Positions 1-64,000 of a stretch of 64,000 bases of DNA are shown here, piece after piece. A program made the position numbers and the translations under genes. Each line of letters opens with the position of its first letter. Position 1 is the stretch's first letter. Source of the DNA: Ruminococcus sp. GTDB taxonomy: Bacteria; Bacillota; Clostridia; Oscillospirales; Ruminococcaceae. The notes below the pieces were generated by a model. It was not told the origin of the DNA, did no database searches, and saw nothing but the letters and a program-made list of their open reading frames with translations. The DNA lies in assembly GCA_015066935.1 (NCBI GenBank), contig SVNK01000004.1, forward strand, positions 1 through 64,000, read 5' to 3'.

Positions 1-91
1 TGAATCTCTTTGTCAATACCTTTTCGGAAATTTTTTTGAGATTTTTTGTGATTCCTCGTCCCTTTCAGGTTCTCCCCGAAGCGACTTGTTT

Positions 92-120
92 ATTATATCA
101 TGCCTGCCACCTTTTGTCAA
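92..120 (-). promoter_or_regulatory. Leftward promoter, consensus
   Basis: On the minus strand a perfect -35 TTGACA (115-120) is followed after 17 bp by a perfect -10 TATAAT (92-97). It points out of the left edge. A second TTGACA (minus strand, 11-16) lies downstream, so tandem promoters of a strongly expressed transcript, possibly an rRNA or tRNA operon, are plausible. What they drive is outside the window. Confidence 0.75.
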
Positions 121-179
121 GTAAAAGTTGCGCTGTTTGTTTGTACTTTTTTTAGACATTTTACCCACAGCAATTTTTC

Positions 180-207
180 TTGACTTTCCCGATAATTCTG
201 TTATACT
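180..207 (+). promoter_or_regulatory. Promoter of the Gfo/Idh oxidoreductase
   Basis: A -35 TTGACT (180-185) and -10 TATACT (202-207) are separated by 16 bp. They end about 40 bp before the ATG at 247, which gives a short leader. Confidence 0.7.
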
Positions 208-246
208 ATATATATGAATTTTATATGCGTAATTAAGAGGTGTATT

Positions 247-1227
247 ATGGATAAAATTAAATGGGGAATTATCGGTACAGGTAAAATCGCCCGCAAATTT
301 GCTGAAGCTCTTAAAGGTTGTGCAGACGCCGAACTTTGTGCCGTTGTTTCAAGAACTCTCGAAAAAGCTCAGGACTTCGCTGCTGAATACGGTTTTGCCG
401 AAGCTTACGGCAGCTACAAGGAACTCGCTGAAAACAGCGACGCTGATGTCGTCTATATCGCAACCCCTATGAGCTGTCACTATGCTGATTCTATGCTTTG
501 TCTGAATTGCGGAAAGCACGTTCTCTGTGAAAAATCTGTTACTCTCAACAGCCGCCAGCTCGATACAATTTTCCAGACTGCACGATACAAGGGACTCTTT
601 TTCATGGAGGCAATGTGGATGAAATGCCGTCCCACATATCTCAAAGCCAGAGAATGGGTCAGTCAGGGCAGAATCGGCGAAATCACCTATATTAAGGCAG
701 ACTTCAGCAACGACATCCCCTGGGACAGCAATGACAGATTATTTCGTCCCGACTGTGGCGGAGGTTCGCTTCTCGACCTGACGATGTATCCGATTACTAT
801 TGCACACGATTTCCTCGGTAATCCCGACGAAATCATCAGCAGTGCACTCATCCGTGACGGCATTGACCTCAGCGAAAACATTGTTTTCCGTTACAACAAC
901 AGTGCAAATGCTTATCTTTTCGGCGGTTTCGAATACAGACTCCGCAATAATGCTATAATTTCCGGTACAGACGGATTTATCACTTTCGGCGATTATTTTC
1001 ACTGCACCGATGAAGTGAAACTGTTCGACCGTGACGGTAAGATTATTGAAGACCTCAGATTCCCCGACAGAATCAACGGCTATGAATACGAGATTGAGGA
1101 AGTTCACCGCTGCCTGAGGGAAAATCTTTCCGAAAGTCCGCTTGTTCCGCATAATGCAACTGCCGATGTTATGAAGATTATGGACACCTGCCGCAAACAG
1201 TGGGGACTTGTTTTCCCGGGCGAATAA
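247..1227 (+). CDS. Gfo/Idh/MocA family NAD(P)-dependent oxidoreductase
   Basis: A 326-residue cytoplasmic dehydrogenase. The N-terminal Rossmann fold shows the glycine motif GIIGTGKIARKF within the first 20 residues, and a mid-protein CEKSV segment matches the family's EKP-like motif with the substrate-side Lys. The C-terminal half is the alpha/beta domain that shapes the sugar or polyol pocket. I chose ATG 247 because AAGAGG lies just upstream; an in-frame ATG at 214 has no such site. The family oxidises or reduces sugars, inositols and similar substrates. The substrate cannot be read from sequence, and the gene stands alone with its own promoter and terminator. Confidence 0.9.
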   Translation: MDKIKWGIIGTGKIARKFAEALKGCADAELCAVVSRTLEKAQDFAAEYGFAEAYGSYKELAENSDADVVYIATPMSCHYADSMLCLNCGKHVLCEKSVTLNSRQLDTIFQTARYKGLFFMEAMWMKCRPTYLKAREWVSQGRIGEITYIKADFSNDIPWDSNDRLFRPDCGGGSLLDLTMYPITIAHDFLGNPDEIISSALIRDGIDLSENIVFRYNNSANAYLFGGFEYRLRNNAIISGTDGFITFGDYFHCTDEVKLFDRDGKIIEDLRFPDRINGYEYEIEEVHRCLRENLSESPLVPHNATADVMKIMDTCRKQWGLVFPGE

Positions 1228-1262
1228 CCGCCAAAGACAACCAACATCAGAATAAGTAAATT

Positions 1263-1294
1263 AAGGGAAGCCTCTCATGAGACTTCCCTTTTTT
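1263..1294. terminator. Bidirectional terminator between oxidoreductase and rnfB
   Basis: Arms AAGGGAAG and CTTCCCTT enclose an inner CTCATGAG palindrome and run into six T on the plus strand. The minus strand gives the same hairpin with a weaker TTAATTTA tail. It separates the convergent oxidoreductase and rnf units. Confidence 0.8.
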
Positions 1295-2084
1295 ATCCTT
1301 CACAGACGTGTATCGCCTTCACGGGGCACGCTTTCACGCACTCTCCGCAGTTGGTACACTTATCATAATCTATTGATGCGTGGAAATCTTCCACCTTAAT
1401 CGCTCCGTTCGGACACTTCCTTTCACAGATTCTGCATCCGATGCATCCGTTTTTACAGCTTGCCTTTGTCGTTTTTCCGTCTGCTGACGACGAACACAGA
1501 ACCTCCGTGCGGTTTGCAATCGGTTTTACAACTATCAGATTGTTCGGACATGCAGACGCACATTGTCCACACGCTCCGCATAGAGTCGGGATCACCTTTG
1601 CGACTCCATTAACGATTTTTATTGCGTCCCTGTCGCAGACCGCCGCACAGTCTCCCAGACCTATACAGCCATGCTTACAAAGACCGTTTCCACCGTAAAA
1701 TCGCTTCACTGCCTTACAGGACTGCACTCCACCGAACTCAAACTGCGTGGATGTTGCGTTGCAGTCTCCATTGCACTTCACCACCGCCGTCATCGGAACA
1801 ACTTCTGATGCCGATGTTCCGAGAATCTCAGAAATCTTCGCAGAACACTCGCTTCCTCCCGGACGACAGAGATTCGAAGCTGCTCCCTTATTGACAATCG
1901 CATCGGCATAGTCCGCACAGCCTGCAAATCCGCACGCACCGCAGTTCGCCTGCGGAAGAACTCCTCCGATTTTCTCTATCCGTTCATCTGTTTCAACATG
2001 AAAAAACTTCGCAGCTGCCGTAAGAAGCACGCCTGCAAGAACTCCGCATCCGCCAAGTATAAGTGCGGGAACAATATATGTCAT
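1293..2084 (-). CDS. rnfB: Electron transport complex subunit RnfB
   Basis: Iron-sulfur subunit of the membrane Rnf complex (ferredoxin:NAD+ oxidoreductase), which couples reduced-ferredoxin oxidation to Na+ or H+ export. An N-terminal hydrophobic anchor is followed by the RnfB cluster motif CGACGFAGC and a later Cys. Four ferredoxin-like [4Fe-4S] motifs follow, including CGACGQCASACP, CIGCRICERKCP and CTNCGECVKACP. The 263-residue protein ends the rnfCDGEAB operon, 12 bp after rnfA. RnfB is the usual entry point for electrons from ferredoxin. Confidence 0.96.
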   Translation of the reverse strand: MTYIVPALILGGCGVLAGVLLTAAAKFFHVETDERIEKIGGVLPQANCGACGFAGCADYADAIVNKGAASNLCRPGGSECSAKISEILGTSASEVVPMTAVVKCNGDCNATSTQFEFGGVQSCKAVKRFYGGNGLCKHGCIGLGDCAAVCDRDAIKIVNGVAKVIPTLCGACGQCASACPNNLIVVKPIANRTEVLCSSSADGKTTKASCKNGCIGCRICERKCPNGAIKVEDFHASIDYDKCTNCGECVKACPVKAIHVCEG

Positions 2085-2096
2085 ACCGTTACCTCC

Positions 2097-2675
2097 TTAC
2101 GAAAACAGTCCCGAAAAGCCCATAAAGCTTACGGATACAATTGATGCAGCTATAAGAGTTGCAGGAACTCCCCTGAATGTTTCGGGAATATCAGCATATT
2201 CGAGTTTTTTGCGGACTCCCGAAAAAATAACAAGTGCAATCAGGAAGCCGAGTCCTCCGCCGAGCGCATTGACCATTGACTCTGCAAATGTATAGTCATT
2301 ATCAATGCTCAGTACCGTTACTCCGAGTACTGCACAATTGGTCGTTATAAGCGGAAGATATACTCCGAGTGCTCTGTACAGCGACGGTATGCACTTTTTC
2401 AGCATAGTCTCCACAAGCTGTACAAACAGTGCAATAACAAGAATGAATACAACTGTATCAAAGTACGCAAGGTCGTTAGGTACAAGTATAAAATGATGTA
2501 TGGGATACGTTACAAGCGTCGCACAAAGCATTACAAATGTCACCGCAAGTCCCATTCCCGTCGCACTGTCAAGCTTCTTGGAGACCCCCAGAAAAGGACA
2601 GATTCCCATGAATTTCGCCAATACAAAGTTGTCGGTAAGCATTGCTGAAAGCAGAATCACCATCATTGTTTTCAT
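2097..2675 (-). CDS. rnfA: Electron transport complex subunit RnfA
   Basis: Integral membrane subunit of about 192 residues with six predicted transmembrane segments, including the family's TDNFVLAKFMGICPF segment near the N-terminus. RnfA and RnfE are homologous, oppositely oriented subunits proposed to carry a membrane [2Fe-2S] cluster. I chose ATG 2675, preceded by GGTGA. An in-frame TTG at 2681, with AAAGGA six bases upstream, is a real alternative and would add two residues. The start lies within the end of rnfE, so translation is probably coupled. Confidence 0.96.
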   Translation of the reverse strand: MKTMMVILLSAMLTDNFVLAKFMGICPFLGVSKKLDSATGMGLAVTFVMLCATLVTYPIHHFILVPNDLAYFDTVVFILVIALFVQLVETMLKKCIPSLYRALGVYLPLITTNCAVLGVTVLSIDNDYTFAESMVNALGGGLGFLIALVIFSGVRKKLEYADIPETFRGVPATLIAASIVSVSFMGFSGLFS

Positions 2676-3346
2676 CTGCAATCACCGTCCTTTCCGCAGT
2701 TTTTCGCATTCGGACAGCTCTTGCAGCCAAGCTCGGCAGGCGGTTTTCTGCCCTTGAACTTATTCACAGCAGCAATTATGACTCCCAGCGTGAAGAATCC
2801 GCCTGCAGGCATGATAAACAGCAGCATCGGATTATCGTGAATAACAGGAATATCCATCCCCATCCACTGTCCTGCACCGAGAATCTCTCTGACTGAACCC
2901 ATAACAAACAGTGCAAGCGTGAATCCGATTCCCATTCCCACTGCATCACAGGCAGACGCAATGACTCCGTTCTTGCTTGCAAACATCTCTGCACGTCCGA
3001 AAATAATGCAGTTAACAGTGATGAGCGTAAGGTAGATTCCGAGCGACTCATAAAGCGTCGGGACAAATCCCTCAAGAAGAAATCCTATGAGCGTTACAAA
3101 GCTCGCAATTATTACAATAAACGCAGGAATACGAACTTTATCGGGTATGACCTTTCTCAGTGAGGATATTACAATATTTGAACCAAGCAGTACAAACGTC
3201 GTTGCAAGTCCCATTCCGACTCCGTTTGCCGCTTGTGTAGTTACGGCAAGGGTCGGACACATTCCCAGAAGCATTACAAGCGTCGGGTTCTCCTTGATTA
3301 CGCCTTTTGTCAGCTCACGTCCGAGAGAAACTTTATTTTCCGCCAC
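2672..3346 (-). CDS. rnfE: Electron transport complex subunit RnfE
   Basis: Membrane subunit of 224 residues, homologous to RnfA, with the characteristic GVIKENPTLVMLLGMCPTLAV segment near the N-terminus and about six hydrophobic helices. The C-terminal tail carries three Cys within CKSCPNAKNCGK, not needed for the core fold and possibly metal binding. The start is GTG, six bases after GGAGGTGA; it overlaps the end of rnfG by 14 bp, which suggests coupled translation. Confidence 0.95.
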   Translation of the reverse strand: MAENKVSLGRELTKGVIKENPTLVMLLGMCPTLAVTTQAANGVGMGLATTFVLLGSNIVISSLRKVIPDKVRIPAFIVIIASFVTLIGFLLEGFVPTLYESLGIYLTLITVNCIIFGRAEMFASKNGVIASACDAVGMGIGFTLALFVMGSVREILGAGQWMGMDIPVIHDNPMLLFIMPAGGFFTLGVIIAAVNKFKGRKPPAELGCKSCPNAKNCGKDGDCR

Positions 3347-3866
3347 CGAGAATCACCTCCTTGTTCTCATTATAGACATTAAGTGCCGTCTCCACAGCCT
3401 TTTTCATTCCCTTTGATGAAAATGTGGCTCCGCTGACCGAATCACACTCAACAGGAACCTTGTCGGCTCCGATAAACTGCTCACGGAAATCCGCATTGTC
3501 CCTTACTTTTGTACCGAGACCGGGTGTTTCACCAAGCGAAACAAACTCTATTCCCGAAACAGCTCCGTTTTCATCAATGCCGACGAGAATGTTGATTCCG
3601 TCCTTTGCGTAGCCGTCTGCCGTAACCTGAACTGCGGTTTTTCCGTCGGAAGTAACGGCAATCGCTTCAATTCCGCTTACGCCGAAATTGTCGTCTATCA
3701 GAGTAACTTCACATTCTCCGAAAAGCTTCTCGACACTTCTGCTGAATTTTGCCTCGTTCTGCTCTGAAATGCTGTCTTTTGTAGCCTCATGAGCCAATGT
3801 CAGCAGAATCGCTGCCGCAGCACATATTATAGTCAGAACGATAGTCGGAACAATATTAGCCTTCAT
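3333..3866 (-). CDS. rnfG: Electron transport complex subunit RnfG
   Basis: Subunit of 177 residues with one N-terminal transmembrane helix and an extracytoplasmic FMN-binding domain. The SGATFSS motif near residue 145 contains the Thr to which FMN is attached through a phosphoester bond in this family. FMN insertion needs an ApbE-type transferase, which is not in the window. It overlaps rnfD by 11 bp and has GGAGG before its ATG. Confidence 0.95.
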   Translation of the reverse strand: MKANIVPTIVLTIICAAAAILLTLAHEATKDSISEQNEAKFSRSVEKLFGECEVTLIDDNFGVSGIEAIAVTSDGKTAVQVTADGYAKDGINILVGIDENGAVSGIEFVSLGETPGLGTKVRDNADFREQFIGADKVPVECDSVSGATFSSKGMKKAVETALNVYNENKEVILGGGK

Positions 3867-4791
3867 TTTTCACAGCCTCCTTTGCTCCAAGCGGCTTTGT
3901 ACGGGTAAGCTGCTCTATGTACGGCGTGAGGATATTCATAAGAAGTATCGAAAAAGATACGCCCTCGGGGTACGAACCGAAATTACGTATTACAAAAGTT
4001 ATGACTCCGCATCCGAGTCCGAAAACTATCTTTCCCTTTGTTGTAATGGGAGTTGTTGCATAGTCAGTCGCCATAAAGAAGGCTCCGAGGAATACTCCTC
4101 CCGCAAGAATCTGATAGAGAGGATCTTCACCTGCTATCACCGACAATGCCGCCAGTGAACCTATAAACGATACAGGTGCCGCAAGTGAGATTATTCTTCT
4201 TGCCGCAAGATAAAGTCCACCGATCAGAAGTGCAAGCGCACACGTTTCACCAAGACAGCCTCCCGTATTTCCGAAAAACAGCTCAGCATATGACGGAAGC
4301 TCTGCACCTTCACCGAGGGCAAGAGGCGTCGCAGAAGATACGGCGTCGTATTCAGCCTTTGGAGCTATCCAGTTGGTCATTGCCGCAGGGAACGATACCA
4401 TAAGTACGATTCGTGCAGTAACGGCAGGGTTCGCAAAATTCTGTCCCAGACCTCCGAATAACTGCTTCACAACAACAATAGCCACAAACGCACCGATTAC
4501 AGCCATCCAGTACGGAAGCGTCACAGGAAGATTCATCGCAAGAATGACTCCCGTTACAACAGCTGAAAGGTCGGTTATCGTGTTTTCCCGCTTCATGAGT
4601 ATACGGCAGCCCCACTCGAATAGTATACAGCTCGCAACCGTTACTGCCGTCACCGAAATTGCTCTCGGACCGAAGTACCACACGCCGGCTGCAAGTGTGG
4701 GAAGCAGTGCGATTATGACATTGAGCATTATTGTCGTTGTTTTCGTATAGTTTTCATCATGCGGCGATGGTGTTACTATAAGTTTATTCAT
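3856..4791 (-). CDS. rnfD: Electron transport complex subunit RnfD
   Basis: Polytopic membrane subunit of 311 residues, homologous to NqrB. The SSATPLAL motif holds the Thr expected to carry covalent FMN. I chose ATG 4791, which begins MNKLIVTPSPH, because GGAGC sits seven bases upstream and it starts 11 bp after rnfC. A longer frame upstream lies inside rnfC and has no family-like sequence. RnfD passes electrons within the membrane between the cytoplasmic and extracytoplasmic flavins. Confidence 0.95.
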   Translation of the reverse strand: MNKLIVTPSPHDENYTKTTTIMLNVIIALLPTLAAGVWYFGPRAISVTAVTVASCILFEWGCRILMKRENTITDLSAVVTGVILAMNLPVTLPYWMAVIGAFVAIVVVKQLFGGLGQNFANPAVTARIVLMVSFPAAMTNWIAPKAEYDAVSSATPLALGEGAELPSYAELFFGNTGGCLGETCALALLIGGLYLAARRIISLAAPVSFIGSLAALSVIAGEDPLYQILAGGVFLGAFFMATDYATTPITTKGKIVFGLGCGVITFVIRNFGSYPEGVSFSILLMNILTPYIEQLTRTKPLGAKEAVKNEG

Positions 4792-4802
4792 TGTACAGCT
4801 CC

Positions 4803-6080
4803 TTAATTTCTTGGAATAAGCGCCTTCGCAAGCTGATTTGTCTCCGCAAGATTTCTGTTTGCGGGACACACATATGTACAGCTTCCGCAGTTCATACAAA
4901 GCATTACCTTCAGTGACTTCAGATCTTCAATATCCCTTATTCTGTAGGCTTTGTCGATTTCCGCCGGCATCAGATTGACAGGACATGCTTTTACACAGCG
5001 TCCGCAGCGTATGCACGCCGAAGGCTTACGCATATCAAAACGATTTATCGCAAGCAGTGCATTGGACGTCTTTATGACCGGCATGTCAATATCAGGAACA
5101 CTCATACCCATCATGGGTCCTCCGCCGATAAGTTTGATTATCGAATCAATATCGGCATTGCAGAATTCCAGCAATTCACGAAAAGGAGTTCCGACAACGG
5201 CACGGACGTTTTTAGGCTCTCGTACAGCATTTCCGTCAATAGTCAGTCTGCGGCTCACAAGCGGCATACCCGTCTGTGAGTAACGATGAATAAATCCAAC
5301 AGTGGAAATATTTATCACGATTACGCCCTTATCGGCAGGAAGTTCGCCCTCTCCGACAATTCGTCCCGTTGAGTTATAGATAATGACCTTCTCGGCTCCC
5401 TGAGGATACAGCGGCGGAAGCTCTACAACGTCAATCGAATCATCGTTATTCGTCATATCGGTAAATTTACGTATCGCATCGGGCTTGTTCGCCTCTATCG
5501 CAAGCTTTGCAGACCTGATTCCGAGATTCTTCATTATAAGTCTGATTCCACCGATTACGTCATCAGCCGACTCTATCATTTCACGGTAGTCTGATGTTAT
5601 ATACGGCTCGCACTCGGCTCCGTTGATAACAAGAGTGTCAATGGGATTCTTCGCATTGAGTTTGATATGTGTCGGAAAACCTGCACCGCCGAGTCCGCAC
5701 AGTCCACTTTCACGGACAGCTCTCACAAGACTTTCTTTATCTGTAATAACAGGCGGCTTAACCGACTCGCAGGGAGTCTGCAGTCCATCTGTCTCGATTT
5801 CGACGATATCACACAGTGTTCCGACCGCTGTTCGATATTTGCATATAGAAATTACCCTTCCCGATACTCCGGAATGTACCGGAACGCTGAACGGCACATC
5901 AGAATCACCGATTTTCTGTCCCACCTTAACCTCGTCACCGACCTTTACAAGCGGCAGACAGGCTGCTCCCATGTTCATGAGCATGGGAATCCTCACTTTT
6001 TCCGGAACGGGAGCATTTACAGTAGGGCTGTTTTCCGTGTTCTTACGATGATTTAGCCTTATTCCGTTTAACTTTTTCAT
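4803..6080 (-). CDS. rnfC: Electron transport complex subunit RnfC
   Basis: Peripheral NADH-interacting subunit, 425 residues, first gene of the rnf operon. GLGGAGFPTHIK near residue 135 is the nucleotide/FMN-binding loop shared with NuoF. Two C-terminal [4Fe-4S] motifs follow, CIRCGRCVKACP and CMNCGSCTYVCP. The ATG follows AGGAGAACAGT. With RnfB it brackets the chain from ferredoxin to NAD+. It fits a fermentative anaerobe that conserves energy at this step. Confidence 0.97.
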   Translation of the reverse strand: MKKLNGIRLNHRKNTENSPTVNAPVPEKVRIPMLMNMGAACLPLVKVGDEVKVGQKIGDSDVPFSVPVHSGVSGRVISICKYRTAVGTLCDIVEIETDGLQTPCESVKPPVITDKESLVRAVRESGLCGLGGAGFPTHIKLNAKNPIDTLVINGAECEPYITSDYREMIESADDVIGGIRLIMKNLGIRSAKLAIEANKPDAIRKFTDMTNNDDSIDVVELPPLYPQGAEKVIIYNSTGRIVGEGELPADKGVIVINISTVGFIHRYSQTGMPLVSRRLTIDGNAVREPKNVRAVVGTPFRELLEFCNADIDSIIKLIGGGPMMGMSVPDIDMPVIKTSNALLAINRFDMRKPSACIRCGRCVKACPVNLMPAEIDKAYRIRDIEDLKSLKVMLCMNCGSCTYVCPANRNLAETNQLAKALIPRN

Positions 6081-6137
6081 ACTGTTCTCCTTGATATGTC
6101 AAAAATCTACAATTTATCTTATTACACATACATTCTT

Positions 6138-6166
6138 ATTGTACAATACATTTTGAAAAAAATCAA
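6138..6166 (-). promoter_or_regulatory. Promoter of the rnf operon
   Basis: Minus-strand -35 TTGATT (6161-6166) and -10 TACAAT (6138-6143) have a 17-bp spacer. The expected start lies about 50 bp before rnfC, with AGGAG next to the ATG. Confidence 0.65.
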
Positions 6167-6231
6167 GTATCTGAATGTATTTCTCTATAATATGAGGGAT
6201 TTGCGCATCACATTCATTGATGTCAAGCTCA

Positions 6232-6349
6232 TTTTGCCCTTTAGGGCAAAACAAAGTGCAAGAAAAATTATCAATTCCATTATTTTTTCTTGCACTTTGT
6301 CAACTTAAAATTGGCTTTAAAAAGCTATATTAAGCCAATTTTAAGTTGA
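6232..6349. repeat. Three abutting perfect inverted repeats
   Basis: Three hairpin units join end to end, sharing boundary bases: 6232-6251 (9-bp arms, TT loop), 6251-6300 (17-bp perfect arms, 16-base loop) and 6300-6349 (18-bp perfect arms). They lie between the terminator of the CarD-like gene and the rnf promoter, in a 363-bp gene-free stretch (6081-6443). They are not needed as a terminator, since one already lies at 6383-6412. They may form a processed or regulatory RNA or a protein-binding array. Confidence 0.85.
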
Positions 6350-6382
6350 TGAGCTGACATTAATATATGAAAAAATCAGACA

Positions 6383-6412
6383 AAAAATTAAAAGGACAGA
6401 TATTATCTGTCC
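6383..6412 (-). terminator. Terminator of the CarD-like gene
   Basis: On the minus strand GGACAGAT and ATCTGTCC form an 8-bp stem with a three-base loop, followed by TTTTAATTTTTT. Confidence 0.85.
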
Positions 6413-6443
6413 CGTAATAAGCATTAAACGTCTATGCACATTT

Positions 6444-6944
6444 TTACTTTTCTGAAAGTCTGCTGCGGATAAAGTCTTCCGCTTCCGAGACTTCAATGCC
6501 AAAAGCGAGAGCGACCTCACTGTCAATGAGTTTCTTTGCCGTATCAAACTTTCTCTTGTCGGTTTTGAAAAGAGATTTTCCCGTTCCTGCACGCTTGAGT
6601 CCTCTGTTATAGATTACATTCATTACCGAAATGATTGTTTTGTAGTCGCCGTTTTTGATCGCATCGAAAAAATCAGTGTTATCATCAGCCGAATCAGCCG
6701 ACGCTGCTGAATCATCACCGTCCATCATATCAATAAGGCTTATAATATCATCTTTAGAAAGGACTGGTCGAAGCAGTTCTTCACATTTCTCTTTCGGCAC
6801 ATATACTATCGTATTTATTCCATCCGGATGAAGCGACAGGTAGTCTTTTTCTGTTACACCGTCGAAATTCCGCTTCACCCATTCGCCTATACGACAAATT
6901 TCAGTACCGTTATAAATTATGTGTTCCCCCTTGATATATTCCAA
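6444..6944 (-). CDS. CarD/CdnL-like RNA polymerase-binding regulator
   Basis: The first 70 residues resemble the CarD/TRCF RNA-polymerase-interaction domain: a GEHIIYNG opening, a YLSLHP segment and YVPKEKCEELLRPVLSKDDI. The rest is a helical region like the DNA-binding half of CarD/CdnL proteins. Such proteins bind the RNA polymerase beta subunit and stabilise open promoter complexes. I placed the start at a TTG (6944), nine bases after AAAGGA; no ATG begins this domain, and an upstream in-frame TTG (6971) would add residues unlike the family. The protein is about 166 residues, with an acidic Asp/Ser-rich linker near residues 75-90. Its target promoters are unknown. Confidence 0.75.
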   Translation of the reverse strand: MEYIKGEHIIYNGTEICRIGEWVKRNFDGVTEKDYLSLHPDGINTIVYVPKEKCEELLRPVLSKDDIISLIDMMDGDDSAASADSADDNTDFFDAIKNGDYKTIISVMNVIYNRGLKRAGTGKSLFKTDKRKFDTAKKLIDSEVALAFGIEVSEAEDFIRSRLSEK

Positions 6945-6982
6945 AACAACACATCCTTTCAGATTCAGCAATCAAGTTATAC

Positions 6983-7042
6983 TATAATTAATGTCTGCTC
7001 AATATTCGCCTGACGGCGGTTATTGAGGATACATTAATTATA
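6983..7042. promoter_or_regulatory. Palindromic promoter/leader of the CarD-like gene
   Basis: Perfect 12-bp arms TATAATTAATGT (6983-6994) and its complement (7031-7042) enclose an inner CTCAATA/TATTGAG and CGCC/GGCG stem. The outer right arm contains the minus-strand -10 TATAAT (7037-7042). The -35 is TTGAAA (7060-7065) with a 17-bp spacer. The transcript would begin with a stable hairpin before the TTG start. The dyad could be an operator, a leader hairpin, or both. Confidence 0.55.
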
Positions 7043-7168
7043 CCATTCCGAAAAAATTATTTCAAAGCCACTTTTGAACAAAAAACTATTCACCTCCTTG
7101 GTGAAAATCACTACATAACATCACTTGTATTTGTGAATTATTGCTCCACAAATTATAATAAATTCAAA

Positions 7169-7215
7169 GCACCTGCCGTCATCCAAGCCTGTGAGGTTCG
7201 GATTGCAGCAGGTGC
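7169..7215 (-). terminator. Hairpin after rsgI
   Basis: GCACCTGC (7169-7176) pairs with GCAGGTGC (7208-7215), and an inner ATCC...GGAT stem extends the structure. The minus-strand tail is only TTTGAATTTATT, so termination may be modest. The rest of 7014-7225 shows no gene. Confidence 0.6.
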
Positions 7216-7225
7216 GGTGTTGCAT

Positions 7226-8119
7226 TTACTTTTTCGGATGAGGAAGCTTTTTTTCGCTGCTCGGATGATGAGGATGAATCGGAGGAATTTCGTTTTCCGT
7301 CTTTTCAGACTTATCGGGAGCAGGTGGTGCAGGCGGTTCGGGAATTTCTGGTTTTACGACGGGAGCAGGTTCTGTTTTATTCTCAACCGCAGGCAGTTTA
7401 GGTGCAGCAGCTTCGCTGTCGGGTACAGGTGGAGTCGGTTTCGTTGGTTCCGTAAGCGGAGTCTGAGATGTGTTTTCATGCAGAGGAGTCGGGGCAGGCT
7501 TGACCTTTTCGGTAGTCTTTTCCGTGGGAAGCGGCGGTTCAGGCAATTTCGGACCGTGCTTATCCACTACACTGACATTAAGCTTCGGTCCCGAAACTTC
7601 GTGTTCAATTTCGTCCTTATATGAAGCGGAATCTTTTCTGCTGTCGGCGGAGATATAAAGCTCAACGGTATCTTCCTCGGTAATATACCCCTGTTCCTGC
7701 ATTACAGCAAGTATATCGTTTACTGTTCCGACCATATTCTTGTCTTTTGAAGTACAGTGATCGAGCACATCCTGTCCGTCGGCAGTGGCACTGTTCATGC
7801 GGATCACCTTTCCCTTACTGTTAAGTTCAAGCTGGATATAAAAATCCGAACCGATTGTAAGTACAGAACGTGTTTTGAAATTCTTGCTGTAATAATTGAG
7901 TCCCGCAGCCGATATAAGCATCAGACAAGCAGCTGCAGCTGCAATTTTTACAAAAACCGAGTGCTTTATTAACGGTCTCTTTTTGTCCTCCTCGAGGATA
8001 AACGGTGAAGTTACGGTTTGTCCGACCGTATAATGAAGATTGGCTGCACGTACAAAGTGTGAATCTTCATCCATAAGAACAGCATAACCCTTATGACTTT
8101 CCATAACTATGTATTTCAT
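7226..8119 (-). CDS. rsgI: RsgI-type membrane anti-sigma factor
   Basis: A 297-residue single-pass protein. Residues 1-50 form the cytoplasmic RsgI N-terminal domain that binds SigI (MKYIVMESHKGYAVLMDEDSHF). A transmembrane helix lies at about 57-77. A conserved extracytoplasmic juxtamembrane domain (to about 170) follows, then a Pro/Glu/Lys/Thr-rich tail to the end. In cellulolytic clostridia this tail often carries polysaccharide-binding modules that sense substrate; here it is only a proline-rich stalk, with motifs such as PEPPAPPAPD resembling the secreted protein at 9197. The start overlaps the sigI stop as ATGA, as expected for a co-translated sigma/anti-sigma pair. Confidence 0.88.
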   Translation of the reverse strand: MKYIVMESHKGYAVLMDEDSHFVRAANLHYTVGQTVTSPFILEEDKKRPLIKHSVFVKIAAAAACLMLISAAGLNYYSKNFKTRSVLTIGSDFYIQLELNSKGKVIRMNSATADGQDVLDHCTSKDKNMVGTVNDILAVMQEQGYITEEDTVELYISADSRKDSASYKDEIEHEVSGPKLNVSVVDKHGPKLPEPPLPTEKTTEKVKPAPTPLHENTSQTPLTEPTKPTPPVPDSEAAAPKLPAVENKTEPAPVVKPEIPEPPAPPAPDKSEKTENEIPPIHPHHPSSEKKLPHPKK

Positions 8120-8862
8120 GTTTCTATCCCCCCTGATTTGTTTATCGGACGTGAATCGGTCAGCACCTGCATAATGTGTCCTCTCAGAATCTCATATCCG
8201 TTAGTACATATAAGAAGTACGCCCGCAAGGTATTTTCTGTGACGTTCCAGTGCTTTTCTGTCTACAGAAGCTCCTTTTGCGAGCTTGGCAAGCGGAACCC
8301 TTTTGGACGCAAGAAATTCCGCAAGCAAATCCGGATTCTGTCTTGCATAGCGTATCGCTGCACTGCATGATGCGGCAGAACGGCTCTGTTTCGGCGAACT
8401 TTCGGCTATATCACTCATTGAAAGTCCGAATGTTTCCATTTGTGCAGAAAGCTCCTCTATTTCCTGACGTGTAGCGTCACGAAGCTCCAATTCCTCATAG
8501 TCATTTCGATCGTCGCTGATAGTGTCAATAAGTTCAGTGTGATCATCGTCGGCGGTATCGAGCGAGATATTGCCCGTATTACGTTTTTCACGGCGATAGT
8601 AATCAATAAGACGGTTTCTGATCTGTAGTGCTGCCAGTTTCAGAAACGAACCTTTGAGTGCTGAATAATTACGTATAGCCTCGTAAAATGCGAACATAGC
8701 TATACTAAGTTCATCGTCGGTCTGTTCGGGAGACCTTTTGATGAATTTTGAGGTCTCAGACTTTATAAAAGGCATATAGTCAGCGATAAGTGCATCTGCT
8801 TCCTGATTATCTTTTTTTGCAAGCTGAACACGTGCTGCTATCTGCTTAGAATCGGAGCCCAT
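8116..8862 (-). CDS. sigI: RNA polymerase sigma factor SigI
   Basis: Alternative sigma-70 family factor of 248 residues. Region 2 is recognisable in DELSIAMFAFYEAIRNY and the RLIDYYRREKR segment, and the C-terminal part is the SigI-specific DNA-binding domain. ATG 8862 has GGAGGTG eight bases upstream; an in-frame TTG at 8877 overlaps that ribosome site and is unlikely. It is co-transcribed with rsgI. Its upstream ATTACCCCG...CGTA motif resembles promoters this sigma class uses, so autoregulation is likely by inference. Confidence 0.9.
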   Translation of the reverse strand: MGSDSKQIAARVQLAKKDNQEADALIADYMPFIKSETSKFIKRSPEQTDDELSIAMFAFYEAIRNYSALKGSFLKLAALQIRNRLIDYYRREKRNTGNISLDTADDDHTELIDTISDDRNDYEELELRDATRQEIEELSAQMETFGLSMSDIAESSPKQSRSAASCSAAIRYARQNPDLLAEFLASKRVPLAKLAKGASVDRKALERHRKYLAGVLLICTNGYEILRGHIMQVLTDSRPINKSGGIET

Positions 8863-8890
8863 AAAATTCACCTCCAAATTAAATAAAGTT

Positions 8891-8918
8891 TACGCATGTT
8901 GTTGTCGTTTTTCGGGGT
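8891..8918 (-). promoter_or_regulatory. Candidate SigI-type autoregulatory promoter
   Basis: On the minus strand ACCCC (8914-8918, within ATTACCCCG) precedes CGTA (8891-8894) by 19 bp, about 29 bp before the sigI ATG. SigI promoters in Bacillus and Clostridium are known for a C-rich -35 and a CGAA/CGTA-type -10. The same pair of elements recurs divergently at 9022-9050. Confidence 0.5.
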
Positions 8919-9021
8919 AATCATAAAAAAATACGGGTCATATGCAGTATTTTCCACAAATAATACAGAAAACATCAGCGAAGTTCATCTGTATTGCTCA
9001 GGGTAACAAATTCAGAAAATT

Positions 9022-9050
9022 ACCCCGTTTCTGAGAAAAATGCTTCCGTA
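9022..9050 (+). promoter_or_regulatory. Candidate SigI-type promoter of the secreted repeat protein
   Basis: ACCCC (9022-9026, within ATTACCCCG) and CGTA (9047-9050) are 20 bp apart. No good TTGACA/TATAAT pair is seen before this gene. The leader would be about 140 bases and contains small GC-rich stems but no open frame. The remainder of the 334-bp gap (8863-9196) holds only these two motifs. Confidence 0.45.
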
Positions 9051-9196
9051 TGCTATGGACATGGACCAAAGGTCAGCGCTCCGTAAAGGAGCCGTCCTGT
9101 ATTGTGATTCAGGAGCTTTTCGGCGGCACTGCCGATAACTGCACAAAGCTCTTTCCAGACAGTACGGGACAATAATGTGAAAAGGAGTAAATTACA

Positions 9197-10048
9197 ATGA
9201 ACACAAGAAAAAAAGTCACATCCATCCTTGCTGCTTTAGCTGTTCTTTCAGGTGCAACAAGCGCTGTTGCTCTTGCAGCAAGCAACGCAGATAAGGAAAC
9301 AGCTTCCGACAATTCTGCTATCGTAACCGAGGCAGAGGATACTACTGCTGCTGAGACTGAAGCTACAGAAGCAGAGACAAAGGAAGAGGCTTCCGAAGAA
9401 TCTTCCGAGGCTGCTTCAGAAGAAGCAACAGAAGAAACTACAGAGGAAAAAACTGAGGATTCTTCTGAAGAAAACACAGAGGACGCTACAGAAGGCGAGA
9501 CTGAGGACGAAGAATCCGAGAAGCCTGAGGCTCCTGTAAAGCCTGAGCCCCCTGTAAAGCCTGAGGCTCCCGCAAAGCACGTTGGTATGCCTGAGATAAA
9601 GAAGACAATCAAGGCTGCTTTCGACCTTGAAAACGACACTTTCGTTGATGACGAGACAAAGGCTGCATGGTTCGAGCTCTGTGAAGCACTTCTTGAAGAG
9701 AAGGCTCCTGAGGCTCCTGTAAAGCCTGAGATTTCAGAAGATGAGACAGACAAGCCTGCACCTCCTGCACCTGATCACACAAAGCATCTCTGCAAGGACA
9801 GAGCTAAGCTCGAAATCGCTGCTGCTTTCGACCTTGAAAATGGTGCATTTGTAAGCGATGATGCTAAGGCTGCATGGTTTGAATTCTGCGACGAACTCCT
9901 CGCTGAGAAGGCTCCCGTAAAGCCAGAAGCTCCTGAGAAGCCCGAGCCTCCCGTAAAGCCTGAGCCTCCTGTAAAGCCTGAAGCTCCCACAGAGTCAGAA
10001 GATGCAACAGAGGCTGCAACAGAGGAGTCAACAGAAGCTGCTGAGTAA
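9197..10048 (+). CDS. Secreted acidic, proline-rich protein with two WF repeats
   Basis: A 283-residue protein I do not recognise. Residues 1-27 are a clear signal peptide (MNTRKK, hydrophobic core, ALA end). Residues 35-110 are very rich in Glu, Thr, Ala and Ser. Two homologous units follow at about 131-170 and 199-239, both with AAFDLEN, FV.D, KAAWFE.C and ELL.EKAP, separated and followed by APVKPEPPVKPE-type linkers. There is no LPXTG or transmembrane anchor. AAGGAG precedes the ATG. It lies divergent from sigI-rsgI, and its linkers resemble the RsgI tail, so a SigI-controlled cell-surface role is suspected. Each repeat looks like a small helical domain with a conserved Cys. Confidence 0.75.
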   Translation: MNTRKKVTSILAALAVLSGATSAVALAASNADKETASDNSAIVTEAEDTTAAETEATEAETKEEASEESSEAASEEATEETTEEKTEDSSEENTEDATEGETEDEESEKPEAPVKPEPPVKPEAPAKHVGMPEIKKTIKAAFDLENDTFVDDETKAAWFELCEALLEEKAPEAPVKPEISEDETDKPAPPAPDHTKHLCKDRAKLEIAAAFDLENGAFVSDDAKAAWFEFCDELLAEKAPVKPEAPEKPEPPVKPEPPVKPEAPTESEDATEAATEESTEAAE

Positions 10049-10088
10049 TTACAGAACCCCACTGTATAAATCAGAGTGAATGGAAACA

Positions 10089-10134
10089 TATATAAATGGT
10101 CGGCGGAATACTGTCGGCCATTTTCATTTATATA
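10089..10134 (+). terminator. Hairpin after the secreted repeat protein
   Basis: TATATAAATG (10089-10098) pairs with CATTTATATA (10125-10134), and AAATGGTCG pairs alternatively with CGGCCATTT followed by TT. This is consistent with an intrinsic terminator. Nothing else is seen before the tRNA cluster. Confidence 0.6.
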
Positions 10135-10269
10135 AGCTTGTGCAGGTATAAAAAAACGCTGCTCTGATTTCTCAAAACAACGATTCACTTTAGTATATTA
10201 TATCATTATCGCTAATTCATGTCAACATTCCGGAATATCGGCAGATACGCCTTCCGCGAGAATTTTTAG

Positions 10270-10303
10270 CAAATAAAACAAAAAGCTCCCTTTAAGGGAG
10301 CTT
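10270..10303 (-). terminator. Terminator of the tRNA cluster
   Basis: On the minus strand AAGCTCCC and GGGAGCTT form an 8-bp stem directly after the tRNA-Cys CCA, followed by TTTTTGTTTTATTT. Confidence 0.9.
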
Positions 10304-10376
10304 GGAGGCGCCACCCAGATTTGAACTGGGGATCAGGGTGTTGCAGACCCACGCCTTACCACTTGGCTATAGCGCC
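10303..10376 (-). tRNA. tRNA-Cys (GCA)
   Basis: Acceptor GGCGCTA pairs with TGGCGCC, the anticodon loop CTGCAAC gives GCA, and the T-arm GTTCAAATC is present. Discriminator T and CCA are encoded. It is the last gene of the four-tRNA transcript. Confidence 0.95.
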
Positions 10377-10381
10377 GTTAT

Positions 10382-10457
10382 TGGAGCGGATTACGAGGCT
10401 CGAACTCGCTACCTCCACCTTGGCAAGGTGGCGCTCTACCAGATGAGCTAAATCCGC
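10382..10457 (-). tRNA. tRNA-Gly (GCC)
   Basis: Acceptor GCGGATT pairs with AATCCGC. The anticodon arm CCACC-TTGCCAA-GGTGG gives GCC. CCA is encoded. Confidence 0.96.
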
Positions 10458-10459
10458 AT

Positions 10460-10536
10460 TGGCGACCCGGATGAGGCTCGAACTCACGACCTCTAGCGTG
10501 ACAGGCTAGCGTTCTAACCAACTGAACTACCGGGCC
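10460..10536 (-). tRNA. tRNA-Asp (GTC)
   Basis: Acceptor GGCCCGG pairs with CCGGGTC (one wobble). The anticodon arm CTAGC-CTGTCAC-GCTAG gives GTC. Discriminator G and CCA are encoded. Confidence 0.96.
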
Positions 10537-10544
10537 AGAAGAAT

Positions 10545-10620
10545 TGGTGGGAACTATAGGGCTCGAACCTATGACCCTCTGCTTGTAAGGCAGATGCTCT
10601 CCCAGCTGAGCTAAGCTCCC
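10545..10620 (-). tRNA. tRNA-Val (TAC)
   Basis: Acceptor GGGAGCT pairs with AGTTCCC. The anticodon arm TCTGC-CTTACAA-GCAGA gives TAC. CCA is encoded. It is the first tRNA of the cluster. Confidence 0.96.
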
Positions 10621-10662
10621 ATCTTCTTCCCGTCACCGGTTATCATCTCCGACGACTTTAAT

Positions 10663-10691
10663 ATTATATCATGATTATATCGTTTTGTCAA
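10663..10691 (-). promoter_or_regulatory. Promoter of the tRNA Val-Asp-Gly-Cys cluster
   Basis: Minus-strand TTGACA (10686-10691) and TATAAT (10663-10668), both perfect, have a 17-bp spacer and end about 40 bp before tRNA-Val. Confidence 0.9.
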
Positions 10692-10700
10692 CCCTTTTTT

Positions 10701-10768
10701 GAAAAATTTTTCAAAAAAATTTTCTGCCGCAGAACAAAGCCAGAAAAAGCCCTGTTTTACGGCAGAAA
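10701..10768 (-). terminator. Terminator of the solute-binding lipoprotein gene
   Basis: On the minus strand TTTCTGCCG (10760-10768) pairs with CGGCAGAAA (10721-10729) around a 30-base loop, followed by ATTTTTTTG and a further T-rich tract. Confidence 0.75.
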
Positions 10769-10773
10769 TTCTA

Positions 10774-12873
10774 TTAACTCAGTCCGGGATACACTTTTTT
10801 GATTTCGTCTTTGGCATTCTGAATTACCTTATCGTAATTCACAGAGCCACCCTCACCCATTTTTTCCAGTTCGGTTCTGAGTGCTTCCACCAGCTCTTTT
10901 TTTATTACAGGGTCATAAGGAGTAACAAGTCCTCTGTTATCAATCGCCTTCGCACTCTCATGCAGAACCTCCAGATAATTCTGACCGCCGAAGAGGGCTT
11001 TTCCGAAGTCTTTTCCGTAACCGGAATCAGCAAGCGTCTCCATTACTGCCATGTTATTCACGAAATATCCGTCCTCTGCCATGCCCATCATAGATTCGGC
11101 GTCGATACAACTATGATAGATGAACGACTTTGCCTCCTCTGCATTATCCATCGCAGCATTCGGAAGAAGCCATGTTCCGCCCCAGAAGTGAGGATTCGGG
11201 CCTTGTATAAGCCCCCATTGTCCCATTGTTTCTTCTGCAATTTTACCGAGGAAAATACTCTCATTGATTGACCACTCAGCTACGAAATACCCCATGATTT
11301 CGTTGTTTTTTCCTCCGTTCTCCCATTCGCTTGTCCACTGACCTTTTTTACCGATTCCACCGCTTTTCCACGCAGTTCCGACATCAAGAATACGTTTCTC
11401 CAGCGAATCCTCAAAAAGAACCTTACCATCCTTTACCCACGGAGTTGTTCTGCTCTGTGAATACGCATGGAACATCCCATCAATCGAATCAACAAATGCA
11501 ACCTTCCCCTCTGACCTATCGCCAACCTCGCAAGCCGTAGTTATAAATCTATCCCAATCAGCAATCTTATACTGCATTTCTTCGGGAGTCTTTATTCCGA
11601 GAAATTCTTCAGCGAGGTCCGTTCTGTAGGCGAATGCACCCGGACAGACTATTGATGCTGCACCGACAAGCTTTCCCGCATTTGCCCCCTCTGTCGCTCT
11701 TCCGATTTCAAGCGTATAACTGTAGGAGTTCATGAAGCTGTCCTCAGTGAAACCAAGAGCTTCAAGAGAGGCTACACGTTTTTCGTCATTCATGTATTTT
11801 ACGCCCCAGTCAGGCTCCACAACAAACATATCTATATCCTCATCGGCTGCAAACATGCGGTCATAACGCTCGGGAGCATCATATCCGCTTGTTCCCAGAT
11901 AAACAAGCTTACATTCATCCTCAGTATAATCACTATATTCAAGCCAGTTTTCAAACTCAACGGTGTTTCCGCCATATGTCAGAAGTGTAAAAACGTCACC
12001 GCCTGTTTTCAGCGTAATTTCACCGCCGTCAACAGTAGGAGGTTCAGTGACTTCTATCTTGTATTCATCCTTAATCTCTGCAAGCACCTTATTGAATGAA
12101 GTATCGTAAATATCATCATCAATGGGATAACAGCCCGAAACCTTGTCGGAGAGGTCATCTGCTACAAAAAGCTTTCTGACGCTTCCTTTCTGACAAGCCG
12201 CAATCGCATATGGAATTTCAGCAGCCTTTCCAAAGTAAAGATTCACGTTCTTATCAAGAAGCCCGACAAGCTCGTCCTCATTTTTGCCGTTATAGTTGAT
12301 TTCAGAAACCTTTCCTTTTTCAAAAATTATGTAGCCGATTTCAGTAACATCAACATTCAGCCCTGCATCAGCATCAGTCAGTGCAGCCGAAACCGCTTTC
12401 GAGAATGTACCGGCATTTGCATTGGCACTCTGACGCTTTGCTTGCTCAACATAACCTATCTTGTCTTCATCAGCCTCTGTAACAGGTTCTTTTCTGAACT
12501 TCCCGATATTCTCCTCATATATTTCCTTAAGCGTAAGCTTATCCTCGTTTTCAGCAGCCTTATAGCCCTTTGCGGTCTTGTCCCAATCGTCGGCATAATA
12601 GAGTTTCATTTTACTGCCGGACGAAATCAGCAGCCATTCATCATCAAAGTCCGCTTCGTTCCTTATCTCCTTACGATAACCGATAGTATCGCTGTCGGTC
12701 ATTGAGTACTCAGCATCTGACGCAATTATCCCCTTATATCCTCGTGGCAGAACACTCGCCGCAGCCTCAGCAACATCTGAAATCTTTCCGCTTTTTTTAC
12801 TTTCATCACCGCATGCAACCACCGATGTCATCGTCATACAAGCCATTGAAAGTGCAATTAAACGTCTGTTCAT
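10774..12873 (-). CDS. Extracellular solute-binding lipoprotein with long N-terminal region
   Basis: A 699-residue lipoprotein: the signal peptide ends in the lipobox SVVAC, with the lipidated Cys near residue 21. The C-terminal ~400 residues resemble family 1 ABC-transporter sugar-binding proteins (YRTDLAEEFLGIKTPEEM, the NPHFWGGTWLLPNA region and the PYDPVIKKELV end). The first ~270 residues form an additional domain I cannot assign. Such proteins present oligosaccharides to an ABC importer, but no permease or ATPase is adjacent, so it is an orphan. ATG 12873 has a GGAG site; upstream in-frame residues fall in the preceding terminator. Confidence 0.8.
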   Translation of the reverse strand: MNRRLIALSMACMTMTSVVACGDESKKSGKISDVAEAAASVLPRGYKGIIASDAEYSMTDSDTIGYRKEIRNEADFDDEWLLISSGSKMKLYYADDWDKTAKGYKAAENEDKLTLKEIYEENIGKFRKEPVTEADEDKIGYVEQAKRQSANANAGTFSKAVSAALTDADAGLNVDVTEIGYIIFEKGKVSEINYNGKNEDELVGLLDKNVNLYFGKAAEIPYAIAACQKGSVRKLFVADDLSDKVSGCYPIDDDIYDTSFNKVLAEIKDEYKIEVTEPPTVDGGEITLKTGGDVFTLLTYGGNTVEFENWLEYSDYTEDECKLVYLGTSGYDAPERYDRMFAADEDIDMFVVEPDWGVKYMNDEKRVASLEALGFTEDSFMNSYSYTLEIGRATEGANAGKLVGAASIVCPGAFAYRTDLAEEFLGIKTPEEMQYKIADWDRFITTACEVGDRSEGKVAFVDSIDGMFHAYSQSRTTPWVKDGKVLFEDSLEKRILDVGTAWKSGGIGKKGQWTSEWENGGKNNEIMGYFVAEWSINESIFLGKIAEETMGQWGLIQGPNPHFWGGTWLLPNAAMDNAEEAKSFIYHSCIDAESMMGMAEDGYFVNNMAVMETLADSGYGKDFGKALFGGQNYLEVLHESAKAIDNRGLVTPYDPVIKKELVEALRTELEKMGEGGSVNYDKVIQNAKDEIKKVYPGLS

Positions 12874-12901
12874 ATCATTTTCTCCATTTCTGCAATAATA
12901 A

Positions 12902-12933
12902 GGCAGCACCACAATTCCTGCTATGGTGCTGCC
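12902..12933 (-). terminator. Terminator of the EF-G-like gene
   Basis: GGCAGCACCA and TGGTGCTGCC form a perfect 10-bp stem. The minus-strand tail TTATTATT is modestly T-rich. It lies between the EF-G-like stop and the lipoprotein start. Confidence 0.75.
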
Positions 12934-12946
12934 CTGCCTGCGTTAA

Positions 12947-15028
12947 TTACTCAATTGAACTTACTGCCGAAATAACCTCTGCCAGAAGATTTGCAGGAAG
13001 CTGCTCATATCTTACGAATTCAAACGTGAAACTTCCCATTCCTCGTGTTGTCTGACGCAGATACATTGCAAAATCATGCATCTCACGCATCGGAACTTCC
13101 GCCTGAATCATTGTAATTCCGTTGGAAACAGGCTCCATACCGAGAACTCTGCCACGACGCTTGTTAAGCTCACCCATAACGTCACCTGTATTTTCATCGG
13201 GAACACTTACTTTCAGCTCACCGATAGGCTCAAGCATAACGGGATCTGCCTGACGGAGACCTTCCTTGTATGCAATCGAAGCTGCCGTCTTGAACGCCAT
13301 TTCGGAGGAGTCTACTGGATGATATGAACCGTCAACAAGAATCGCCTTGAGTCCTACTACGGGACATCCTGCAAGAACGCCCTTCTTTACGGAGTCTTCA
13401 AGTCCCTTCTGAACAGCAGGGAAGTAGTTCTTGGGAACAGCTCCGCCGAACACCTTCTCCTCAAATACGAGAGAATCGCTTACGCACGGCTCAAACTCGA
13501 TCCATACGTGACCGTACTGACCGTGACCGCCTGACTGCTTCTTATGCTTGCCTTCAACTTTGACCTTCTTGCGGATAGTCTCTCTGTAGGCAACCTTCGG
13601 TACAGTGAGATTTACGTCAACACCGAATTTGCCCTTGAGCTTGGCTGCGGCAACTTCAAGATGCTGCTCACCGAGACCGCTGAGAATCTGTTCCTTTGTA
13701 TTTTCGTCCTGTGTATATGTGAGAGTCGGATCTTCCTCTGTGAGACGCTGCATTCCTGCTGAAATCTTAGCTTCGTCTCCCTGAGCCTTAGCCTTTACAG
13801 CCATTGAATAGCAGGGATTCGGGAATGTCATCGGAGCAAATTCCACAATTCTTGAAACATCTGAGAGTGTGTCACCTGTATTTGCGGTAATCTTTGAAGC
13901 AACAACAATGTCTCCTGCCTGAGCACACGAAACTTCAGTCTGCTTCTTTCCGCAGAGTGTATAGAGCTTTCCGATTCGCTCGTTATTGCCTGTTGCGGAG
14001 TTTACTGCTTCGCTGTTGGCATTGAGCTTGCCCGACATCACACGTATCATGGACATTTTGCCTACAAACGGGTCAGCAATTGTCTTGAAAACATACGCAG
14101 ACATGGGATCGGAAACATTGCTCTGAATTTCAAGCACGTCCTTGGCAGGATTATAAGCCTCGGCAGAGTAAACCTCGTCAGGTGCGGGAAGAAGGAGTCC
14201 TATTTCCTTGAGAAGCATATCAATGCCTGTGAGGTCAGAAGCCGAAGTGCATACAACGGGAGTAATAATTCCCTTGTTCATACCGTTATGGATACCGTCG
14301 ATAAGCTCATCCTGTGTGAAAGGCTCGCCCTCGAAGAACTTCTCCATAAGGTCATCGGAAGTTTCGGCAACAGCCTCTGAAACAGCTGCAACAAGTCCTT
14401 CAATACGGTATTCGAATTTCTCTGAGATTTCTGCGGTAGGCATATCGGTCTCGATAGGATTACCCTTGGCATCGTATTTATATGCCTTCATTTCAATAAG
14501 GTTAACGTATGAAACAATCTGTCCGCCGCTGATAACGGGAACAACTACAGGACAAACCGTAGGTCCGAAAACAGTCTTAAGCTCTGTAAGGACATTGAAG
14601 AAATTAGCGTCCTTATCATCTGTCTTTGTAATTACAAACATTGTGGACTTGCCCTGCGCATTGGCTTCGTCATAAGCCTTTCGTGTGCCGACCTTTACGC
14701 CTGATTTTGCGGATACTGTGATCATAACAGTATCTGCGGCACGGATACCCTCAATCATTTCTGCTGCAAAGTCGAAAAGACCGGGAGTATCAAGAAGATT
14801 GATTTTGAGATCGTTATATTCAAATGAAGCGAGAGATGTTCCGATTGAAATTTTTCTCTTTATTTCTTCGGGATCGTAATCGCATACAGAAGTGCCGTCA
14901 GCTGTCTTACCCAGACGGTCTGTAATACCAGCCTTATAGAGAAGAGCCTCTGCAAGTGAGGTCTTACCGGAACCGTTATGTCCCGCCAATGCAATGTTTC
15001 GTACTTTCTTAACATCATATTCTTTCAT
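12947..15028 (-). CDS. EF-G-like translational GTPase (second paralog type)
   Basis: A 693-residue elongation factor G family GTPase. G1 GHNGSGKTS, G3 DTPG (LLDTPGLFDF) and the usual five-domain length are visible. The G4 motif reads TKTD rather than NKxD, and the N-terminal GHNGSGKTSLAEALLY opening is typical of the EF-G-like group often annotated FusA2/EF-G2, not the essential FusA of the str operon. The gene stands alone with its own promoter and terminator, which also argues against canonical fusA. Its role may be auxiliary translocation or a stress function. ATG 15028 has GGAG upstream. Confidence 0.88.
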   Translation of the reverse strand: MKEYDVKKVRNIALAGHNGSGKTSLAEALLYKAGITDRLGKTADGTSVCDYDPEEIKRKISIGTSLASFEYNDLKINLLDTPGLFDFAAEMIEGIRAADTVMITVSAKSGVKVGTRKAYDEANAQGKSTMFVITKTDDKDANFFNVLTELKTVFGPTVCPVVVPVISGGQIVSYVNLIEMKAYKYDAKGNPIETDMPTAEISEKFEYRIEGLVAAVSEAVAETSDDLMEKFFEGEPFTQDELIDGIHNGMNKGIITPVVCTSASDLTGIDMLLKEIGLLLPAPDEVYSAEAYNPAKDVLEIQSNVSDPMSAYVFKTIADPFVGKMSMIRVMSGKLNANSEAVNSATGNNERIGKLYTLCGKKQTEVSCAQAGDIVVASKITANTGDTLSDVSRIVEFAPMTFPNPCYSMAVKAKAQGDEAKISAGMQRLTEEDPTLTYTQDENTKEQILSGLGEQHLEVAAAKLKGKFGVDVNLTVPKVAYRETIRKKVKVEGKHKKQSGGHGQYGHVWIEFEPCVSDSLVFEEKVFGGAVPKNYFPAVQKGLEDSVKKGVLAGCPVVGLKAILVDGSYHPVDSSEMAFKTAASIAYKEGLRQADPVMLEPIGELKVSVPDENTGDVMGELNKRRGRVLGMEPVSNGITMIQAEVPMREMHDFAMYLRQTTRGMGSFTFEFVRYEQLPANLLAEVISAVSSIE

Positions 15029-15086
15029 GGTGAATTTCTCCTCGTTACATAGTAGATTGTTTACAGCATTTACACTGCATACGAAC

Positions 15087-15115
15087 ATTATAAAACATTT
15101 ACTAATAAATTGCAA
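15087..15115 (-). promoter_or_regulatory. Promoter of the EF-G-like gene
   Basis: Minus-strand TTGCAA (15110-15115) and TATAAT (15087-15092) have a 17-bp spacer, about 60 bp before the ATG. Confidence 0.7.
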
Positions 15116-15143
15116 TAGTTTCTTAATATTTTCTACGTTTTCA

Positions 15144-16685
15144 TCACACTTTATAATAATTATTAGTCACTTTGCACAAAGAAAAGTTTCTTTTCCCGTG
15201 AAATATCCGTACTTTACCTAAAAGAACAAACAAAACAAAATATACGCCTCCCCAAAGAAGTGCAAAAACGGCAATCCCTGTGATTTCTCTCGTATCAAGT
15301 CGGAAAATCCGCATAAAAAGCTCAGTTGTCTCCATTGTCATAAATGCGTATACTATGGGAAGAATCAGCGTCCTGAATGGTCTGAAGCTTATTCCTCCAC
15401 TGCGGACAAGCCTGATGAAGCGTGAGCAGTTTCCGATAATATTGCTCGCATAATATGAAACCGCAATTCCGTAAAAGCCTATATGTGGAACAAGTATCAG
15501 CACTGCAGAAATCCTTACAGCGTACTCCGCAAGATAGTTCAGCGATGAAAAAGCCTGCATCCCCATGCCCTTTATCATCGCTTCCAGAATTATCTCCATA
15601 TAAATGAACGGCACTACAGGAGCTATAACTGCTATCATCCGTCCGCCGAGCTCTCCGCCGCCAAGCATTTCGCCTATCGGGACTCCGAAACGCATCAGAA
15701 ATGCTGATACAAATACTGCAAAAATCAGCGTCCACTTCGTAAGTCTTGTACCGAGACTGCCGATTCTTTCCCTGTTATCAGCGGCAGACGCTCTTGCGGC
15801 TTCGCTGACAACAAGTCCCGACATCGAACAAAGTACTACCGACGGAAAAAACAGCGTGGGTATGACAATCGCCTCAAAAATGCCGAAAAGGCTCAGTGCT
15901 TCCCCTGCCGAATCTCCGTACTGTCTCAGACAAATCGGGATGAGAGCGTCGTTTGTACTGCTGAGAACAGCCGTCAGAACTCCTCCGCCCATAATCGGAA
16001 ATGCAAAAGCCGCATACTGCCGAAAAGTAAGTGTACCTCTGCCCGTGTGTTTTACGTGCAGTTTTGCATACAGAACAAGCATATACACAAGCGAAAAAAT
16101 ATTCCCGCCCACTATCGCTGATGTCATAATTACGCACACCCTGCCCTCGTCAGACGAACCGCCTGCAAGTGCCATTAATACTATTATTGCCGATTTCACC
16201 GCAAATTCAAGAACGTCTCCCACGGCTGCGGCAGATGATTTCCGACAGGCATTGAAATACCCCTTAAAACAACTCGAAACAGCTCCCGTAACAAGTGCCG
16301 CAGGTATAATCTTCAGAACTCCCGACATATCCGTACCACTGAAAAAACGTCTGCTGAATGTGTCCGAAAAAACGAATATAACTGCCGATACCGCTATACT
16401 CAGCAGTATACAGAATCTTATGCCGTGAAAGAGAACTCTGTCGGGATTGGACTCCTTTTTCCCAAGCTCCTCGGAAATAAGTCGGCTTGTGCAAAGAAAG
16501 GCATTGCCGTTTGATATTACCGAAGCAAGCCCCAGAAATGAGCCTGTCAGTGTAAGTATGCCCATTGCCGACGTTCCTAATCGGTGTGTAATGAATGAAT
16601 TAAGCAGAAGTGCCGCCGTATCAAGAAAAAGCTGCATTATGGTCAGCAGAACCGTGTCTCTTATCATCTTGCTCTTTATAAACAT
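15144..16685 (-). CDS. MOP-superfamily flippase (SpoVB/MurJ/MATE-like)
   Basis: A 513-residue integral membrane protein with about 14 hydrophobic helices and no signal peptide. It resembles the polysaccharide exporter/MATE branch, including SpoVB-like proteins (an early NSFITHRLGTSAMGILTL segment and a mid-protein SSCFKGYFNACRKS segment). Members move lipid-linked sugars or drugs across the membrane. Next to murT-gatD, a lipid II-related flippase role is attractive, but the substrate cannot be fixed from sequence. ATG 16685 follows GGGGG. Confidence 0.75.
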   Translation of the reverse strand: MFIKSKMIRDTVLLTIMQLFLDTAALLLNSFITHRLGTSAMGILTLTGSFLGLASVISNGNAFLCTSRLISEELGKKESNPDRVLFHGIRFCILLSIAVSAVIFVFSDTFSRRFFSGTDMSGVLKIIPAALVTGAVSSCFKGYFNACRKSSAAAVGDVLEFAVKSAIIVLMALAGGSSDEGRVCVIMTSAIVGGNIFSLVYMLVLYAKLHVKHTGRGTLTFRQYAAFAFPIMGGGVLTAVLSSTNDALIPICLRQYGDSAGEALSLFGIFEAIVIPTLFFPSVVLCSMSGLVVSEAARASAADNRERIGSLGTRLTKWTLIFAVFVSAFLMRFGVPIGEMLGGGELGGRMIAVIAPVVPFIYMEIILEAMIKGMGMQAFSSLNYLAEYAVRISAVLILVPHIGFYGIAVSYYASNIIGNCSRFIRLVRSGGISFRPFRTLILPIVYAFMTMETTELFMRIFRLDTREITGIAVFALLWGGVYFVLFVLLGKVRIFHGKRNFSLCKVTNNYYKV

Positions 16686-16733
16686 AATTCCCCCGTGTAG
16701 ACTTGTTTTTTCAATTAATATGAGGAAATTAAT

Positions 16734-16765
16734 AAAAAAATGCACACGCCTTAATGGCATGTGCA
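16734..16765 (-). terminator. Terminator of murT-gatD (distal copy of a duplicated hairpin)
   Basis: The minus-strand hairpin TGCACATGCC/GGCGTGTGCA (10 bp with one wobble, ATTAA loop) is followed by seven T. An identical 25-base hairpin sequence lies at 16902-16926, directly after gatD. Confidence 0.85.
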
Positions 16766-16790
16766 CAGTCTGTAAAAAAACGATTTACCA

Positions 16791-16876
16791 ATGCAATGTA
16801 TGCGGATGCCCAATGGGCATCCCTACAAATTGCGGTTTTACGTGTATGAATGTAGGGACGACCATTCGTCGTCCGC
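16791..16876. repeat. REPIN-like composite palindromic element, copy 1
   Basis: Two hairpins in inverted arrangement: GGATGCCCAATGGGCATCC followed by CTACA (to 16827), a 23-base spacer, then TGTAGGGACGACC...GTCGTCCGC (16851-16876). The reverse complement aligns along its whole length, spacer and flanks included, with 25058-25145. It lies between the two copies of the gatD terminator hairpin. Confidence 0.85.
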
Positions 16877-16901
16877 AAATAAATAATTCATAGAGAATCA
16901 C

Positions 16902-16926
16902 TGCACACGCCTTAATGGCATGTGCA
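16902..16926 (-). terminator. Proximal copy of the duplicated gatD terminator hairpin
   Basis: An exact 25-base copy of the hairpin at 16741-16765, starting nine bases after the gatD stop. No T-run follows on the minus strand, so it probably no longer terminates efficiently. Confidence 0.7.
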
Positions 16927-16934
16927 ATAACTTA

Positions 16935-17675
16935 TTATTTTCGTGTCAGCCTTTCAAGCATGACTTCACGGCATTTTTTCTCGAGTGTATCGTCAAGAGG
17001 TGCAGGCTTTTCTGTCGCTCCCGCCCTTTCAAGACAATACCCTATCATGTAATCCGAAATCTCGGGATTTTTCGCAAGACATGGACCATGCAGATATGTC
17101 GCAATGACATTCTTCTCAAAATACCCCTCAGCTGAACTTCCCGAACAGTTTCCGTTTCCAACTACAACTTCACCAAACGGAGTCCTGACATCATGAGTCT
17201 GACCGCCGTGATTTTCAAATCCGACAACATCAACAGGCTCTCCCGTAATCCTTGTGCGTATGACGATATTGCCGATACACCTCATTCTGCGGCTTTCGGG
17301 AGCAACCGTGTAATAGTCAAACAGACCAAGTCCCGGAATTTTATTTCCGTCGGCATCCTTGTAGTATTTGCCCATAAGCTGATAGCCTCCGCATATAAGG
17401 AACAGGAAAGTCCCCGACTTATAGGCGTTTACTATTCCGTCACGACATTTGAGAAGGTCGTCCGAGATATGCTGCTGTTCAAGGTCTGCACCTCCGCCGA
17501 TATAGATAAGGTCGTAGGAAGAAAAATCGGGCATTGCCGTTCCTGCCGAGTAGTGCTCGATCTCACAGCCGATTCCTCGCTTTTCACAGCGGTATTTCAG
17601 TATTTCCATGTTGCCGCCGTCGCCGTAGAGGTCAAGCATATCCGCATACATATGGAGAATTTTAATTGCTTTCAT
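16935..17675 (-). CDS. gatD: Lipid II isoglutaminyl synthase, glutamine amidotransferase subunit GatD
   Basis: A 246-residue CobB/CobQ-like class I amidotransferase. The nucleophile elbow LICGGYQLMG carries the catalytic Cys near residue 93, and HGPCLAKNPE carries the catalytic His. GatD supplies ammonia from glutamine to MurT, which amidates the alpha-carboxyl of D-Glu in lipid II to D-isoGln. ATG 17675 has GGAGG seven bases upstream and overlaps the end of murT by 14 bp, matching the usual two-gene unit. Confidence 0.93.
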   Translation of the reverse strand: MKAIKILHMYADMLDLYGDGGNMEILKYRCEKRGIGCEIEHYSAGTAMPDFSSYDLIYIGGGADLEQQHISDDLLKCRDGIVNAYKSGTFLFLICGGYQLMGKYYKDADGNKIPGLGLFDYYTVAPESRRMRCIGNIVIRTRITGEPVDVVGFENHGGQTHDVRTPFGEVVVGNGNCSGSSAEGYFEKNVIATYLHGPCLAKNPEISDYMIGYCLERAGATEKPAPLDDTLEKKCREVMLERLTRK

Positions 17676-19017
17676 CGGTTTGTCCTCCATTCTTTTCAAT
17701 GTAACGCTTCAACGCACTTCTTGTCGGCTGGACAGCTGTATAGTTTGCTATTACGAACTTTCGTCCCTCTGTTGAGGCAAGTTCCGCAACAGCTTCGTCA
17801 AGGTCGGGACGGACAACGATTTTTGCCGCATCATATCCCGAACACTTTATTCTTACCGCAATATCATAGGCTCTTGTACCTGAAGTCACCACTCTTGTGA
17901 CACGCTCGAAAATGCTGAAATTGATGTCCCATATCCACGAAACATCAAGACCGTCGGCTACGTTGTCGTTAAGGACGAAAAGAAGTTCCTTTTCGCCCTG
18001 CATTTCATTCATAACACGCAGGGTCATGTTTGCTCCTACGGGATTCTTGGCAAGATTAAGCGTCGTTTTTCTGTCACGGAGCATAAAATTCTCCATACGT
18101 CCGTTTTTAACGGTGTAATTCGAGATTACATCGTCAACGATTTTTCCGTCGATACCGTGAAGCTTTGCCGCAGCCGCAACTGCCGTCATATTGTAAACAT
18201 TGTAGATACTGTTGAGCTTAGGCGAGTATGTGTGACCGTCCACAGTAAACTCCGGCTTTTCAAGGTCGATATTCTCGGCAGTAACGTATGGCTGCCAGTC
18301 TCCGAATCCGCACTTTCCGCACAGAAACTTTCCTATATGACTGTACTGATAGTATTCATATTCAAGAGCCTCCCCGCAGAACGGACAGAATCTTCCCTCA
18401 GAAGCTTCAAAAATCTTTTCCGTTGCAAAAGCATAGAGCTTCGCATGAAAATATTTCACGTTCTTGTTTTCGGGATTCGCTCTGCCGAGACGAGCTGTAT
18501 TCGGGTCGTCACCATTCAGTATGAGGTTGCCGTCGAAGGTCTTGCAGAAACCGTCAATCTTACGGATAAGCGTCTCCATTTCACCGTTTCTGTCAAGCTG
18601 GTCACGGAAGAAATTCAGTACCACAAGGGTGTCGAGCTTCAGCTGTGAGTACACAACCGGAACGTGAGACTCGTCCGTTTCAAGAATAAGATAATCCGCC
18701 TTAACTCTGCCCGACATATCACAATGTCTGAGCAGCAGCGAACAGATTCCCGTATCAAGATTGTTTCCCTCACGGTTAATAATGATGTTTTTTCCGCTTT
18801 TTTCAAAAAGCTGTGCAATACAGTTGGTCACGGAAGTCTTGCCGTTTGTGCCCGTAACAGCGATTATCGGACAATCCACCTTGAAAATTCCGCAGCACTT
18901 ATGACGTGACAAATGCCACAACACAATTCCCGGAAGATTGCCTGCATTACGCTTGAACAGTCTCAGCAGCTTCACGATTATTTTTCCGATTAATATGAGT
19001 ATTCTTTTCAAATCCAT
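17662..19017 (-). CDS. murT: Lipid II isoglutaminyl synthase, Mur ligase-like subunit MurT
   Basis: About 451 residues. The Mur-ligase P-loop VTGTNGKTS is near residue 65, two CxxC pairs (CPFCGEALEY and CGKCGFG) form the MurT zinc ribbon, and the C-terminal part is the MurT/DUF1727 domain (HLSRHK near the start, LNLAKNPVGANM, then the MurT-GatD interface). It activates the D-Glu carboxyl of lipid II for amidation. The ATG at 19017 directly abuts GGAGG with no spacing. A TTG at 19011 has an ideal six-base gap and may be the true start, giving a protein two residues shorter. Confidence 0.92.
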   Translation of the reverse strand: MDLKRILILIGKIIVKLLRLFKRNAGNLPGIVLWHLSRHKCCGIFKVDCPIIAVTGTNGKTSVTNCIAQLFEKSGKNIIINREGNNLDTGICSLLLRHCDMSGRVKADYLILETDESHVPVVYSQLKLDTLVVLNFFRDQLDRNGEMETLIRKIDGFCKTFDGNLILNGDDPNTARLGRANPENKNVKYFHAKLYAFATEKIFEASEGRFCPFCGEALEYEYYQYSHIGKFLCGKCGFGDWQPYVTAENIDLEKPEFTVDGHTYSPKLNSIYNVYNMTAVAAAAKLHGIDGKIVDDVISNYTVKNGRMENFMLRDRKTTLNLAKNPVGANMTLRVMNEMQGEKELLFVLNDNVADGLDVSWIWDINFSIFERVTRVVTSGTRAYDIAVRIKCSGYDAAKIVVRPDLDEAVAELASTEGRKFVIANYTAVQPTRSALKRYIEKNGGQTDESN

Positions 19018-19056
19018 CCTCCGTAGTCTGTACGGAAACCGACTCAGAACGTCGGT

Positions 19057-19090
19057 ATACCGCACAGTCCCATGCGGAACCGTGCGGTAT
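19057..19090 (-). terminator. Hairpin after the helicase gene
   Basis: ATACCGCAC (19057-19065) pairs with GTGCGGTAT (19082-19090), just after the helicase stop on the minus strand. No T-run follows, so it could be a weak terminator or a transcript-end stabiliser. Confidence 0.5.
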
Positions 19091-19095
19091 TCTGT

Positions 19096-22000
19096 TTATT
19101 TTTCCGTATAATTTATTCTTCCGTCTTCTGTGAATTCAACAAATCCACGTTTTTTAGCCTCCCTGATACCGAGAGATACAGCAATTTCAATGGTCGGGGT
19201 GATGCGTGTGAAGCCGAACAGATGAGCTGTTTCACGAATCAGGTCGTCTCTCAACATGGCAAGCTGTCTTGACATGATAATCTTTATTCCGACTGCAATT
19301 TCTTCAGGCGGTATCTCGTCCATATCACGTCTGTTTTCATCATCACAGACACTCCTGCATTTATCGTATTCCGAAGGATTCTGCTCTTTAAGCCAGAGGA
19401 ATTCCGTCTCGCCTGCCGTTACGGAAACGCAGTCAGCATTTGCAAGCGCCTCATCAAAGCAAGACTTCATGGTTGTTCCGGGACGAGTGATTCCCCAGCA
19501 GGCAAATACCTTTTTAGCAAGCGCTGTTCTGCTTACTGGAGCCTCCGCCTTCATGACACTGTTTATGCATTTTGTGATTTTTGCTGTATTTTCGGTATTG
19601 AATGACTCGGAAGTCCCCGTCTCCTTCACCTTGAAAGGAACGTATTTGTCGCAATTGTCAGTTATTGCAGCGGGCTTTTCCTTCTCAAATACAAGCTCCT
19701 GCTTCGGCTTTGAAGGCTCATCCGATTCCTTCGGATTACGGTAGTTGTCAAGTGCTTTTTCTATTTCAGCCTTTACCTTGTCAAGGACTCTGTCCTTATT
19801 GTCAAGCCAGTCAAGAATATGCAGACTCATCACGCTCCAGCCAAGTCCCCTGAGTACCGACGGCTGAGAAAGATTACGGTCGTTTGCCGTACCGTTTTCG
19901 TAGTACGAAAGACTCTCGCAGCTTATACCGAGGATATAGCTGTCAGGCTTATCGGGATTGCAGACTGCCACGTCGATTTTATAGTCAGAGCAGCCGATGT
20001 TGCACTTTGATTCGTAGCCGAGCTTTCTCAGCTCCTCCGCAACCACATTCGCAAATCCGTTGTGCTGCTGAGAACTGCTTCCCCTTACTGCAAGAGCACT
20101 TCTGCCCTTTGCCGCAAATTCAAGGAAGCCCTTGAGTCCCTCAACACCGTCTGAACGTGTGCGTGAAAGGTCGATCATATCGGGAGTAATTACCGAGAAG
20201 ACTATCATTTTCTGCTTGGCACGTGAAATCGCTACATTGAGACGTCTCCAGCCTCCGTCCCTGTTAAGAGGACCGAAATTCATTGAAACCTTGCCTTCCT
20301 TATCGGGACCGTAGCCGATTGAGAACATTATAACGTCACGTTCATCACCCTGAACATTCTCAAGGTTCTTGATGAGAATCGGTTCATACTGTTCATTCGC
20401 CCACGTTTCAAGCTGAGGATTCTTTCTGAATGCGTCCATAAGCATATCGTCAACAAGATTCTGCTGAGGCATACTGAATGTAACTACACCAATGCTCTGC
20501 TTACGAAGCTCGGGGTCAGCAAGACGACGGGAAATCTCCTCGACAATCGCCTGTGCTTCCGCCTTATTCTGCTTGGTGGAACCTTTATCATAGTAGCCGT
20601 CAACGTGTACCCAGCTCACCTCTGATACCTGATCGTCAGGCGACGGGAATGTGAACAGCTTATTATCATAGTATTTTGCGTTGCTGTACGCAATGAGACT
20701 TTCGTGACGTGAACGATAATGCCAGAGCAGATGTTTCTGCGGCATTGAAAGTGCGAGACAGTCGTCAAGAACGCTTTCAAGGTCCTCCTTCTCGTAGTTT
20801 TCCTCGTCCACCTGATTTGAACTGAAGAAGCTTGTGGGAGGAAGCTGTTTCGGGTCTCCCACGACAATTACGTTCTCACCTCTTGCGATTGCTCCGACAG
20901 CCTCACAGGTAGGAAGCTGAGAAGCCTCGTCGAAAATTACAAGGTCGAATTTCGGGTATGCAGGGTCGATATACTGTGCCACGGAAATCGGACTCATGAG
21001 CATACAAGGACACATTCTGCGGAGAAGATTCGGAATACTGTCAAACAGTTTTCTTATCGACATCATCCTGCCGCCGCTTTTGATTGCCTTCTGGAGTATG
21101 CCTATCTCAGAGCTTCCCGCAGCTTCTCCCGTTGTCGGAATTTTAGCCGAAAGCTTGGCAACAAGCTCCTGCATTGTGAGGTTCGAGAAGCTGTCAAGAA
21201 CTTCGCCGAAGCGTCTTACAGTATCATCAAAAATAGTTCCGCTGAAACGTGAAAGAGCCTCCTCACGTGAAATCGTAGCGGTGATGATTGCTTTGCAGAG
21301 GTCACAGTCAAACGTGCGGACAAGGCTTTCCGTAGCCACTTCGCCGCTGAGATATGCATCGGATACATTGCCGATTCCGAATTCTTCAAGCTTCTTGCAT
21401 AGTGTAACTATGCCCGTCCACTCCTTGAGCGAGGGAAGTGCTCTGATAACAGCCTCAGCCTTATCCTGTCCGTATGCGGACCAGTCCGCACCGCTCAGAA
21501 TCTTTTCGGGAATAACGGCAAAATCATTTTCAAGTGAAGTTATTACGTCCGAAACAGCCTTCATATCGGCATTGATTTTCTCAGCACATGAACGATTCGT
21601 CTCTCTTGCCGACGGAGTTCCCCATTTATCAACAATTGCCTTTGCTATGGCGATTCTCTTTTCACTGTCAAACGAAGTCTGTGCAATTGCTTCGGCAGTT
21701 TTCTCCGAAAGTCTGCATGATTCCTCAATAAGCTTCCAATCAGACTCCTCACCGTTCCACAAAGAGCCGAAAATCTTCGTAGTATCGGGATTTGCGTCCT
21801 TTATGGTGCGGCTGAGCTCTCCGAGACGATTGAGCTTTTCATAATGTCCGACAATATTTCCCTTTGTTACCGTTCCCGAAGATTTAGCATGTGCGGCAAG
21901 TTCGTTTACAAGCTTCTTGCTCTTGAAGAATTTCGGCACAAACCACTTGCTCTGAGCCGTTTTCCAGTTTACAAGCGCACCGCTGCTGTCAAATGCAAGA

Positions 22001-24888
22001 ACCGAGCTTTCAAACTTTTCAAGCACTTCCGCCTTCAGAGCAGAAAGCTCCGCACCATCAGCAACAAGCTTGTCTGTGCGTTCCTTTTTAAGATTCCAGT
22101 CCGCACCGAGAACGTCTGACAGGATATAACCGTTTCCGTTTTCGGTCAGCAGTCCCGAAAGTTCACGGCACTGCTCGTAGGTCAGCCCATTAAGTCCGAA
22201 GAGTTCTCCCAATTTCGCAGAATTCTCCTCTGCTGATGGAAGAATCTTCAGCAGCTCGTTAAGCTTTGATTCAAATGCACCTCTTGTTTCGGGAGTACAA
22301 TAGTCGAGTCGGCACACGTTAAGCGGCGTTGTTTCGGCACCACCGAATTCTCTGCCTGCTGCGGCAAGACTCTCCAGAGTCTCTTTCCACATATCATAAG
22401 AATCATCGCTCATAGCGTCAAGCTGCTGTGTTGTAAAGCTGAGCTTTCCGCCGTATTCCTTATTCTGCTCGTAGCGGACTGCGGCATCATACAGTGAAAA
22501 TCCGAAATTACGCTCCTTATGAAGCTCGTCCATAACGGCGTTAAGTTCTTGTTTCATGGAATAGATTTTGTCTGCCTGAGCCTTATAATCCTCGGGATGC
22601 TTGATTCTGCCGACGTTCAGAGTCTCCTCAAGCTGGTCGAGAACGGCTCTTTTCTGTGATTTATTTGAATGAAGTTCAAGACAGAACGGTCCGAGTCCGA
22701 CCTTGTTCAGACGCTTTTCCACAACAGAAAGAGCTGCCATTTTCTCCGCTACGAAAAGGACGGATTTTCCGTGATAAAGAGCACTTGCAATCATGTTGGT
22801 GATTGTCTGGGATTTTCCGCTTCCGGGAGGTCCGTGAAGCACGAAGCTCTTCCCCTCCTTAGCCGCATAAACTGCCGCAAGCTGCGAAGAATCGGCACTC
22901 AGAGGAACTGCAAGCTCAGACGGGAGCACGTTTTTATCAAGGTCAAGAGGCGAAATATATATGTCGCCGTCACTCCACTCTGTTTTGCCTGAAATAAGAC
23001 TTGCTACAACCTTATTTTTTGCAAGTTCATCAGCACGGTTGCGGATGTCGTTCCACATGATGAAGCGTGTGAACGAGAATTGTCCGAGGAATGCATACTC
23101 CTCTATATCCCAGCGTGAACGAGCCATTATTGCTTTTCGCACTGTACTGAAAATAAGATTGAGGTCAGAACCGCTTTCGTCCTGCGGAATGGGGTCAAGT
23201 CCCGTGATATCAATACCGAAAAACTGACGGAGCATTTCAAGCAGGGTTATGTTGACCTGAATTTCCTCATCACGGATTTTTATGGTGTAGGCCTTTTCCT
23301 GAACCTTGCGGATAATGTCCACCGGAACAAGTACAAGCGGAGCATATCTTGCCTTCTCACTTTTATCTGTTTCGTACCATTTAAGGAAACCCAGAGCAAG
23401 ATATATCGTATTCGCACCGTTCTCCTCAAGACTGATTTTTGCCTGTCTGTGGAGCTTTTTCAGTACCTTTTCAAGCTCGGTCTCGCTCAGGAATGTACGA
23501 AGGCGGTGACTTTTGAACTCCGATTCCGAAATGGATGCTATAAGCTCACGGTCATTTTCGGTTTTATAGATTTTGCTGTCAGTCATTGTAAGGGTCATGT
23601 CATTCGGCATCGGCATGACCTTCATTTCCTCTCCTCGTGCCATTTCGTCCTCAAGTGAGGAGAGGTCGTTTATCATAAGCTGGACGCTCATTGAGCCTGC
23701 ACGGAAATTCAGAAGGCTGTTACGCAGACTGAGGTCAAGGAGCTTTCTCTCCCAGATAACCTGCTTTGTCACCTCACGAGGCTCTGCTGATAAAGCTATT
23801 TCCTCGCTTACTGCAATTTCTCCGGGAGCAGAAGTAATCTCACTTTCCTTACGTGTACCATAGTCCACAGCCTTGAAAACGCCGTTTTCCGTGATTCTGG
23901 AAGGCATGGGACGGATTCCGCTTGAACGTGTACGGCGTATATCAATTGCAAATGAAAACTTTTCAGCGTCATTGAGATGAGCAGCGGCATGTTCCTCCGC
24001 TGAATCGAACTCAACGTTTTTACCTGCTGTGAAGTCCGTACACTCAACAATGCTTATAGCGTCAACTCCGTGAGCAATACGCTTTTTGAGAGCTGTCATG
24101 TCAAATTGCAGACAGTCAGAGAAGGTCTCGTTCTCAAGCCAGCATCCGGCAAACGCATGACCCTCAACAACGATAAGAAGTGCATTGAGTCCTATCGCTT
24201 CAAGACACGAACAGTAAAGTACGGCAAGGTCAAGACACGTTCCCGATTTTCCGTCGAGAACAGCGTCAGGCATACGGATTCTCTGCGCCGATTCAAAGCT
24301 TGCAGGCGGCATTGTGTAGGCAATGTTCATCGACTGAAGTGCCGCATAAACCGCACCCATCTGCTGTTTCACGATGTTTATGTTCTTTGACTGGTAACCC
24401 GTGAATGAAGGGTCACCGCACCATTTCTGAAGATATGTACCCGCTGCCGAAACAACCTCTGCCACACGAGGATGATTCGGAGTTACAAATGCCGCAGCAG
24501 TTTCAGGCATAAAGCCTGTTCCGGTCCACTGGTCGTAGGCAAGAAGCTCTATGCTGCGTTCATCCGAAGCGATTACCTCGTCTCCGCAAACAGCCTCAAG
24601 AACCGCATTTCCCACCAGCTTTTCCGTAAGTCCGAAAAGATACTCGGAGTCAAGAATGATGTTCACGGGAGCTATCTGTACAGGACGGTCAGGTTCAAGA
24701 TCTGTCGGAGCCGATTCCCAGACCGACGCAAATTCGGGCTTGAAACTTATACGAAGTCTGACGTTTGTCAGCACTTTGTCGGTATTATTGGTCAGTACCA
24801 TATTCCTGAAAATGGGAACATAGTTCTGCTGAAGTGCAAAATTGATTCCGGCAGTCATACTGCCGCCAAAGCTGATGATATTATCCAT
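19096..24888 (-). CDS. Transglutaminase-like/DUF4011 helicase-endonuclease fusion
   Basis: A 1930-residue protein. In order: a beta-sandwich-like N-terminus (1-110); a transglutaminase-like domain with Cys in KSGTCLDLAVLYCSC (about 216) and His in VEGHAFAGCW (about 244); a DUF4011 segment with RKLLDLSLRNSLLNFR (about 385); superfamily 1 helicase Walker A GPPGSGKSQTITN (about 685) and Walker B IFDEASQLP (about 1317), with GDPKQLPP, QGDERDV and NVAISRAKQK after it; a Vsr/MTES_1575-like endonuclease domain (IDVAVCNP...YILGISCES, about 1640); and a DUF3320-type C-terminus. ATG 24888 follows AGGAG. Related helicases occur in defence islands, but this gene stands alone with its own promoter. A DNA repair or antiphage role is inference. 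Confidence 0.85.
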   Translation of the reverse strand: MDNIISFGGSMTAGINFALQQNYVPIFRNMVLTNNTDKVLTNVRLRISFKPEFASVWESAPTDLEPDRPVQIAPVNIILDSEYLFGLTEKLVGNAVLEAVCGDEVIASDERSIELLAYDQWTGTGFMPETAAAFVTPNHPRVAEVVSAAGTYLQKWCGDPSFTGYQSKNINIVKQQMGAVYAALQSMNIAYTMPPASFESAQRIRMPDAVLDGKSGTCLDLAVLYCSCLEAIGLNALLIVVEGHAFAGCWLENETFSDCLQFDMTALKKRIAHGVDAISIVECTDFTAGKNVEFDSAEEHAAAHLNDAEKFSFAIDIRRTRSSGIRPMPSRITENGVFKAVDYGTRKESEITSAPGEIAVSEEIALSAEPREVTKQVIWERKLLDLSLRNSLLNFRAGSMSVQLMINDLSSLEDEMARGEEMKVMPMPNDMTLTMTDSKIYKTENDRELIASISESEFKSHRLRTFLSETELEKVLKKLHRQAKISLEENGANTIYLALGFLKWYETDKSEKARYAPLVLVPVDIIRKVQEKAYTIKIRDEEIQVNITLLEMLRQFFGIDITGLDPIPQDESGSDLNLIFSTVRKAIMARSRWDIEEYAFLGQFSFTRFIMWNDIRNRADELAKNKVVASLISGKTEWSDGDIYISPLDLDKNVLPSELAVPLSADSSQLAAVYAAKEGKSFVLHGPPGSGKSQTITNMIASALYHGKSVLFVAEKMAALSVVEKRLNKVGLGPFCLELHSNKSQKRAVLDQLEETLNVGRIKHPEDYKAQADKIYSMKQELNAVMDELHKERNFGFSLYDAAVRYEQNKEYGGKLSFTTQQLDAMSDDSYDMWKETLESLAAAGREFGGAETTPLNVCRLDYCTPETRGAFESKLNELLKILPSAEENSAKLGELFGLNGLTYEQCRELSGLLTENGNGYILSDVLGADWNLKKERTDKLVADGAELSALKAEVLEKFESSVLAFDSSGALVNWKTAQSKWFVPKFFKSKKLVNELAAHAKSSGTVTKGNIVGHYEKLNRLGELSRTIKDANPDTTKIFGSLWNGEESDWKLIEESCRLSEKTAEAIAQTSFDSEKRIAIAKAIVDKWGTPSARETNRSCAEKINADMKAVSDVITSLENDFAVIPEKILSGADWSAYGQDKAEAVIRALPSLKEWTGIVTLCKKLEEFGIGNVSDAYLSGEVATESLVRTFDCDLCKAIITATISREEALSRFSGTIFDDTVRRFGEVLDSFSNLTMQELVAKLSAKIPTTGEAAGSSEIGILQKAIKSGGRMMSIRKLFDSIPNLLRRMCPCMLMSPISVAQYIDPAYPKFDLVIFDEASQLPTCEAVGAIARGENVIVVGDPKQLPPTSFFSSNQVDEENYEKEDLESVLDDCLALSMPQKHLLWHYRSRHESLIAYSNAKYYDNKLFTFPSPDDQVSEVSWVHVDGYYDKGSTKQNKAEAQAIVEEISRRLADPELRKQSIGVVTFSMPQQNLVDDMLMDAFRKNPQLETWANEQYEPILIKNLENVQGDERDVIMFSIGYGPDKEGKVSMNFGPLNRDGGWRRLNVAISRAKQKMIVFSVITPDMIDLSRTRSDGVEGLKGFLEFAAKGRSALAVRGSSSQQHNGFANVVAEELRKLGYESKCNIGCSDYKIDVAVCNPDKPDSYILGISCESLSYYENGTANDRNLSQPSVLRGLGWSVMSLHILDWLDNKDRVLDKVKAEIEKALDNYRNPKESDEPSKPKQELVFEKEKPAAITDNCDKYVPFKVKETGTSESFNTENTAKITKCINSVMKAEAPVSRTALAKKVFACWGITRPGTTMKSCFDEALANADCVSVTAGETEFLWLKEQNPSEYDKCRSVCDDENRRDMDEIPPEEIAVGIKIIMSRQLAMLRDDLIRETAHLFGFTRITPTIEIAVSLGIREAKKRGFVEFTEDGRINYTEK

Positions 24889-24932
24889 AACTACTCTCCT
24901 GTCTGCCGTTAGGCGCAGTTTCATACATACTT

Positions 24933-24961
24933 ATAATACCATATACAGAAAAATTTTACAA
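24933..24961 (-). promoter_or_regulatory. Promoter of the helicase-endonuclease gene
   Basis: Minus-strand TTGTAA (24956-24961) and TATTAT (24933-24938) have a 17-bp spacer, about 45 bp before the ATG. Confidence 0.6.
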
Positions 24962-24993
24962 TATTTTTTTGAAATTTATTGTTCTTTTCACAC

Positions 24994-25018
24994 AAAAAAA
25001 GACTGCATGATGCAGTCT
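24994..25018 (-). terminator. Terminator of the beta-helix protein gene
   Basis: AGACTGCA and TGCAGTCT form an 8-bp stem with a three-base loop, followed by seven T on the minus strand. Confidence 0.9.
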
Positions 25019-25057
25019 CTCAGGTTGTCGTTAAACCTCGTTTGAATCAAATCCCAA

Positions 25058-25145
25058 ACGGACGACCAATGGTCGTCCCTACAATTATAAACGCAAAACA
25101 GCCAATCTGTAGGGATGCCCATTGGGCATCCGCATATACATTACA
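25058..25145. repeat. REPIN-like composite palindromic element, copy 2
   Basis: CGGACGACC...GGTCGTCCCTACA (25059-25083) and TGTAGGGATGCCC...GGGCATCCGC (25108-25133) flank a 24-base spacer, with an ATACATTACA tail. It is the reverse-orientation homologue of 16791-16876. It lies in the 3' untranslated region between the beta-helix gene stop and its terminator. Confidence 0.85.
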
Positions 25146-25188
25146 CCAGTAAATTGTCTTTATCTACGTTCTCTTAATTAATAACAGA

Positions 25189-25854
25189 TTATCTCTTTGC
25201 GGCAATAACTCCGCCTGTCTTGTAGATGCTGTTTGCGGGAACAACTCCTCTGACACAGCTTGTCGGATAGATATTGCTGTTCTTTCCGATTACAGTTCCC
25301 GGATTGAGCACGCTGTTGCAGCCGACTTCAACACAGTCTCCAAGCATTGCACCGATTTTCTTGATGCCTGTTTCAAGCTGTTCATCGGCACTCTTGATCA
25401 CAACATTTGTCTTGTCGGACTTTACGTTTGACGTTATGGAACCTGCACCCATATGCGACTTGTATCCAAGGATACTGTCACCGACATAGTTGTAATGCGG
25501 AGTCTGCACGTTATCAAAAATAATGACATTTTTCAGTTCTACGGAATTTCCCACAACGCAGTTCTCTCCCACAAGTGCACTTCCACGGATGAACGCACAG
25601 TGACGCACCTCGGTATTTGCACCGATAATGCAAGGGGCTCCGAGATACGCCGAGGGGAAAATCTTTGCGGTCTTATGTACCCATACATTCTCCGAAGGAT
25701 TGTCATACTCATCGGGATCAAGACTGTTACCAAGCGAAACTATAAGGTCACTTATTCCCTTGAGAGCCTCCCACGGATATGTAAATCCTCTGAGATAATC
25801 GGCTGCAAGGGTATGTTCAAGACTGTATAAATCGGTAATTTTAACGTCATTCAT
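25189..25854 (-). CDS. Left-handed beta-helix protein, UDP-GlcNAc pyrophosphorylase-like
   Basis: A 221-residue protein made largely of hexapeptide-repeat turns (GANTEV, GENCVV, GNSVEL, GAMLGDCVEVG, GKNSNI), the fold of the GlmU acetyltransferase half and of many sugar acyltransferases. An 80-residue N-terminal region precedes it, and there is no nucleotidyltransferase domain, so this corresponds only to the C-terminal half of bifunctional enzymes. Clostridial homologues are often called UDP-N-acetylglucosamine pyrophosphorylase, but the reaction here is unproven. ATG 25854 follows AAGGAG at a slightly long spacing. Confidence 0.75.
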   Translation of the reverse strand: MNDVKITDLYSLEHTLAADYLRGFTYPWEALKGISDLIVSLGNSLDPDEYDNPSENVWVHKTAKIFPSAYLGAPCIIGANTEVRHCAFIRGSALVGENCVVGNSVELKNVIIFDNVQTPHYNYVGDSILGYKSHMGAGSITSNVKSDKTNVVIKSADEQLETGIKKIGAMLGDCVEVGCNSVLNPGTVIGKNSNIYPTSCVRGVVPANSIYKTGGVIAAKR

Positions 25855-25981
25855 TTTAGTTTTATTCTCCTTTTTACATAATATGTACAAACTTTTTTCA
25901 GCTTACTTTACTTTATGAACCTGTTGTGATAAAATATGTGTGTATGACCATACAGATTCTATCATAAACAGGAGACATAAA

Positions 25982-27061
25982 ATGGATACTGATTTTATCC
26001 GCAACAAAAAAAATATTATTTTAAAGACTGCGGCAGCGTTATCATGTTCAGCCGCAATCATATGTTCATCCGCTTCCTGCGGTAAAACAACTACGGACAG
26101 CACTGCCGACAGCAAGCCTGTTGTTACTTCCGCAACAACAACTTACACCGAAGCTTCATCGTCAACTGCAGAAAAGACTTCAACGACTGTTTCGTCATCG
26201 TCAACAACAACTGCATCGTCGGCTTCCACGACATCTACATCGTCAAAAACATCTTCATCTTCTGCTGCATCAACATCCACAACCGCAAATGTCACAACAA
26301 CCGTTTCTGCCAAGCCTCCCGTGCAGTCGCAGACTTCAACAAAACCTGCAACTACCACATCGACAAAAGCTGCAACAACTGCCACGGCTTCACAAAAACC
26401 GCCTGTTTCGGCTACAACAACCACTGCCGCAGCACCTCCGCCTGTCCAGAACGGCGAATCTCCCAACAGCAGCTTCTATCAGCAGAATGTTGTTATTGCA
26501 GGCGACTCGGTTGCACTCGGTTTCAGTGTTTACGGATTTATCCCGTCGTATCACAGCATTTCGCTCGGTTCTCTTTCGATGAGCAATATGGACTGGTTCT
26601 ATCCTCAGAATAAAGGTGTCGGCTACGTTGACGCTGCTGTAAATTCAGGAGCAAAGCTGCTCTATATGTCCATGGGCATGAACGACGTGAACGTGACAAC
26701 TCCTGAAAAATACGCCGCAAAATACGTAAGCGTTATTCAGCAGATTCTCCAGCGTTCACCCAATACAACAATTGTTGCCGCAGGTATTACGCCTGTTTCG
26801 TATTCATCCACTTTCACAACAAACGCTAAAATCAGAAGCTTCAATTCAGCTTTGCAGAACGCCGTAAATTCAATGGGCTCGTCCCACGTTATATATTTTG
26901 ACGCCTACTCCGTAGTTGCCGATCCCGGAAGTCTCGCTCTTATGAACGGCTACTCCTCCGGCGACGGCATCCACCTTGCTCCGAAATGCTACGGAATGAT
27001 ACTCAAGGCTCTTTACAACAAGCTCGACACAACCGCAGCATTACAGAATATGCAGGGTTAA
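25982..27061 (+). CDS. SGNH/GDSL-family hydrolase lipoprotein
   Basis: A 359-residue surface protein. A hydrophobic signal peptide ends near the SASC lipobox (Cys about residue 35). A Ser/Thr/Ala-rich linker spans about 45-155. A SGNH domain follows with block I GDSVALG (nucleophile Ser), the block III-like MGMNDVN with Asn, and the C-terminal DGIHLAP carrying catalytic Asp and His. Such enzymes deacylate cell-wall or plant polysaccharides and lipids; the substrate is unknown. ATG 25982 follows AGGAGAC. The gene meets hisE tail to tail with no space, so read-through from each side is possible. Confidence 0.85.
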   Translation: MDTDFIRNKKNIILKTAAALSCSAAIICSSASCGKTTTDSTADSKPVVTSATTTYTEASSSTAEKTSTTVSSSSTTTASSASTTSTSSKTSSSSAASTSTTANVTTTVSAKPPVQSQTSTKPATTTSTKAATTATASQKPPVSATTTTAAAPPPVQNGESPNSSFYQQNVVIAGDSVALGFSVYGFIPSYHSISLGSLSMSNMDWFYPQNKGVGYVDAAVNSGAKLLYMSMGMNDVNVTTPEKYAAKYVSVIQQILQRSPNTTIVAAGITPVSYSSTFTTNAKIRSFNSALQNAVNSMGSSHVIYFDAYSVVADPGSLALMNGYSSGDGIHLAPKCYGMILKALYNKLDTTAALQNMQG

Positions 27062-27400
27062 TCAGGTATTCTTGTCAACTGTGTGGAACTGCTTGAGATT
27101 GCCGATTTTCTCGTTTCTTTCCTCAAGGATTCTCTCAACCTCGCTCCACTCAAGACCCTGATTTGCACAGAGTACCATTACATGATAAAGCAGGTCGTTG
27201 ATTTCGTTCATAAGCTCATCGTTATCACCGTTTTTAGCAGCAATAACGGTCTCTGTAGCTTCCTCGCCGATCTTCTTGCAGATCTTGTCAACGCCCTTAT
27301 CAAAAAGATAACAAGTATATGAATTCTCCTGAGCAGTACCATTGTCGTACTGCTTTTTTCTTTCCTTGATTACTTCAAAAATCTCGTGATAAACTGTCAT
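27062..27400 (-). CDS. hisE: Phosphoribosyl-ATP pyrophosphatase
   Basis: A 112-residue, all-alpha MazG-like enzyme that hydrolyses PR-ATP to PR-AMP in histidine synthesis. The metal-binding helix KIGEEATETVIAAK and NDELMNEINDLLYHVMV are characteristic. It is last in the his operon, four bases after hisI, and separate from it rather than fused as in many bacteria. GGAGG precedes the ATG. Confidence 0.95.
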   Translation of the reverse strand: MTVYHEIFEVIKERKKQYDNGTAQENSYTCYLFDKGVDKICKKIGEEATETVIAAKNGDNDELMNEINDLLYHVMVLCANQGLEWSEVERILEERNEKIGNLKQFHTVDKNT

Positions 27401-27403
27401 TGT

Positions 27404-27748
27404 TCATTCCTCCGTATTATATAATTCATTGAAGAAGCAGCTGTAGCTTCCTGTGTGACAGGCAACTCCCGTCTGCTCCACATTCACAAGCAATGTATCG
27501 TTGTCGCAGTCGCCGTAAATTGACACTACCTTCTGAAGGTGTCCTGACGTTGCCCCCTTATTCCAGTACTCCTGACGGGAACGGCTCCAAAACCATGTGT
27601 AGCCCGTTTCAAGAGTCTTTCTGAGACTCTCCTTGTTCATATATGCAAGCATTAGAACTGTTTTTGTGTTGACCTCATAGCAAATCGCAGGGATAAGTTC
27701 TCCCTTTTCAAAGAATCTGTCAAGGTCGTTGATGTCGATTTTAATCAT
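27404..27748 (-). CDS. hisI: Phosphoribosyl-AMP cyclohydrolase
   Basis: A 114-residue zinc enzyme that opens the purine ring of [47 protein letters not shown] and the CHTGSYSCF zinc site are visible. ATG 27748 follows AAGGAG; seven upstream in-frame residues belong to the end of the GNAT gene and are excluded. Confidence 0.96.
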
Positions 27749-27759
27749 AAAATTCTCCT

Positions 27760-28161
27760 TTATGTCCACAGCGACGTTATAAACATCGGCGATGAAACGT
27801 CAGACTTCTTAAAACCACAGTTTTCATAGAAGTTCATCTCTGTATCATATGCAATTACGATAAGACGCAGATAATCCTTGTACTTTTCTTTCACCATTTC
27901 TACAAGCTTTCGTCCGATAGCCTGTCCCTGATAATCGGGTTCAATGAGAAGATAGTGTACGTATGCGGTCATAACACCGTCGTCCATTGCACATATCATT
28001 CCCACAAGTCTGTCGCCGTCCCATGCACTGTAAACGGTGCTGAAATTCTTCATAGCGATTACGAGCTTGTCGGGATAATGTCCCGATGACCACTCCACCG
28101 AAAGAAACAGCCTCTCAAGCTCTTCCTTTGCAAAATCATGAGTGTCTCTGTATTCAATCAT
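27760..28161 (-). CDS. GNAT family N-acetyltransferase
   Basis: A 133-residue acetyltransferase. The acetyl-CoA loop appears as [14 protein letters not shown] (usually Q/RxxGxG/A), with the NFYENCGF motif near the C-terminus. The substrate is unknown. It sits inside the his operon between a small membrane protein and hisI, with GGAGTG before its ATG. Confidence 0.85.
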
Positions 28162-28174
28162 ATTAACACTCCTA

Positions 28175-28543
28175 TTACTTAGGTCTGCCGTTTTCGTCGA
28201 ATTTACTGCTAAGTCCTTTATTTACAACATTAATCGCACTGCTTGTTCCAATGCATATCACGGCAGGGGTAATTACAGCAGGAATTCTTCCCCAACCCTC
28301 ACCCGCAATAGCATAAACAAGCAATGAAATTATGCTCATTGCAAAGCCTATACCTCCGAATATAAGACAATATCTGCCACAGGTACGGTTTGCATACTTC
28401 CATGCCTCCCGACTTGCTCTGGCACGTTCAGTACGAAGCCCCATTTTCATCTGTTCGTCCTTCGGTGCCTGATACTTCATATAATATCCTGCAAGCAGTA
28501 TAGCAAATGAAAGAATTATACTTATGATAATAAGTATTTCCAT
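28175..28543 (-). CDS. SdpI-family small membrane protein
   Basis: A 122-residue protein with an N-terminal transmembrane helix, a cytoplasmic-looking loop, and two further helices. The loop MGLRTERARASREAWKYANR matches the signature of SdpI/YhfL proteins (GxRTxxxxxSxxxWxxAN). SdpI in Bacillus gives immunity to the SdpC toxin and controls its repressor; many homologues have no toxin partner and unknown roles, as here. It lies four bases after hisF and is probably co-transcribed. Confidence 0.7.
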   Translation of the reverse strand: MEILIIISIILSFAILLAGYYMKYQAPKDEQMKMGLRTERARASREAWKYANRTCGRYCLIFGGIGFAMSIISLLVYAIAGEGWGRIPAVITPAVICIGTSSAINVVNKGLSSKFDENGRPK

Positions 28544-28546
28544 ATC

Positions 28547-29302
28547 TTACCTCACAATTACTCCACGTTCTCTGCAATAATCCTTAACTTCGCCTACGGT
28601 AAGCTCTCTGAAATGGAACAGAGATGCCGCAAGTGCCGCAGTTGCTCCCGTTTTCTCAAACACTTCGTAGAAGTCGTTTATTTTTCCCGCACCACCGCTG
28701 GCAATAACAGGAATACTGCAATTATCACAGACTGCCTTCAGCATTTCAATGTCGAAGCCCTCTTTTGTGCCGTCAGCATCAATGGAGTTGAGGCATATCT
28801 CGCCTGCACCAAGCTTTTCAATTGTGTGAACCCAGTCGATAAGGTCGATTCCCATATCAACTCGTCCGCCGTTGATGTACACCGTCCACTTGTGGTCGGC
28901 TATTTTTTTAGCGTCAATTCCGACGCATATGCACTGACTTCCGAAAATATCGGCTCCGTCACGGATAAGCTGAGGATTCTTTACTGCCTGAGAGTTCACG
29001 GAAACCTTGTCCGCACCTGCACGCAGAGTCTCACGTATATCGTCAACAGTCTTGATTCCGCCGCCTACTGTAAGCGGTACGAAAACCTTCTTTGCAGTCT
29101 CACGGACAACGTCAAGGAAGACTCCTCTGCCTTCGAATGACGCCGTTATATCATAGAACACGATTTCGTCCGCACCCTGCTTGTTGTACTCAGCCGCACA
29201 CTCAACAGGATCGCCAACATCTCGTATACCTTCAAAATTTACTCCCTTTACCACCTTGCCGTTCCGCACGTCAAGACAGGGAATTATTCTTTTTGCAAGC
29301 AT
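28547..29302 (-). CDS. hisF: Imidazole glycerol phosphate synthase, cyclase subunit
   Basis: A 251-residue TIM barrel. The catalytic Asp lies in [15 protein letters not shown], and phosphate loops read VGGGIK and ASGGAG. With HisH it converts PRFAR and ammonia to imidazole glycerol phosphate and AICAR. Full length for the family. Confidence 0.97.
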
Positions 29303-29336
29303 TTTTTCACGCCCTTTATAACACCTTATTTTTTTA

Positions 29337-30062
29337 TCATTTAACTGAGTATTCTATCGCTTCACGAAGATTCAAAGTGCCTTTATATATCGACTTTCCA
29401 CAGATTGTACCGTAAAGCCCCATTTCTTTGCAGGCGATTATATCTGCCATCGTGTGAACTCCGCCGCTTGCCACGATGTTTGCACGTCCCTCAGTAGCGT
29501 CAGCAAGAGCCTTCAACTGCTCAACATTTACACCGCTGAGAGTGCCGTCCTTTGAAATATCAGTGAAAATGAAGTACTTCACTCCGACTTCGATCATTTT
29601 GTTTGCAAGGTCGATGTAGTTCACATCCGAACTTTCAAGCCAGCCCTCTGTAGCGACCATGCCGTTCATTGCGTCAATCCCTACGACGATTTTTTCGCTG
29701 CCGAACTTCTCTACAGCGTCGCTTACAAGCTTAGGATTTTTCAGTGCAACAGAACCGAGAATTACTCGTGTAATGCCCATTTTAAGGTACTCGTCAATGG
29801 TTTCAAGAGAGCGTATACCGCCGCCGAGCTCTACTTTAAGGTTGGTCTTTTCAGCAACGTCTGTGTAAATCTTCGTATTGACAGGTCTGCCCTCTTTTGC
29901 TCCGTCGAGGTCCACCATGTGAATCCACTCACTGCCTGCCGCTTCAAAGCCTTTCGCTGTTTCAAGATAGTCGCTTGCCACCTTCTCAACAGTAGAAAAA
30001 TCGCCCTTGAATAAGCGTACACAGTTGCCGTCCTTTATGTCAATTGCAGGTAAAATTATCAT
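29337..30062 (-). CDS. hisA: ProFAR isomerase
   Basis: A 241-residue TIM barrel related to HisF. Asp of [14 protein letters not shown] and the [14 protein letters not shown] segment are the general acid/base pair, with LGGGIR and ASGGVH phosphate loops. GGAGAG precedes the ATG. Confidence 0.97.
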
Positions 30063-30064
30063 GT

Positions 30065-30760
30065 TTACTCTCCTTTTATAAGCTTATTTCTTATCATGTC
30101 AGCGTACCCGACAGCAAGTCCAAGCCCGGTGAAATAGTTTTCCACGTTGCCGAAATGTTCGTTAAACAGGTCGATAAAACCGTTCATGCTTTTTTCGTTG
30201 GCAAGAACTATATCCCTGTCCACTTCCGGATGTGCTTGAAGAAATGCGTTCAGCTTCTCTTTGTTATACTCGCGGCTGACAGTGTAATCACTGACAACAG
30301 CTTCTCGTTCAACTCCGCAGAGCATGAGAATTATTGCAGACACAACTCCCGTTCTGTCCTTTCCTGCCGTGCAGTGAAAAAGCACGCCTGTTTCTGCCTC
30401 AGCAACAGCTCTCATAACCTTCGGCATATTCTCAGCCGTCGCTATGTCCATGTAAGACCTCGGAACAGACTCAAGACTTTCGGGAACACCGCTTCCCTCA
30501 GTTATGGGAAAATGATGGTAAGTAAATCCGGCTATATCTGCAAATCCGTTTGGAGTCTTCTGAACCTCCTCATCTGTACGCATATCTATTATAGTCATTA
30601 TGCGATTTGAAAGAAGCATCTGAATGTCCTCGGCTGTAGGAGCGGCAGTGACATCACTGCGCCAGAATACGTTGTTCTTCGTAATTGCGCCGTCAGAATT
30701 CTTTATACCGCCCAGCTCACGGGTATTTGCCGTGCATGAAAGAAGGCTCAAATAGCTCAT
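30065..30760 (-). CDS. Cys-based tyrosine/lipid-type phosphatase in the his operon
   Basis: A 231-residue phosphatase of the PTP/dual-specificity superfamily. The P-loop HCTAGKDRTGV holds Cys130 and Arg136, and N-terminal NTRELGG and FWRSD motifs match the bacterial PTP-like group that also includes phosphoinositide phosphatases; Asp near DMRTDEE may assist. Its start overlaps the hisH stop as ATGA and hisA follows four bases later, so it is an integral operon member. No known histidinol-phosphatase (HisJ/PHP, HisN or HAD type) is encoded here, so a histidinol-phosphate role is possible but unproven. Confidence 0.85.
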   Translation of the reverse strand: MSYLSLLSCTANTRELGGIKNSDGAITKNNVFWRSDVTAAPTAEDIQMLLSNRIMTIIDMRTDEEVQKTPNGFADIAGFTYHHFPITEGSGVPESLESVPRSYMDIATAENMPKVMRAVAEAETGVLFHCTAGKDRTGVVSAIILMLCGVEREAVVSDYTVSREYNKEKLNAFLQAHPEVDRDIVLANEKSMNGFIDLFNEHFGNVENYFTGLGLAVGYADMIRNKLIKGE

Positions 30761-31359
30761 ATAAGTTCTCCAAAATTTTTCAGTATCTTCAAGCCTGTAT
30801 CTCCGCTTTTTTCAGGGTGGAACTGCGCTCCGTAGACGAATTTACCATCGAAAACGAGTGCGGGAACACGTCCGCCGTATTCGCTGTATGCGGCTATATT
30901 TTCGTCTGCACACTCTGCCTTGTAGGAGTGGACAAAATATACATATTCATTGTCACCGAGTCCGTTCAGAAGCGGACAGTCGTTGAGCTTTTCAAGCTTA
31001 TTCCAGCCCATGTGCGGAATAATGAGGTCAGGCTCGTCCATAAAGCGGACGCTTCCACTGATAAGTCCGAGACCATCGCACTCCTCAAATTCATAGCCTT
31101 TTTCGAAAAGCATCTGCATTCCGAGACATATTCCAAGAAAAGGCTTACGCTTCGCCTCCTCCTTGATAACGTCAATAAGTCCCGAATTTCCGAGTTTTTC
31201 CATAGCCGCAGGAAATGCACCTACTCCCGGAAGAATCACAGCATCGGCAGATTTTATTGATTCAGCGTCTGAAACAAGAGAATTTTCAAGTCCGAGGTAA
31301 TCAAGTGCGTTCTTCACACTGAAAATATTACCTGCACCGTAGTCAATTATTGCTATCAT
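30757..31359 (-). CDS. hisH: Imidazole glycerol phosphate synthase, glutaminase subunit
   Basis: A 200-residue class I glutamine amidotransferase. Oxyanion PGVG, nucleophile Cys in GICLGMQ, and the C-terminal QFHPEKSG carrying His and Glu form the active site. It feeds ammonia to HisF. I used ATG 31359, which overlaps the hisB stop as TGATG; a GTG one codon upstream is also possible. Confidence 0.96.
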   Translation of the reverse strand: MIAIIDYGAGNIFSVKNALDYLGLENSLVSDAESIKSADAVILPGVGAFPAAMEKLGNSGLIDVIKEEAKRKPFLGICLGMQMLFEKGYEFEECDGLGLISGSVRFMDEPDLIIPHMGWNKLEKLNDCPLLNGLGDNEYVYFVHSYKAECADENIAAYSEYGGRVPALVFDGKFVYGAQFHPEKSGDTGLKILKNFGELI

Positions 31360-31952
31360 CACAGTACCCCCTTCGTTGAGAGGGTTGAGCCGTCCGCATT
31401 GAAAGCGACTGCTGTTTTCAGTGCGTGGGCAACTGCCTTGTAGACAGCTTCAGCCTTGTGGTGGTCGTTGGTTCCGTACATGAGGTTTATATGCAGAGTC
31501 ATGCCCGAATTAAAGGCAAATGCACGGAAGAACTCCTCAGTCATACAGAGGTCATATCCGCCGCAGGACTGATTCGTGAAATCACAGTTGAACACAAGAA
31601 ACGGTCTGTTTGAGAGGTCAAGACTCGCCATTGCAAGAGATTCGTCCATCGGAATATACGCCGTACCATAGCGGACAATCCCCGATTTTGTACCGAGTGC
31701 CTGATAAAGTGCCTGACCCAGAGCAATACCTGTGTCCTCAATTGTGTGGTGACAGTCAACATGAAGGTCACCTGTCACTTTTATTGTCATACTGATGCCG
31801 CTGTGCTTTGAAAGAGCAGTCAGCATATGGTCGAAAAAGCCTATACCTGTTGAGATTTCGGATTTTCCCATGCCGTCAAGTTCAACAAGAACGTAAATAT
31901 CGGTCTCCATGGTCTTGCGGCAGATTTCCGCCTTTCTGATTTCCTTATTCAT
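31359..31952 (-). CDS. hisB: Imidazoleglycerol-phosphate dehydratase
   Basis: A 197-residue monofunctional dehydratase without the N-terminal HAD phosphatase found in enteric HisB. Manganese-binding repeats are visible: FFDHMLTALSKHSG, HHTIEDTGIALG and a later NDHHKAEAVYKA. GGAGG precedes ATG 31952, which overlaps the end of hisC by eight bases. Confidence 0.96.
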   Translation of the reverse strand: MNKEIRKAEICRKTMETDIYVLVELDGMGKSEISTGIGFFDHMLTALSKHSGISMTIKVTGDLHVDCHHTIEDTGIALGQALYQALGTKSGIVRYGTAYIPMDESLAMASLDLSNRPFLVFNCDFTNQSCGGYDLCMTEEFFRAFAFNSGMTLHINLMYGTNDHHKAEAVYKAVAHALKTAVAFNADGSTLSTKGVL

Positions 31953-33006
31953 TGATAATTTCCTCCAGTGCGGCAAAAAGTGCGTCCATTTCCTCGGGAG
32001 TTCCTACCGTAATACGCAGATAATCGCTGATTACAGGCTTATTCCAGAAACGCACATAAATGCGTCTTTTTTTCAGCTCCTCAAAGACATACTGTGCCGT
32101 TTTTCTTTCGGGCTTTGCGAAAATGAAATTGCTCTTTGAATCAGTAAACGTGAATCCAAGCTCAGCAAGACGCTTCTTTGAACGCTCTCTCTCGGAAACG
32201 ATTCTGCCCACGGTTTCTTCAAAATATGCCTTGTCACGGACAGCCTCCGCACCGCAAAGCTGTGTCACCGTATTCATTGTATACGAATTCACCGAGAACT
32301 TCACATCGTTCATGTACTTTATAAGCTTCTCGCTGCCTATTGCAAATCCTATTCTCATTCCTGCCATTGAACGTGATTTCGAGAACGTCTGGACTACAAG
32401 AAGATTTTCGTACTTCTCAACAAGCGGCAGACAGCTTTCACCGCCGAAATCAATATAAGCCTCGTCAATAATAACCACAGAATCAGGATTTGCTCTGACA
32501 ATATCCTCAATCATGTCAACGCTCTCAAGAACACCTGTCGGAGCGTTGGGGTTCGGGAAAATTATTCCGCCGTTTTCACATTTGTAGTCATCGGGATTTA
32601 TCGTGAAATCCTCACGCAGAGACTTCGTCTCGTAGGGAATACGGTAAACGTCTGCCCACACGTCATAGAAGGAGTACGTAATATCAGGGAAAAGCACAGG
32701 CTTATCCGAGCCGAAAAATGTCATGAATGCCATTGCAATTACGTCGTCCGAGCCTACTCCGACAAATACCTGTGACGGCTTTACACCGTATGTCTCCGCA
32801 ATAGCATTGACAAGAACGGCTGCGTCGGGCGTCGGATAAAGACGCATTCTTCCGCAGTCAAAATCGTCAAGTATTCTGCGTACTCCCGGTGCGGGAGGAT
32901 AGGGATTCTCGTTTGTGTTGAGCTTTATAACTCCGCTTTCCTGCGGCTGTTCGCCGGGAGTATACGGCACTACCCTGCGGACATAGCTCTCCCATTTATT
33001 ATTCAT
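31945..33006 (-). CDS. hisC: Histidinol-phosphate aminotransferase
   Basis: A 353-residue fold type I PLP enzyme. LNTNENPYPP opens the protein, NPNAPTG contacts PLP, and TFSKSRSMAGMRIGF carries the Schiff-base Lys. It converts imidazole acetol phosphate to histidinol phosphate. I chose ATG 33006 because this matches the family length; the ribosome site is weak (AAAGACG), perhaps because of the unusual 235-bp insertion upstream. Confidence 0.95.
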   Translation of the reverse strand: MNNKWESYVRRVVPYTPGEQPQESGVIKLNTNENPYPPAPGVRRILDDFDCGRMRLYPTPDAAVLVNAIAETYGVKPSQVFVGVGSDDVIAMAFMTFFGSDKPVLFPDITYSFYDVWADVYRIPYETKSLREDFTINPDDYKCENGGIIFPNPNAPTGVLESVDMIEDIVRANPDSVVIIDEAYIDFGGESCLPLVEKYENLLVVQTFSKSRSMAGMRIGFAIGSEKLIKYMNDVKFSVNSYTMNTVTQLCGAEAVRDKAYFEETVGRIVSERERSKKRLAELGFTFTDSKSNFIFAKPERKTAQYVFEELKKRRIYVRFWNKPVISDYLRITVGTPEEMDALFAALEEIINE

Positions 33007-33241
33007 ATATATCACGTCTTTCCGAAAAGCTGTATTACTTGGGGGACGATGAATACATCGTCCCCGTAACATATTGCATTATTGCTCCACCAATTATACC
33101 TTGCCAAAAAGACGAAAGCAGAAAGGAATTATATCAAGGAAGAAAAACTCAGGAACGCTGTCGCATTTCAAGTTTTTCTGACACAGAGAAATTTTCTTTA
33201 TGCCGGGTATCTGATGGCAAGGTCTGGTTTTGGAAGCAGTA
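33007..33241. other. Unexplained gap within the his operon, with a half REP hairpin
   Basis: A 235-bp interruption between hisD and hisC in an otherwise tightly packed operon. It contains the hairpin GGGGACGAT...ATCGTCCCC (33042-33065) with a TTGCATTA flank resembling one end of the REPIN-like elements, and a 9-bp inverted pair ACCTTGCCA/TGGCAAGGT about 110 bp apart. A minus-strand TATAAT inside it could be an internal -10 for hisC, but no good -35 is seen. No convincing gene is present. Confidence 0.5.
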
Positions 33242-34525
33242 TTATTCAAATCTTACCTTGATAGCATTTGCGTGAGCTGTAAGTCCCTCACGCTCTGCAA
33301 TGAGAACGATATCGTCCTTTGCCTCACGGAGCGCTTCCTCTGTATAGTAAATGTAGCTTGAACGCTTTGTGAAGCTTGCTACTCCGAGCGGTGAGAAGAA
33401 ACGTGCCGTTCCGCTTGTAGGAAGAACGTGGTTCGGACCTGCATAATAATCTCCGAGAGGCTCGGAAGCGTAGTGACCGAGGAAAACTGAACCTGCATTG
33501 TCAAGACATCCGATAAGCTCCATGGGATTCTCCATAAGCACTTCAAGGTGCTCGGGAGCAATCTCATTTGCAAGTTCAACGGCTCTTGCACGGCTGTCTG
33601 CAATTATTACAGCACCGTAGTCCTCAAGAGACTTCTCGATTATTTCCTTACGTGAGAGATACTCCTTCTGACGGTCAATTTCAGCCATTGTACGGTCGGC
33701 AAGCTCCTCGCTTGTTGTGACCATAATCGAAGAAGCAAGAACATCATGCTCTGCCTGTGACATAAGGTCTGCCGCTGCAAACTTCGGGTCAGCGTTCTCG
33801 TCTGCAAGCACAAGAATCTCGCTGGGACCTGCTATCATGTCAATATCAACCACGCCGTAAAGCAGCTTCTTTGCTGTTGCAACGTAGATATTTCCGGGAC
33901 CTACAATCTTGTCGCACTTCGGGATTTCCTCAGTTCCGTATGCAAGTGCGGCAATTGCCTGTGCACCGCCTGATAGGAAAATTCTGTCAACTCCGCAGAG
34001 GGCTGCCGCAACAAGAATATCCTTGTTGGGAGTTCCGTCCTTCAGAGGAGGAGTTACCATGATTATTTCCTTGACTCCTGCAATTTTTGCGGGAATCGCA
34101 TTCATAAGCACACTTGAAGGGTAAGCTGCTGTACCTCCGGGAACGTAAAGTCCCACTCTTTCAAGTCCACGGATTCTCTGTCCGAGGATTACGCCGTTTT
34201 CCTTGGGAGCAATGAAGCTCTGTTCAAGCTGTCTGTTGTGGAAATCCACAATATTTGCCTGTGCATTGAGAAGTGCAGTTACAAACTCCTCGTCAGCCTC
34301 AGTAAGAGCGTCGTTGATTACTTCTCTGGGAACCTCGTAATACTTGGGAAGATTACCGTCGAATTTGAGTGTATAGTTCTTAACGGCTTCGTCACCGTTC
34401 TCCTTAACGTCCTCGATAATAGCATTTACAACCTCGGTAACCTTTTTATTAGTCTCGCCGCTTCTCTTTTTAAGGTCGTTAAGAAAAGCGACCTCGTCAA
34501 CTCCGTTTGCAAAAATCTTCTTCAT
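33242..34525 (-). CDS. hisD: Histidinol dehydrogenase
   Basis: A 427-residue zinc enzyme that oxidises histidinol to histidine in two NAD+-dependent steps. LYVPGGTAAYPSSV, GGAQAIAALAYGTE, IVGPGNIYV, AGPSEILVLAD, SQAEHD and the C-terminal GPNHVLPTSGTARF block are all present. It lies two bases after hisG. Confidence 0.98.
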   Translation of the reverse strand: MKKIFANGVDEVAFLNDLKKRSGETNKKVTEVVNAIIEDVKENGDEAVKNYTLKFDGNLPKYYEVPREVINDALTEADEEFVTALLNAQANIVDFHNRQLEQSFIAPKENGVILGQRIRGLERVGLYVPGGTAAYPSSVLMNAIPAKIAGVKEIIMVTPPLKDGTPNKDILVAAALCGVDRIFLSGGAQAIAALAYGTEEIPKCDKIVGPGNIYVATAKKLLYGVVDIDMIAGPSEILVLADENADPKFAAADLMSQAEHDVLASSIMVTTSEELADRTMAEIDRQKEYLSRKEIIEKSLEDYGAVIIADSRARAVELANEIAPEHLEVLMENPMELIGCLDNAGSVFLGHYASEPLGDYYAGPNHVLPTSGTARFFSPLGVASFTKRSSYIYYTEEALREAKDDIVLIAEREGLTAHANAIKVRFE

Positions 34526-34526
34526 C

Positions 34527-35156
34527 TCAAAGTACCTCCTCTATCATTCTGATGAGCTTTTCAATCTCTGCCTGACGCATTTTCAGACTTACTGTATTCG
34601 CAATGAGTCTTGCAGAAATGGGTGCAACGTCCTCGATAACCTCAAGACCGTTTTCCTTTAAGGTTGTACCCGTCTCAACAATATCCACGATACCGTCGGC
34701 AAGTTCAAGAAGCGGAGCAAGCTCGACAGAACCCTCTATCTTGATGATTTCAGTATCCATACCCTTCTTTTCAAAGAACTTTCTTGAAACATTAGGGTAT
34801 TTTGTGGCGATGGTCTTTATACCGTATCCGCCGTAAAAATCGTAGTCTTTCTTGGTTGCAAGAGCAAATTTACAGCGTCCGAAACCAAGGTCGCAAAGTT
34901 CATAGAACTTTCCGTTCATTTCCATTATAGTATCCTTGCCGACCACGCCCATGTCACATACACCGTGTTCAACATATGTAATTACGTCGTTTGCCTTTGC
35001 AAGCACTACTTCAAGATTTGCGTCAGGTACGGGAAGAATCAGCTTTCTGCCCTTTTCACGGACTGCCGTACAGTCAAAGCCCAGCTTCTCGAACAATCCC
35101 ACTGTATCCTTTTCAAGTCTGCCCTTAGTAAGAGCTATTCTTATCGGCTTATTCAT
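34527..35156 (-). CDS. hisG: ATP phosphoribosyltransferase, short catalytic subunit
   Basis: A 209-residue short-form HisG lacking the C-terminal regulatory domain, so it depends on HisZ for assembly and feedback control. IALTKGRL opens the protein, and DIVETGTTLKENGL binds PRPP. Its start overlaps the hisZ stop as ATGA, coupling synthesis of the two subunits. It catalyses the first committed step, ATP plus PRPP. Confidence 0.97.
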   Translation of the reverse strand: MNKPIRIALTKGRLEKDTVGLFEKLGFDCTAVREKGRKLILPVPDANLEVVLAKANDVITYVEHGVCDMGVVGKDTIMEMNGKFYELCDLGFGRCKFALATKKDYDFYGGYGIKTIATKYPNVSRKFFEKKGMDTEIIKIEGSVELAPLLELADGIVDIVETGTTLKENGLEVIEDVAPISARLIANTVSLKMRQAEIEKLIRMIEEVL

Positions 35157-36349
35157 TCCTGAACCTCCCTGCCTGAACCGTCAATTATAATAACCTTTGA
35201 AATTTTTCTGTCTCTTGCATATTCTCTTACTGACTCAATATCGTCAAAAAGAGCATTTTCAACAACAAGTCCCTGTTCTCTGAGCCTGCATGCTGCCTTC
35301 ACAGCCTCAACCTCGCAGCCTTCTGCCGCAAACACAACGGCGTCGGCACCCTTTACCGCCGGAATTCCGCCGTTCTTGACAACAGCCTTTTCGATTCCGT
35401 TCACGTTTACAGCAAATCCGACTGCAGGAACATCATATCCGTATTCCGAGATGAGCTTGTCATAACGTCCGCCGGAAATTACTTCCTCACCGTGTCCTCT
35501 GAGATAACCCTTGATGATAAGTCCGGTGTAATAATCTGTCTTGTTAACGAGTCCGAGGTCAACTGTAACAATGCCGTCTGCTCCGCATATTTCAGTCACG
35601 TCACGGTAAATGTCACGAAGCTCACCGAGAATACGCTCGATTTTCTCATCGGGCATAAGTTCCTCTGCCTTTTCAAAGACTTCGTCACCGCCGAAAAGTG
35701 CGGGAAGCTTCTTGAGTGCAGTCGTAACGGAATTATTGCCGAGACTGTCAAGAAGGTCATTGAGTGCAGGGAAATTCTTTGTTTCAATGAGCTTTCTGAT
35801 TTTGCTCTTTGTATGGTCATCGGCGTCAAGTCTGCTTACAAGCTCCCTGAAAATTCCGATATGACCAAGCTCAATGGAGAATTCAAGTCCGAACTCCCTG
35901 AGAGCGTCAACCGCAGTTGAAATAACCTCCAGATCGGCAATCTTCATCTGAGAACCGATAAGCTCAATTCCCGTCTGAACGATTTCGTCGCTTTTTCCCT
36001 TGAGTGCAGGCTCTGTACGGTAAACAGCCTGATTATAGCACAGTCTGAGAGGAAGCGCAGCATCCTTGAGACGTGTTGCAACAACTCGTGCAATGGGAAG
36101 GGTCGAATCGGGACGCATTACAAGCAGACGTCCCTTGTGGTCGATGAGCTTATACATATTCTCCTGCGGAAAATATGGAGATTTAAGGTTGAATACATCG
36201 TAAAACTCCAGACCCGGAGTTATCATTTCGCTGTAGCCTCTGCCCTTGAACAGATCCATAAGCTTGTTTTCTATGTCACGTCTTGCAACACATTCCCCGA
36301 AAAGCAGGTCTTTGGTGCCTTCGGGAGTAATAAGATCATAATTACGCAT
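35153..36349 (-). CDS. hisZ: ATP phosphoribosyltransferase regulatory subunit
   Basis: A 398-residue paralogue of histidyl-tRNA synthetase. TPEGTKDLLF, the class II motif MRPDSTLPIARVVATR and the GGRYDKLISEYG region are conserved, while the C-terminal anticodon domain is atypical. It binds histidine and regulates HisG. As first gene of the operon it follows the promoter at 36417-36445. I used ATG 36349; an upstream in-frame TTG lies too close to AGGAG. Confidence 0.93.
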   Translation of the reverse strand: MRNYDLITPEGTKDLLFGECVARRDIENKLMDLFKGRGYSEMITPGLEFYDVFNLKSPYFPQENMYKLIDHKGRLLVMRPDSTLPIARVVATRLKDAALPLRLCYNQAVYRTEPALKGKSDEIVQTGIELIGSQMKIADLEVISTAVDALREFGLEFSIELGHIGIFRELVSRLDADDHTKSKIRKLIETKNFPALNDLLDSLGNNSVTTALKKLPALFGGDEVFEKAEELMPDEKIERILGELRDIYRDVTEICGADGIVTVDLGLVNKTDYYTGLIIKGYLRGHGEEVISGGRYDKLISEYGYDVPAVGFAVNVNGIEKAVVKNGGIPAVKGADAVVFAAEGCEVEAVKAACRLREQGLVVENALFDDIESVREYARDRKISKVIIIDGSGREVQE

Positions 36350-36416
36350 AACAATCAATGCTCCTTATATTTATTCACAGTGCATTATCCGCACTTTACC
36401 TTGCTAACATGGTAAT

Positions 36417-36445
36417 ATAGTAACATATTACTAAATAAAAGTCAA
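36417..36445 (-). promoter_or_regulatory. His operon promoter with overlapping dyad
   Basis: Minus-strand TTGACT (36440-36445) and TACTAT (36417-36422) have a 17-bp spacer. A dyad TAGTAA-N4-TTACTA (36418-36433) overlaps the -10 and spacer, as expected for a repressor operator. No T-box specifier hairpin or GGTGG antiterminator bulge fits the 60-base leader, so a DNA-binding histidine regulator is more likely. The -35 touches the end of polC. Confidence 0.65.
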
Positions 36446-36446
36446 G

Positions 36447-39400
36447 TCAAAAGAACGACATCTGCGTAGATTCTGGCAGATCACCAAATGCACCTATGGT
36501 TTTCAACATATCTATTGTCGTTTTTGACGCTCCGCTCTGCTCCTGAAACTCCTCAACCGATATGAATCCGCCTTTCTGAGCTGCTTCATAAATACCCTGT
36601 GCAGCCGCAGTTCCGACGCCGCTCATTGCCGAAAACGGAATTCTGAGCTTACCGTCCTCAACAAGATATTCCGAGGCATGCGACTTGAACAGATCTATCG
36701 GCAGAAATTCCAGTCCACGTGAAAGCATCTCATTTGTAATGAGCAATATATCGTGCAGATCGGATTCCTTCTTTGAACGGTCGTTTCCGAGTGCACGAAG
36801 CTCCTCGATACGTGCTCTGACGGCGTCCTTGCCCTTTACAGCAAGCTCTGCATCAAAGTCCTCGCCTCTTACCGTGAAGTAAGTCGCATAATACTCAAGA
36901 GGCATCCTCAGCTTGAACCAGCCGAGCTTGATTGCCGCAATTACGTACGCAGCAGCATGAGCCTTCGGGAACATATACTTGATTTTCAGACAGCTTTCTA
37001 TGTACCAGTCGGGGACGTTGTGGCTTTTGAGCATTTCGATGATTTCCGGCGTGAACTGCTTCGGAGCCTTTCCCTTTCTCGTCCACTCCATAATCTGGAA
37101 CGCCATATTAGACGGCACTCCCTTGTAAATAAGGTAAGTCATAATACTGTCACGAGTACCGATAACGTCAGAAATTGTACATGTACCGTTTTCGATAAGG
37201 TCCTTTGCATTGCCGAGCCATACATCCGTTCCGTGTGAAAGTCCCGAAATCTGAAGGAAGTCGCTGAATTTCGTAGGCTTGGCGTCAAGAAGCATTTGGA
37301 TTGTGAAGCCTGTTCCCATTTCGGGAATTCCAAGGCTTCCTGTTTCGCAGTATATCTCCTGCGGAGTAACGCCCAGAACGTCGCAGTTAGTACACATTCT
37401 TATAACATCGGGGTCAGACGTGGGAACGTCCTTTATCTTGACTCCCGTAAGGTCCTCAAGATGCTTGTAGAGAGTCGGGACAACGTGTCCGAGTTCGTCA
37501 AGCTTGAGGATCGTATCATGGAGTGAATTGAACGTGAAATGAGTCGTGATTATCTCGGAATCGGCAGAATCGGCAGGGTGCTGAACAGGTGTGAAGTCGT
37601 ACACATCATAATCCGACGGCACAACAACCATTCCTCCGGGATGCTGTCCTGTAGTTTTCTTGATTCCCGTGCAGCCTATCGCAAGACGGTTCATTTCAGC
37701 GTTATTAAGCGTTATTCCGTTATCTTCGCAGTATTTTTTCACGTAGCCGTATGCGGTCTTGTCCGCAACGACGGAAATTGTTCCCGCCTTGAAAACGTTG
37801 GTTATTCCGAAAAGCTTCTCGGTATAGCGGTGAGCATAGAACTGATACTCATCAGAGAAGTTAAGGTCGATATCGGGCGCCTTATCGCCGTCGAAACCAA
37901 GGAAGGTCTCGAACGGAATGTCGTGACCGTCACGGAACATATCGGTTCCGCATTCGGGACAGTTCTTTGGCGGAAGGTCAAAACCGGAACCATACGAACC
38001 GTCCTCAACAAACTCACTGTGCTTGCACTTAGGACAGACATAATGCGGAACAAGCGGATTAACCTCGGAGATTCCTGCCATATTCGCAACGAAGGATGAA
38101 CCTACAGAGCCTCTTGAACCAACAAGATAACCGTTCTCAACCGAGTTCCACACAAGCTTCTGTGCAATGATATAAAGTACCGAGAAACCGTGCTTGATGA
38201 TTGACGAAAGTTCACGGTCAAGTCTTTTTTCAACGAGCTCAGGAAGCGGATTTCCGTAGATTTCATGAGCCTTGTCATGAGTAATCTGCACAAGTTCTTC
38301 TTCGGCACCCTCGATATTCGGGGTGAATGTTCCCTTGGGAATTGGACGGACATTTTCAATCATGTCCGCAATCATATTGGTGTTCTTTATGACCACCTCA
38401 TAAGCCTTTTCTTCACCGAGATACGCAAATTCCGCAAGCATTTCCTCTGTCGTGCGGAAGTACAGCGGAGCCTGATTATCCGCATCCTTGAAGCCCATGC
38501 TTGCAAGGATTATCTTACGGTAAACAGCGTCCCTCATGTCCATGAAATGGACGTCACAGGTCGCACACACGGGAATTCCAAGCTTATCGCCGAGAGCAAT
38601 AATTTTCCTGTTATATTCACGAAGCTCCTCGTCGTCCTGAGCCGTGCCCTCACGCACCATGAATTCATTGTTGCCTATCGGCTGAATTTCAAGATAATCA
38701 TAGAACTTTGCAAGCTCCTCAAGCTTACTCTCGGGAACCTTCGCAAGCATTGCCTGAAACAGCTCACCCGCCTCGCAGGCACTTCCGAAGATAAGTCCCT
38801 CACGATGCTTCAGAAGCACCGATTTCGGTATAAGAGGCTTTTTGTAAAAGTATTCAAGGTTGCTCAGCGAAACGAGTCTGTACAGATTTTTAAGTCCTGC
38901 CTGATTGCGGACAAGAATAATCTGATGATATGATTTCAGCTTTTTTACGTCGATATTGCCTGCCGCAGCATTAATCTCGCAGAGCTTTTCTATTCCCTTT
39001 TCGTTTATCAGACGTCCCACAAGCTCCATGTAGATTTTCGCAAGCATGAGTGCGTCATCAGAAGCACGGTGGTGATTGAAATTGCCGAGTTTAAGAGTCT
39101 TTGCAACAAGATTCAGCTTATGACGTCCCATTTCGGGAAGCATAGCCTGACAAAGTACGAGCGTATCAAGCCAGTTGTAATCAAAGTCAATATTCTGACG
39201 CTTGCATACCTCATTGATGAAGGTCGTATCGAAATTTGCGTTATGAGCCGCAAGAACAGGCTTGTCACCGCAGAATTCCATGAATTTCAGCAGTGCCGCT
39301 TTTTCATCGGGAGCGTCCTTTACGTCGGCGTCGCTTATTCCTGTAAGCTCCGTAATTTTCGCAGGTATAGGCTTCCCGGGATTGACCATTGTGTTGAAGC

Positions 39401-40772
39401 TGTCAACAACCTGCATATTCCTCAGCTTAACGGCACCGATTTCGGTAAGTCTGTCTGCCGCAAAGCTTAATCCCGTTGTTTCAACGTCGAAAATGATAAT
39501 CTCGTCATTGATGCTGCGTTCATCGTGCTTTTTAACGATGAGCTGAGCTTCAAGGTCGTTTACAACATATGCTTCCATGCCGTAGATTGCCTTGAAATTC
39601 TTCGGCATATTGTACATTGCGTCAGGAAACGCCTGTACAGCACCGTGGTCAGTAATTGCCATCGCCTGATGTCCCCATGAAGCGGCTCTGTTGATGAGCG
39701 TCACAACATCGGTAACGGCGTCCATTGACGACATATTTGTATGGCAGTGAAGCTCAACACGTTTTTCGGGATAATTGTCCATTTTCGGGATACGCTTCAC
39801 CTTTATCAGAGAATGCGGCGAAATTACAATATCACGGGCATACTGGTCGTAATCGACCTTTCCGGACGCAAGAAGCGCACATCCGCTTTTTATTGATGCA
39901 AGCTTCATGTCTGCAATCTCCTGATTCGAACCGAACACCTTGACTCTCATCGAACCGCTGTAGTCGGTAATATCAAAGGTACAGACAGTCTTTTCGTTGC
40001 GAAGCTCCTTGATTTCAACGGCAAACACGTCTCCCACAACAACGAGCTTCTCTCCGAGCCGCTGTACGGCTTCGTTTATGGATACGGGAGCCTCACGTAT
40101 AGCCTTGCCCTTGATAATTTCAGCGGACTCCTTATCGAACTCCTTATCAAGCGAGCCTATATCAACCGTAGCCGTCGGAATTGCTGCCTTGCGAGCCTCC
40201 TCAGCCATTTCCTCCGCAGACTTCGGCGGAATAAGCTGTGCACTTATATCGGGAAGCTCGGCTGCAAGACGCTCAACCATTTTGTCATATTCCGAAACGG
40301 AAACGGAGTTTTCACCATTAAGAACCGTTTTTACGGAAACTCCGAACATATTGTATATAAGCTTTGACAGTTCACCGCTGAAATTCGCCTTATTAAGCAT
40401 ATCAGTTCCGCCGTGGACAACTCTGATGTCAAGCTGTCCGCCGTTCAGGGAGACCTCGGCATCGTCAAGGAATCCGTTTACAGCAGAAATATCTCTCCTG
40501 AGCATTTTTATAAGCTCGCCAAAACATCCTATTCCGAACATTTCAGGACTGTATCGGCAGCAAAGTCTCACCCTGTCAATTTTCAGTGCTTTCTCGACAG
40601 CAGTTTCAAATGCAAAAATATCATCAGTCGGCACCGGTTCCGTAAAATGTGCAAAAAAGGTGACGCTGTCAAGCTTTTCGGAATGTGTGAGCTTGAAAAC
40701 TTCGCCGTTCCTTACACTTTCGGGAATATCGGCTCCGTATTCCTTCAGAAATTCAGCTAAATTTATATTCAT
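36447..40772 (-). CDS. polC: DNA polymerase III alpha subunit, Gram-positive PolC
   Basis: Replicative polymerase, 1441 residues, full length. Domain order: N-terminal PolC domains; an OB fold (about 230-330); a split PHP domain beginning ELHCHTNMSSMDAVT; a DEDDh 3'-5' exonuclease FDVETTGL...HNANFD (about 425-600) inserted in PHP; then the family C polymerase core with PDIDLNFSDEYQ and a GSRGSVGSS motif; and a C-terminal helix-hairpin-helix region. The presence of PolC supports a low-GC Gram-positive host. It is last in the pyrH-polC operon, three bases after ispG. Confidence 0.98.
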   Translation of the reverse strand: MNINLAEFLKEYGADIPESVRNGEVFKLTHSEKLDSVTFFAHFTEPVPTDDIFAFETAVEKALKIDRVRLCCRYSPEMFGIGCFGELIKMLRRDISAVNGFLDDAEVSLNGGQLDIRVVHGGTDMLNKANFSGELSKLIYNMFGVSVKTVLNGENSVSVSEYDKMVERLAAELPDISAQLIPPKSAEEMAEEARKAAIPTATVDIGSLDKEFDKESAEIIKGKAIREAPVSINEAVQRLGEKLVVVGDVFAVEIKELRNEKTVCTFDITDYSGSMRVKVFGSNQEIADMKLASIKSGCALLASGKVDYDQYARDIVISPHSLIKVKRIPKMDNYPEKRVELHCHTNMSSMDAVTDVVTLINRAASWGHQAMAITDHGAVQAFPDAMYNMPKNFKAIYGMEAYVVNDLEAQLIVKKHDERSINDEIIIFDVETTGLSFAADRLTEIGAVKLRNMQVVDSFNTMVNPGKPIPAKITELTGISDADVKDAPDEKAALLKFMEFCGDKPVLAAHNANFDTTFINEVCKRQNIDFDYNWLDTLVLCQAMLPEMGRHKLNLVAKTLKLGNFNHHRASDDALMLAKIYMELVGRLINEKGIEKLCEINAAAGNIDVKKLKSYHQIILVRNQAGLKNLYRLVSLSNLEYFYKKPLIPKSVLLKHREGLIFGSACEAGELFQAMLAKVPESKLEELAKFYDYLEIQPIGNNEFMVREGTAQDDEELREYNRKIIALGDKLGIPVCATCDVHFMDMRDAVYRKIILASMGFKDADNQAPLYFRTTEEMLAEFAYLGEEKAYEVVIKNTNMIADMIENVRPIPKGTFTPNIEGAEEELVQITHDKAHEIYGNPLPELVEKRLDRELSSIIKHGFSVLYIIAQKLVWNSVENGYLVGSRGSVGSSFVANMAGISEVNPLVPHYVCPKCKHSEFVEDGSYGSGFDLPPKNCPECGTDMFRDGHDIPFETFLGFDGDKAPDIDLNFSDEYQFYAHRYTEKLFGITNVFKAGTISVVADKTAYGYVKKYCEDNGITLNNAEMNRLAIGCTGIKKTTGQHPGGMVVVPSDYDVYDFTPVQHPADSADSEIITTHFTFNSLHDTILKLDELGHVVPTLYKHLEDLTGVKIKDVPTSDPDVIRMCTNCDVLGVTPQEIYCETGSLGIPEMGTGFTIQMLLDAKPTKFSDFLQISGLSHGTDVWLGNAKDLIENGTCTISDVIGTRDSIMTYLIYKGVPSNMAFQIMEWTRKGKAPKQFTPEIIEMLKSHNVPDWYIESCLKIKYMFPKAHAAAYVIAAIKLGWFKLRMPLEYYATYFTVRGEDFDAELAVKGKDAVRARIEELRALGNDRSKKESDLHDILLITNEMLSRGLEFLPIDLFKSHASEYLVEDGKLRIPFSAMSGVGTAAAQGIYEAAQKGGFISVEEFQEQSGASKTTIDMLKTIGAFGDLPESTQMSFF

Positions 40773-40775
40773 GAG

Positions 40776-41813
40776 TTAAAGCTTGTCCACCTCAGCAAGA
40801 AGCTCGGCAACAATGTCCTCCTCCTTAATTTTTCGCTGTGTACCGTCTTTTTTGAAGATTACCGCACAACCGTCTCCGCCTGCGATACCTATATCGGCTT
40901 CACGTGCCTCTCCGGGACCGTTTACAACACATCCCATTACAGCAACGGTAATGTCCTTGTCAAGGTCCTTAACGGCTTCCTCTACAAGCTTTGCCGTACC
41001 GATGAGGTCGATTCTTGTTCTTCCGCAGGTAGGACATGAAACAAGCTTCACTCCGCCTCTTTTTCCTATGCATTTCAGGATGTCCTTTGCAGCGGAAATC
41101 TCCTTCACAGGGTCGTCGGTAAGGGAGACACGGATTGTCTCACCTATGCCGTCACAGAGCAGCGAACCGATTCCGACTGCCGATTTGATAAGTCCCATAC
41201 GTTCCGTACCTGCCTCGGTAACACCTAAATGAAGCGAATAACTGCACTTTTCCGCTGCAAGTCTGTATGAAGAAATCATGCGGTTTACGTCGGATGATTT
41301 TATCGAAATAACAATATCATCAAAATCAAAATGTTCAAGCATTGCTGCATGGTTCATGGCACTTTCAACAAGTGCTTCAGGTGTCGGAGAGCCGTATTTC
41401 GCAAGAAGCTCCTTTTCAAGCGAACCCGAATTCACACCGATTCTTATCGGAAGATTTCTTGTCCGGCAAGCGTCAACCACCTGTTTTACCCTGTCCATTC
41501 CGCCGATATTGCCGGGATTGATTCTGATTTTATCGACTCCTGCCGCAGCTGCCTCAATCGCAAGACGATAGTCAAAGTGAATATCGGCAACAAGCGGAAT
41601 CCTTACAGCTTCCTTGATTGCGGGAATGAGTCTTACAGCGTCCATATCGGGAATCGCTGCACGTACTATCTCGCAGCCTGCCTTCTCAAGTTCAACAGCC
41701 TGACGTACACTGCCCTCAATGTCGTCTGAACGCATATTGAGCATTGACTGAATATATATATGTTTTCCGTCAAGGACACAGTCCCCGACCTTTACGGGTT
41801 TCACGTTTCTCAT
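40776..41813 (-). CDS. ispG: 4-hydroxy-3-methylbut-2-enyl diphosphate synthase (flavodoxin)
   Basis: A 345-residue [4Fe-4S] enzyme of the MEP isoprenoid pathway that reduces MEcPP to HMBPP. A TIM barrel is followed by the cluster-binding segment SCPTCGRT and GCVVNGPGEA. I chose ATG 41813 because GGAGG lies five bases upstream and RNVKPVKVG begins like family members; longer in-frame starts overlap rseP and lack a ribosome site. It neighbours dxr of the same pathway. Confidence 0.96.
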   Translation of the reverse strand: MRNVKPVKVGDCVLDGKHIYIQSMLNMRSDDIEGSVRQAVELEKAGCEIVRAAIPDMDAVRLIPAIKEAVRIPLVADIHFDYRLAIEAAAAGVDKIRINPGNIGGMDRVKQVVDACRTRNLPIRIGVNSGSLEKELLAKYGSPTPEALVESAMNHAAMLEHFDFDDIVISIKSSDVNRMISSYRLAAEKCSYSLHLGVTEAGTERMGLIKSAVGIGSLLCDGIGETIRVSLTDDPVKEISAAKDILKCIGKRGGVKLVSCPTCGRTRIDLIGTAKLVEEAVKDLDKDITVAVMGCVVNGPGEAREADIGIAGGDGCAVIFKKDGTQRKIKEEDIVAELLAEVDKL

Positions 41814-41850
41814 AATAACCTCCGACTGATTGTAATTATTCATGTGAAGT

Positions 41851-42903
41851 TCAGCCTGTAATAAGTCTTGCAATATCGTTGTATGTGGCAAATATCATAA
41901 GTCCGAAAAGAAGAAGCATTCCCACAAGATGAACATATCCCTCGTGCTCAGGCTTTACAGGCTTACGGCGTACAAGCTCGATAAAGCAGAATATAAGTCT
42001 GCCGCCGTCGAGTCCGGGAATCGGAAGAAGATTGAAAATACCGATGTTAATCGTTATCATAGCCGTCATATACAGCAGATTGAAAAGAGCGTCAGTTTTG
42101 CTTTCGCTTTCGGTTGCTGCGTCACTGATTGTACTTACCACACCGACAGGTCCCGAAACTTCTTCCTTTTCAAGTTTTCCCGTGACCATCTGCTTCAGCG
42201 ACATTCCTACAACATGCCCCATCGAAAGGAACATTTCTCCCGACCCCTTAACAACCGTAAAAGGCTTCTTATCCTTGTAAACAAGTCCGAAATCTACCGT
42301 TTTTCCGCTTTTGTTATCGTAAAAAACAACATCCTCGACAGTTACTTTTTCACCGTCACGCTTTACAACGACATCATGTGTGCTTTTATTTGTTGTTGCA
42401 AAGAAATAGTTCAGGTCAAGCGTACTGTAGATATTGATGCCGTCGATTTCAACGAACACGTCTCCGTGGCGGAGTCCCGTTTCATAGCTTTGTGAACTGT
42501 ATGTCACCTTGTCGCCGTCCTTGTCACCGAAGAAGCCTTTGATTTCATTGGTGGGCACACTGTCCATCATGCATACCATACCGATCAGCATAACAAATCC
42601 CAGCACAAAGTTCATGAACGCACCCGCAAAAAGTACAATCATACGCTTCCACAGCTTTGCGTTGCGGAAGCTGCGCTTGTCATCAGAGGTTTCATCCTCG
42701 CCCTCCATCGCACAGTATCCTCCGAGTGGAAGCAGTCTCAGCGAGTACATTGTCTCGCCTTTTTTCTTCTGCACAAGCTTGGGACCCATTCCGATTGAAA
42801 ACTCAAGAACACGTATCCCGCTGAGTTTTGCACAGATAAAGTGACCGAATTCATGAACGGTTACAATAAGTCCGAATATGATAAGTGCTATAATAATGCC
42901 CAT
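41851..42903 (-). CDS. rseP: Site-2 intramembrane metalloprotease RseP/RasP
   Basis: A 350-residue protease. HEFGH in the first transmembrane helix binds zinc, a single PDZ domain covers about 120-200, and NLLPIPGLDGGRL near the C-terminus supplies the third ligand. It cleaves transmembrane anti-sigma factors and leftover signal peptides. RsgI at 7226-8119 is a possible substrate by analogy with other membrane anti-sigma factors. One PDZ domain, rather than two, is usual for Firmicutes. Confidence 0.96.
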   Translation of the reverse strand: MGIIIALIIFGLIVTVHEFGHFICAKLSGIRVLEFSIGMGPKLVQKKKGETMYSLRLLPLGGYCAMEGEDETSDDKRSFRNAKLWKRMIVLFAGAFMNFVLGFVMLIGMVCMMDSVPTNEIKGFFGDKDGDKVTYSSQSYETGLRHGDVFVEIDGINIYSTLDLNYFFATTNKSTHDVVVKRDGEKVTVEDVVFYDNKSGKTVDFGLVYKDKKPFTVVKGSGEMFLSMGHVVGMSLKQMVTGKLEKEEVSGPVGVVSTISDAATESESKTDALFNLLYMTAMITINIGIFNLLPIPGLDGGRLIFCFIELVRRKPVKPEHEGYVHLVGMLLLFGLMIFATYNDIARLITG

Positions 42904-42928
42904 TGGTATCTATTCCTTTCAGAGGCAG

Positions 42929-44077
42929 TCATCTGCCGATTTTTTCACGGACGTAGGCTCTTGCCTTCTTATCGGCAGCCATAACGTCGTCATAACATTT
43001 TATCTCCGAGTATTCAAAACTTTCAAGCACAGAGGCTACTATTTCACCTATCTCAATAAACTGTATCTCGTCGTTCAGGAACGCACGCACAGCCTCCTCG
43101 TTTGCGGAATTCACAAGACACGGATACGCTCCTCCCTCAGTAATAGCCTTTATTGCCGCAGAAAGACACTTGAAAGTCTCATAATCGGGCTTGCCGAATG
43201 TCAGAGTACCGTAATCTGTAAGAGAAAGCCTTCCCGTGGGACATTCAAGACGCTCGGGATAAAGCAGTGCATACTGAATCGGAATTTTCATATCGGGAAC
43301 GCCAAGCTGTGCCATAACGGCGTAGTCGTCAAATTCAACGGCAGAATGTATTACGCTCTGACGGTGGACTACAATTTCAATCTGCTCAGGTTCAAGGTCA
43401 AAGAGCCATTTTGCCTCGATAAACTCAAGTCCCTTGTTCATAAGAGTTGCGGAGTCTATCGTAATCTTGCTGCCCATGTCCCAGTTCGGATGCTTCAGAG
43501 CCTGAGCCTTGGTCACACTGCGGAGTTCATCATATGTCTTTCCGTAGAAAGGTCCTCCCGAAGCCGTAAGAATGATTTTATTCAGCTGAGAACGCTTATT
43601 TCCCTGCAAACACTGGAATATAGCTGAATGTTCGCTGTCCACGGGATAGATTTCAACACCTTTTTCACGTGCAAGAGACATTACAAGAGTTCCGCCCGCA
43701 ACAAGAGTCTCCTTGTTCGCAAGAGCAATATTCTTTCCTGCACTGATTGCCGTCAGAGTAGGGAGAAGTCCCACCATTCCCACAACCGAATTCAGTACGA
43801 TGTCGCTCTGCTCAAGGGAAGCAGCTTTACAGAGTCCCTCCATACCGCAGAGAACCTTTGCATTTGTATCCGAAAGGCGGCTTTTAAGCTCGCCGTATTT
43901 TTCTTCGTTATAGACGCAGACATATTCCGGAGCGAATTTTCTTGTCTGCTGTTCAAGAAGCTCAACACTGCTGTGTGCGGCAAGAGCGGTAACTTTAAGT
44001 CCGTGCTTCTCGCAGACGTCAAGAGACTGTGTTCCTATTGAGCCTGTTGAGCCAAGAATTGAAACTGTCTTGTTCAT
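42929..44077 (-). CDS. dxr: 1-deoxy-D-xylulose 5-phosphate reductoisomerase
   Basis: A 382-residue NADPH-dependent enzyme forming MEP. LGSTGSIGTQSLDV is the nucleotide loop, LANKETLV and PVDSEHSAIFQCL carry the metal ligands, and ASGGPF the flexible loop. It is part of the pyrH-polC operon with ispG, uppS and cdsA. GGTGA precedes the ATG. Confidence 0.97.
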   Translation of the reverse strand: MNKTVSILGSTGSIGTQSLDVCEKHGLKVTALAAHSSVELLEQQTRKFAPEYVCVYNEEKYGELKSRLSDTNAKVLCGMEGLCKAASLEQSDIVLNSVVGMVGLLPTLTAISAGKNIALANKETLVAGGTLVMSLAREKGVEIYPVDSEHSAIFQCLQGNKRSQLNKIILTASGGPFYGKTYDELRSVTKAQALKHPNWDMGSKITIDSATLMNKGLEFIEAKWLFDLEPEQIEIVVHRQSVIHSAVEFDDYAVMAQLGVPDMKIPIQYALLYPERLECPTGRLSLTDYGTLTFGKPDYETFKCLSAAIKAITEGGAYPCLVNSANEEAVRAFLNDEIQFIEIGEIVASVLESFEYSEIKCYDDVMAADKKARAYVREKIGR

Positions 44078-44188
44078 ATTTTATCACCTTTGCACAGGAA
44101 ATCTTCCTGATTGATTTTATGTAATTATTTCCGATAAAATGCGAAAGGGACTACACGCAGAATTTCACGTTAGTCTCCTTTCAGAAAA

Positions 44189-45049
44189 TTATAAAATGTT
44201 AACAATAGTCGTAAAGACATAGAATGTGGGCAGAACAAAAAGGACGCTGTCGAAACGGTCCATAAGTCCGCCATGACCCGGCATGATTTTACCGTAGTCC
44301 TTGAAACCTATCTGTCTCTTTACCATTGATGCGGAGAGGTCTCCGATTGTACCGATAACAGCACATACTGCTCCGAGGACAAACGTAAGTGCAGCCTTTC
44401 CGATTTCAAAGTCTCCCGAATATACGGAAAACGCAGCAGCATATACAACTCCTGTTGTAACAATTCCGCCGATAAAGCCTTCGATAGTCTTTTTGGGGCT
44501 GATTTCGGGACAAAGCTTATGCTTTCCGATTGCAACTCCCGTGAAGTATGCTCCCGTGTCGGCAATCCATGCTCCGCAGAGTCCCATAATGAGGAGGAAA
44601 AGACCGTCGGAGCCGTTGTTTCTGTCGATGCGGACAATCGACGACATAGCCTGCGGTACGAGTATCATTACGGCAAGAGCAAAGAAAATCTGCTCATAGC
44701 GAATTGTTTTATGATTAAGGAGCCATATAAGGAAAATTACAAATCCTGCAACTAATGTAAGCGCAAAACAGCATAAAGGCACATATTTTCCCGAAAAAAC
44801 TTCAATATCGAAAATATGGAAAGAGAAATCACTGTCAAGCGACAAGAGAAGCAGTATAGAAATTCCGTATAATTCCACAGCACAAAGTATAGGTATGCAC
44901 TTTTCCATTTTGACCGCACGGAGAAGCTCATAAAGCATAATTGCAATCATTGCCGCAACGGCTATCGGAAGTACGATAGTATCGTGGAAAAACAGCACGG
45001 CTGCAAGTATCACAACGCCTACCGCACCTGAAATAATTCTTGTCAGCAT
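44189..45049 (-). CDS. cdsA: Phosphatidate cytidylyltransferase
   Basis: A 286-residue polytopic membrane enzyme making CDP-diacylglycerol. The C-terminal signature KDYGKIMPGHGGLMDRFDSVL is complete, with SPKKTIEGFIGG before it. The GGAGGTG ribosome site lies inside the end of uppS, three bases upstream. The 111-bp gap to dxr holds no gene or clear promoter. Confidence 0.96.
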   Translation of the reverse strand: MLTRIISGAVGVVILAAVLFFHDTIVLPIAVAAMIAIMLYELLRAVKMEKCIPILCAVELYGISILLLLSLDSDFSFHIFDIEVFSGKYVPLCCFALTLVAGFVIFLIWLLNHKTIRYEQIFFALAVMILVPQAMSSIVRIDRNNGSDGLFLLIMGLCGAWIADTGAYFTGVAIGKHKLCPEISPKKTIEGFIGGIVTTGVVYAAAFSVYSGDFEIGKAALTFVLGAVCAVIGTIGDLSASMVKRQIGFKDYGKIMPGHGGLMDRFDSVLFVLPTFYVFTTIVNIL

Positions 45050-45052
45050 AGC

Positions 45053-45793
45053 TCAGACACCTCCGAAACGGCGGTGGCGGCTGTCGAAGTCGATAATAGC
45101 CTTGTCAAGCTCTGCGGGAGAAAAATCAGGCCAGAGAATGTCCGTGAAATAGTACTCCGCATAGGCACACTGCCAGATAAGATAATTCGAGAGACGAAGC
45201 TCTCCGCTTGGACGGATAACAAGGTCAACATCGGGAATTCCCTTTGTGTAAAGCTCATCAGCGACAGACTGTTCATTGATGTCTTCAGGCTTGATTTCGC
45301 CGTTTACAGCCTTCTGTGCGAGGATTCTTGCCGCATGTGCAAGCTCGTCACGACCGCCGTAATTGACCGCCATCATGAGTGTCATCTCCTCATAATGAGC
45401 CGTATCCTCTTCAAGCTTTATCATCTTTTCACGGAGATCGTCGTCAAATACCGACTTGTCTCCGAGGAAAATCATTCTGGTATTTTCACTGAGAAAGTTT
45501 CTTACGTCCACTATGTATTCACGGAAAAGCTCCATAATTGTATTGACCTCATCCTCGGGACGCTGCCAGTTTTCCGTTGAAAATGCGTAGAACGAAATAT
45601 TCTTCAGACCGATGTCCTTACAGTAGCGGACTATCTTCTTGAAGTTCTTTGCACCCTCCCTGTGACCGAATGAACGGGGCAGACCACGTTTTTTCGCCCA
45701 TCTGCCGTTTCCGTCCATAATAAATCCGATATGACTCGGGAGTACCTCGGGGAGACGAAGCTCCCCTTTGTCTTTTTTACCGAATAGCGCCAT
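45053..45793 (-). CDS. uppS: Isoprenyl diphosphate synthase (undecaprenyl type)
   Basis: A 246-residue cis-prenyltransferase. Catalytic Asp in FIMDGNGRWAKKRG, GHREGAKN, FSTENW and the C-terminal RPSGELRLSNYLIWQ..YFTD region are conserved. It makes the undecaprenyl carrier for cell-wall synthesis. Confidence 0.97.
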   Translation of the reverse strand: MALFGKKDKGELRLPEVLPSHIGFIMDGNGRWAKKRGLPRSFGHREGAKNFKKIVRYCKDIGLKNISFYAFSTENWQRPEDEVNTIMELFREYIVDVRNFLSENTRMIFLGDKSVFDDDLREKMIKLEEDTAHYEEMTLMMAVNYGGRDELAHAARILAQKAVNGEIKPEDINEQSVADELYTKGIPDVDLVIRPSGELRLSNYLIWQCAYAEYYFTDILWPDFSPAELDKAIIDFDSRHRRFGGV

Positions 45794-45802
45794 ATTTCAC
45801 CA

Positions 45803-46357
45803 TTAAACCGTCATGATTTCTTTTTCTTTTTCGGAAACAGCCTTGTCAACGTCTCCGCAGAACTTATCTGTAAGGTCCTGGACCTTCTTCTCGCAGTCCT
45901 TCATATCGTCCTCAGTGATAACGGAATCCTTCTTCATCTTCTTGAACTTTTCCATTGTATCACGTCTGATTGAACGTACAGTAACCTTGCACTCCTCACC
46001 GTACTTCTTGACAGTCTTGCAAAGCTCCTTACGACGCTCCTCAGTGAGCTGAGGGAACACAAGACGGATAACAGTACCGTCGTTTGTGGGAGTAATTCCG
46101 ATGTCTGAAGCGATGATTGCCTTCTCGATAAGCTTGAGAGTTGACTTATCCCATGGCTGGATAACGAGGATTCTTGCCTCAGCAACAGAAATTGCTGCCA
46201 TCTGGTTTACGGGAGTGGGTGAACCGTAGTAGTCAACAAGAACCTTGTCAAGAACTGCGGGGTTAGCTCTTCCTGCACGGATCGAAGCAAATTCATTTCC
46301 GAGAGCATTAAGGCTCTTGGTCATTTTTTCCTTGGCTGCATTGATTGTATCTTTCAT
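45803..46357 (-). CDS. frr: Ribosome recycling factor
   Basis: A 184-residue protein with the two-domain RRF fold: the coiled-coil helices flank the VDYYGSPTPVNQMA beta domain, and RAGRANPAVLD is characteristic. It acts with EF-G to split post-termination ribosomes. Confidence 0.98.
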   Translation of the reverse strand: MKDTINAAKEKMTKSLNALGNEFASIRAGRANPAVLDKVLVDYYGSPTPVNQMAAISVAEARILVIQPWDKSTLKLIEKAIIASDIGITPTNDGTVIRLVFPQLTEERRKELCKTVKKYGEECKVTVRSIRRDTMEKFKKMKKDSVITEDDMKDCEKKVQDLTDKFCGDVDKAVSEKEKEIMTV

Positions 46358-46398
46358 TGATATTACTTCCTTTCGGTATAGATTTCGATAAAACGTGA

Positions 46399-47109
46399 TT
46401 AGTCTTCGCTTACAACTGTTCCGACATTCTCGCCCATTACGGCATCGTAGATATTATCGGGACGTGTGAGATCAAATACAAGCATCTTCATATTATTGTC
46501 ACGGCACATTGTAGCTGCTGTTGAGTCCATAACGGCAAGCTCGTCACTGAGAACCTGACTGAATGTAAGACGGTCATACTTCTTGGCATCCTCATATTTA
46601 TGGGGATCCTTATCGTAAACGCCGTCAACGAGAGTTGCCTTAAGGAAAATATCTGCCTGAATCTCAACGGCTCTGAGTGAAGCGGCAGTATCTGTTGAGA
46701 AGAAGGGATTTCCTGTTCCGCATCCGAAGATTACAACTCTGCCCTTTTCAAGGTGTCTTACAGCTCTGTTGCGGATGTAAGGCTCAGCCATCTGCTGCAT
46801 GATAATAGCGGTCTGCACTCTTACAACACATCCGAGTGATTCAAGAACGTCAGCAAGTGCAAGAGCATTCATTGCTGTTGCAAGCATACCGATGTGGTCG
46901 GCACGTGTTCTGTCCATAGCTCCGCTTGAACGGCCTCTCCAGAAATTTCCGCCGCCTACTACGATTGCAACCTGAACTCCTGCGTCGGAACACTTCTTGA
47001 TGCTTTTACAGATTTCTGTAATGGCATCATAGTTAAGACCTGTTTTCTTATCGCCTGCAAGAGCTTCTCCGCTGACTTTCAATAATATTCTTTTATACTT
47101 TGGTTCCAT
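46399..47109 (-). CDS. pyrH: Uridylate kinase
   Basis: A 236-residue amino-acid-kinase-fold enzyme phosphorylating [37 protein letters not shown] and the C-terminal [14 protein letters not shown] are conserved. First gene of the operon; ATG 47109 follows GAGGTG. Confidence 0.97.
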
Positions 47110-47138
47110 ATTGCACCTCACAAAATTATACTGTTTTT

Positions 47139-47167
47139 ATTTTACACCAAATCCGCCTCATTGTAAA
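47139..47167 (-). promoter_or_regulatory. Promoter of the pyrH-frr-uppS-cdsA-dxr-rseP-ispG-polC operon
   Basis: Minus-strand TTTACA (47162-47167) and TAAAAT (47139-47144) have a 17-bp spacer, about 30 bp before pyrH. Nothing else is seen between here and the divergent tRNA promoter. Confidence 0.55.
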
Positions 47168-47303
47168 GTAGATTTTGCAAAAAAATACTTTATTTTAAAT
47201 ATAATTTCTTGTTTTCTGCAAATAAAAGCAATCAGAACCAGAAATTTGACATTATGCACAAATGTGTTGATAAAATATCGTCATATTTTAAGGTCATTTT
47301 TTC

Positions 47304-47332
47304 TTGACTTTCTGTTTTTGCTGTGGTATAAT
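47304..47332 (+). promoter_or_regulatory. Promoter of the tRNA-Ser pair
   Basis: TTGACT (47304-47309) and TATAAT (47327-47332) have a 17-bp spacer, 40 bp before tRNA-Ser(TGA). Confidence 0.9.
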
Positions 47333-47372
47333 ATAAAAGCTGAATCGGTGATTTGGTTTCATAGTTCAAAAT

Positions 47373-47461
<89 letters not shown>

Positions 47462-47502
47462 TTTATTTATATTGCCTTTGTGAGAGTTTCTCGCATCGGT
47501 TT

Positions 47503-47592
47503 GCGGATTTACCCAAGTGGTGAAGGGGCTCCCCTGCTAAGGGAGTAGGTCGGGAAACCGGCGCGAGAGTTCAAATCTCTCAATCCGCGCCA
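47503..47592 (+). tRNA. tRNA-Ser (GCT)
   Basis: Class II tRNA with a long variable arm. GCGGATT pairs with AATCCGC, and the anticodon arm CTCCC-CTGCTAA-GGGAG gives GCT. CCA is encoded. Confidence 0.96.
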
Positions 47593-47598
47593 TCAATG

Positions 47599-47631
47599 CT
47601 GCTGTATCTGTTACGGATACAGCAGTTTTTT
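47599..47631 (+). terminator. Terminator of the tRNA-Ser pair
   Basis: CTGCTGTATC and GATACAGCAG form a 10-bp stem followed by six T. Confidence 0.93.
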
Positions 47632-47747
47632 GTTTGTCTTATTGTCAGAACCTACGTGCAGCTACAGGTAATTACGCACAAAAATCATAGCCGCATTTTG
47701 TTGATATTCACCTCAGATTATTTATCGAAATTTGTTATAATTTGCCG

Positions 47748-47776
47748 TTGACAATTAAAAATTACAGTGCTATAAT
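47748..47776 (+). promoter_or_regulatory. Promoter of plsY
   Basis: Perfect TTGACA (47748-47753) and TATAAT (47771-47776) with a 17-bp spacer, about 40 bp before the GTG start. Confidence 0.9.
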
Positions 47777-47820
47777 ATTTTTTATAAATCCAACATAAAT
47801 ATTATAAGGAGGTCTGTTTT

Positions 47821-48453
47821 GTGCAGATAGTGCTGTGTTCGCTGCTTGGATATCTGATCGGTAACATTAATGCAGCATATATAATATCAAAGCTCAGAGG
47901 ATTTGACATCAGAGAACGTGGCTCAGGCAACGCAGGAGCCTCCAATGTCATGATGGTCATAGGCAAAAAGGAGGGCGCAATTGCCGCCGTCTTCGACATA
48001 ATCAAGGCATTCATTGCGGCGTCGCTCGGTGCAAAGCTCTTTGCCGAAATAAAATTTGCAAGGATACTTGCAGGCAGCTGCTGTATTCTGGGACATATAT
48101 TCCCTGCACTCATGCATTTTCACGGCGGTAAGGGACTCGCCTGTCTCGGTGGAGTAATAATCCAGTTCGACCCGCAGATCTTCTTCTGTATGCTCCTTGC
48201 GGAGATTATCATCGGTTTTTCCGTTGATTACATATGCGTTGTACCGATTTCAGGCTCGGTAATCTTTACAGCAATATACGCTTTCCTCACAGGAGACCTT
48301 ACAGGAACACTCATTCTCGCCGCCGTATCAATGGTCATTCTCTGCAAGCATATCGAAAATATCAGACGTATACAGAATGGCACAGAAGCTCATATCAGCT
48401 TCCTCTGGAACAAGGACAGCGAGCTTGAACGTATCAAAAAGAACACTCAGTAA
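47821..48453 (+). CDS. plsY: Acyl-phosphate:glycerol-3-phosphate acyltransferase PlsY
   Basis: A 210-residue integral membrane acyltransferase for lysophosphatidate synthesis. Family motifs: RGSGNAGASNV (motif 1), FHGGKGLACLGG (motif 2), and HIENIRRIQNGTE near the C-terminus (motif 3). It starts with GTG, nine bases after AAGGAGG; no better ATG exists. Its substrate acyl-phosphate is made by PlsX, not in the window. Confidence 0.94.
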   Translation: MQIVLCSLLGYLIGNINAAYIISKLRGFDIRERGSGNAGASNVMMVIGKKEGAIAAVFDIIKAFIAASLGAKLFAEIKFARILAGSCCILGHIFPALMHFHGGKGLACLGGVIIQFDPQIFFCMLLAEIIIGFSVDYICVVPISGSVIFTAIYAFLTGDLTGTLILAAVSMVILCKHIENIRRIQNGTEAHISFLWNKDSELERIKKNTQ

Positions 48454-48459
48454 CCTACA

Positions 48460-48481
48460 CCGCCCTTAACGGGGCGGTTTT
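48460..48481 (+). terminator. Terminator of plsY
   Basis: CCGCCC and GGGCGG form a 6-bp GC stem followed by TTTT. The short U-run may allow read-through into the MATE gene. Confidence 0.7.
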
Positions 48482-48502
48482 CTGATTGCAAGGAGCAATA
48501 TT

Positions 48503-49900
48503 ATGAAAAACAATAATTACGATCTGACAAAAGTTCCTCTTCTGAAAGGAATAATTTCTTACACCATCCCCATTATCCTCAGCGGACTTCTTCAGCTTAT
48601 GTTCAATGCCGCCGACCTGATTATAGTAGGACAGTTCTGCGGCGATCTTTCCGTAGCAGCCGTCGGAGCAACGGGACCGCTTATAAACCTGATTGTCAAT
48701 CTGTTTATAGGACTTTCCGTCGGTGCAGGCGTTACCGTAGCTCACGGACTCGGCTCAGGCATGACTAAAGACGTCCACCGTACCATACATACAGCCATTC
48801 CGACCGCATTTGTGGGAGGAGTCATCCTCACTGTTGTGGGAATCGGCGGTTCGGAATTCTTTCTTGAACTTATGGATACTCCAGACGACGTTATAGGACT
48901 TTCCGCAACTTATATGCGTATATATTTTGCGGGAATCATCTCGGGTATGCTCTACAATTTCGGCTCGGCAATACTTCGTGCTGCAGGCGATACAAAAGCT
49001 CCGCTGTATTATCTTGCCGCATCAGGACTCCTGAATGTTCTCCTGAACTTCATTTTCGTTCGTTTTCTGAACATGAATGTTGCAGGTGTAGCTCTTGCAA
49101 CTACTATTTCCCAGACTCTCTCCGCATTCCTGATTATCAGAAATCTTGCTCTGAGAAAAGACGCCTGTCGTCTTGAATTCAGAAAGATAAGATTTCACCG
49201 TCATCAGCTCAGACGTATCATCCGAATCGGAATCCCTGCAGGCATACAAGGTTCACTTTTCTCAATTTCAAACGTCATCATACAGTCATCTGTAAATTCG
49301 TTTGGTTCAATTGCGGTTTCGGGCAATTCAGCTGCAGGAAACCTCGAAGGCTTCGTCTACACAACCATGAACTCGTTCCACCAGACCGCACTCAATTTCA
49401 CAAGCAGCAATCACGGTGCAGGTAATTATGAACGCATCCGAAAAACACGCAATATCTGTCTGATATCAGTATTTATCGCCGGAGCTTCAATGGGATGGCT
49501 GTTCTACGCACTCGGCAAACCACTGCTCAGCTTCTACATCCCCGATTCTCCCGAAGCAATTGAATACGGCATGATTCGTATGGCATATATACTTATTCCG
49601 TATTTCCTGTGCGGACTTATGGACGTTGCAACAGGACTTATCAGAGGTCTCGGCTCATCAATTCTCCCCATGATTATAACAGTCGTGGGAGTCTGCGGAA
49701 TGCGTATAAGCTGGATATACACTATATTCAGAATCCCGAAATACCACACCCTTGAAAGTCTGTATATATCCTACACAATCTCATGGTCGCTTACATTCCT
49801 TGCAGAAATCATAATATTCGGAGTGCTTTACAGAAAGCTTGCAAGGAAATCGTCTCCATACGAAACAGAAGCTGACTATTCAGCCGCAGAAACACAGTAA
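48503..49900 (+). CDS. MATE family efflux transporter
   Basis: A 465-residue, 12-helix multidrug and toxin extrusion protein. The opening LLKGIISYTIPIILSGLLQLMFNAADLIIVG and the second-half NVIIQSSVNSFG region are typical of the DinF/NorM branch in Firmicutes. It exports drugs or metabolites in exchange for Na+ or H+; the substrate is unknown. AAGGAG precedes the ATG. Confidence 0.9.
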   Translation: MKNNNYDLTKVPLLKGIISYTIPIILSGLLQLMFNAADLIIVGQFCGDLSVAAVGATGPLINLIVNLFIGLSVGAGVTVAHGLGSGMTKDVHRTIHTAIPTAFVGGVILTVVGIGGSEFFLELMDTPDDVIGLSATYMRIYFAGIISGMLYNFGSAILRAAGDTKAPLYYLAASGLLNVLLNFIFVRFLNMNVAGVALATTISQTLSAFLIIRNLALRKDACRLEFRKIRFHRHQLRRIIRIGIPAGIQGSLFSISNVIIQSSVNSFGSIAVSGNSAAGNLEGFVYTTMNSFHQTALNFTSSNHGAGNYERIRKTRNICLISVFIAGASMGWLFYALGKPLLSFYIPDSPEAIEYGMIRMAYILIPYFLCGLMDVATGLIRGLGSSILPMIITVVGVCGMRISWIYTIFRIPKYHTLESLYISYTISWSLTFLAEIIIFGVLYRKLARKSSPYETEADYSAAETQ

Positions 49901-49906
49901 TTGCTA

Positions 49907-49935
49907 TTGACTTTTTTATAACAATGTTGTATAAT
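49907..49935 (+). promoter_or_regulatory. Promoter of the TM1266-hydG operon
   Basis: TTGACT (49907-49912) and TATAAT (49930-49935) have a 17-bp spacer. The transcript starts near 49942 and carries a leader of about 175 bases before the first gene. Confidence 0.85.
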
Positions 49936-49942
49936 AATATTG

Positions 49943-50102
49943 GTATCATGGGGAGCGAGGGAGTTTCCTTCACTCTGCATATGCCGATTAATCATGTTAT
50001 TGTTCTCGGGCAGCAGGGCGTGGCTCTGTTATCGGACGACGGTAAACGGCACAACCGATACTGTACACACCATCCGTCTGTCCGCAGACGGATTTTTATT
50101 TT
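49943..50102 (+). promoter_or_regulatory. Structured leader, candidate transcription-terminating riboswitch
   Basis: The leader ends in a strong intrinsic terminator: ATCCGTCTG and CAGACGGAT (50072-50093) form a 9-bp stem with a TCCG loop, followed by TTTTTATTTT. Upstream CGGACGACGG (50033-50042) can pair with the terminator's 5' arm and loop (CCGTC and GTCCG), acting as antiterminator. The same segment overlaps an upstream stem ATCGG/CCGAT (50031-50035 with 50055-50059). Further possible stems lie at 49950-50020, including GCATATGC and GATTAATC palindromes. This architecture fits a metabolite- or metal-sensing switch. I could not match it to a known class. Confidence 0.6.
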
Positions 50103-50118
50103 GCAAAGGGTGTGAATA

Positions 50119-50367
50119 ATGGAGGATAAAAGAATTGCTGTTGCCGCAATTGTTATTGATGAGCAGTCAGCGGCAGTCGAGGTCAATCGTGTGCTTCACG
50201 ACCACAGCGACATCATTATAGGAAGAATGGGAATCCCGTACAAGGAACGTGGAATCTCACTTATATCGGTAGCTCTTGACGCACATCCTGATGTAATAAG
50301 CAGTCTCACAGGAAGACTCGGAAAGATTCAGGGTGTATCCGTAAAAGCTGCAATTTCAAAAAAATAA
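50119..50367 (+). CDS. TM1266-type iron-only hydrogenase system regulator
   Basis: An 82-residue ACT/NikR-C-like alpha/beta protein without a DNA-binding domain. It matches the small family named iron-only hydrogenase system putative regulator, usually next to hydE, hydF or hydG (IGRMGIPYKERGISLISVALDA segment). GGGTG precedes the ATG, 26 bases after the leader terminator. Its position before hydG agrees with the family context; its mode of action is unknown. Confidence 0.9.
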   Translation: MEDKRIAVAAIVIDEQSAAVEVNRVLHDHSDIIIGRMGIPYKERGISLISVALDAHPDVISSLTGRLGKIQGVSVKAAISKK

Positions 50368-50383
50368 ACAGGAGGCAGATACT

Positions 50384-51832
50384 ATGTATGACGTTAAATC
50401 TTTAAAAGCTGAAGAATTCATAAACCATGAGGAAATACTCTCAACCCTCGAGTATGCCGAACAGAACAAGCATAACCGTGAGCTTATCGAGGAAATCCTT
50501 GAAAAGGCACGTCCTAAGAAAACAGGCAAAGGCGTTGAATGTGCAGGACTTACTCACCGTGAGGCAAGTGTGCTTCTTGCATGCGATATTCCCGAAATGA
50601 CCGAAAAAATGTACTCGCTCGCCCGTGAAATCAAGGAGGCTTTCTACGGAAACAGAATCGTAATGTTTGCACCCTTGTATCTTTCCAATTATTGTGTAAA
50701 TCAGTGCGTATACTGTCCATATCACTACCAGAACAAGGAAATCCCACGCAAGAAGCTCACTCAGGAAGAGGTGCGTCAGGAAGTCATCGCTCTTCAGGAT
50801 ATGGGACACAAGCGTCTTGCTATCGAAGCAGGCGAAGACCCCGTGAACAATCCAATTGAGTATATTCTTGAATGTATCAAAACAATTTACTCCATAAAAC
50901 ACAAGAACGGTGACATCAGACGTGTAAACGTGAATATTGCTGCTACAACAGTAGAAAACTACCGCAAGCTGAGAGACGCCGGAATCGGTACATATATCCT
51001 CTTCCAGGAGACTTACCATAAAGAAAGCTACGAAGCACTTCATCCGGCCGGTCCCAAGCATAATTACACATACCACACAGAGGCTATGGACAGAGCCATG
51101 GAGGGCGGTATCGACGATGTGGGTCTCGGTGTACTGTTCGGACTCGACAAGTATAAATATGAATTTGCAGGACTTCTCATGCACGCAGAACACCTCGAAG
51201 CTGTTCACGGAGTTGGTCCGCATACAATCAGCGTCCCCAGACTCAAGCGTGCTTCCGACATAGATCCTACTCAGTTCGACAACGGAATAGACGACGATAC
51301 ATTTGCAAAAATTATAGCTTGTATCAGAATTGCCGTTCCTTATACGGGAATGATTATCTCAACACGTGAGAGTGAGGAGTGCCGCAGCAAGGTTCTCGGA
51401 CTTGGCGTATCGCAGATTTCAGGCGGTTCAAGAACATCTGTCGGCGGATATGCCGGCTATTCCGATGAGGAAAGACCTCATGACACAGAGCAGTTCGACG
51501 TGTCTGACCAGCGTTCGCTCGACGAGGTTGTCAAGTGGCTCATGGACCTTGGATATATTCCGTCGTTCTGTACGGCTTGTTACCGTGAAGGCAGAACAGG
51601 TGACCGTTTCATGCAGCTTTGCAAAATAGGTCAGATTCAGAACTGCTGCCATCCGAATGCACTTATGACCCTTCAGGAGTATCTTGAGGATTACGCTCAC
51701 CCCGATACAAAAGAGGTCGGAGAAGCACTTATAAAACGTGAAATCGAAAATGTCACAAATCCAAAGGTCAAGGAAATTGCGATTGCAAATCTTGATGCCA
51801 TCAAGAACGGAAAAAGAGATTTCCGCTTCTGA
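50384..51832 (+). CDS. hydG: [FeFe]-hydrogenase H-cluster radical SAM maturase HydG
   Basis: A 482-residue radical SAM enzyme that cleaves tyrosine to form the CO and CN ligands of the H-cluster. CVNQCVYCPYH carries the SAM-binding [4Fe-4S] Cys triad, and the C-terminal CTACYREGRTG...CKIGQIQNCCHPNA holds the auxiliary cluster. AGGAGG precedes the ATG. HydE, HydF and the hydrogenase are not in the window. Confidence 0.97.
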   Translation: MYDVKSLKAEEFINHEEILSTLEYAEQNKHNRELIEEILEKARPKKTGKGVECAGLTHREASVLLACDIPEMTEKMYSLAREIKEAFYGNRIVMFAPLYLSNYCVNQCVYCPYHYQNKEIPRKKLTQEEVRQEVIALQDMGHKRLAIEAGEDPVNNPIEYILECIKTIYSIKHKNGDIRRVNVNIAATTVENYRKLRDAGIGTYILFQETYHKESYEALHPAGPKHNYTYHTEAMDRAMEGGIDDVGLGVLFGLDKYKYEFAGLLMHAEHLEAVHGVGPHTISVPRLKRASDIDPTQFDNGIDDDTFAKIIACIRIAVPYTGMIISTRESEECRSKVLGLGVSQISGGSRTSVGGYAGYSDEERPHDTEQFDVSDQRSLDEVVKWLMDLGYIPSFCTACYREGRTGDRFMQLCKIGQIQNCCHPNALMTLQEYLEDYAHPDTKEVGEALIKREIENVTNPKVKEIAIANLDAIKNGKRDFRF

Positions 51833-51852
51833 TTGCAGTACCTTTGCGTCAT

Positions 51853-51884
51853 CAGAGTAAAGTCAATGTAACTCTGCATTTTTT
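51853..51884 (+). terminator. Hairpin after hydG
   Basis: CAGAGT and ACTCTG form a 6-bp stem with a 12-base loop, followed by CATTTTTT. A modest terminator candidate. Confidence 0.5.
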
Positions 51885-51908
51885 CAGTAACATTTCTTTT
51901 GTTACCGC

Positions 51909-51937
51909 TTGACATTTTATATACAATGTGATATTAT
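51909..51937 (+). promoter_or_regulatory. Promoter of the phosphonate cluster
   Basis: Perfect TTGACA (51909-51914) and TATTAT (51932-51937) with a 17-bp spacer. A GTAACA-N7-TGTTAC dyad (51887-51905) lies just upstream of the -35 and could be an operator. Confidence 0.85.
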
Positions 51938-51939
51938 AT

Positions 51940-51992
51940 ATATTGTTCAAAATAACAGCCGGTGCTGCACTGTTTTGAACAATATTTTTTTT
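51940..51992 (+). promoter_or_regulatory. Terminator-like leader hairpin before the phosphonate genes
   Basis: Perfect 13-bp arms ATATTGTTCAAAA (51940-51952) and its complement (51973-51985), extended by ACAG/CTGT, run into eight T immediately before the GAGGT ribosome site. The start of transcription falls inside the 5' arm, so the whole transcript begins with this structure. It could attenuate expression, stabilise the 5' end, or serve as a DNA operator. Confidence 0.6.
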
Positions 51993-52004
51993 GAGGTATT
52001 ATAT

Positions 52005-52901
52005 ATGAAAACAGAACTTTCAAGAAAACAATTTGATATTCTGGAGATCCTTGCCGAAGAAAATCAGATGCTCACCCAAAGGCTTCTTGCCGACAAAAGC
52101 AACCATTCCCTCGGTACTGTAAACCGTGTTGTGAAGGAGCTTACAGCCCTCGGTTACATGAACGACAAGGGAATTACTCAGGAAGGCATAAACGCTCTGG
52201 AACCTTACAGGGTAAAGCGTGCCGTGTTCATTGCAGCAGGTTTCGGCTCACGTCTTGTACCTGTAACACTCAATACGCCCAAGCCTCTCGTAAGAGTTAA
52301 CGGCAAACGTATCATCGACGGTCTCCTTGACGCCGTAATCGAAGCAGGAATCGAAGAAATAATCATCGTAAGAGGCTATCTTGCAGAACAGTTCGACCAG
52401 CTTCTCTATAAATATCCCATGATAAAATTCATCGACAACCCCGATTACAACTCCGCAAACAATATATCATCGGCAATGTGTGCCCGTGAGCTTCTCTGCA
52501 ATGCGTATGTTTTCGAGGCTGACCTGCTTATACATAACCCGAAAATCGTTCGTAAGTACCACTACACATCAAACTTCCTCGGTATAAAGATGGAACGCTC
52601 CGACGACTGGTGCTTCACTGCCCCCGACGGTATCATAACTTCACAGACTGTCGGCGGTCTCAACTGCTATCAGGAGGTGGGAATCTCCTATTGGAACGAG
52701 GAGGACGGAAAAAAACTTTCCGAACATATCAAGTCCACTTTTGAAATGCCGGGCGGCAGAGAACGCTACTGGGATCAGGTTCCTTTTGTGTTCTTCCCCG
52801 AGCATTATAAGGTTGAAATCCGTGAATGTCTTGACACGGATATTGTCGAAATCGACACGTTTACAGAGCTCAAGACTATAGACAAAGCTTACGATGTTTA
52901 A
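52005..52901 (+). CDS. HTH-linked LicC-like cytidylyltransferase (PntC-type)
   Basis: A 298-residue protein. Residues 1-65 form a winged-helix domain (SRKQFDILEILAEE, SLGTVNRVVKELTALGY). Residues 70-298 are a MobA/LicC-type nucleotidyltransferase with AAGFGSRLVPVTLNTPKPLV and EADLLIHNP. LicC activates phosphocholine; close relatives (PntC) activate 2-aminoethylphosphonate as CMP-AEP. As first gene ahead of phnW-pepM-ppd, CMP-AEP formation is the likely reaction by context. Whether the HTH part binds DNA is unknown. ATG 52005 follows GAGGT. Confidence 0.8.
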   Translation: MKTELSRKQFDILEILAEENQMLTQRLLADKSNHSLGTVNRVVKELTALGYMNDKGITQEGINALEPYRVKRAVFIAAGFGSRLVPVTLNTPKPLVRVNGKRIIDGLLDAVIEAGIEEIIIVRGYLAEQFDQLLYKYPMIKFIDNPDYNSANNISSAMCARELLCNAYVFEADLLIHNPKIVRKYHYTSNFLGIKMERSDDWCFTAPDGIITSQTVGGLNCYQEVGISYWNEEDGKKLSEHIKSTFEMPGGRERYWDQVPFVFFPEHYKVEIRECLDTDIVEIDTFTELKTIDKAYDV

Positions 52902-52922
52902 TATAAAACGGAGGATTATATT

Positions 52923-54053
52923 ATGGAAATCAAACGCAATATTTTACTTAACCCCGGTCCGTCAACAACTACCGATACTGTAAAAATGGCTCAGGTAGTC
53001 CCCGACATCTGTCCCCGTGAAAAGGAATTCGGCTCGCTTATGAAGGGGCTGCGTGAGGACCTTGTGCGTATCGTCCACGGTGACCCTGATAAGTACACAT
53101 CCGTACTTTTCTGCGGTTCAGGTACGATAAATATCGACGTATGCATCAACTCACTGCTCCCCGATGGTAAAAAAGCTCTTATCGTCAATAATGGAGCTTA
53201 CAGCACACGTGCTGCCGAGGTCTGCGAATTCTACGGTCTGCCATACATCGACCTCAGATTCCCCGTTGACCAGCTTCCCGACCTCGCTGTAGTTGAAAAA
53301 ATTCTCAGAGACAACCCTGACATCGCTCTCGTCCACACAACCCACAACGAAACAGGTACGGGACTCCTCAATCCTATCCGTGAAATCGGTGCTCTCGCCC
53401 ATAAGTACGACGCTGTTTTCACTGTTGACACCACTTCTACCTATGCTATGCGTCCCATAAACATCGAGGAGGATAATATCGACTTCTGTATGGCTTCCGC
53501 ACAGAAGGGTCTTATGGCTATGACGGGACTTTCGTTTGTTGTCGGCAACAGAGCAATTATCGAAAAGTCAAAGGATTATCCCAAGCGTTCATATTACTGT
53601 AATCTGTTCCTCCAGTATGATTTCTTCGAGAAAACAGGTGAAATGCATTTCACTCCGCCCGTTCAGACTGTATATTCAACTATTCAGGCACTCAAGGAGT
53701 ACTTCGCAGAGGGCGAAGAAGCAAAATGGGCTCGTCATACAAGAGTTTTCAATGCCATTAACAAGGGTCTTGACGAACTTGGATTCCGTCAGGTAATCAA
53801 GCCTGAAAACAGAGCCGGTCTTGTATCGTCGGCAGTCTACCCCGACGACCCCAACTGGAACTTCGAAACTGTTCATGATTACTGCTATGAACGTGGATTC
53901 ACCATATATCCCGGAAAAATCTCAACTACAAATACATTCAGACTCTGTGCTCTCGGTGCCATTGACGAGGCCGACATCACAGACTTCTTCAAGGTCTTCC
54001 GTGAGGCTCTTGAAGCAAATAATATAGCAATCCCCGTAAAATACAACGACTAA
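52923..54053 (+). CDS. phnW: 2-aminoethylphosphonate-pyruvate transaminase type enzyme
   Basis: A 376-residue fold type I PLP aminotransferase of the PhnW/serine-glyoxylate group. LLNPGPSTTT opens the protein, FCGSGT lines the cofactor site, VDTTSTYA carries the PLP-ring Asp, and ASAQKGLMAM the Schiff-base Lys (about 200). In this cluster it should run in the biosynthetic direction, converting phosphonoacetaldehyde to 2-aminoethylphosphonate. Confidence 0.92.
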   Translation: MEIKRNILLNPGPSTTTDTVKMAQVVPDICPREKEFGSLMKGLREDLVRIVHGDPDKYTSVLFCGSGTINIDVCINSLLPDGKKALIVNNGAYSTRAAEVCEFYGLPYIDLRFPVDQLPDLAVVEKILRDNPDIALVHTTHNETGTGLLNPIREIGALAHKYDAVFTVDTTSTYAMRPINIEEDNIDFCMASAQKGLMAMTGLSFVVGNRAIIEKSKDYPKRSYYCNLFLQYDFFEKTGEMHFTPPVQTVYSTIQALKEYFAEGEEAKWARHTRVFNAINKGLDELGFRQVIKPENRAGLVSSAVYPDDPNWNFETVHDYCYERGFTIYPGKISTTNTFRLCALGAIDEADITDFFKVFREALEANNIAIPVKYND

Positions 54054-54062
54054 GGAGAAAGT

Positions 54063-55358
54063 ATGAAAACAGTTTACACCTGCTTCTGCACCGATATAAT
54101 TCACGAGGGACACCTCAATATAATCGAACAGGCAAAAAAGCTCGGAAGCGTTACAATCGGTGCTCTCAGTGACAAAGCACTCATCCGCTACAACAAATTC
54201 CCTACAATTTCTCAGGAAGAAAGAATCCGTCTTTATACGTCTCTTGACGGCGTTGACAGAGTGGTGGTTCAGGACAGCATGGTTTATGAAGACGTAATCT
54301 CATCTCTGAAGCCTGACTACGTTCTTCACGGCGATAACTGGAGGAATGGTCCCGAAGCCGCAATCAGAGCCAACGTCCTCAGACTTCTTGAAGAATACGG
54401 CGGCGAACTTATCGAAATCCCCTACACACGAAATGAAAACGTGAAAAAAATAGATTCACAGCTCAAAGAGAAGCTTTCTATGCCCGAATACCGCAGAAAG
54501 CGTCTCAGACAGCTTATTGATATGTGTCCCGTTGTAAAGACAATAGAGGCTCACAGTGGTCTTACAGGTCTTATTGCTGAAAAGACGGTTGTCGAGAACA
54601 ACGGTCACCTCGACCAGTTCGACGCTATGTGGGTAAGTTCTCTGTGCGACTCAACAGCAAAGGGCAAGCCCGACATCGAGCTTGTTGATATGTCATCACG
54701 TCTGCGTACAATCGACGACATCATGGAGGTCACAACAAAGCCAATTATTCTCGACGGCGATACCGGCGGACTTACCGAGCATTTCATCTACAACGTCAGA
54801 ACCCTTGAACGTATGGGCGTTTCTGCCGTTATTATCGAGGATAAAACTGGTCTCAAGAAGAATTCTCTGTTCGGTACGGAAGTTGAGCAGACTCAGGATT
54901 CCATTGAGAATTTCTGCGAAAAAATCAAAGCGGGAAAGCGTGTTCAGCTTACCGATGATTTCATGATTATTGCCCGTATTGAAAGTCTTATCCTTGAACG
55001 TGGAATGGAGGACGCTCTCACACGTGCTTTTGCGTACGTTGACGCAGGCGTTGACGGAATCATGATTCACAGCCGCCGCAAGGAGCCTGATGAAATCTTC
55101 GAATTCTGTGACAAGTTCCGTGAAAAGGTAAAGGATATACCGATTGTCGTTGTCCCGACTTCCTATAATCAGGTTACAGAGGACGAACTCTCAGCTCACG
55201 GCGTAAACATCGTAATCTATGCAAACCAGCTTACAAGAAGTGCGTTCCCTGCCATGCAGCAGACCGCTGAGGACATTCTCCGCAATCACCGTGCCAAGGA
55301 AGTTGACGACAGACTCATGTCCATCAAGCATATCATCACGCTCATTGACGAGCTTTAA
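54063..55358 (+). CDS. pepM: Cytidylyltransferase-PEP phosphomutase fusion
   Basis: A 431-residue two-domain protein. Residues 1-135 are a small nucleotidyltransferase fold (CTDIIHEGHLNIIEQAK, HxGH motif; PTISQEERI). Residues 150-431 are the PepM barrel of the isocitrate lyase superfamily, with DGDTGG metal site and the loop EDKTGLKKNS in place of the usual EDKxxPKxNS. PepM isomerises PEP to phosphonopyruvate, the committed step to nearly all phosphonates. Such N-terminal fusions occur in other bacteria. With the LicC-like gene, the cluster contains two cytidylyltransferase folds. Confidence 0.93.
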   Translation: MKTVYTCFCTDIIHEGHLNIIEQAKKLGSVTIGALSDKALIRYNKFPTISQEERIRLYTSLDGVDRVVVQDSMVYEDVISSLKPDYVLHGDNWRNGPEAAIRANVLRLLEEYGGELIEIPYTRNENVKKIDSQLKEKLSMPEYRRKRLRQLIDMCPVVKTIEAHSGLTGLIAEKTVVENNGHLDQFDAMWVSSLCDSTAKGKPDIELVDMSSRLRTIDDIMEVTTKPIILDGDTGGLTEHFIYNVRTLERMGVSAVIIEDKTGLKKNSLFGTEVEQTQDSIENFCEKIKAGKRVQLTDDFMIIARIESLILERGMEDALTRAFAYVDAGVDGIMIHSRRKEPDEIFEFCDKFREKVKDIPIVVVPTSYNQVTEDELSAHGVNIVIYANQLTRSAFPAMQQTAEDILRNHRAKEVDDRLMSIKHIITLIDEL

Positions 55359-55376
55359 ATCAAACGGAGTAATATT

Positions 55377-56501
55377 ATGAAAGTAGAAAAGCTTACCGAG
55401 ATTATCGGCTCGGATTTTTATACGGGAGTCCCCGATTCCCAGCTCAAGGCACTCTGCAACTACCTCATGAACACATACGGCATCGACAAGGCTCACCACA
55501 TTATCGCTGCCAACGAGGGAAGCTGTACTGCTCTTGCAGCAGGCTACCATCTTGCAACGGGAAAGCTTCCCGTTGTATATATGCAGAATTCAGGCGAGGG
55601 CAATATCATTAACCCTGCGGCATCACTGCTCAGCGACAAGGTGTACGCAATCCCAATGATCTTCATTATCGGCTGGAGAGGCGAACCCGGAGTCCACGAT
55701 GAACCTCAGCACATCTATCAGGGCGAGGTTACAGTAAAGCTCCTCGACGACATGAATATTCCTTCATTCATTATCAGCAAGGATACAACTGACGAAGAAG
55801 CTGCCGAAGCCATGTCAGACTTCCGCAAAGTCCTCTCAGAGGGCAGACAGGCTGCTTTCGTCATCAGAAAGGGTGCCCTTTCGTACAGCGAGGACGTTGA
55901 ATATAAGAACAGCAACACCATGGTACGTGAAGAAATTATCAGACATATTGCTGCGGCATCAGGTGAAGCTCCTGTTGTTTCGACTACAGGCAAGGCAAGC
56001 CGTGAGCTGTTCGAAATACGTGAAGCAAACGGTCAGAGTCACAAGTATGACTTCCTTACAGTCGGCTCAATGGGTCACAGCTCATCAATCGCACTCGGAA
56101 TCGCACTGAACAAGCCTGATACTAAGGTCTGGTGCATCGACGGAGACGGTGCTGTTCTCATGCATATGGGAGCCATGGCTGTTCTCGGAGCAAATGCTCC
56201 TGAGAATCTTATCCACGTTGTTATCAACAACGGTGCTCATGAGACTGTCGGCGGTATGCCTACTGTTGCGGAAACCATTGATATTCCCGCAATCGCCAAG
56301 GCTTGCGGATATAAATATGCAGTCTGTGCCGACAGCTTCGAAGTCCTCGACAAAGAACTTGAAGCCGCAAAAAATCGCAGCGGACTTTCACTGATTGAGG
56401 TGAAATGCTCAATCGGTGCAAGGGACAACCTCGGCAGACCTACAACAACTGCCCTTGAAAACAAGAATAATTTCATGGAATATCTCAGCGAACTCAAATA
56501 A
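55377..56501 (+). CDS. Phosphonopyruvate decarboxylase
   Basis: A 374-residue TPP-dependent enzyme. The N-terminal half binds the pyrimidine side (GVPDSQLKAL, AANEGSCTALAAGYHLATG), and the C-terminal half carries the pyrophosphate motif WCIDGDGAVLMHMGAM ending VINNGAHETVGG. It decarboxylates phosphonopyruvate to phosphonoacetaldehyde, making the otherwise uphill PepM reaction irreversible. It completes PEP to 2-AEP with PepM and PhnW. Confidence 0.95.
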   Translation: MKVEKLTEIIGSDFYTGVPDSQLKALCNYLMNTYGIDKAHHIIAANEGSCTALAAGYHLATGKLPVVYMQNSGEGNIINPAASLLSDKVYAIPMIFIIGWRGEPGVHDEPQHIYQGEVTVKLLDDMNIPSFIISKDTTDEEAAEAMSDFRKVLSEGRQAAFVIRKGALSYSEDVEYKNSNTMVREEIIRHIAAASGEAPVVSTTGKASRELFEIREANGQSHKYDFLTVGSMGHSSSIALGIALNKPDTKVWCIDGDGAVLMHMGAMAVLGANAPENLIHVVINNGAHETVGGMPTVAETIDIPAIAKACGYKYAVCADSFEVLDKELEAAKNRSGLSLIEVKCSIGARDNLGRPTTTALENKNNFMEYLSELK

Positions 56502-56518
56502 TTTATCTCGGAGGAAAA

Positions 56519-58120
56519 ATGATTACAGTTACAAATGTAAGCGTCCAGTTCGGAGGCTCAACACTTTTTAAAAACGTAAACCTTAAATTCACAAACGGCA
56601 ACTGCTACGGCGTAATCGGTGCAAACGGCGCAGGAAAGTCCACATTTCTCCGTGTACTCTGCGGTGAACTTGACCCTGCATCGGGTGAGGTCATAATCCC
56701 CAAGGAGGAGCGTCTCAGCGTCCTCAAACAGGACCACTTCGCCTACGACGAATATACCGTACTCGATACCGTAATTATGGGAAATCCCCGTCTTTACGAG
56801 ATTATGCAGGAAAAAGACGCTCTCTATGCAAAGGAGGACTTCTCCGACGAGGACGGCGTAAGAGCTTCCGAACTTGAAGGTGAATTTGCCGAGCTTAACG
56901 GCTGGGAAGCTGAATCTGACGCCTCAAAGCTCATTCAGGGACTCGGACTTTCCGAGGATATCCTCTACAGCACAATGGCTTCGCTTTCAGGTAACGAAAA
57001 GGTGAAGGTTCTCCTTGCACAGGCACTTTTCGGAAATCCCGACATTATCCTTCTTGACGAGCCTACAAACCACCTCGACATAGATGCCGTAAAATGGCTT
57101 GAGGAGTTCCTCTCTGAATATTTCGGAACAGTTATCGTTGTATCGCATGACCGTCACTTCCTCAATAACGTCTGCACCCACATCGTCGATATCGACTACA
57201 ACAAAATCAAAATGTACGTCGGAAACTACGAGTTCTGGTACGAGTCAAGTCAGCTCATCCAGCGTATGATCAAGCAGCAGAACAAGAAGAACGAGGAAAA
57301 AATCAAGGAGCTGAAAGAGTTTATTTCCCGATTTTCAGCCAACAAGTCCAAGTCGAATCAGGCAACCTCAAGACGTAAGCTCATCGAAAAGCTCACTGTT
57401 GAGGAGCTTCCCGCTTCAAGCCGACGCTACCCGTTTATCGGCTTTGATATGGACAGAGAACTCGGCAAGGACGTGCTTCAGGTTGAGGGAATCAGCAAAA
57501 CTGTTGACGGTGTAAAGCTCCTCGACAACGTAAGCTTCACTCTCGGCAGAACCGATAAAGTCGCCTTCATCGGAGAAAGCGAACAGGCCATCACAATGCT
57601 GTTCAAGATTCTCATGGAGGAGGAACAGCCTGATTCGGGTACATTCAAGTGGGGCGTTTCAACCTCGACATCATACATGCCCGTCGATAATTCGGAGTAT
57701 TTCAACGGCTGTGAACTCTCAATCCTCGAATGGATACGTCAGTACTCCGTAAAGGACGAAACTGAAACATATCTCAGAGGCTTCCTCGGCAGAATGCTCT
57801 TCTCGGGCGACGATGTCTATAAGCCGGTTAATGTACTCTCAGGAGGCGAAAAAGTACGCTGTATGTTCTCACGAATGATGCTTTTCGGCTCAAACGTGCT
57901 GATTCTTGACCGTCCAACAAACCACCTCGACCTCGAAAGCATTACCGCAGTCAATAACAGCCTTGTAAACTTCAAGGGAGTTGTGATTCTCGCTTCTCAT
58001 GACCACGAAATCCTACAGACAACTGCGAACCGTATCATCGAAATCACTCCCGAAGGCTGCATCGACAGACAGGGTACCTATGAGGACTTCATGGAATTCC
58101 GCAAAAATTCCCAGCAATAA
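56519..58120 (+). CDS. ABC-F family ATPase with degenerate second domain
   Basis: A 533-residue protein with two ABC domains and no membrane segment, like translation-acting ABC-F proteins of the YbiT/YkpA group. Domain 1 is intact: GANGAGKST, LSGNE and LLDEPTNHLDID. The linker is basic and helical (about 250-300). In domain 2 the Walker A reads GESEQAITML without the Lys, and Walker B ends LDRPTNHLD with Arg in place of catalytic Glu, so only the first site should hydrolyse ATP normally. It follows the phosphonate genes by 17 bp but need not share their function. Confidence 0.88.
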   Translation: MITVTNVSVQFGGSTLFKNVNLKFTNGNCYGVIGANGAGKSTFLRVLCGELDPASGEVIIPKEERLSVLKQDHFAYDEYTVLDTVIMGNPRLYEIMQEKDALYAKEDFSDEDGVRASELEGEFAELNGWEAESDASKLIQGLGLSEDILYSTMASLSGNEKVKVLLAQALFGNPDIILLDEPTNHLDIDAVKWLEEFLSEYFGTVIVVSHDRHFLNNVCTHIVDIDYNKIKMYVGNYEFWYESSQLIQRMIKQQNKKNEEKIKELKEFISRFSANKSKSNQATSRRKLIEKLTVEELPASSRRYPFIGFDMDRELGKDVLQVEGISKTVDGVKLLDNVSFTLGRTDKVAFIGESEQAITMLFKILMEEEQPDSGTFKWGVSTSTSYMPVDNSEYFNGCELSILEWIRQYSVKDETETYLRGFLGRMLFSGDDVYKPVNVLSGGEKVRCMFSRMMLFGSNVLILDRPTNHLDLESITAVNNSLVNFKGVVILASHDHEILQTTANRIIEITPEGCIDRQGTYEDFMEFRKNSQQ

Positions 58121-58129
58121 TTCAAATAC

Positions 58130-58170
58130 AAAAAGAGCCATTGTACCGTATTGATACAATGGCTCTTTTT
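58130..58170. terminator. Bidirectional terminator
   Basis: AAAAAGAGCCATTGTA (58130-58145) and its complement (58155-58170) form a 16-bp perfect stem with U-runs on both strands, between the convergent ABC-F and glycosylase genes. Its right arm overlaps the glycosylase stop. Confidence 0.95.
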
Positions 58171-58690
58171 ACGGTTGGGAGTCCATAATGAATCTCCACT
58201 CGATATTTTTCCAGTAGTCGCCTGCGTAGTCAATGCCGACTCTGGGAGCAGTTCTGATTTTCGGACGGAATCCGTCGTCCTCAATCCATATACGAGTGTT
58301 GCCGTCAATCAGCTGACCGTTAAAACTGCCGTCAACTCCGAGATATTTTGTAAGTTTTGCAGGACCTTTTTTATTGACTCCCGCACGGATAAGGACTCCC
58401 TGCGGCTGTTCTTTTTCGCCCGTAATGACATTCATCAGCCAGTGCATCCCGTAGCAGAGATACACATAAATCACGCCGCTTTCACCATAGAGAAGTTCTG
58501 TCCGTTTTGTCCTGCCCTTTGAAGCATGACAGCCCTTATCCTCCTCACCGCAGTAAGCCTCGGTCTCGGAAATTCGCTCACGAAGTTCCGTTCCGTCCTC
58601 CAGACGACAGACAATAATCTTGCCTACAAGGTCGGGAGCGACCTCAAGGGCGTCACGTCTGAAAAAGTCTCCCGTAAGTTTCACACTCAT
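58169..58690 (-). CDS. 3-methyladenine DNA glycosylase (AAG/MPG family)
   Basis: A 173-residue alkylpurine DNA glycosylase. FFRRDALEVAPDLVGK opens the fold, ISETEAYCGEEDKGCHAS carries the catalytic Glu, and VYLCYGMHWLMNV and GPAKLTKYLG are family motifs. It initiates base-excision repair of alkylated purines. It follows rqcH by two bases in the same operon. Confidence 0.96.
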   Translation of the reverse strand: MSVKLTGDFFRRDALEVAPDLVGKIIVCRLEDGTELRERISETEAYCGEEDKGCHASKGRTKRTELLYGESGVIYVYLCYGMHWLMNVITGEKEQPQGVLIRAGVNKKGPAKLTKYLGVDGSFNGQLIDGNTRIWIEDDGFRPKIRTAPRVGIDYAGDYWKNIEWRFIMDSQP

Positions 58691-58692
58691 GA

Positions 58693-60444
58693 TTATACCC
58701 TCAGTGCAGCTTCAAGCTCAGCGTCGGGCTTCACGAAAGCTGTCCTGTAATTTGTAAAAATCACCTTGCCGGGCTTTGCACCTGTCGGTTTTTTCACAAA
58801 TCTGGCAAGGCAGTAGTCCACGGGAACAAGTCCGGAATTACGTCCCTTGCTGTTGACTGCGGCAATAATCGCAGCCTCCTCAATTGTTTTATCGGGAGGT
58901 GTTTCGCCGTCGGTCACTATAATCACATGTGACCCCGTTATTGCCTGCGTATGGAGCCAGATGTCGGTTTTTTCAGCGAATTTCAGAGTAAGCTGGTCAT
59001 TCTGGCAGTTATTTCTTCCCACAAGAATCGTATATCCGTCAGAGGACTTATATTCAATCGGAGGAAGTGCCTTGGGAGGCTTCGCCTTTCCCGACGACGC
59101 CTTTATATAACCTTGTTCACGCAGTTCAAGCCGCAGCTGAATAATATCGTTCTCTGATGTTGCTCTTGTAAGCGAGTCAAGAACACTGTCAAGATATTGA
59201 AGCTCCTCCTCACCCTTTTCAATCTGTTCAGTCAGCTTCTCCTCAGCTGTCACAGATTTTTTATATTCATTATAATAATGCTGAGCATTCTGTGCGGGAG
59301 TTTTTCTCACATCAAGCTCAATCCTGATCTGCGGACACTCCTCATCGTAGAAATTTTCAAGAACTGTGGAACTTTCGCCCTTGCTGATACGATACATATT
59401 CGCAGATATCAGGTCTCCGCAAAGCTTGTAATGGTCTTTTTCCGCACACTTTCCAAGCTCCTCACGCTGTACCGAAAGACGTCGCATTGTACGGTCATTG
59501 AGATTAATCAGCAATCTGAAAAGGTCATTGGCACGCTGTTTTGTTCTTGCAGCACGGTCACGCTCGGAGTAAAAATAGTCAAGAAGTGCACACCCTGAAG
59601 GGAGTTCCTTCGTATACATCAGCGTACCGAACTGCGAAAGTCTGATAAACGAAAAGTCTTTCAGCTGTCCGTCCCTTGTGCTGACCGCAGAAAAGCAGCA
59701 GTCACCGTCGATAAGCTGCTCACGTGTACGCTTGACTGCAAAAAGAAGTCTGTCAAGTGCATCACCCTGAATACTTCCGCTTTCAAGATGGGTTCCCCTG
59801 CCTGCAAAAAAGGTCCACTCACGAGCGAGAATCGGTGATATACCCTCAAAAATGCGAATCAGTACCTTTGAAAGCTCTCCGTTATCTGCCGACTTCAGAG
59901 CCGTCTTAATCTCCTCACTGTCAGCCTCAAGGAAATTCAGACGTTCCCCTCTCGGAGGAAGCGTATATTTCATACCCGGAAGCACCAGTCTTTCACGTGA
60001 CATTTCCTCGTCAACACGCTTGATGCTGTCAATGACTCTGCCCTCGTTATTTATGATTATGAGATTTGAACAACGTCCCATTATCTCGCAGGCAAGCGTC
60101 ACAGTAACAATGTCGCCAAGCTCATTGACACACTCAAAATCAAGAAAGAGAATTCGCTCAAGACCGTCCTGACGGATTCCGACAAGCTTTCCGCTTCCGA
60201 GATGCTTACGCAGAAGCATACAGAACATGGGCGGAGTCTGGGGATTATCTACGGTATTTTCGGTAATATGGACTCTGGCACTGGCTGCGTTTGCAGAGAT
60301 ATAGAGCTTTTTTCCGCCGTTTCGTGTTCGGAGCGAAATGATAATTTCCTCTCTTGAAGGCTGATGTATTTTTTCCACCCTGCCTCCGATAAGCGAGCTC
60401 AGCTCGTTTCTGATTGCATAAAGAAATGCACCGTCAAGTGCCAT
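58693..60444 (-). CDS. rqcH: Rqc2 homologue RqcH (NFACT protein)
   Basis: A 583-residue NFACT protein: NFACT-N (MALDGAFLYAIRNELSSLIGGRVEKIHQPSREEIIISLR), a helix-hairpin-helix and coiled-coil middle (about 360-440), and the C-terminal NFACT-R domain (LVGRNNCQNDQLTLKF, DIWLHTQAITGSHVII). RqcH recruits tRNA-Ala to stalled 50S subunits and adds C-terminal alanine tails to trapped chains for degradation. Older names call it fibronectin-binding protein. Confidence 0.95.
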   Translation of the reverse strand: MALDGAFLYAIRNELSSLIGGRVEKIHQPSREEIIISLRTRNGGKKLYISANAASARVHITENTVDNPQTPPMFCMLLRKHLGSGKLVGIRQDGLERILFLDFECVNELGDIVTVTLACEIMGRCSNLIIINNEGRVIDSIKRVDEEMSRERLVLPGMKYTLPPRGERLNFLEADSEEIKTALKSADNGELSKVLIRIFEGISPILAREWTFFAGRGTHLESGSIQGDALDRLLFAVKRTREQLIDGDCCFSAVSTRDGQLKDFSFIRLSQFGTLMYTKELPSGCALLDYFYSERDRAARTKQRANDLFRLLINLNDRTMRRLSVQREELGKCAEKDHYKLCGDLISANMYRISKGESSTVLENFYDEECPQIRIELDVRKTPAQNAQHYYNEYKKSVTAEEKLTEQIEKGEEELQYLDSVLDSLTRATSENDIIQLRLELREQGYIKASSGKAKPPKALPPIEYKSSDGYTILVGRNNCQNDQLTLKFAEKTDIWLHTQAITGSHVIIVTDGETPPDKTIEEAAIIAAVNSKGRNSGLVPVDYCLARFVKKPTGAKPGKVIFTNYRTAFVKPDAELEAALRV

Positions 60445-60477
60445 ATAATCTCTCCTTATTAAAAGTATTTGCTGTGT

Positions 60478-61926
60478 TTATATGTAAACGCACGGGTCTA
60501 CCGAGCTTTCGGCGATTTCCACGTCAAGAAGCGGGAATTTCTCCTCAAGAACACGTCTGAGTTCTCTCAGTACGAGGTTTTCCGTATGGAAATGTCCGCA
60601 ATCGAACAATGTTATGTACTGATTATTCGCATCAATCCACACATCATGCTTGACGTCACCTGTTATCATTCCGCTGCAATTCTTCTCAATGGCAAGACCG
60701 AGCATCGAGCCACCTGAACCTGAACAAATTGCAATTTTTGATAACTGCTTGCGATTTCGGCTGTTTGTCCTGACGTAACTGCATCCAAAAATCTCCTTTA
60801 GTATTTCAGCAAGCTCCTCACAGCCGATTGATTCTTTAAGTTCAATAATCCATCCGAGATTCTTCAGCATTCCTATTTCTTCGAATGGCAGTGGGTCGCC
60901 GTCTATTTCGAGCTTTTCAGAAAGTTTTTTCAGAATAACATCATTTGTACCGCCCATTGAAATGTCAAGATTTGTATGCATACAGATTGCAGCAATTCCT
61001 GCGTGAATAAGGTGGAAAACAGGATTATTGCGTCCGATTTTCTTCAACGGGTCAAAGATAACGGGATGATGAGAAATGATAAGGTCAGCTCTTTTTCTGC
61101 GTGCTTCGAACACTGCCTCTGATGTCACATCGAGACTCAGCAGAACCTTGCTGCACGACATGCTCATGTTCTCAACGAGCAGACCTGAATTGTCCCATTT
61201 TTCCTGGTCTGAAAACGGGTATTTCTCATCAAGGAAACTATAAATCTCCCTTATGCGCATCTCTTCAACACCTGACAGCAGCCGCTGACTCAATGCAGAA
61301 TAATGCAAAGCGTCCTCGGTTTTTCCCGATTTTTCAAGACCTTCAGCCGCTTTCGCAAGACGCTCCGCCTCCTTGCGACGGTATTTTGTACCAAGCTTAT
61401 CGCCTTCTTCGAAAAAGCCTGCTATCGACTCATACTCTGTAAGCCTGTGAAGTTCAAACGAGTTTTCAGCACACATTACTGTGTAGAGCTTCCCGTCTGC
61501 TTCCACAGCTTTTTCAGAAACTATCTCGAAAGTATGGTCATAGAGCCACTTTCTCAGAAGCTCAGGCTTGCTCATCGGCTGAAGAATCAAACGGATATTA
61601 CCACTCAGAATCACGCCGTTCTGCAATATGTGAATAATTGTTTCGCCGCCCATACCTGCGATGATTATATCGGTGACATTCTCCATATTCACATTCTGAA
61701 GTCCATCCGACAGAACAAGTTCTACATTCTCTGAAACACCGTATTTTTCCACTGTTCTTGCAGCTGATTCGAGTGGTCCGGGATTAATATCCGAAGCGAT
61801 TACCCTGCTGCACTTCCCCGAAGCAACAAGCTCAGCCGCAAGGTAAGCATGGTCAGTTCCAACGTCTACTGCGATTCCTTTTCCTGTGACGAAATCCGCA
61901 CAGGTTTTAAGTCTGTTATCAAGCAT
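60478..61926 (-). CDS. TrmK-Nif3 fusion: tRNA m1A22 methyltransferase joined to a Nif3-like protein
   Basis: A single 482-residue frame. Residues 1-215 are TrmK-like: RLKTCADFV, SAM loop VDVGTDHAYLAAELV, ASDINPGPLESA and the IIAGMGGETI motif, ending in a coiled coil. Residues 222-482 are the Nif3/YqfO dinuclear-metal domain, with ISHHPVIFDPLK, CMHTNLD and GDVKHDVWIDANN supplying metal ligands. In many Firmicutes trmK and yqfO are separate adjacent genes; here they are fused, and the Nif3 half lacks the usual PII-like insert. The sequence shows no stop or frame change at the junction. Confidence 0.92.
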   Translation of the reverse strand: MLDNRLKTCADFVTGKGIAVDVGTDHAYLAAELVASGKCSRVIASDINPGPLESAARTVEKYGVSENVELVLSDGLQNVNMENVTDIIIAGMGGETIIHILQNGVILSGNIRLILQPMSKPELLRKWLYDHTFEIVSEKAVEADGKLYTVMCAENSFELHRLTEYESIAGFFEEGDKLGTKYRRKEAERLAKAAEGLEKSGKTEDALHYSALSQRLLSGVEEMRIREIYSFLDEKYPFSDQEKWDNSGLLVENMSMSCSKVLLSLDVTSEAVFEARRKRADLIISHHPVIFDPLKKIGRNNPVFHLIHAGIAAICMHTNLDISMGGTNDVILKKLSEKLEIDGDPLPFEEIGMLKNLGWIIELKESIGCEELAEILKEIFGCSYVRTNSRNRKQLSKIAICSGSGGSMLGLAIEKNCSGMITGDVKHDVWIDANNQYITLFDCGHFHTENLVLRELRRVLEEKFPLLDVEIAESSVDPCVYI

Positions 61927-61943
61927 TCTGCACCTCTGTCAGT

Positions 61944-61976
61944 AAAAATAACAGCGTGCCGTTTTGTGACACGCTG
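61944..61976 (-). terminator. Terminator of the DUF1858 gene
   Basis: CAGCGTG and CACGCTG (7-bp stem, 11-base loop) are followed on the minus strand by TTATTTTT. Confidence 0.8.
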
Positions 61977-61983
61977 CGTTGTC

Positions 61984-62187
61984 TTATTCTTTTTCAGCAA
62001 AATGAGCATTCAGCTTAGCCACAAGAGCATCGGCATCTGTACCGTGAACAGCACATGCCTCCTCAATTGACTCGCCTCTTGAAGCCGGACATCCGAGACA
62101 GTGCATACCGATTTCAAGGAAATACGGTGCAACTTCAAAATCTGCATCGAGAATATCACCAATGATTGTATCCTTTGTTACCTGCAT
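61984..62187 (-). CDS. DUF1858 domain protein
   Basis: A 67-residue protein matching the DUF1858/redox-disulfide family: VTKDTIIGDILDADFEVAPYFLEIGMHCLGCPASRGESIEEA, with the conserved CLGC pair. The function is unknown; the CxxC suggests redox or metal binding, and such proteins are frequent in anaerobes. ATG 62187 has AAAGG nine bases upstream, better than in-frame ATGs at 62196 and 62205. Confidence 0.9.
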   Translation of the reverse strand: MQVTKDTIIGDILDADFEVAPYFLEIGMHCLGCPASRGESIEEACAVHGTDADALVAKLNAHFAEKE

Positions 62188-62346
62188 TTTATTCATCCTT
62201 TCCATGGAAAATCAAAGAAAAACCGTACAATTATTATTGCCGGAAAAGTGTCTGTTATTAAAATAAAGTCTGCACATCAGAAAATATGCAGCATTGACAC
62301 CATAAAAACGGCAGAAAAACAGTACGTTGTCTGTAAACAAAATCCG

Positions 62347-62369
62347 GGCACAGTCAGCAAGACTGTGCC
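62347..62369. terminator. Terminator after the zinc-ribbon gene
   Basis: GGCACAGTC and GACTGTGCC form a 9-bp stem with a five-base loop. The minus-strand tail is CCGGATTTTG. The rest of 62188-62388 shows no gene. Confidence 0.7.
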
Positions 62370-62388
62370 ACAGTTTTTGTAACTTTAA

Positions 62389-62664
62389 TTAAGCTTCATT
62401 CATCTTAGCAAAGCACTCGCTGCAGTAAACAGCTCTGCCTTCCTTGGGCTCAAAAGGAACCTTTGCCTCACCGCCGCAAGATGCACAAGTTGCAGTATAC
62501 ATAACTCTTTCAGCTCTGCCTGCATTCTTTCTTGCGTCACGGCAAGCCTTACATCTCTGAGGCTCATTTACAAAGCCTTTCTCTGCATAGAATTCCTGTT
62601 CGCCTGCAGTGAATACGAATTCATTTCCGCACTCCTTGCAAACTAATGTCTTGTCTTCGTACAT
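62389..62664 (-). CDS. Small double zinc-ribbon protein
   Basis: A 91-residue protein with four CxxC pairs, CKEC, CKAC, CASC and CSEC, enough for two zinc ribbons. The first half (CKECGNEFVFTAGEQEFYAEKGF...PQRCKACR) matches a probable zinc-ribbon family, and the second half (CASCGGEAKVPFEP...VYCSECF) the CxxC_CxxC type. It may bind nucleic acid or act as a metal store; no partner is evident. The start follows GAGGT. Confidence 0.92.
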   Translation of the reverse strand: MYEDKTLVCKECGNEFVFTAGEQEFYAEKGFVNEPQRCKACRDARKNAGRAERVMYTATCASCGGEAKVPFEPKEGRAVYCSECFAKMNEA

Positions 62665-62690
62665 TTTATATACCTCGCTTAAAATATTTG

Positions 62691-62752
62691 GACCACGATC
62701 GGATTCGCACCGATACCTTTGTAAAACAACGCTCTTATTAAGCTACACAGTC
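62691..62752 (-). other. Truncated tRNA-like element upstream of the zinc-ribbon gene
   Basis: On the minus strand, GACTGTG and CGTGGTC can pair as an acceptor with several wobbles. GCT...AGC forms a short D-arm, and ATCGG-TGCGAAT-CCGAT is a perfect T-arm with a near-canonical loop. Only 16 bases remain for the anticodon arm and variable region, too few for a seven-base anticodon loop. It is therefore a tRNA relic or a tRNA-like leader RNA, about 27 bases before the zinc-ribbon ATG. Confidence 0.45.
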
Positions 62753-62777
62753 ATTTCGATTCAATTAGTTTATATTA

Positions 62778-62810
62778 CCATTGCTGCTCCGGATTGCAGA
62801 GCAGCAATGG
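62778..62810. terminator. 12-bp hairpin after the DivIVA-like gene
   Basis: CCATTGCTGCTC and GAGCAGCAATGG form a perfect 12-bp stem with a nine-base loop, 14 bases beyond the stop. No clear U-run follows on either strand. Confidence 0.55.
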
Positions 62811-62824
62811 AATAACACAGAAAG

Positions 62825-64000
62825 TTACATATCAGCGCCGTTGTCCTTAGCAGCTTCTTCCTCTGCAGCTTTAAGGAGTTCTGCCATATCGAAATTGAAG
62901 TTTGCAGTCTTCTTGGCAGGCTTCTGCTGCTGAGGCTGGGGCTGAGGTGCAGCGGGTTTGCTTACATTGTTTGAAGTGTTATTGTTATTATTGTATGCAG
63001 GCTTACCATTGTTGTAACCTGAATTTCCGCTGTTGAACTGCTGATTTGAAGTAAGATCAGCAAACGGATCGGATTTCATATTAAGTGAATTTCCAACTTC
63101 CTTAAGTTCAGCCTTGGGAGCGTCAACAGCCTTGAACTGAGCCTTTGGAGCTTCTGCCTTCTTGACGCCGGACTTATCCATAGGTTCAACAGACTTTCTT
63201 GCTTCGCCGATAATAAGCTGAGCTTCTGACATACGGTCGTTTGCCTGAGTAGTAAGGCGTCCGAGAACGGAAGTAATATCGTTGAATTTTGTATTAATGC
63301 CTTCGATCTCATTAAGAAGCATATTGCGTACAGTAGACGACATTTCATTAATTTTGTCAGCTTCCCTGTTAGCGCCGTCAACGGTTGCCTTAGCCTGAGC
63401 ATTTGCTTCCTTTATGCAGGCTTCTGCTGACTGATTTGCATCAAGAATAGCTTTTTCAGCCTTTGAATTAGCTTCTGAGAGAATCTTGTTAGCCTTTTCA
63501 TTAGCTTCATTTGTGGTCTTTTCAGCATCAAGCTTCGCCTGAGTTTTAAGCATATTAACAGTTTTCTGTGCTTCGGCAAAGATTATACCCATCTGAGCTG
63601 TAGGATCGGAAGCGGCATCCTTAAGAGACTCTATCTCAACATTAAGCTTCTGGATTTCAGCGTCCTTCTTAGCAAGCTCATCAGCCTTATCCTTATCCAT
63701 CTGACTGAGCTTACTCTCTATGCCGGCAGCTTCCTGAGTCTTGGCTTCGAGAGCACTTGTCTTATCAGCAAGCTCCTTGGTTCTGGCCTGAAGTTCAGAA
63801 TTGATTCTTGCAATTTCCTGATTTGCTTTTGCAAGCTCAGCACTGGCAGCAGCATTTGCAGCAGCAGCCGGTGCAGGAGCACCTGTATTGGCAGCAGCAG
63901 CCTTTTCCTCAGCAGCTTTAAGCTGATTTCTAAGACTGTCGATTTCCTTCTTTGCAGCTTCGAGAGCAGCTGCTGCCTGAGCGTTGACCTGAGCATTTCC
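62825..64000 (-). CDS. DivIVA-like coiled-coil protein, 5' end beyond the window
   Basis: The reading frame is open from the stop at 62825 to the right edge, so the N-terminus is missing. The visible ~391 residues are a long coiled coil rich in Ala, Lys and Glu, with an Ala/Pro linker (NTGAPAPAAAAN) near the edge and the DivIVA-type stretch FAEAQKTVNMLKTQAKLDAE followed by EAN-type heptads. An Asn/Gln/Pro-rich low-complexity segment precedes a short C-terminal helix FNFDMAELLKAAEEEA. DivIVA proteins mark curved membranes and organise division or polar growth. The N-terminal membrane-binding motif that would confirm this is outside the window. Confidence 0.75.
   Translation of the reverse strand, partial: GNAQVNAQAAAALEAAKKEIDSLRNQLKAAEEKAAAANTGAPAPAAAANAAASAELAKANQEIARINSELQARTKELADKTSALEAKTQEAAGIESKLSQMDKDKADELAKKDAEIQKLNVEIESLKDAASDPTAQMGIIFAEAQKTVNMLKTQAKLDAEKTTNEANEKANKILSEANSKAEKAILDANQSAEACIKEANAQAKATVDGANREADKINEMSSTVRNMLLNEIEGINTKFNDITSVLGRLTTQANDRMSEAQLIIGEARKSVEPMDKSGVKKAEAPKAQFKAVDAPKAELKEVGNSLNMKSDPFADLTSNQQFNSGNSGYNNGKPAYNNNNNTSNNVSKPAAPQPQPQQQKPAKKTANFNFDMAELLKAAEEEAAKDNGADM

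Follow-up and report, generated by a model that had tools for sequence, protein, structure and literature searches.

The TM1266-hydG operon of a Ruminococcus sp. is preceded by a structured cis-regulatory RNA that has no match in Rfam and that is found only upstream of genes of the TM1266 family, if weak matches elsewhere are read as chance. It consists of two tandem hairpins (P1 and P2) followed by an intrinsic terminator and, judged from predicted foldings and their conservation, probably acts as a transcription attenuator of the operon, which would be off while P2 is closed and read through when P2 is open. The element is common to about a hundred related bacteria, in which it probably decides the reading of the TM1266-hydG genes, and it adds a well-supported RNA to the clues on the regulation of H-cluster assembly in gut bacteria that digest fibre. 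As attenuator-like leaders recur before TM1266 in many genera, they also provide a lead on the role of this "putative regulator".

The window, i.e., the whole stretch of 64,000 nucleotides that was analysed (contig SVNK01000004.1), contains the following features around the leader.

49907 to 49935, forward strand: promoter with -35 TTGACT and -10 TATAAT, 17-nt spacer (11 of 12 consensus matches)
49942 to 49985, forward strand: hairpin P1, degenerate in the window (fold, alignment to the covariance model, consensus of relatives)
49997 to 50045, forward strand: hairpin P2 with the conserved internal modules UCGGGCA and UAUCGGA, which form G.G and C.A mismatches (folds, model alignment, covariation in relatives)
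50033 to 50042, forward strand: CGGACGACGG, 3' strand of P2 and possible antiterminator strand (complementary to 5' arm and loop of the terminator)
50072 to 50102, forward strand: intrinsic terminator ATCCGTCTG-TCCG-CAGACGGAT with T-run, 9-bp stem (terminator scan)
50119 to 50367, forward strand: TM1266-family gene, putative iron-hydrogenase system regulator (TIGR03959, 106.9 bits, cut-off 60.8; fold search)
50384 to 51832, forward strand: hydG, radical SAM maturase of the H-cluster (TIGR03955, 918.9 bits, cut-off 312.15)

A sequence-only reading of this DNA had placed a clear promoter ahead of the leader and a strong intrinsic terminator at its end, and both are present as described. The order of promoter, structured leader, intrinsic terminator, and gene, all predicted from sequence, is the architecture of an attenuator. 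Scans for promoters and terminators alone perform near chance, with two of each found versus 3.0 and 1.3, respectively, in shuffles. The leader as a whole has a folding z of -3.9, none of 200 shuffles being equally stable, and because its fold is far better than those of shuffles and the arrangement is conserved in relatives, it is not a product of chance. Compared with its own genome, the leader DNA matches only itself, and a search of a phage collection gave no match. The best rows of a DNA-similarity search are short, and few lie at TM1266 (G260, G019, and G143 among the matches listed). A leader peptide was considered for the window and rejected; the 63-aa open reading frame at 49924-50115 begins within the promoter and has no Pfam match. 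Downstream of hydG, the operon is adjoined by a phosphonate biosynthesis set (51909-56501) consisting of a nucleotidyltransferase-like protein, 2-aminoethylphosphonate aminotransferase, PEP mutase with a cytidylyltransferase-like domain, and phosphonopyruvate decarboxylase.

Conservation and covariation of the two hairpins

A search with the TM1266 protein yielded 71 loci, 49 of which (L062-L110, TM1266 76-94% identical) belong to bacteria that mostly go by the name Ruminococcus. A similar leader lies directly before TM1266 at 37 of the 49, and 36 of these leaders, with the window excluded, form alignment A1. The leader of L096 is degenerate, mainly its P1 half matching. The consensus derived from A1 is GCGGA-NNN-GGAUUUAUUC-NNN-UYGGC for P1 and UGUUUUCGGRCA-GCAGGGU-loop-ACUCUGU-UAUCGGAUGGCA for P2. 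In this alignment, 94.8% of the cells are paired, 13 of 27 pairs show double changes, and none of 500 shuffles was as high on all five measures; if the structure is shifted by 1-3 columns, only 35-51% remain paired. An independent set of 29 unused leaders plus one reference, aligned by sequence alone and scored on the A1 structure, is 92.8% paired with 15 pairs doubly changed, and only 0-2 of 500 shuffles reach such values. For 77 leaders the figures are 93.6% paired and 21 of 27 pairs doubly changed, in an alignment fitted to the model; since A2 and A3 were fitted to the structure, these counts lean towards it, and those from A1 and the independent set are fairer. One row of A2 (L178:1208-1300:+) was left out as a wrong-strand artefact. 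The expectation that homologous leaders would covary and keep a terminator is thus borne out, as covariation is strong and both the structure and a terminator-like hairpin are kept.

Both hairpins carry the same internal module, in which 5'-CGGR-3' faces 5'-U(C/U)GG-3' and a G.G mismatch is thereby placed between two pairs. The CGGR/UCGG pattern is found in P1 of 68 of the 77 leaders, in P2 of all 77, and in both hairpins of 68, and each of the eight UCGG letters of P2, counted over both strands, is kept in 71-77 of the 77. By eye, some nine steps separate the module from the loop in either hairpin, and the G.G is lost in a few members, e.g., L169, L224, L226, and L228. With the module present twice, the leader may bind a dimer or offer two sites to its partner.

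Left out of the model, the window still scores 47.8 bits at 49948-50045 (E 9e-9), the sole match in its genome at E 1. Its P2 is intact and keeps the G.G and C.A mismatches; its P1 is still a hairpin and lacks the AUUUAU loop and the CGGR/UCGG module. P2 is likewise kept beside a degenerate P1 in L222 and L225. The reverse combination, a P1 that follows the consensus and a P2 that is shortened, missing, or altered, occurs in L226, L228, L230, L232, L169, and L224, the altered P2 having, by eye, the G.G replaced by U.U or a normal pair. As P1 of the window departs from the consensus and some members (L226, L228, L230, and L232) are without a normal P2, not every part seems to be needed everywhere.

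The sequence-only reading could not match the leader to a class, and the comparison with Rfam 15 agrees. The whole window gave only tRNAs, as did 20 related loci, and positions 49850-50150, searched up to E 10, gave a single match of 15 bits versus a gathering score of 60. Among 11 further loci searched up to E 3, all matches in leaders are below gathering (at best 29 of 60, and 22.3 of 38), and 20 TM1266 loci from other genera contain no gathering-level match in their leaders, weak matches in L298 (1113-1214) being below gathering as well. A known Rfam class is therefore ruled out, every leader match being below its gathering score. A T-box leader was also rejected, there being no match to the Rfam T-box model in the window or the related loci searched.

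Distribution and association with TM1266

In the window's genus, 99 of 125 genomes, and 58 of the 68 of good quality, have a match to the first model at E ≤0.1 (E values are per genome). At the family level, 14 of 396 genomes and seven of 126 genera match, the window's genus included; the matches in G285 and G166 look like chance, and five genera outside the window's own (g6, g77, g78, g85, and g89) possess the element. TM1266 lies downstream in 96 of the 98 genus matches checked, that is, at 91 of 92 aligned leaders (window included) and at five accepted weak matches (L233-L236 and L238, E 0.0017 to 0.023), the 99th match, G370, lying outside this set. By its coordinates, the match in L234 overlaps the gene start. 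The two exceptions are L148, which is at a contig end, and L239, which is weak (E 0.08) and is read as chance. A second model, applied to 100 further upstream regions of TM1266 from the family, gave six matches at E <0.001 (L249, L273, L308, L312, L316, and L292), and it rematches L009, L015, L016, L031, and L172. Outside the genus, the element stands at TM1266 in L167, L168, L170-L173, and the six second-model matches. Five weak matches (L174, L175, L237, L240, and L344) are not at TM1266 and are read as chance, and G019 and G206, from the same genus, have only doubtful matches before TM1266 (22.8 and 19.6 bits).

TM1266 is far more widespread than the element and occurs in 145 of 297 family genomes. 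No believable match was found at 22 other loci (L111-L132), i.e., in none of the 21 with upstream DNA, L112 being cut at the gene. A sample of 295 genomes from the order gave one match other than the window's own (E 0.009, not at TM1266), and one of 341 genomes from the class gave none besides the window at E 0.001; both searches used stricter filters, with which weak matches are lost. In the window's own genome, hydE, hydF, and the one [FeFe]-hydrogenase domain match lie elsewhere, and the element is absent there even with filters off (best E 3.4).

The sequence-only reading had proposed the leader as a candidate new riboswitch class that controls hydrogenase maturation through TM1266-hydG. 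A structured, conserved, and terminator-bearing leader does exist at that operon, but it seems to track TM1266 and not hydG alone, since L172 (g78) has TM1266 followed by hydE (TIGR03956, 304.6 bits) and since other operons with the leader begin with a hydrolase gene. The leader of L172 is itself a weak match (31.2 bits) with a degenerate P2, 301 nt from the gene. The hydrolase-first operons make up 12 of the 49 Ruminococcus-group loci (L079-L081, L085, L087-L089, L091, L092, L095, L098, and L105). In all 12, the model places the leader about 1 kb further upstream, and the operon begins with the hydrolase gene (57-100% identity to the one in L085), which separates the leader from TM1266. The L085 hydrolase has weak Pfam matches to alpha/beta-hydrolases (Palm_thioest, Lipase_2). 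Altogether, 27 aligned leaders are at least 600 nt away from TM1266.

Predicted attenuation by alternative pairing

A promoter with at least nine of 12 matches lies just upstream of P1 in 90 of 96 related leaders, two of the 98 having been left out as too near the contig start. P1 begins 4-6 nt past the -10 in 79 of the 96, and the transcript therefore probably starts at P1. The upstream regions of 31 of the 96 also contain an inverted repeat, TTAG-N5-9-CTAA (e.g., TTAGTATATACTAA), versus 2% of shuffles, situated 9-11 nt ahead of the -35 in 27 of these and missing in the window; it is possibly a transcription-factor site. At the other end, loose criteria detect a terminator-like hairpin past P2 in all 98 aligned leaders, a few of these hairpins, e.g., in L200, L206, and L223, being weak or distant.

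In the mechanism proposed here, P1 and P2 would form first. If P2 stays closed, the terminator would form and the operon would be off; opening of P2 would free one strand to pair with the 5' arm of the terminator, and transcription would continue. A factor that binds and stabilises P1-P2 would thus be expected to lower expression, because closed P2 goes together with the terminator and open P2 with antitermination.

The pairing of CGGACGACGG with the 5' arm and loop of the terminator, put forward in the sequence-only reading, is confirmed as a complementarity, its partner being CCGTC-T-GTCCG and the predicted duplex having -13.7 kcal/mol. That reading also had the same bases overlap an upstream ATCGG/CCGAT stem. 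The letters exist in the window, ATCGG at 50031-50035 and CCGAT at 50055-50059, but the stem is not conserved and is absent from the minimum-energy folds of the window for transcript ends 50084-50093. In relatives, the ATCGG bases belong to the 3' strand of P2 and pair with the upstream UCGGGCA. The idea of mutually exclusive pairings may hold in altered form, as P2 and the antiterminator are predicted to share bases, but the upstream partner is UCGGGCA of P2 and not CCGAT.

Folding energies, which are equilibrium predictions, are consistent with such a competition. As long as the 3' arm of the terminator has not been made, P2 is the main predicted partner of the 5' arm in 48 of 77 leaders, through its 3' strand in 33 and its 5' strand in 15. 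In the other 29, the arm is predicted to be mostly free (13) or to pair with P1 (nine), the linker (four), or downstream sequence (three). The mean gain over an arm kept free is 5.6 kcal/mol. When terminator arms were swapped among 34 leaders, own arms scored -9.42 versus -8.59, and 151 of 20000 permutations were as low. With L200, L205, L206, and L214 dropped, whose called terminators are distant or odd, the remaining 30 leaders gave -5.26 versus -4.56 permuted (438 of 20000 as low). The effect is modest (p about 0.01-0.02), and in the test with 34 leaders the own arm is equalled by anywhere from one to 32 of the 33 others. For the window, the predictions have P2 melting at transcript ends 50084-50090 and re-forming once the terminator is complete. 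At these ends, the arm would pair with the 5' strand of P2 (50008-50018), and at end 50083 with the 3' strand, so that a single transcript base changes the prediction.

Possible partners of the leader and known systems

What would open or close P2 can be read in several ways. Quite possibly, though we put this forward tentatively, the leader is a true riboswitch, in which a small molecule or ion connected with H-cluster assembly would bind to P1-P2, stabilise P2, and so cause termination. The near-invariant mismatched nucleotides in both hairpins and the presence of a terminator platform speak for it. No ligand is indicated, however, and the suggestion of the sequence-only reading that it is tied to tyrosine, SAM, iron, or redox state found no support; either P1 or P2 can be degenerate or lost, and the element occurs at one kind of operon only, none being present at hydE, hydF, or the hydrogenase gene of the same genome. 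Duplicated hairpin modules would also be no less compatible with a protein partner than with a small molecule.

Autogenous control, in which termination would be set by TM1266 protein bound to both similar hairpins as a dimer or higher oligomer, is possible but rather doubtful. It would account for a leader that tracks TM1266, also where hydE or a hydrolase gene belongs to the operon, and for the G.G-containing module shared by both hairpins in 68 of the 77 leaders. According to a fold search, TM1266 has a NikR-C/ACT-like sensor fold (identity 15-20%), and with its 82 residues it resembles a stand-alone sensor; NikR has a DNA-binding domain, for which TM1266, judged from length and coverage, would have no room. 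On the other hand, NikR-C and ACT folds usually serve to sense metals or amino acids, and we know of no report of RNA binding for the TM1266 family. The wide occurrence of TM1266 beyond the element, with none of the 21 more distant loci possessing it, also argues against autogenous control.

In favour of autogenous control, terminators just before TM1266 recur in other genera together with other hairpin modules. A strong terminator lies within about 110 nt before the TM1266 match in 49 of 100 other upstream regions from the family, six of the 49 having the element, versus none of 100 letter shuffles. The same is true for 19 of the 30 top-scoring family loci (four with the element; 0 of 30 shuffled) and for nine of 21 loci outside the Ruminococcus group (0 of 21 shuffled). 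In many of the loci examined (L002-L031, L111-L132, and L244-L343), the terminator is situated about 20-65 nt before the TM1266 match. Among element-free leaders, 31 of 42 have a promoter with at least 10 of 12 matches further upstream, versus 6% in shuffles, which places the terminator inside a leader. Hairpins with RA/GA internal loops occur in 28 of 99 leaders versus 5% shuffled; around RA/GA anchors, 1.79 of four outer-stem positions are paired versus 1.45 permuted (0 of 5000 as good), and at least three of the four are paired in 33 of 100 loci. A P1-like loop of the GAUUnUUC type is present in 18 of 93 versus 4.6% shuffled. This evidence consists of pattern counts with simple letter or doublet shuffles as controls, related genomes and overlapping pattern matches being counted as they come. 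One might speculate, with little confidence, that proteins of the TM1266 family are RNA-binding attenuation proteins that read duplicated hairpins in their own leaders and, throughout Clostridia, adjust the expression of hydG or hydE to the state of metals or cofactors in [FeFe]-hydrogenase assembly; the modules may then be CGGR/UCGG in Ruminococcus and RA/GA internal loops elsewhere.

A different trans-acting factor, protein or RNA, such as an ANTAR-type antiterminator, seems unlikely to control the leader. Tandem hairpins ahead of a terminator are the architecture of ANTAR targets (PMC3369931), whose loops are described as hexaloops with an obligatory A in the first and G in the fourth position. 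Only one of 77 P1 loops and none of 77 P2 loops fit these letters, and an ANTAR target RNA was accordingly rejected. It is very unlikely that the leader is an ordinary one whose fixed terminator merely lowers expression with no sensing, since near-invariant mismatched nucleotides across 34 groups at <75% identity are hard to explain in that way, even if P2 plus terminator are predicted as the stable end state.

The literature searched (titles and abstract openings) contained no report of a TM1266-leader RNA, and the terms hydG, hydrogenase, Ruminococc, and TM1266 do not occur in the main texts of PMC11109978, PMC8632094, PMC6429828, and PMC2864571. As far as these searches show, the RNA, its pair of modules, and its link to TM1266 are new. 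Leaders with competing terminator and antiterminator are already known as a general principle, and the proposed attenuator can be compared with three systems.

With the guanidine-II (mini-ykkC) riboswitch it shares a leader with two similar small hairpins; it appears to differ in having no Rfam match and in repeating an internal module, with P1 loops that are mostly AUUUAU and P2 loops of 2-5 nt in 75 of 77 leaders. ANTAR targets likewise have a tandem hairpin pair just before an intrinsic terminator and set termination by alternative pairing, whereas here the most conserved letters are internal mismatches and an AUUUAU loop (61 of 77), and P2 overlaps the predicted antiterminator instead of the terminator. 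Attenuators under autogenous control by a protein, e.g., the B. subtilis rplJL leader (cf. PMC4538822), differ in that binding of RNA by TM1266 is hypothetical here, and resemble the present leader in being an RNA element of one operon that tracks the gene of its possible binder and uses a terminator platform.
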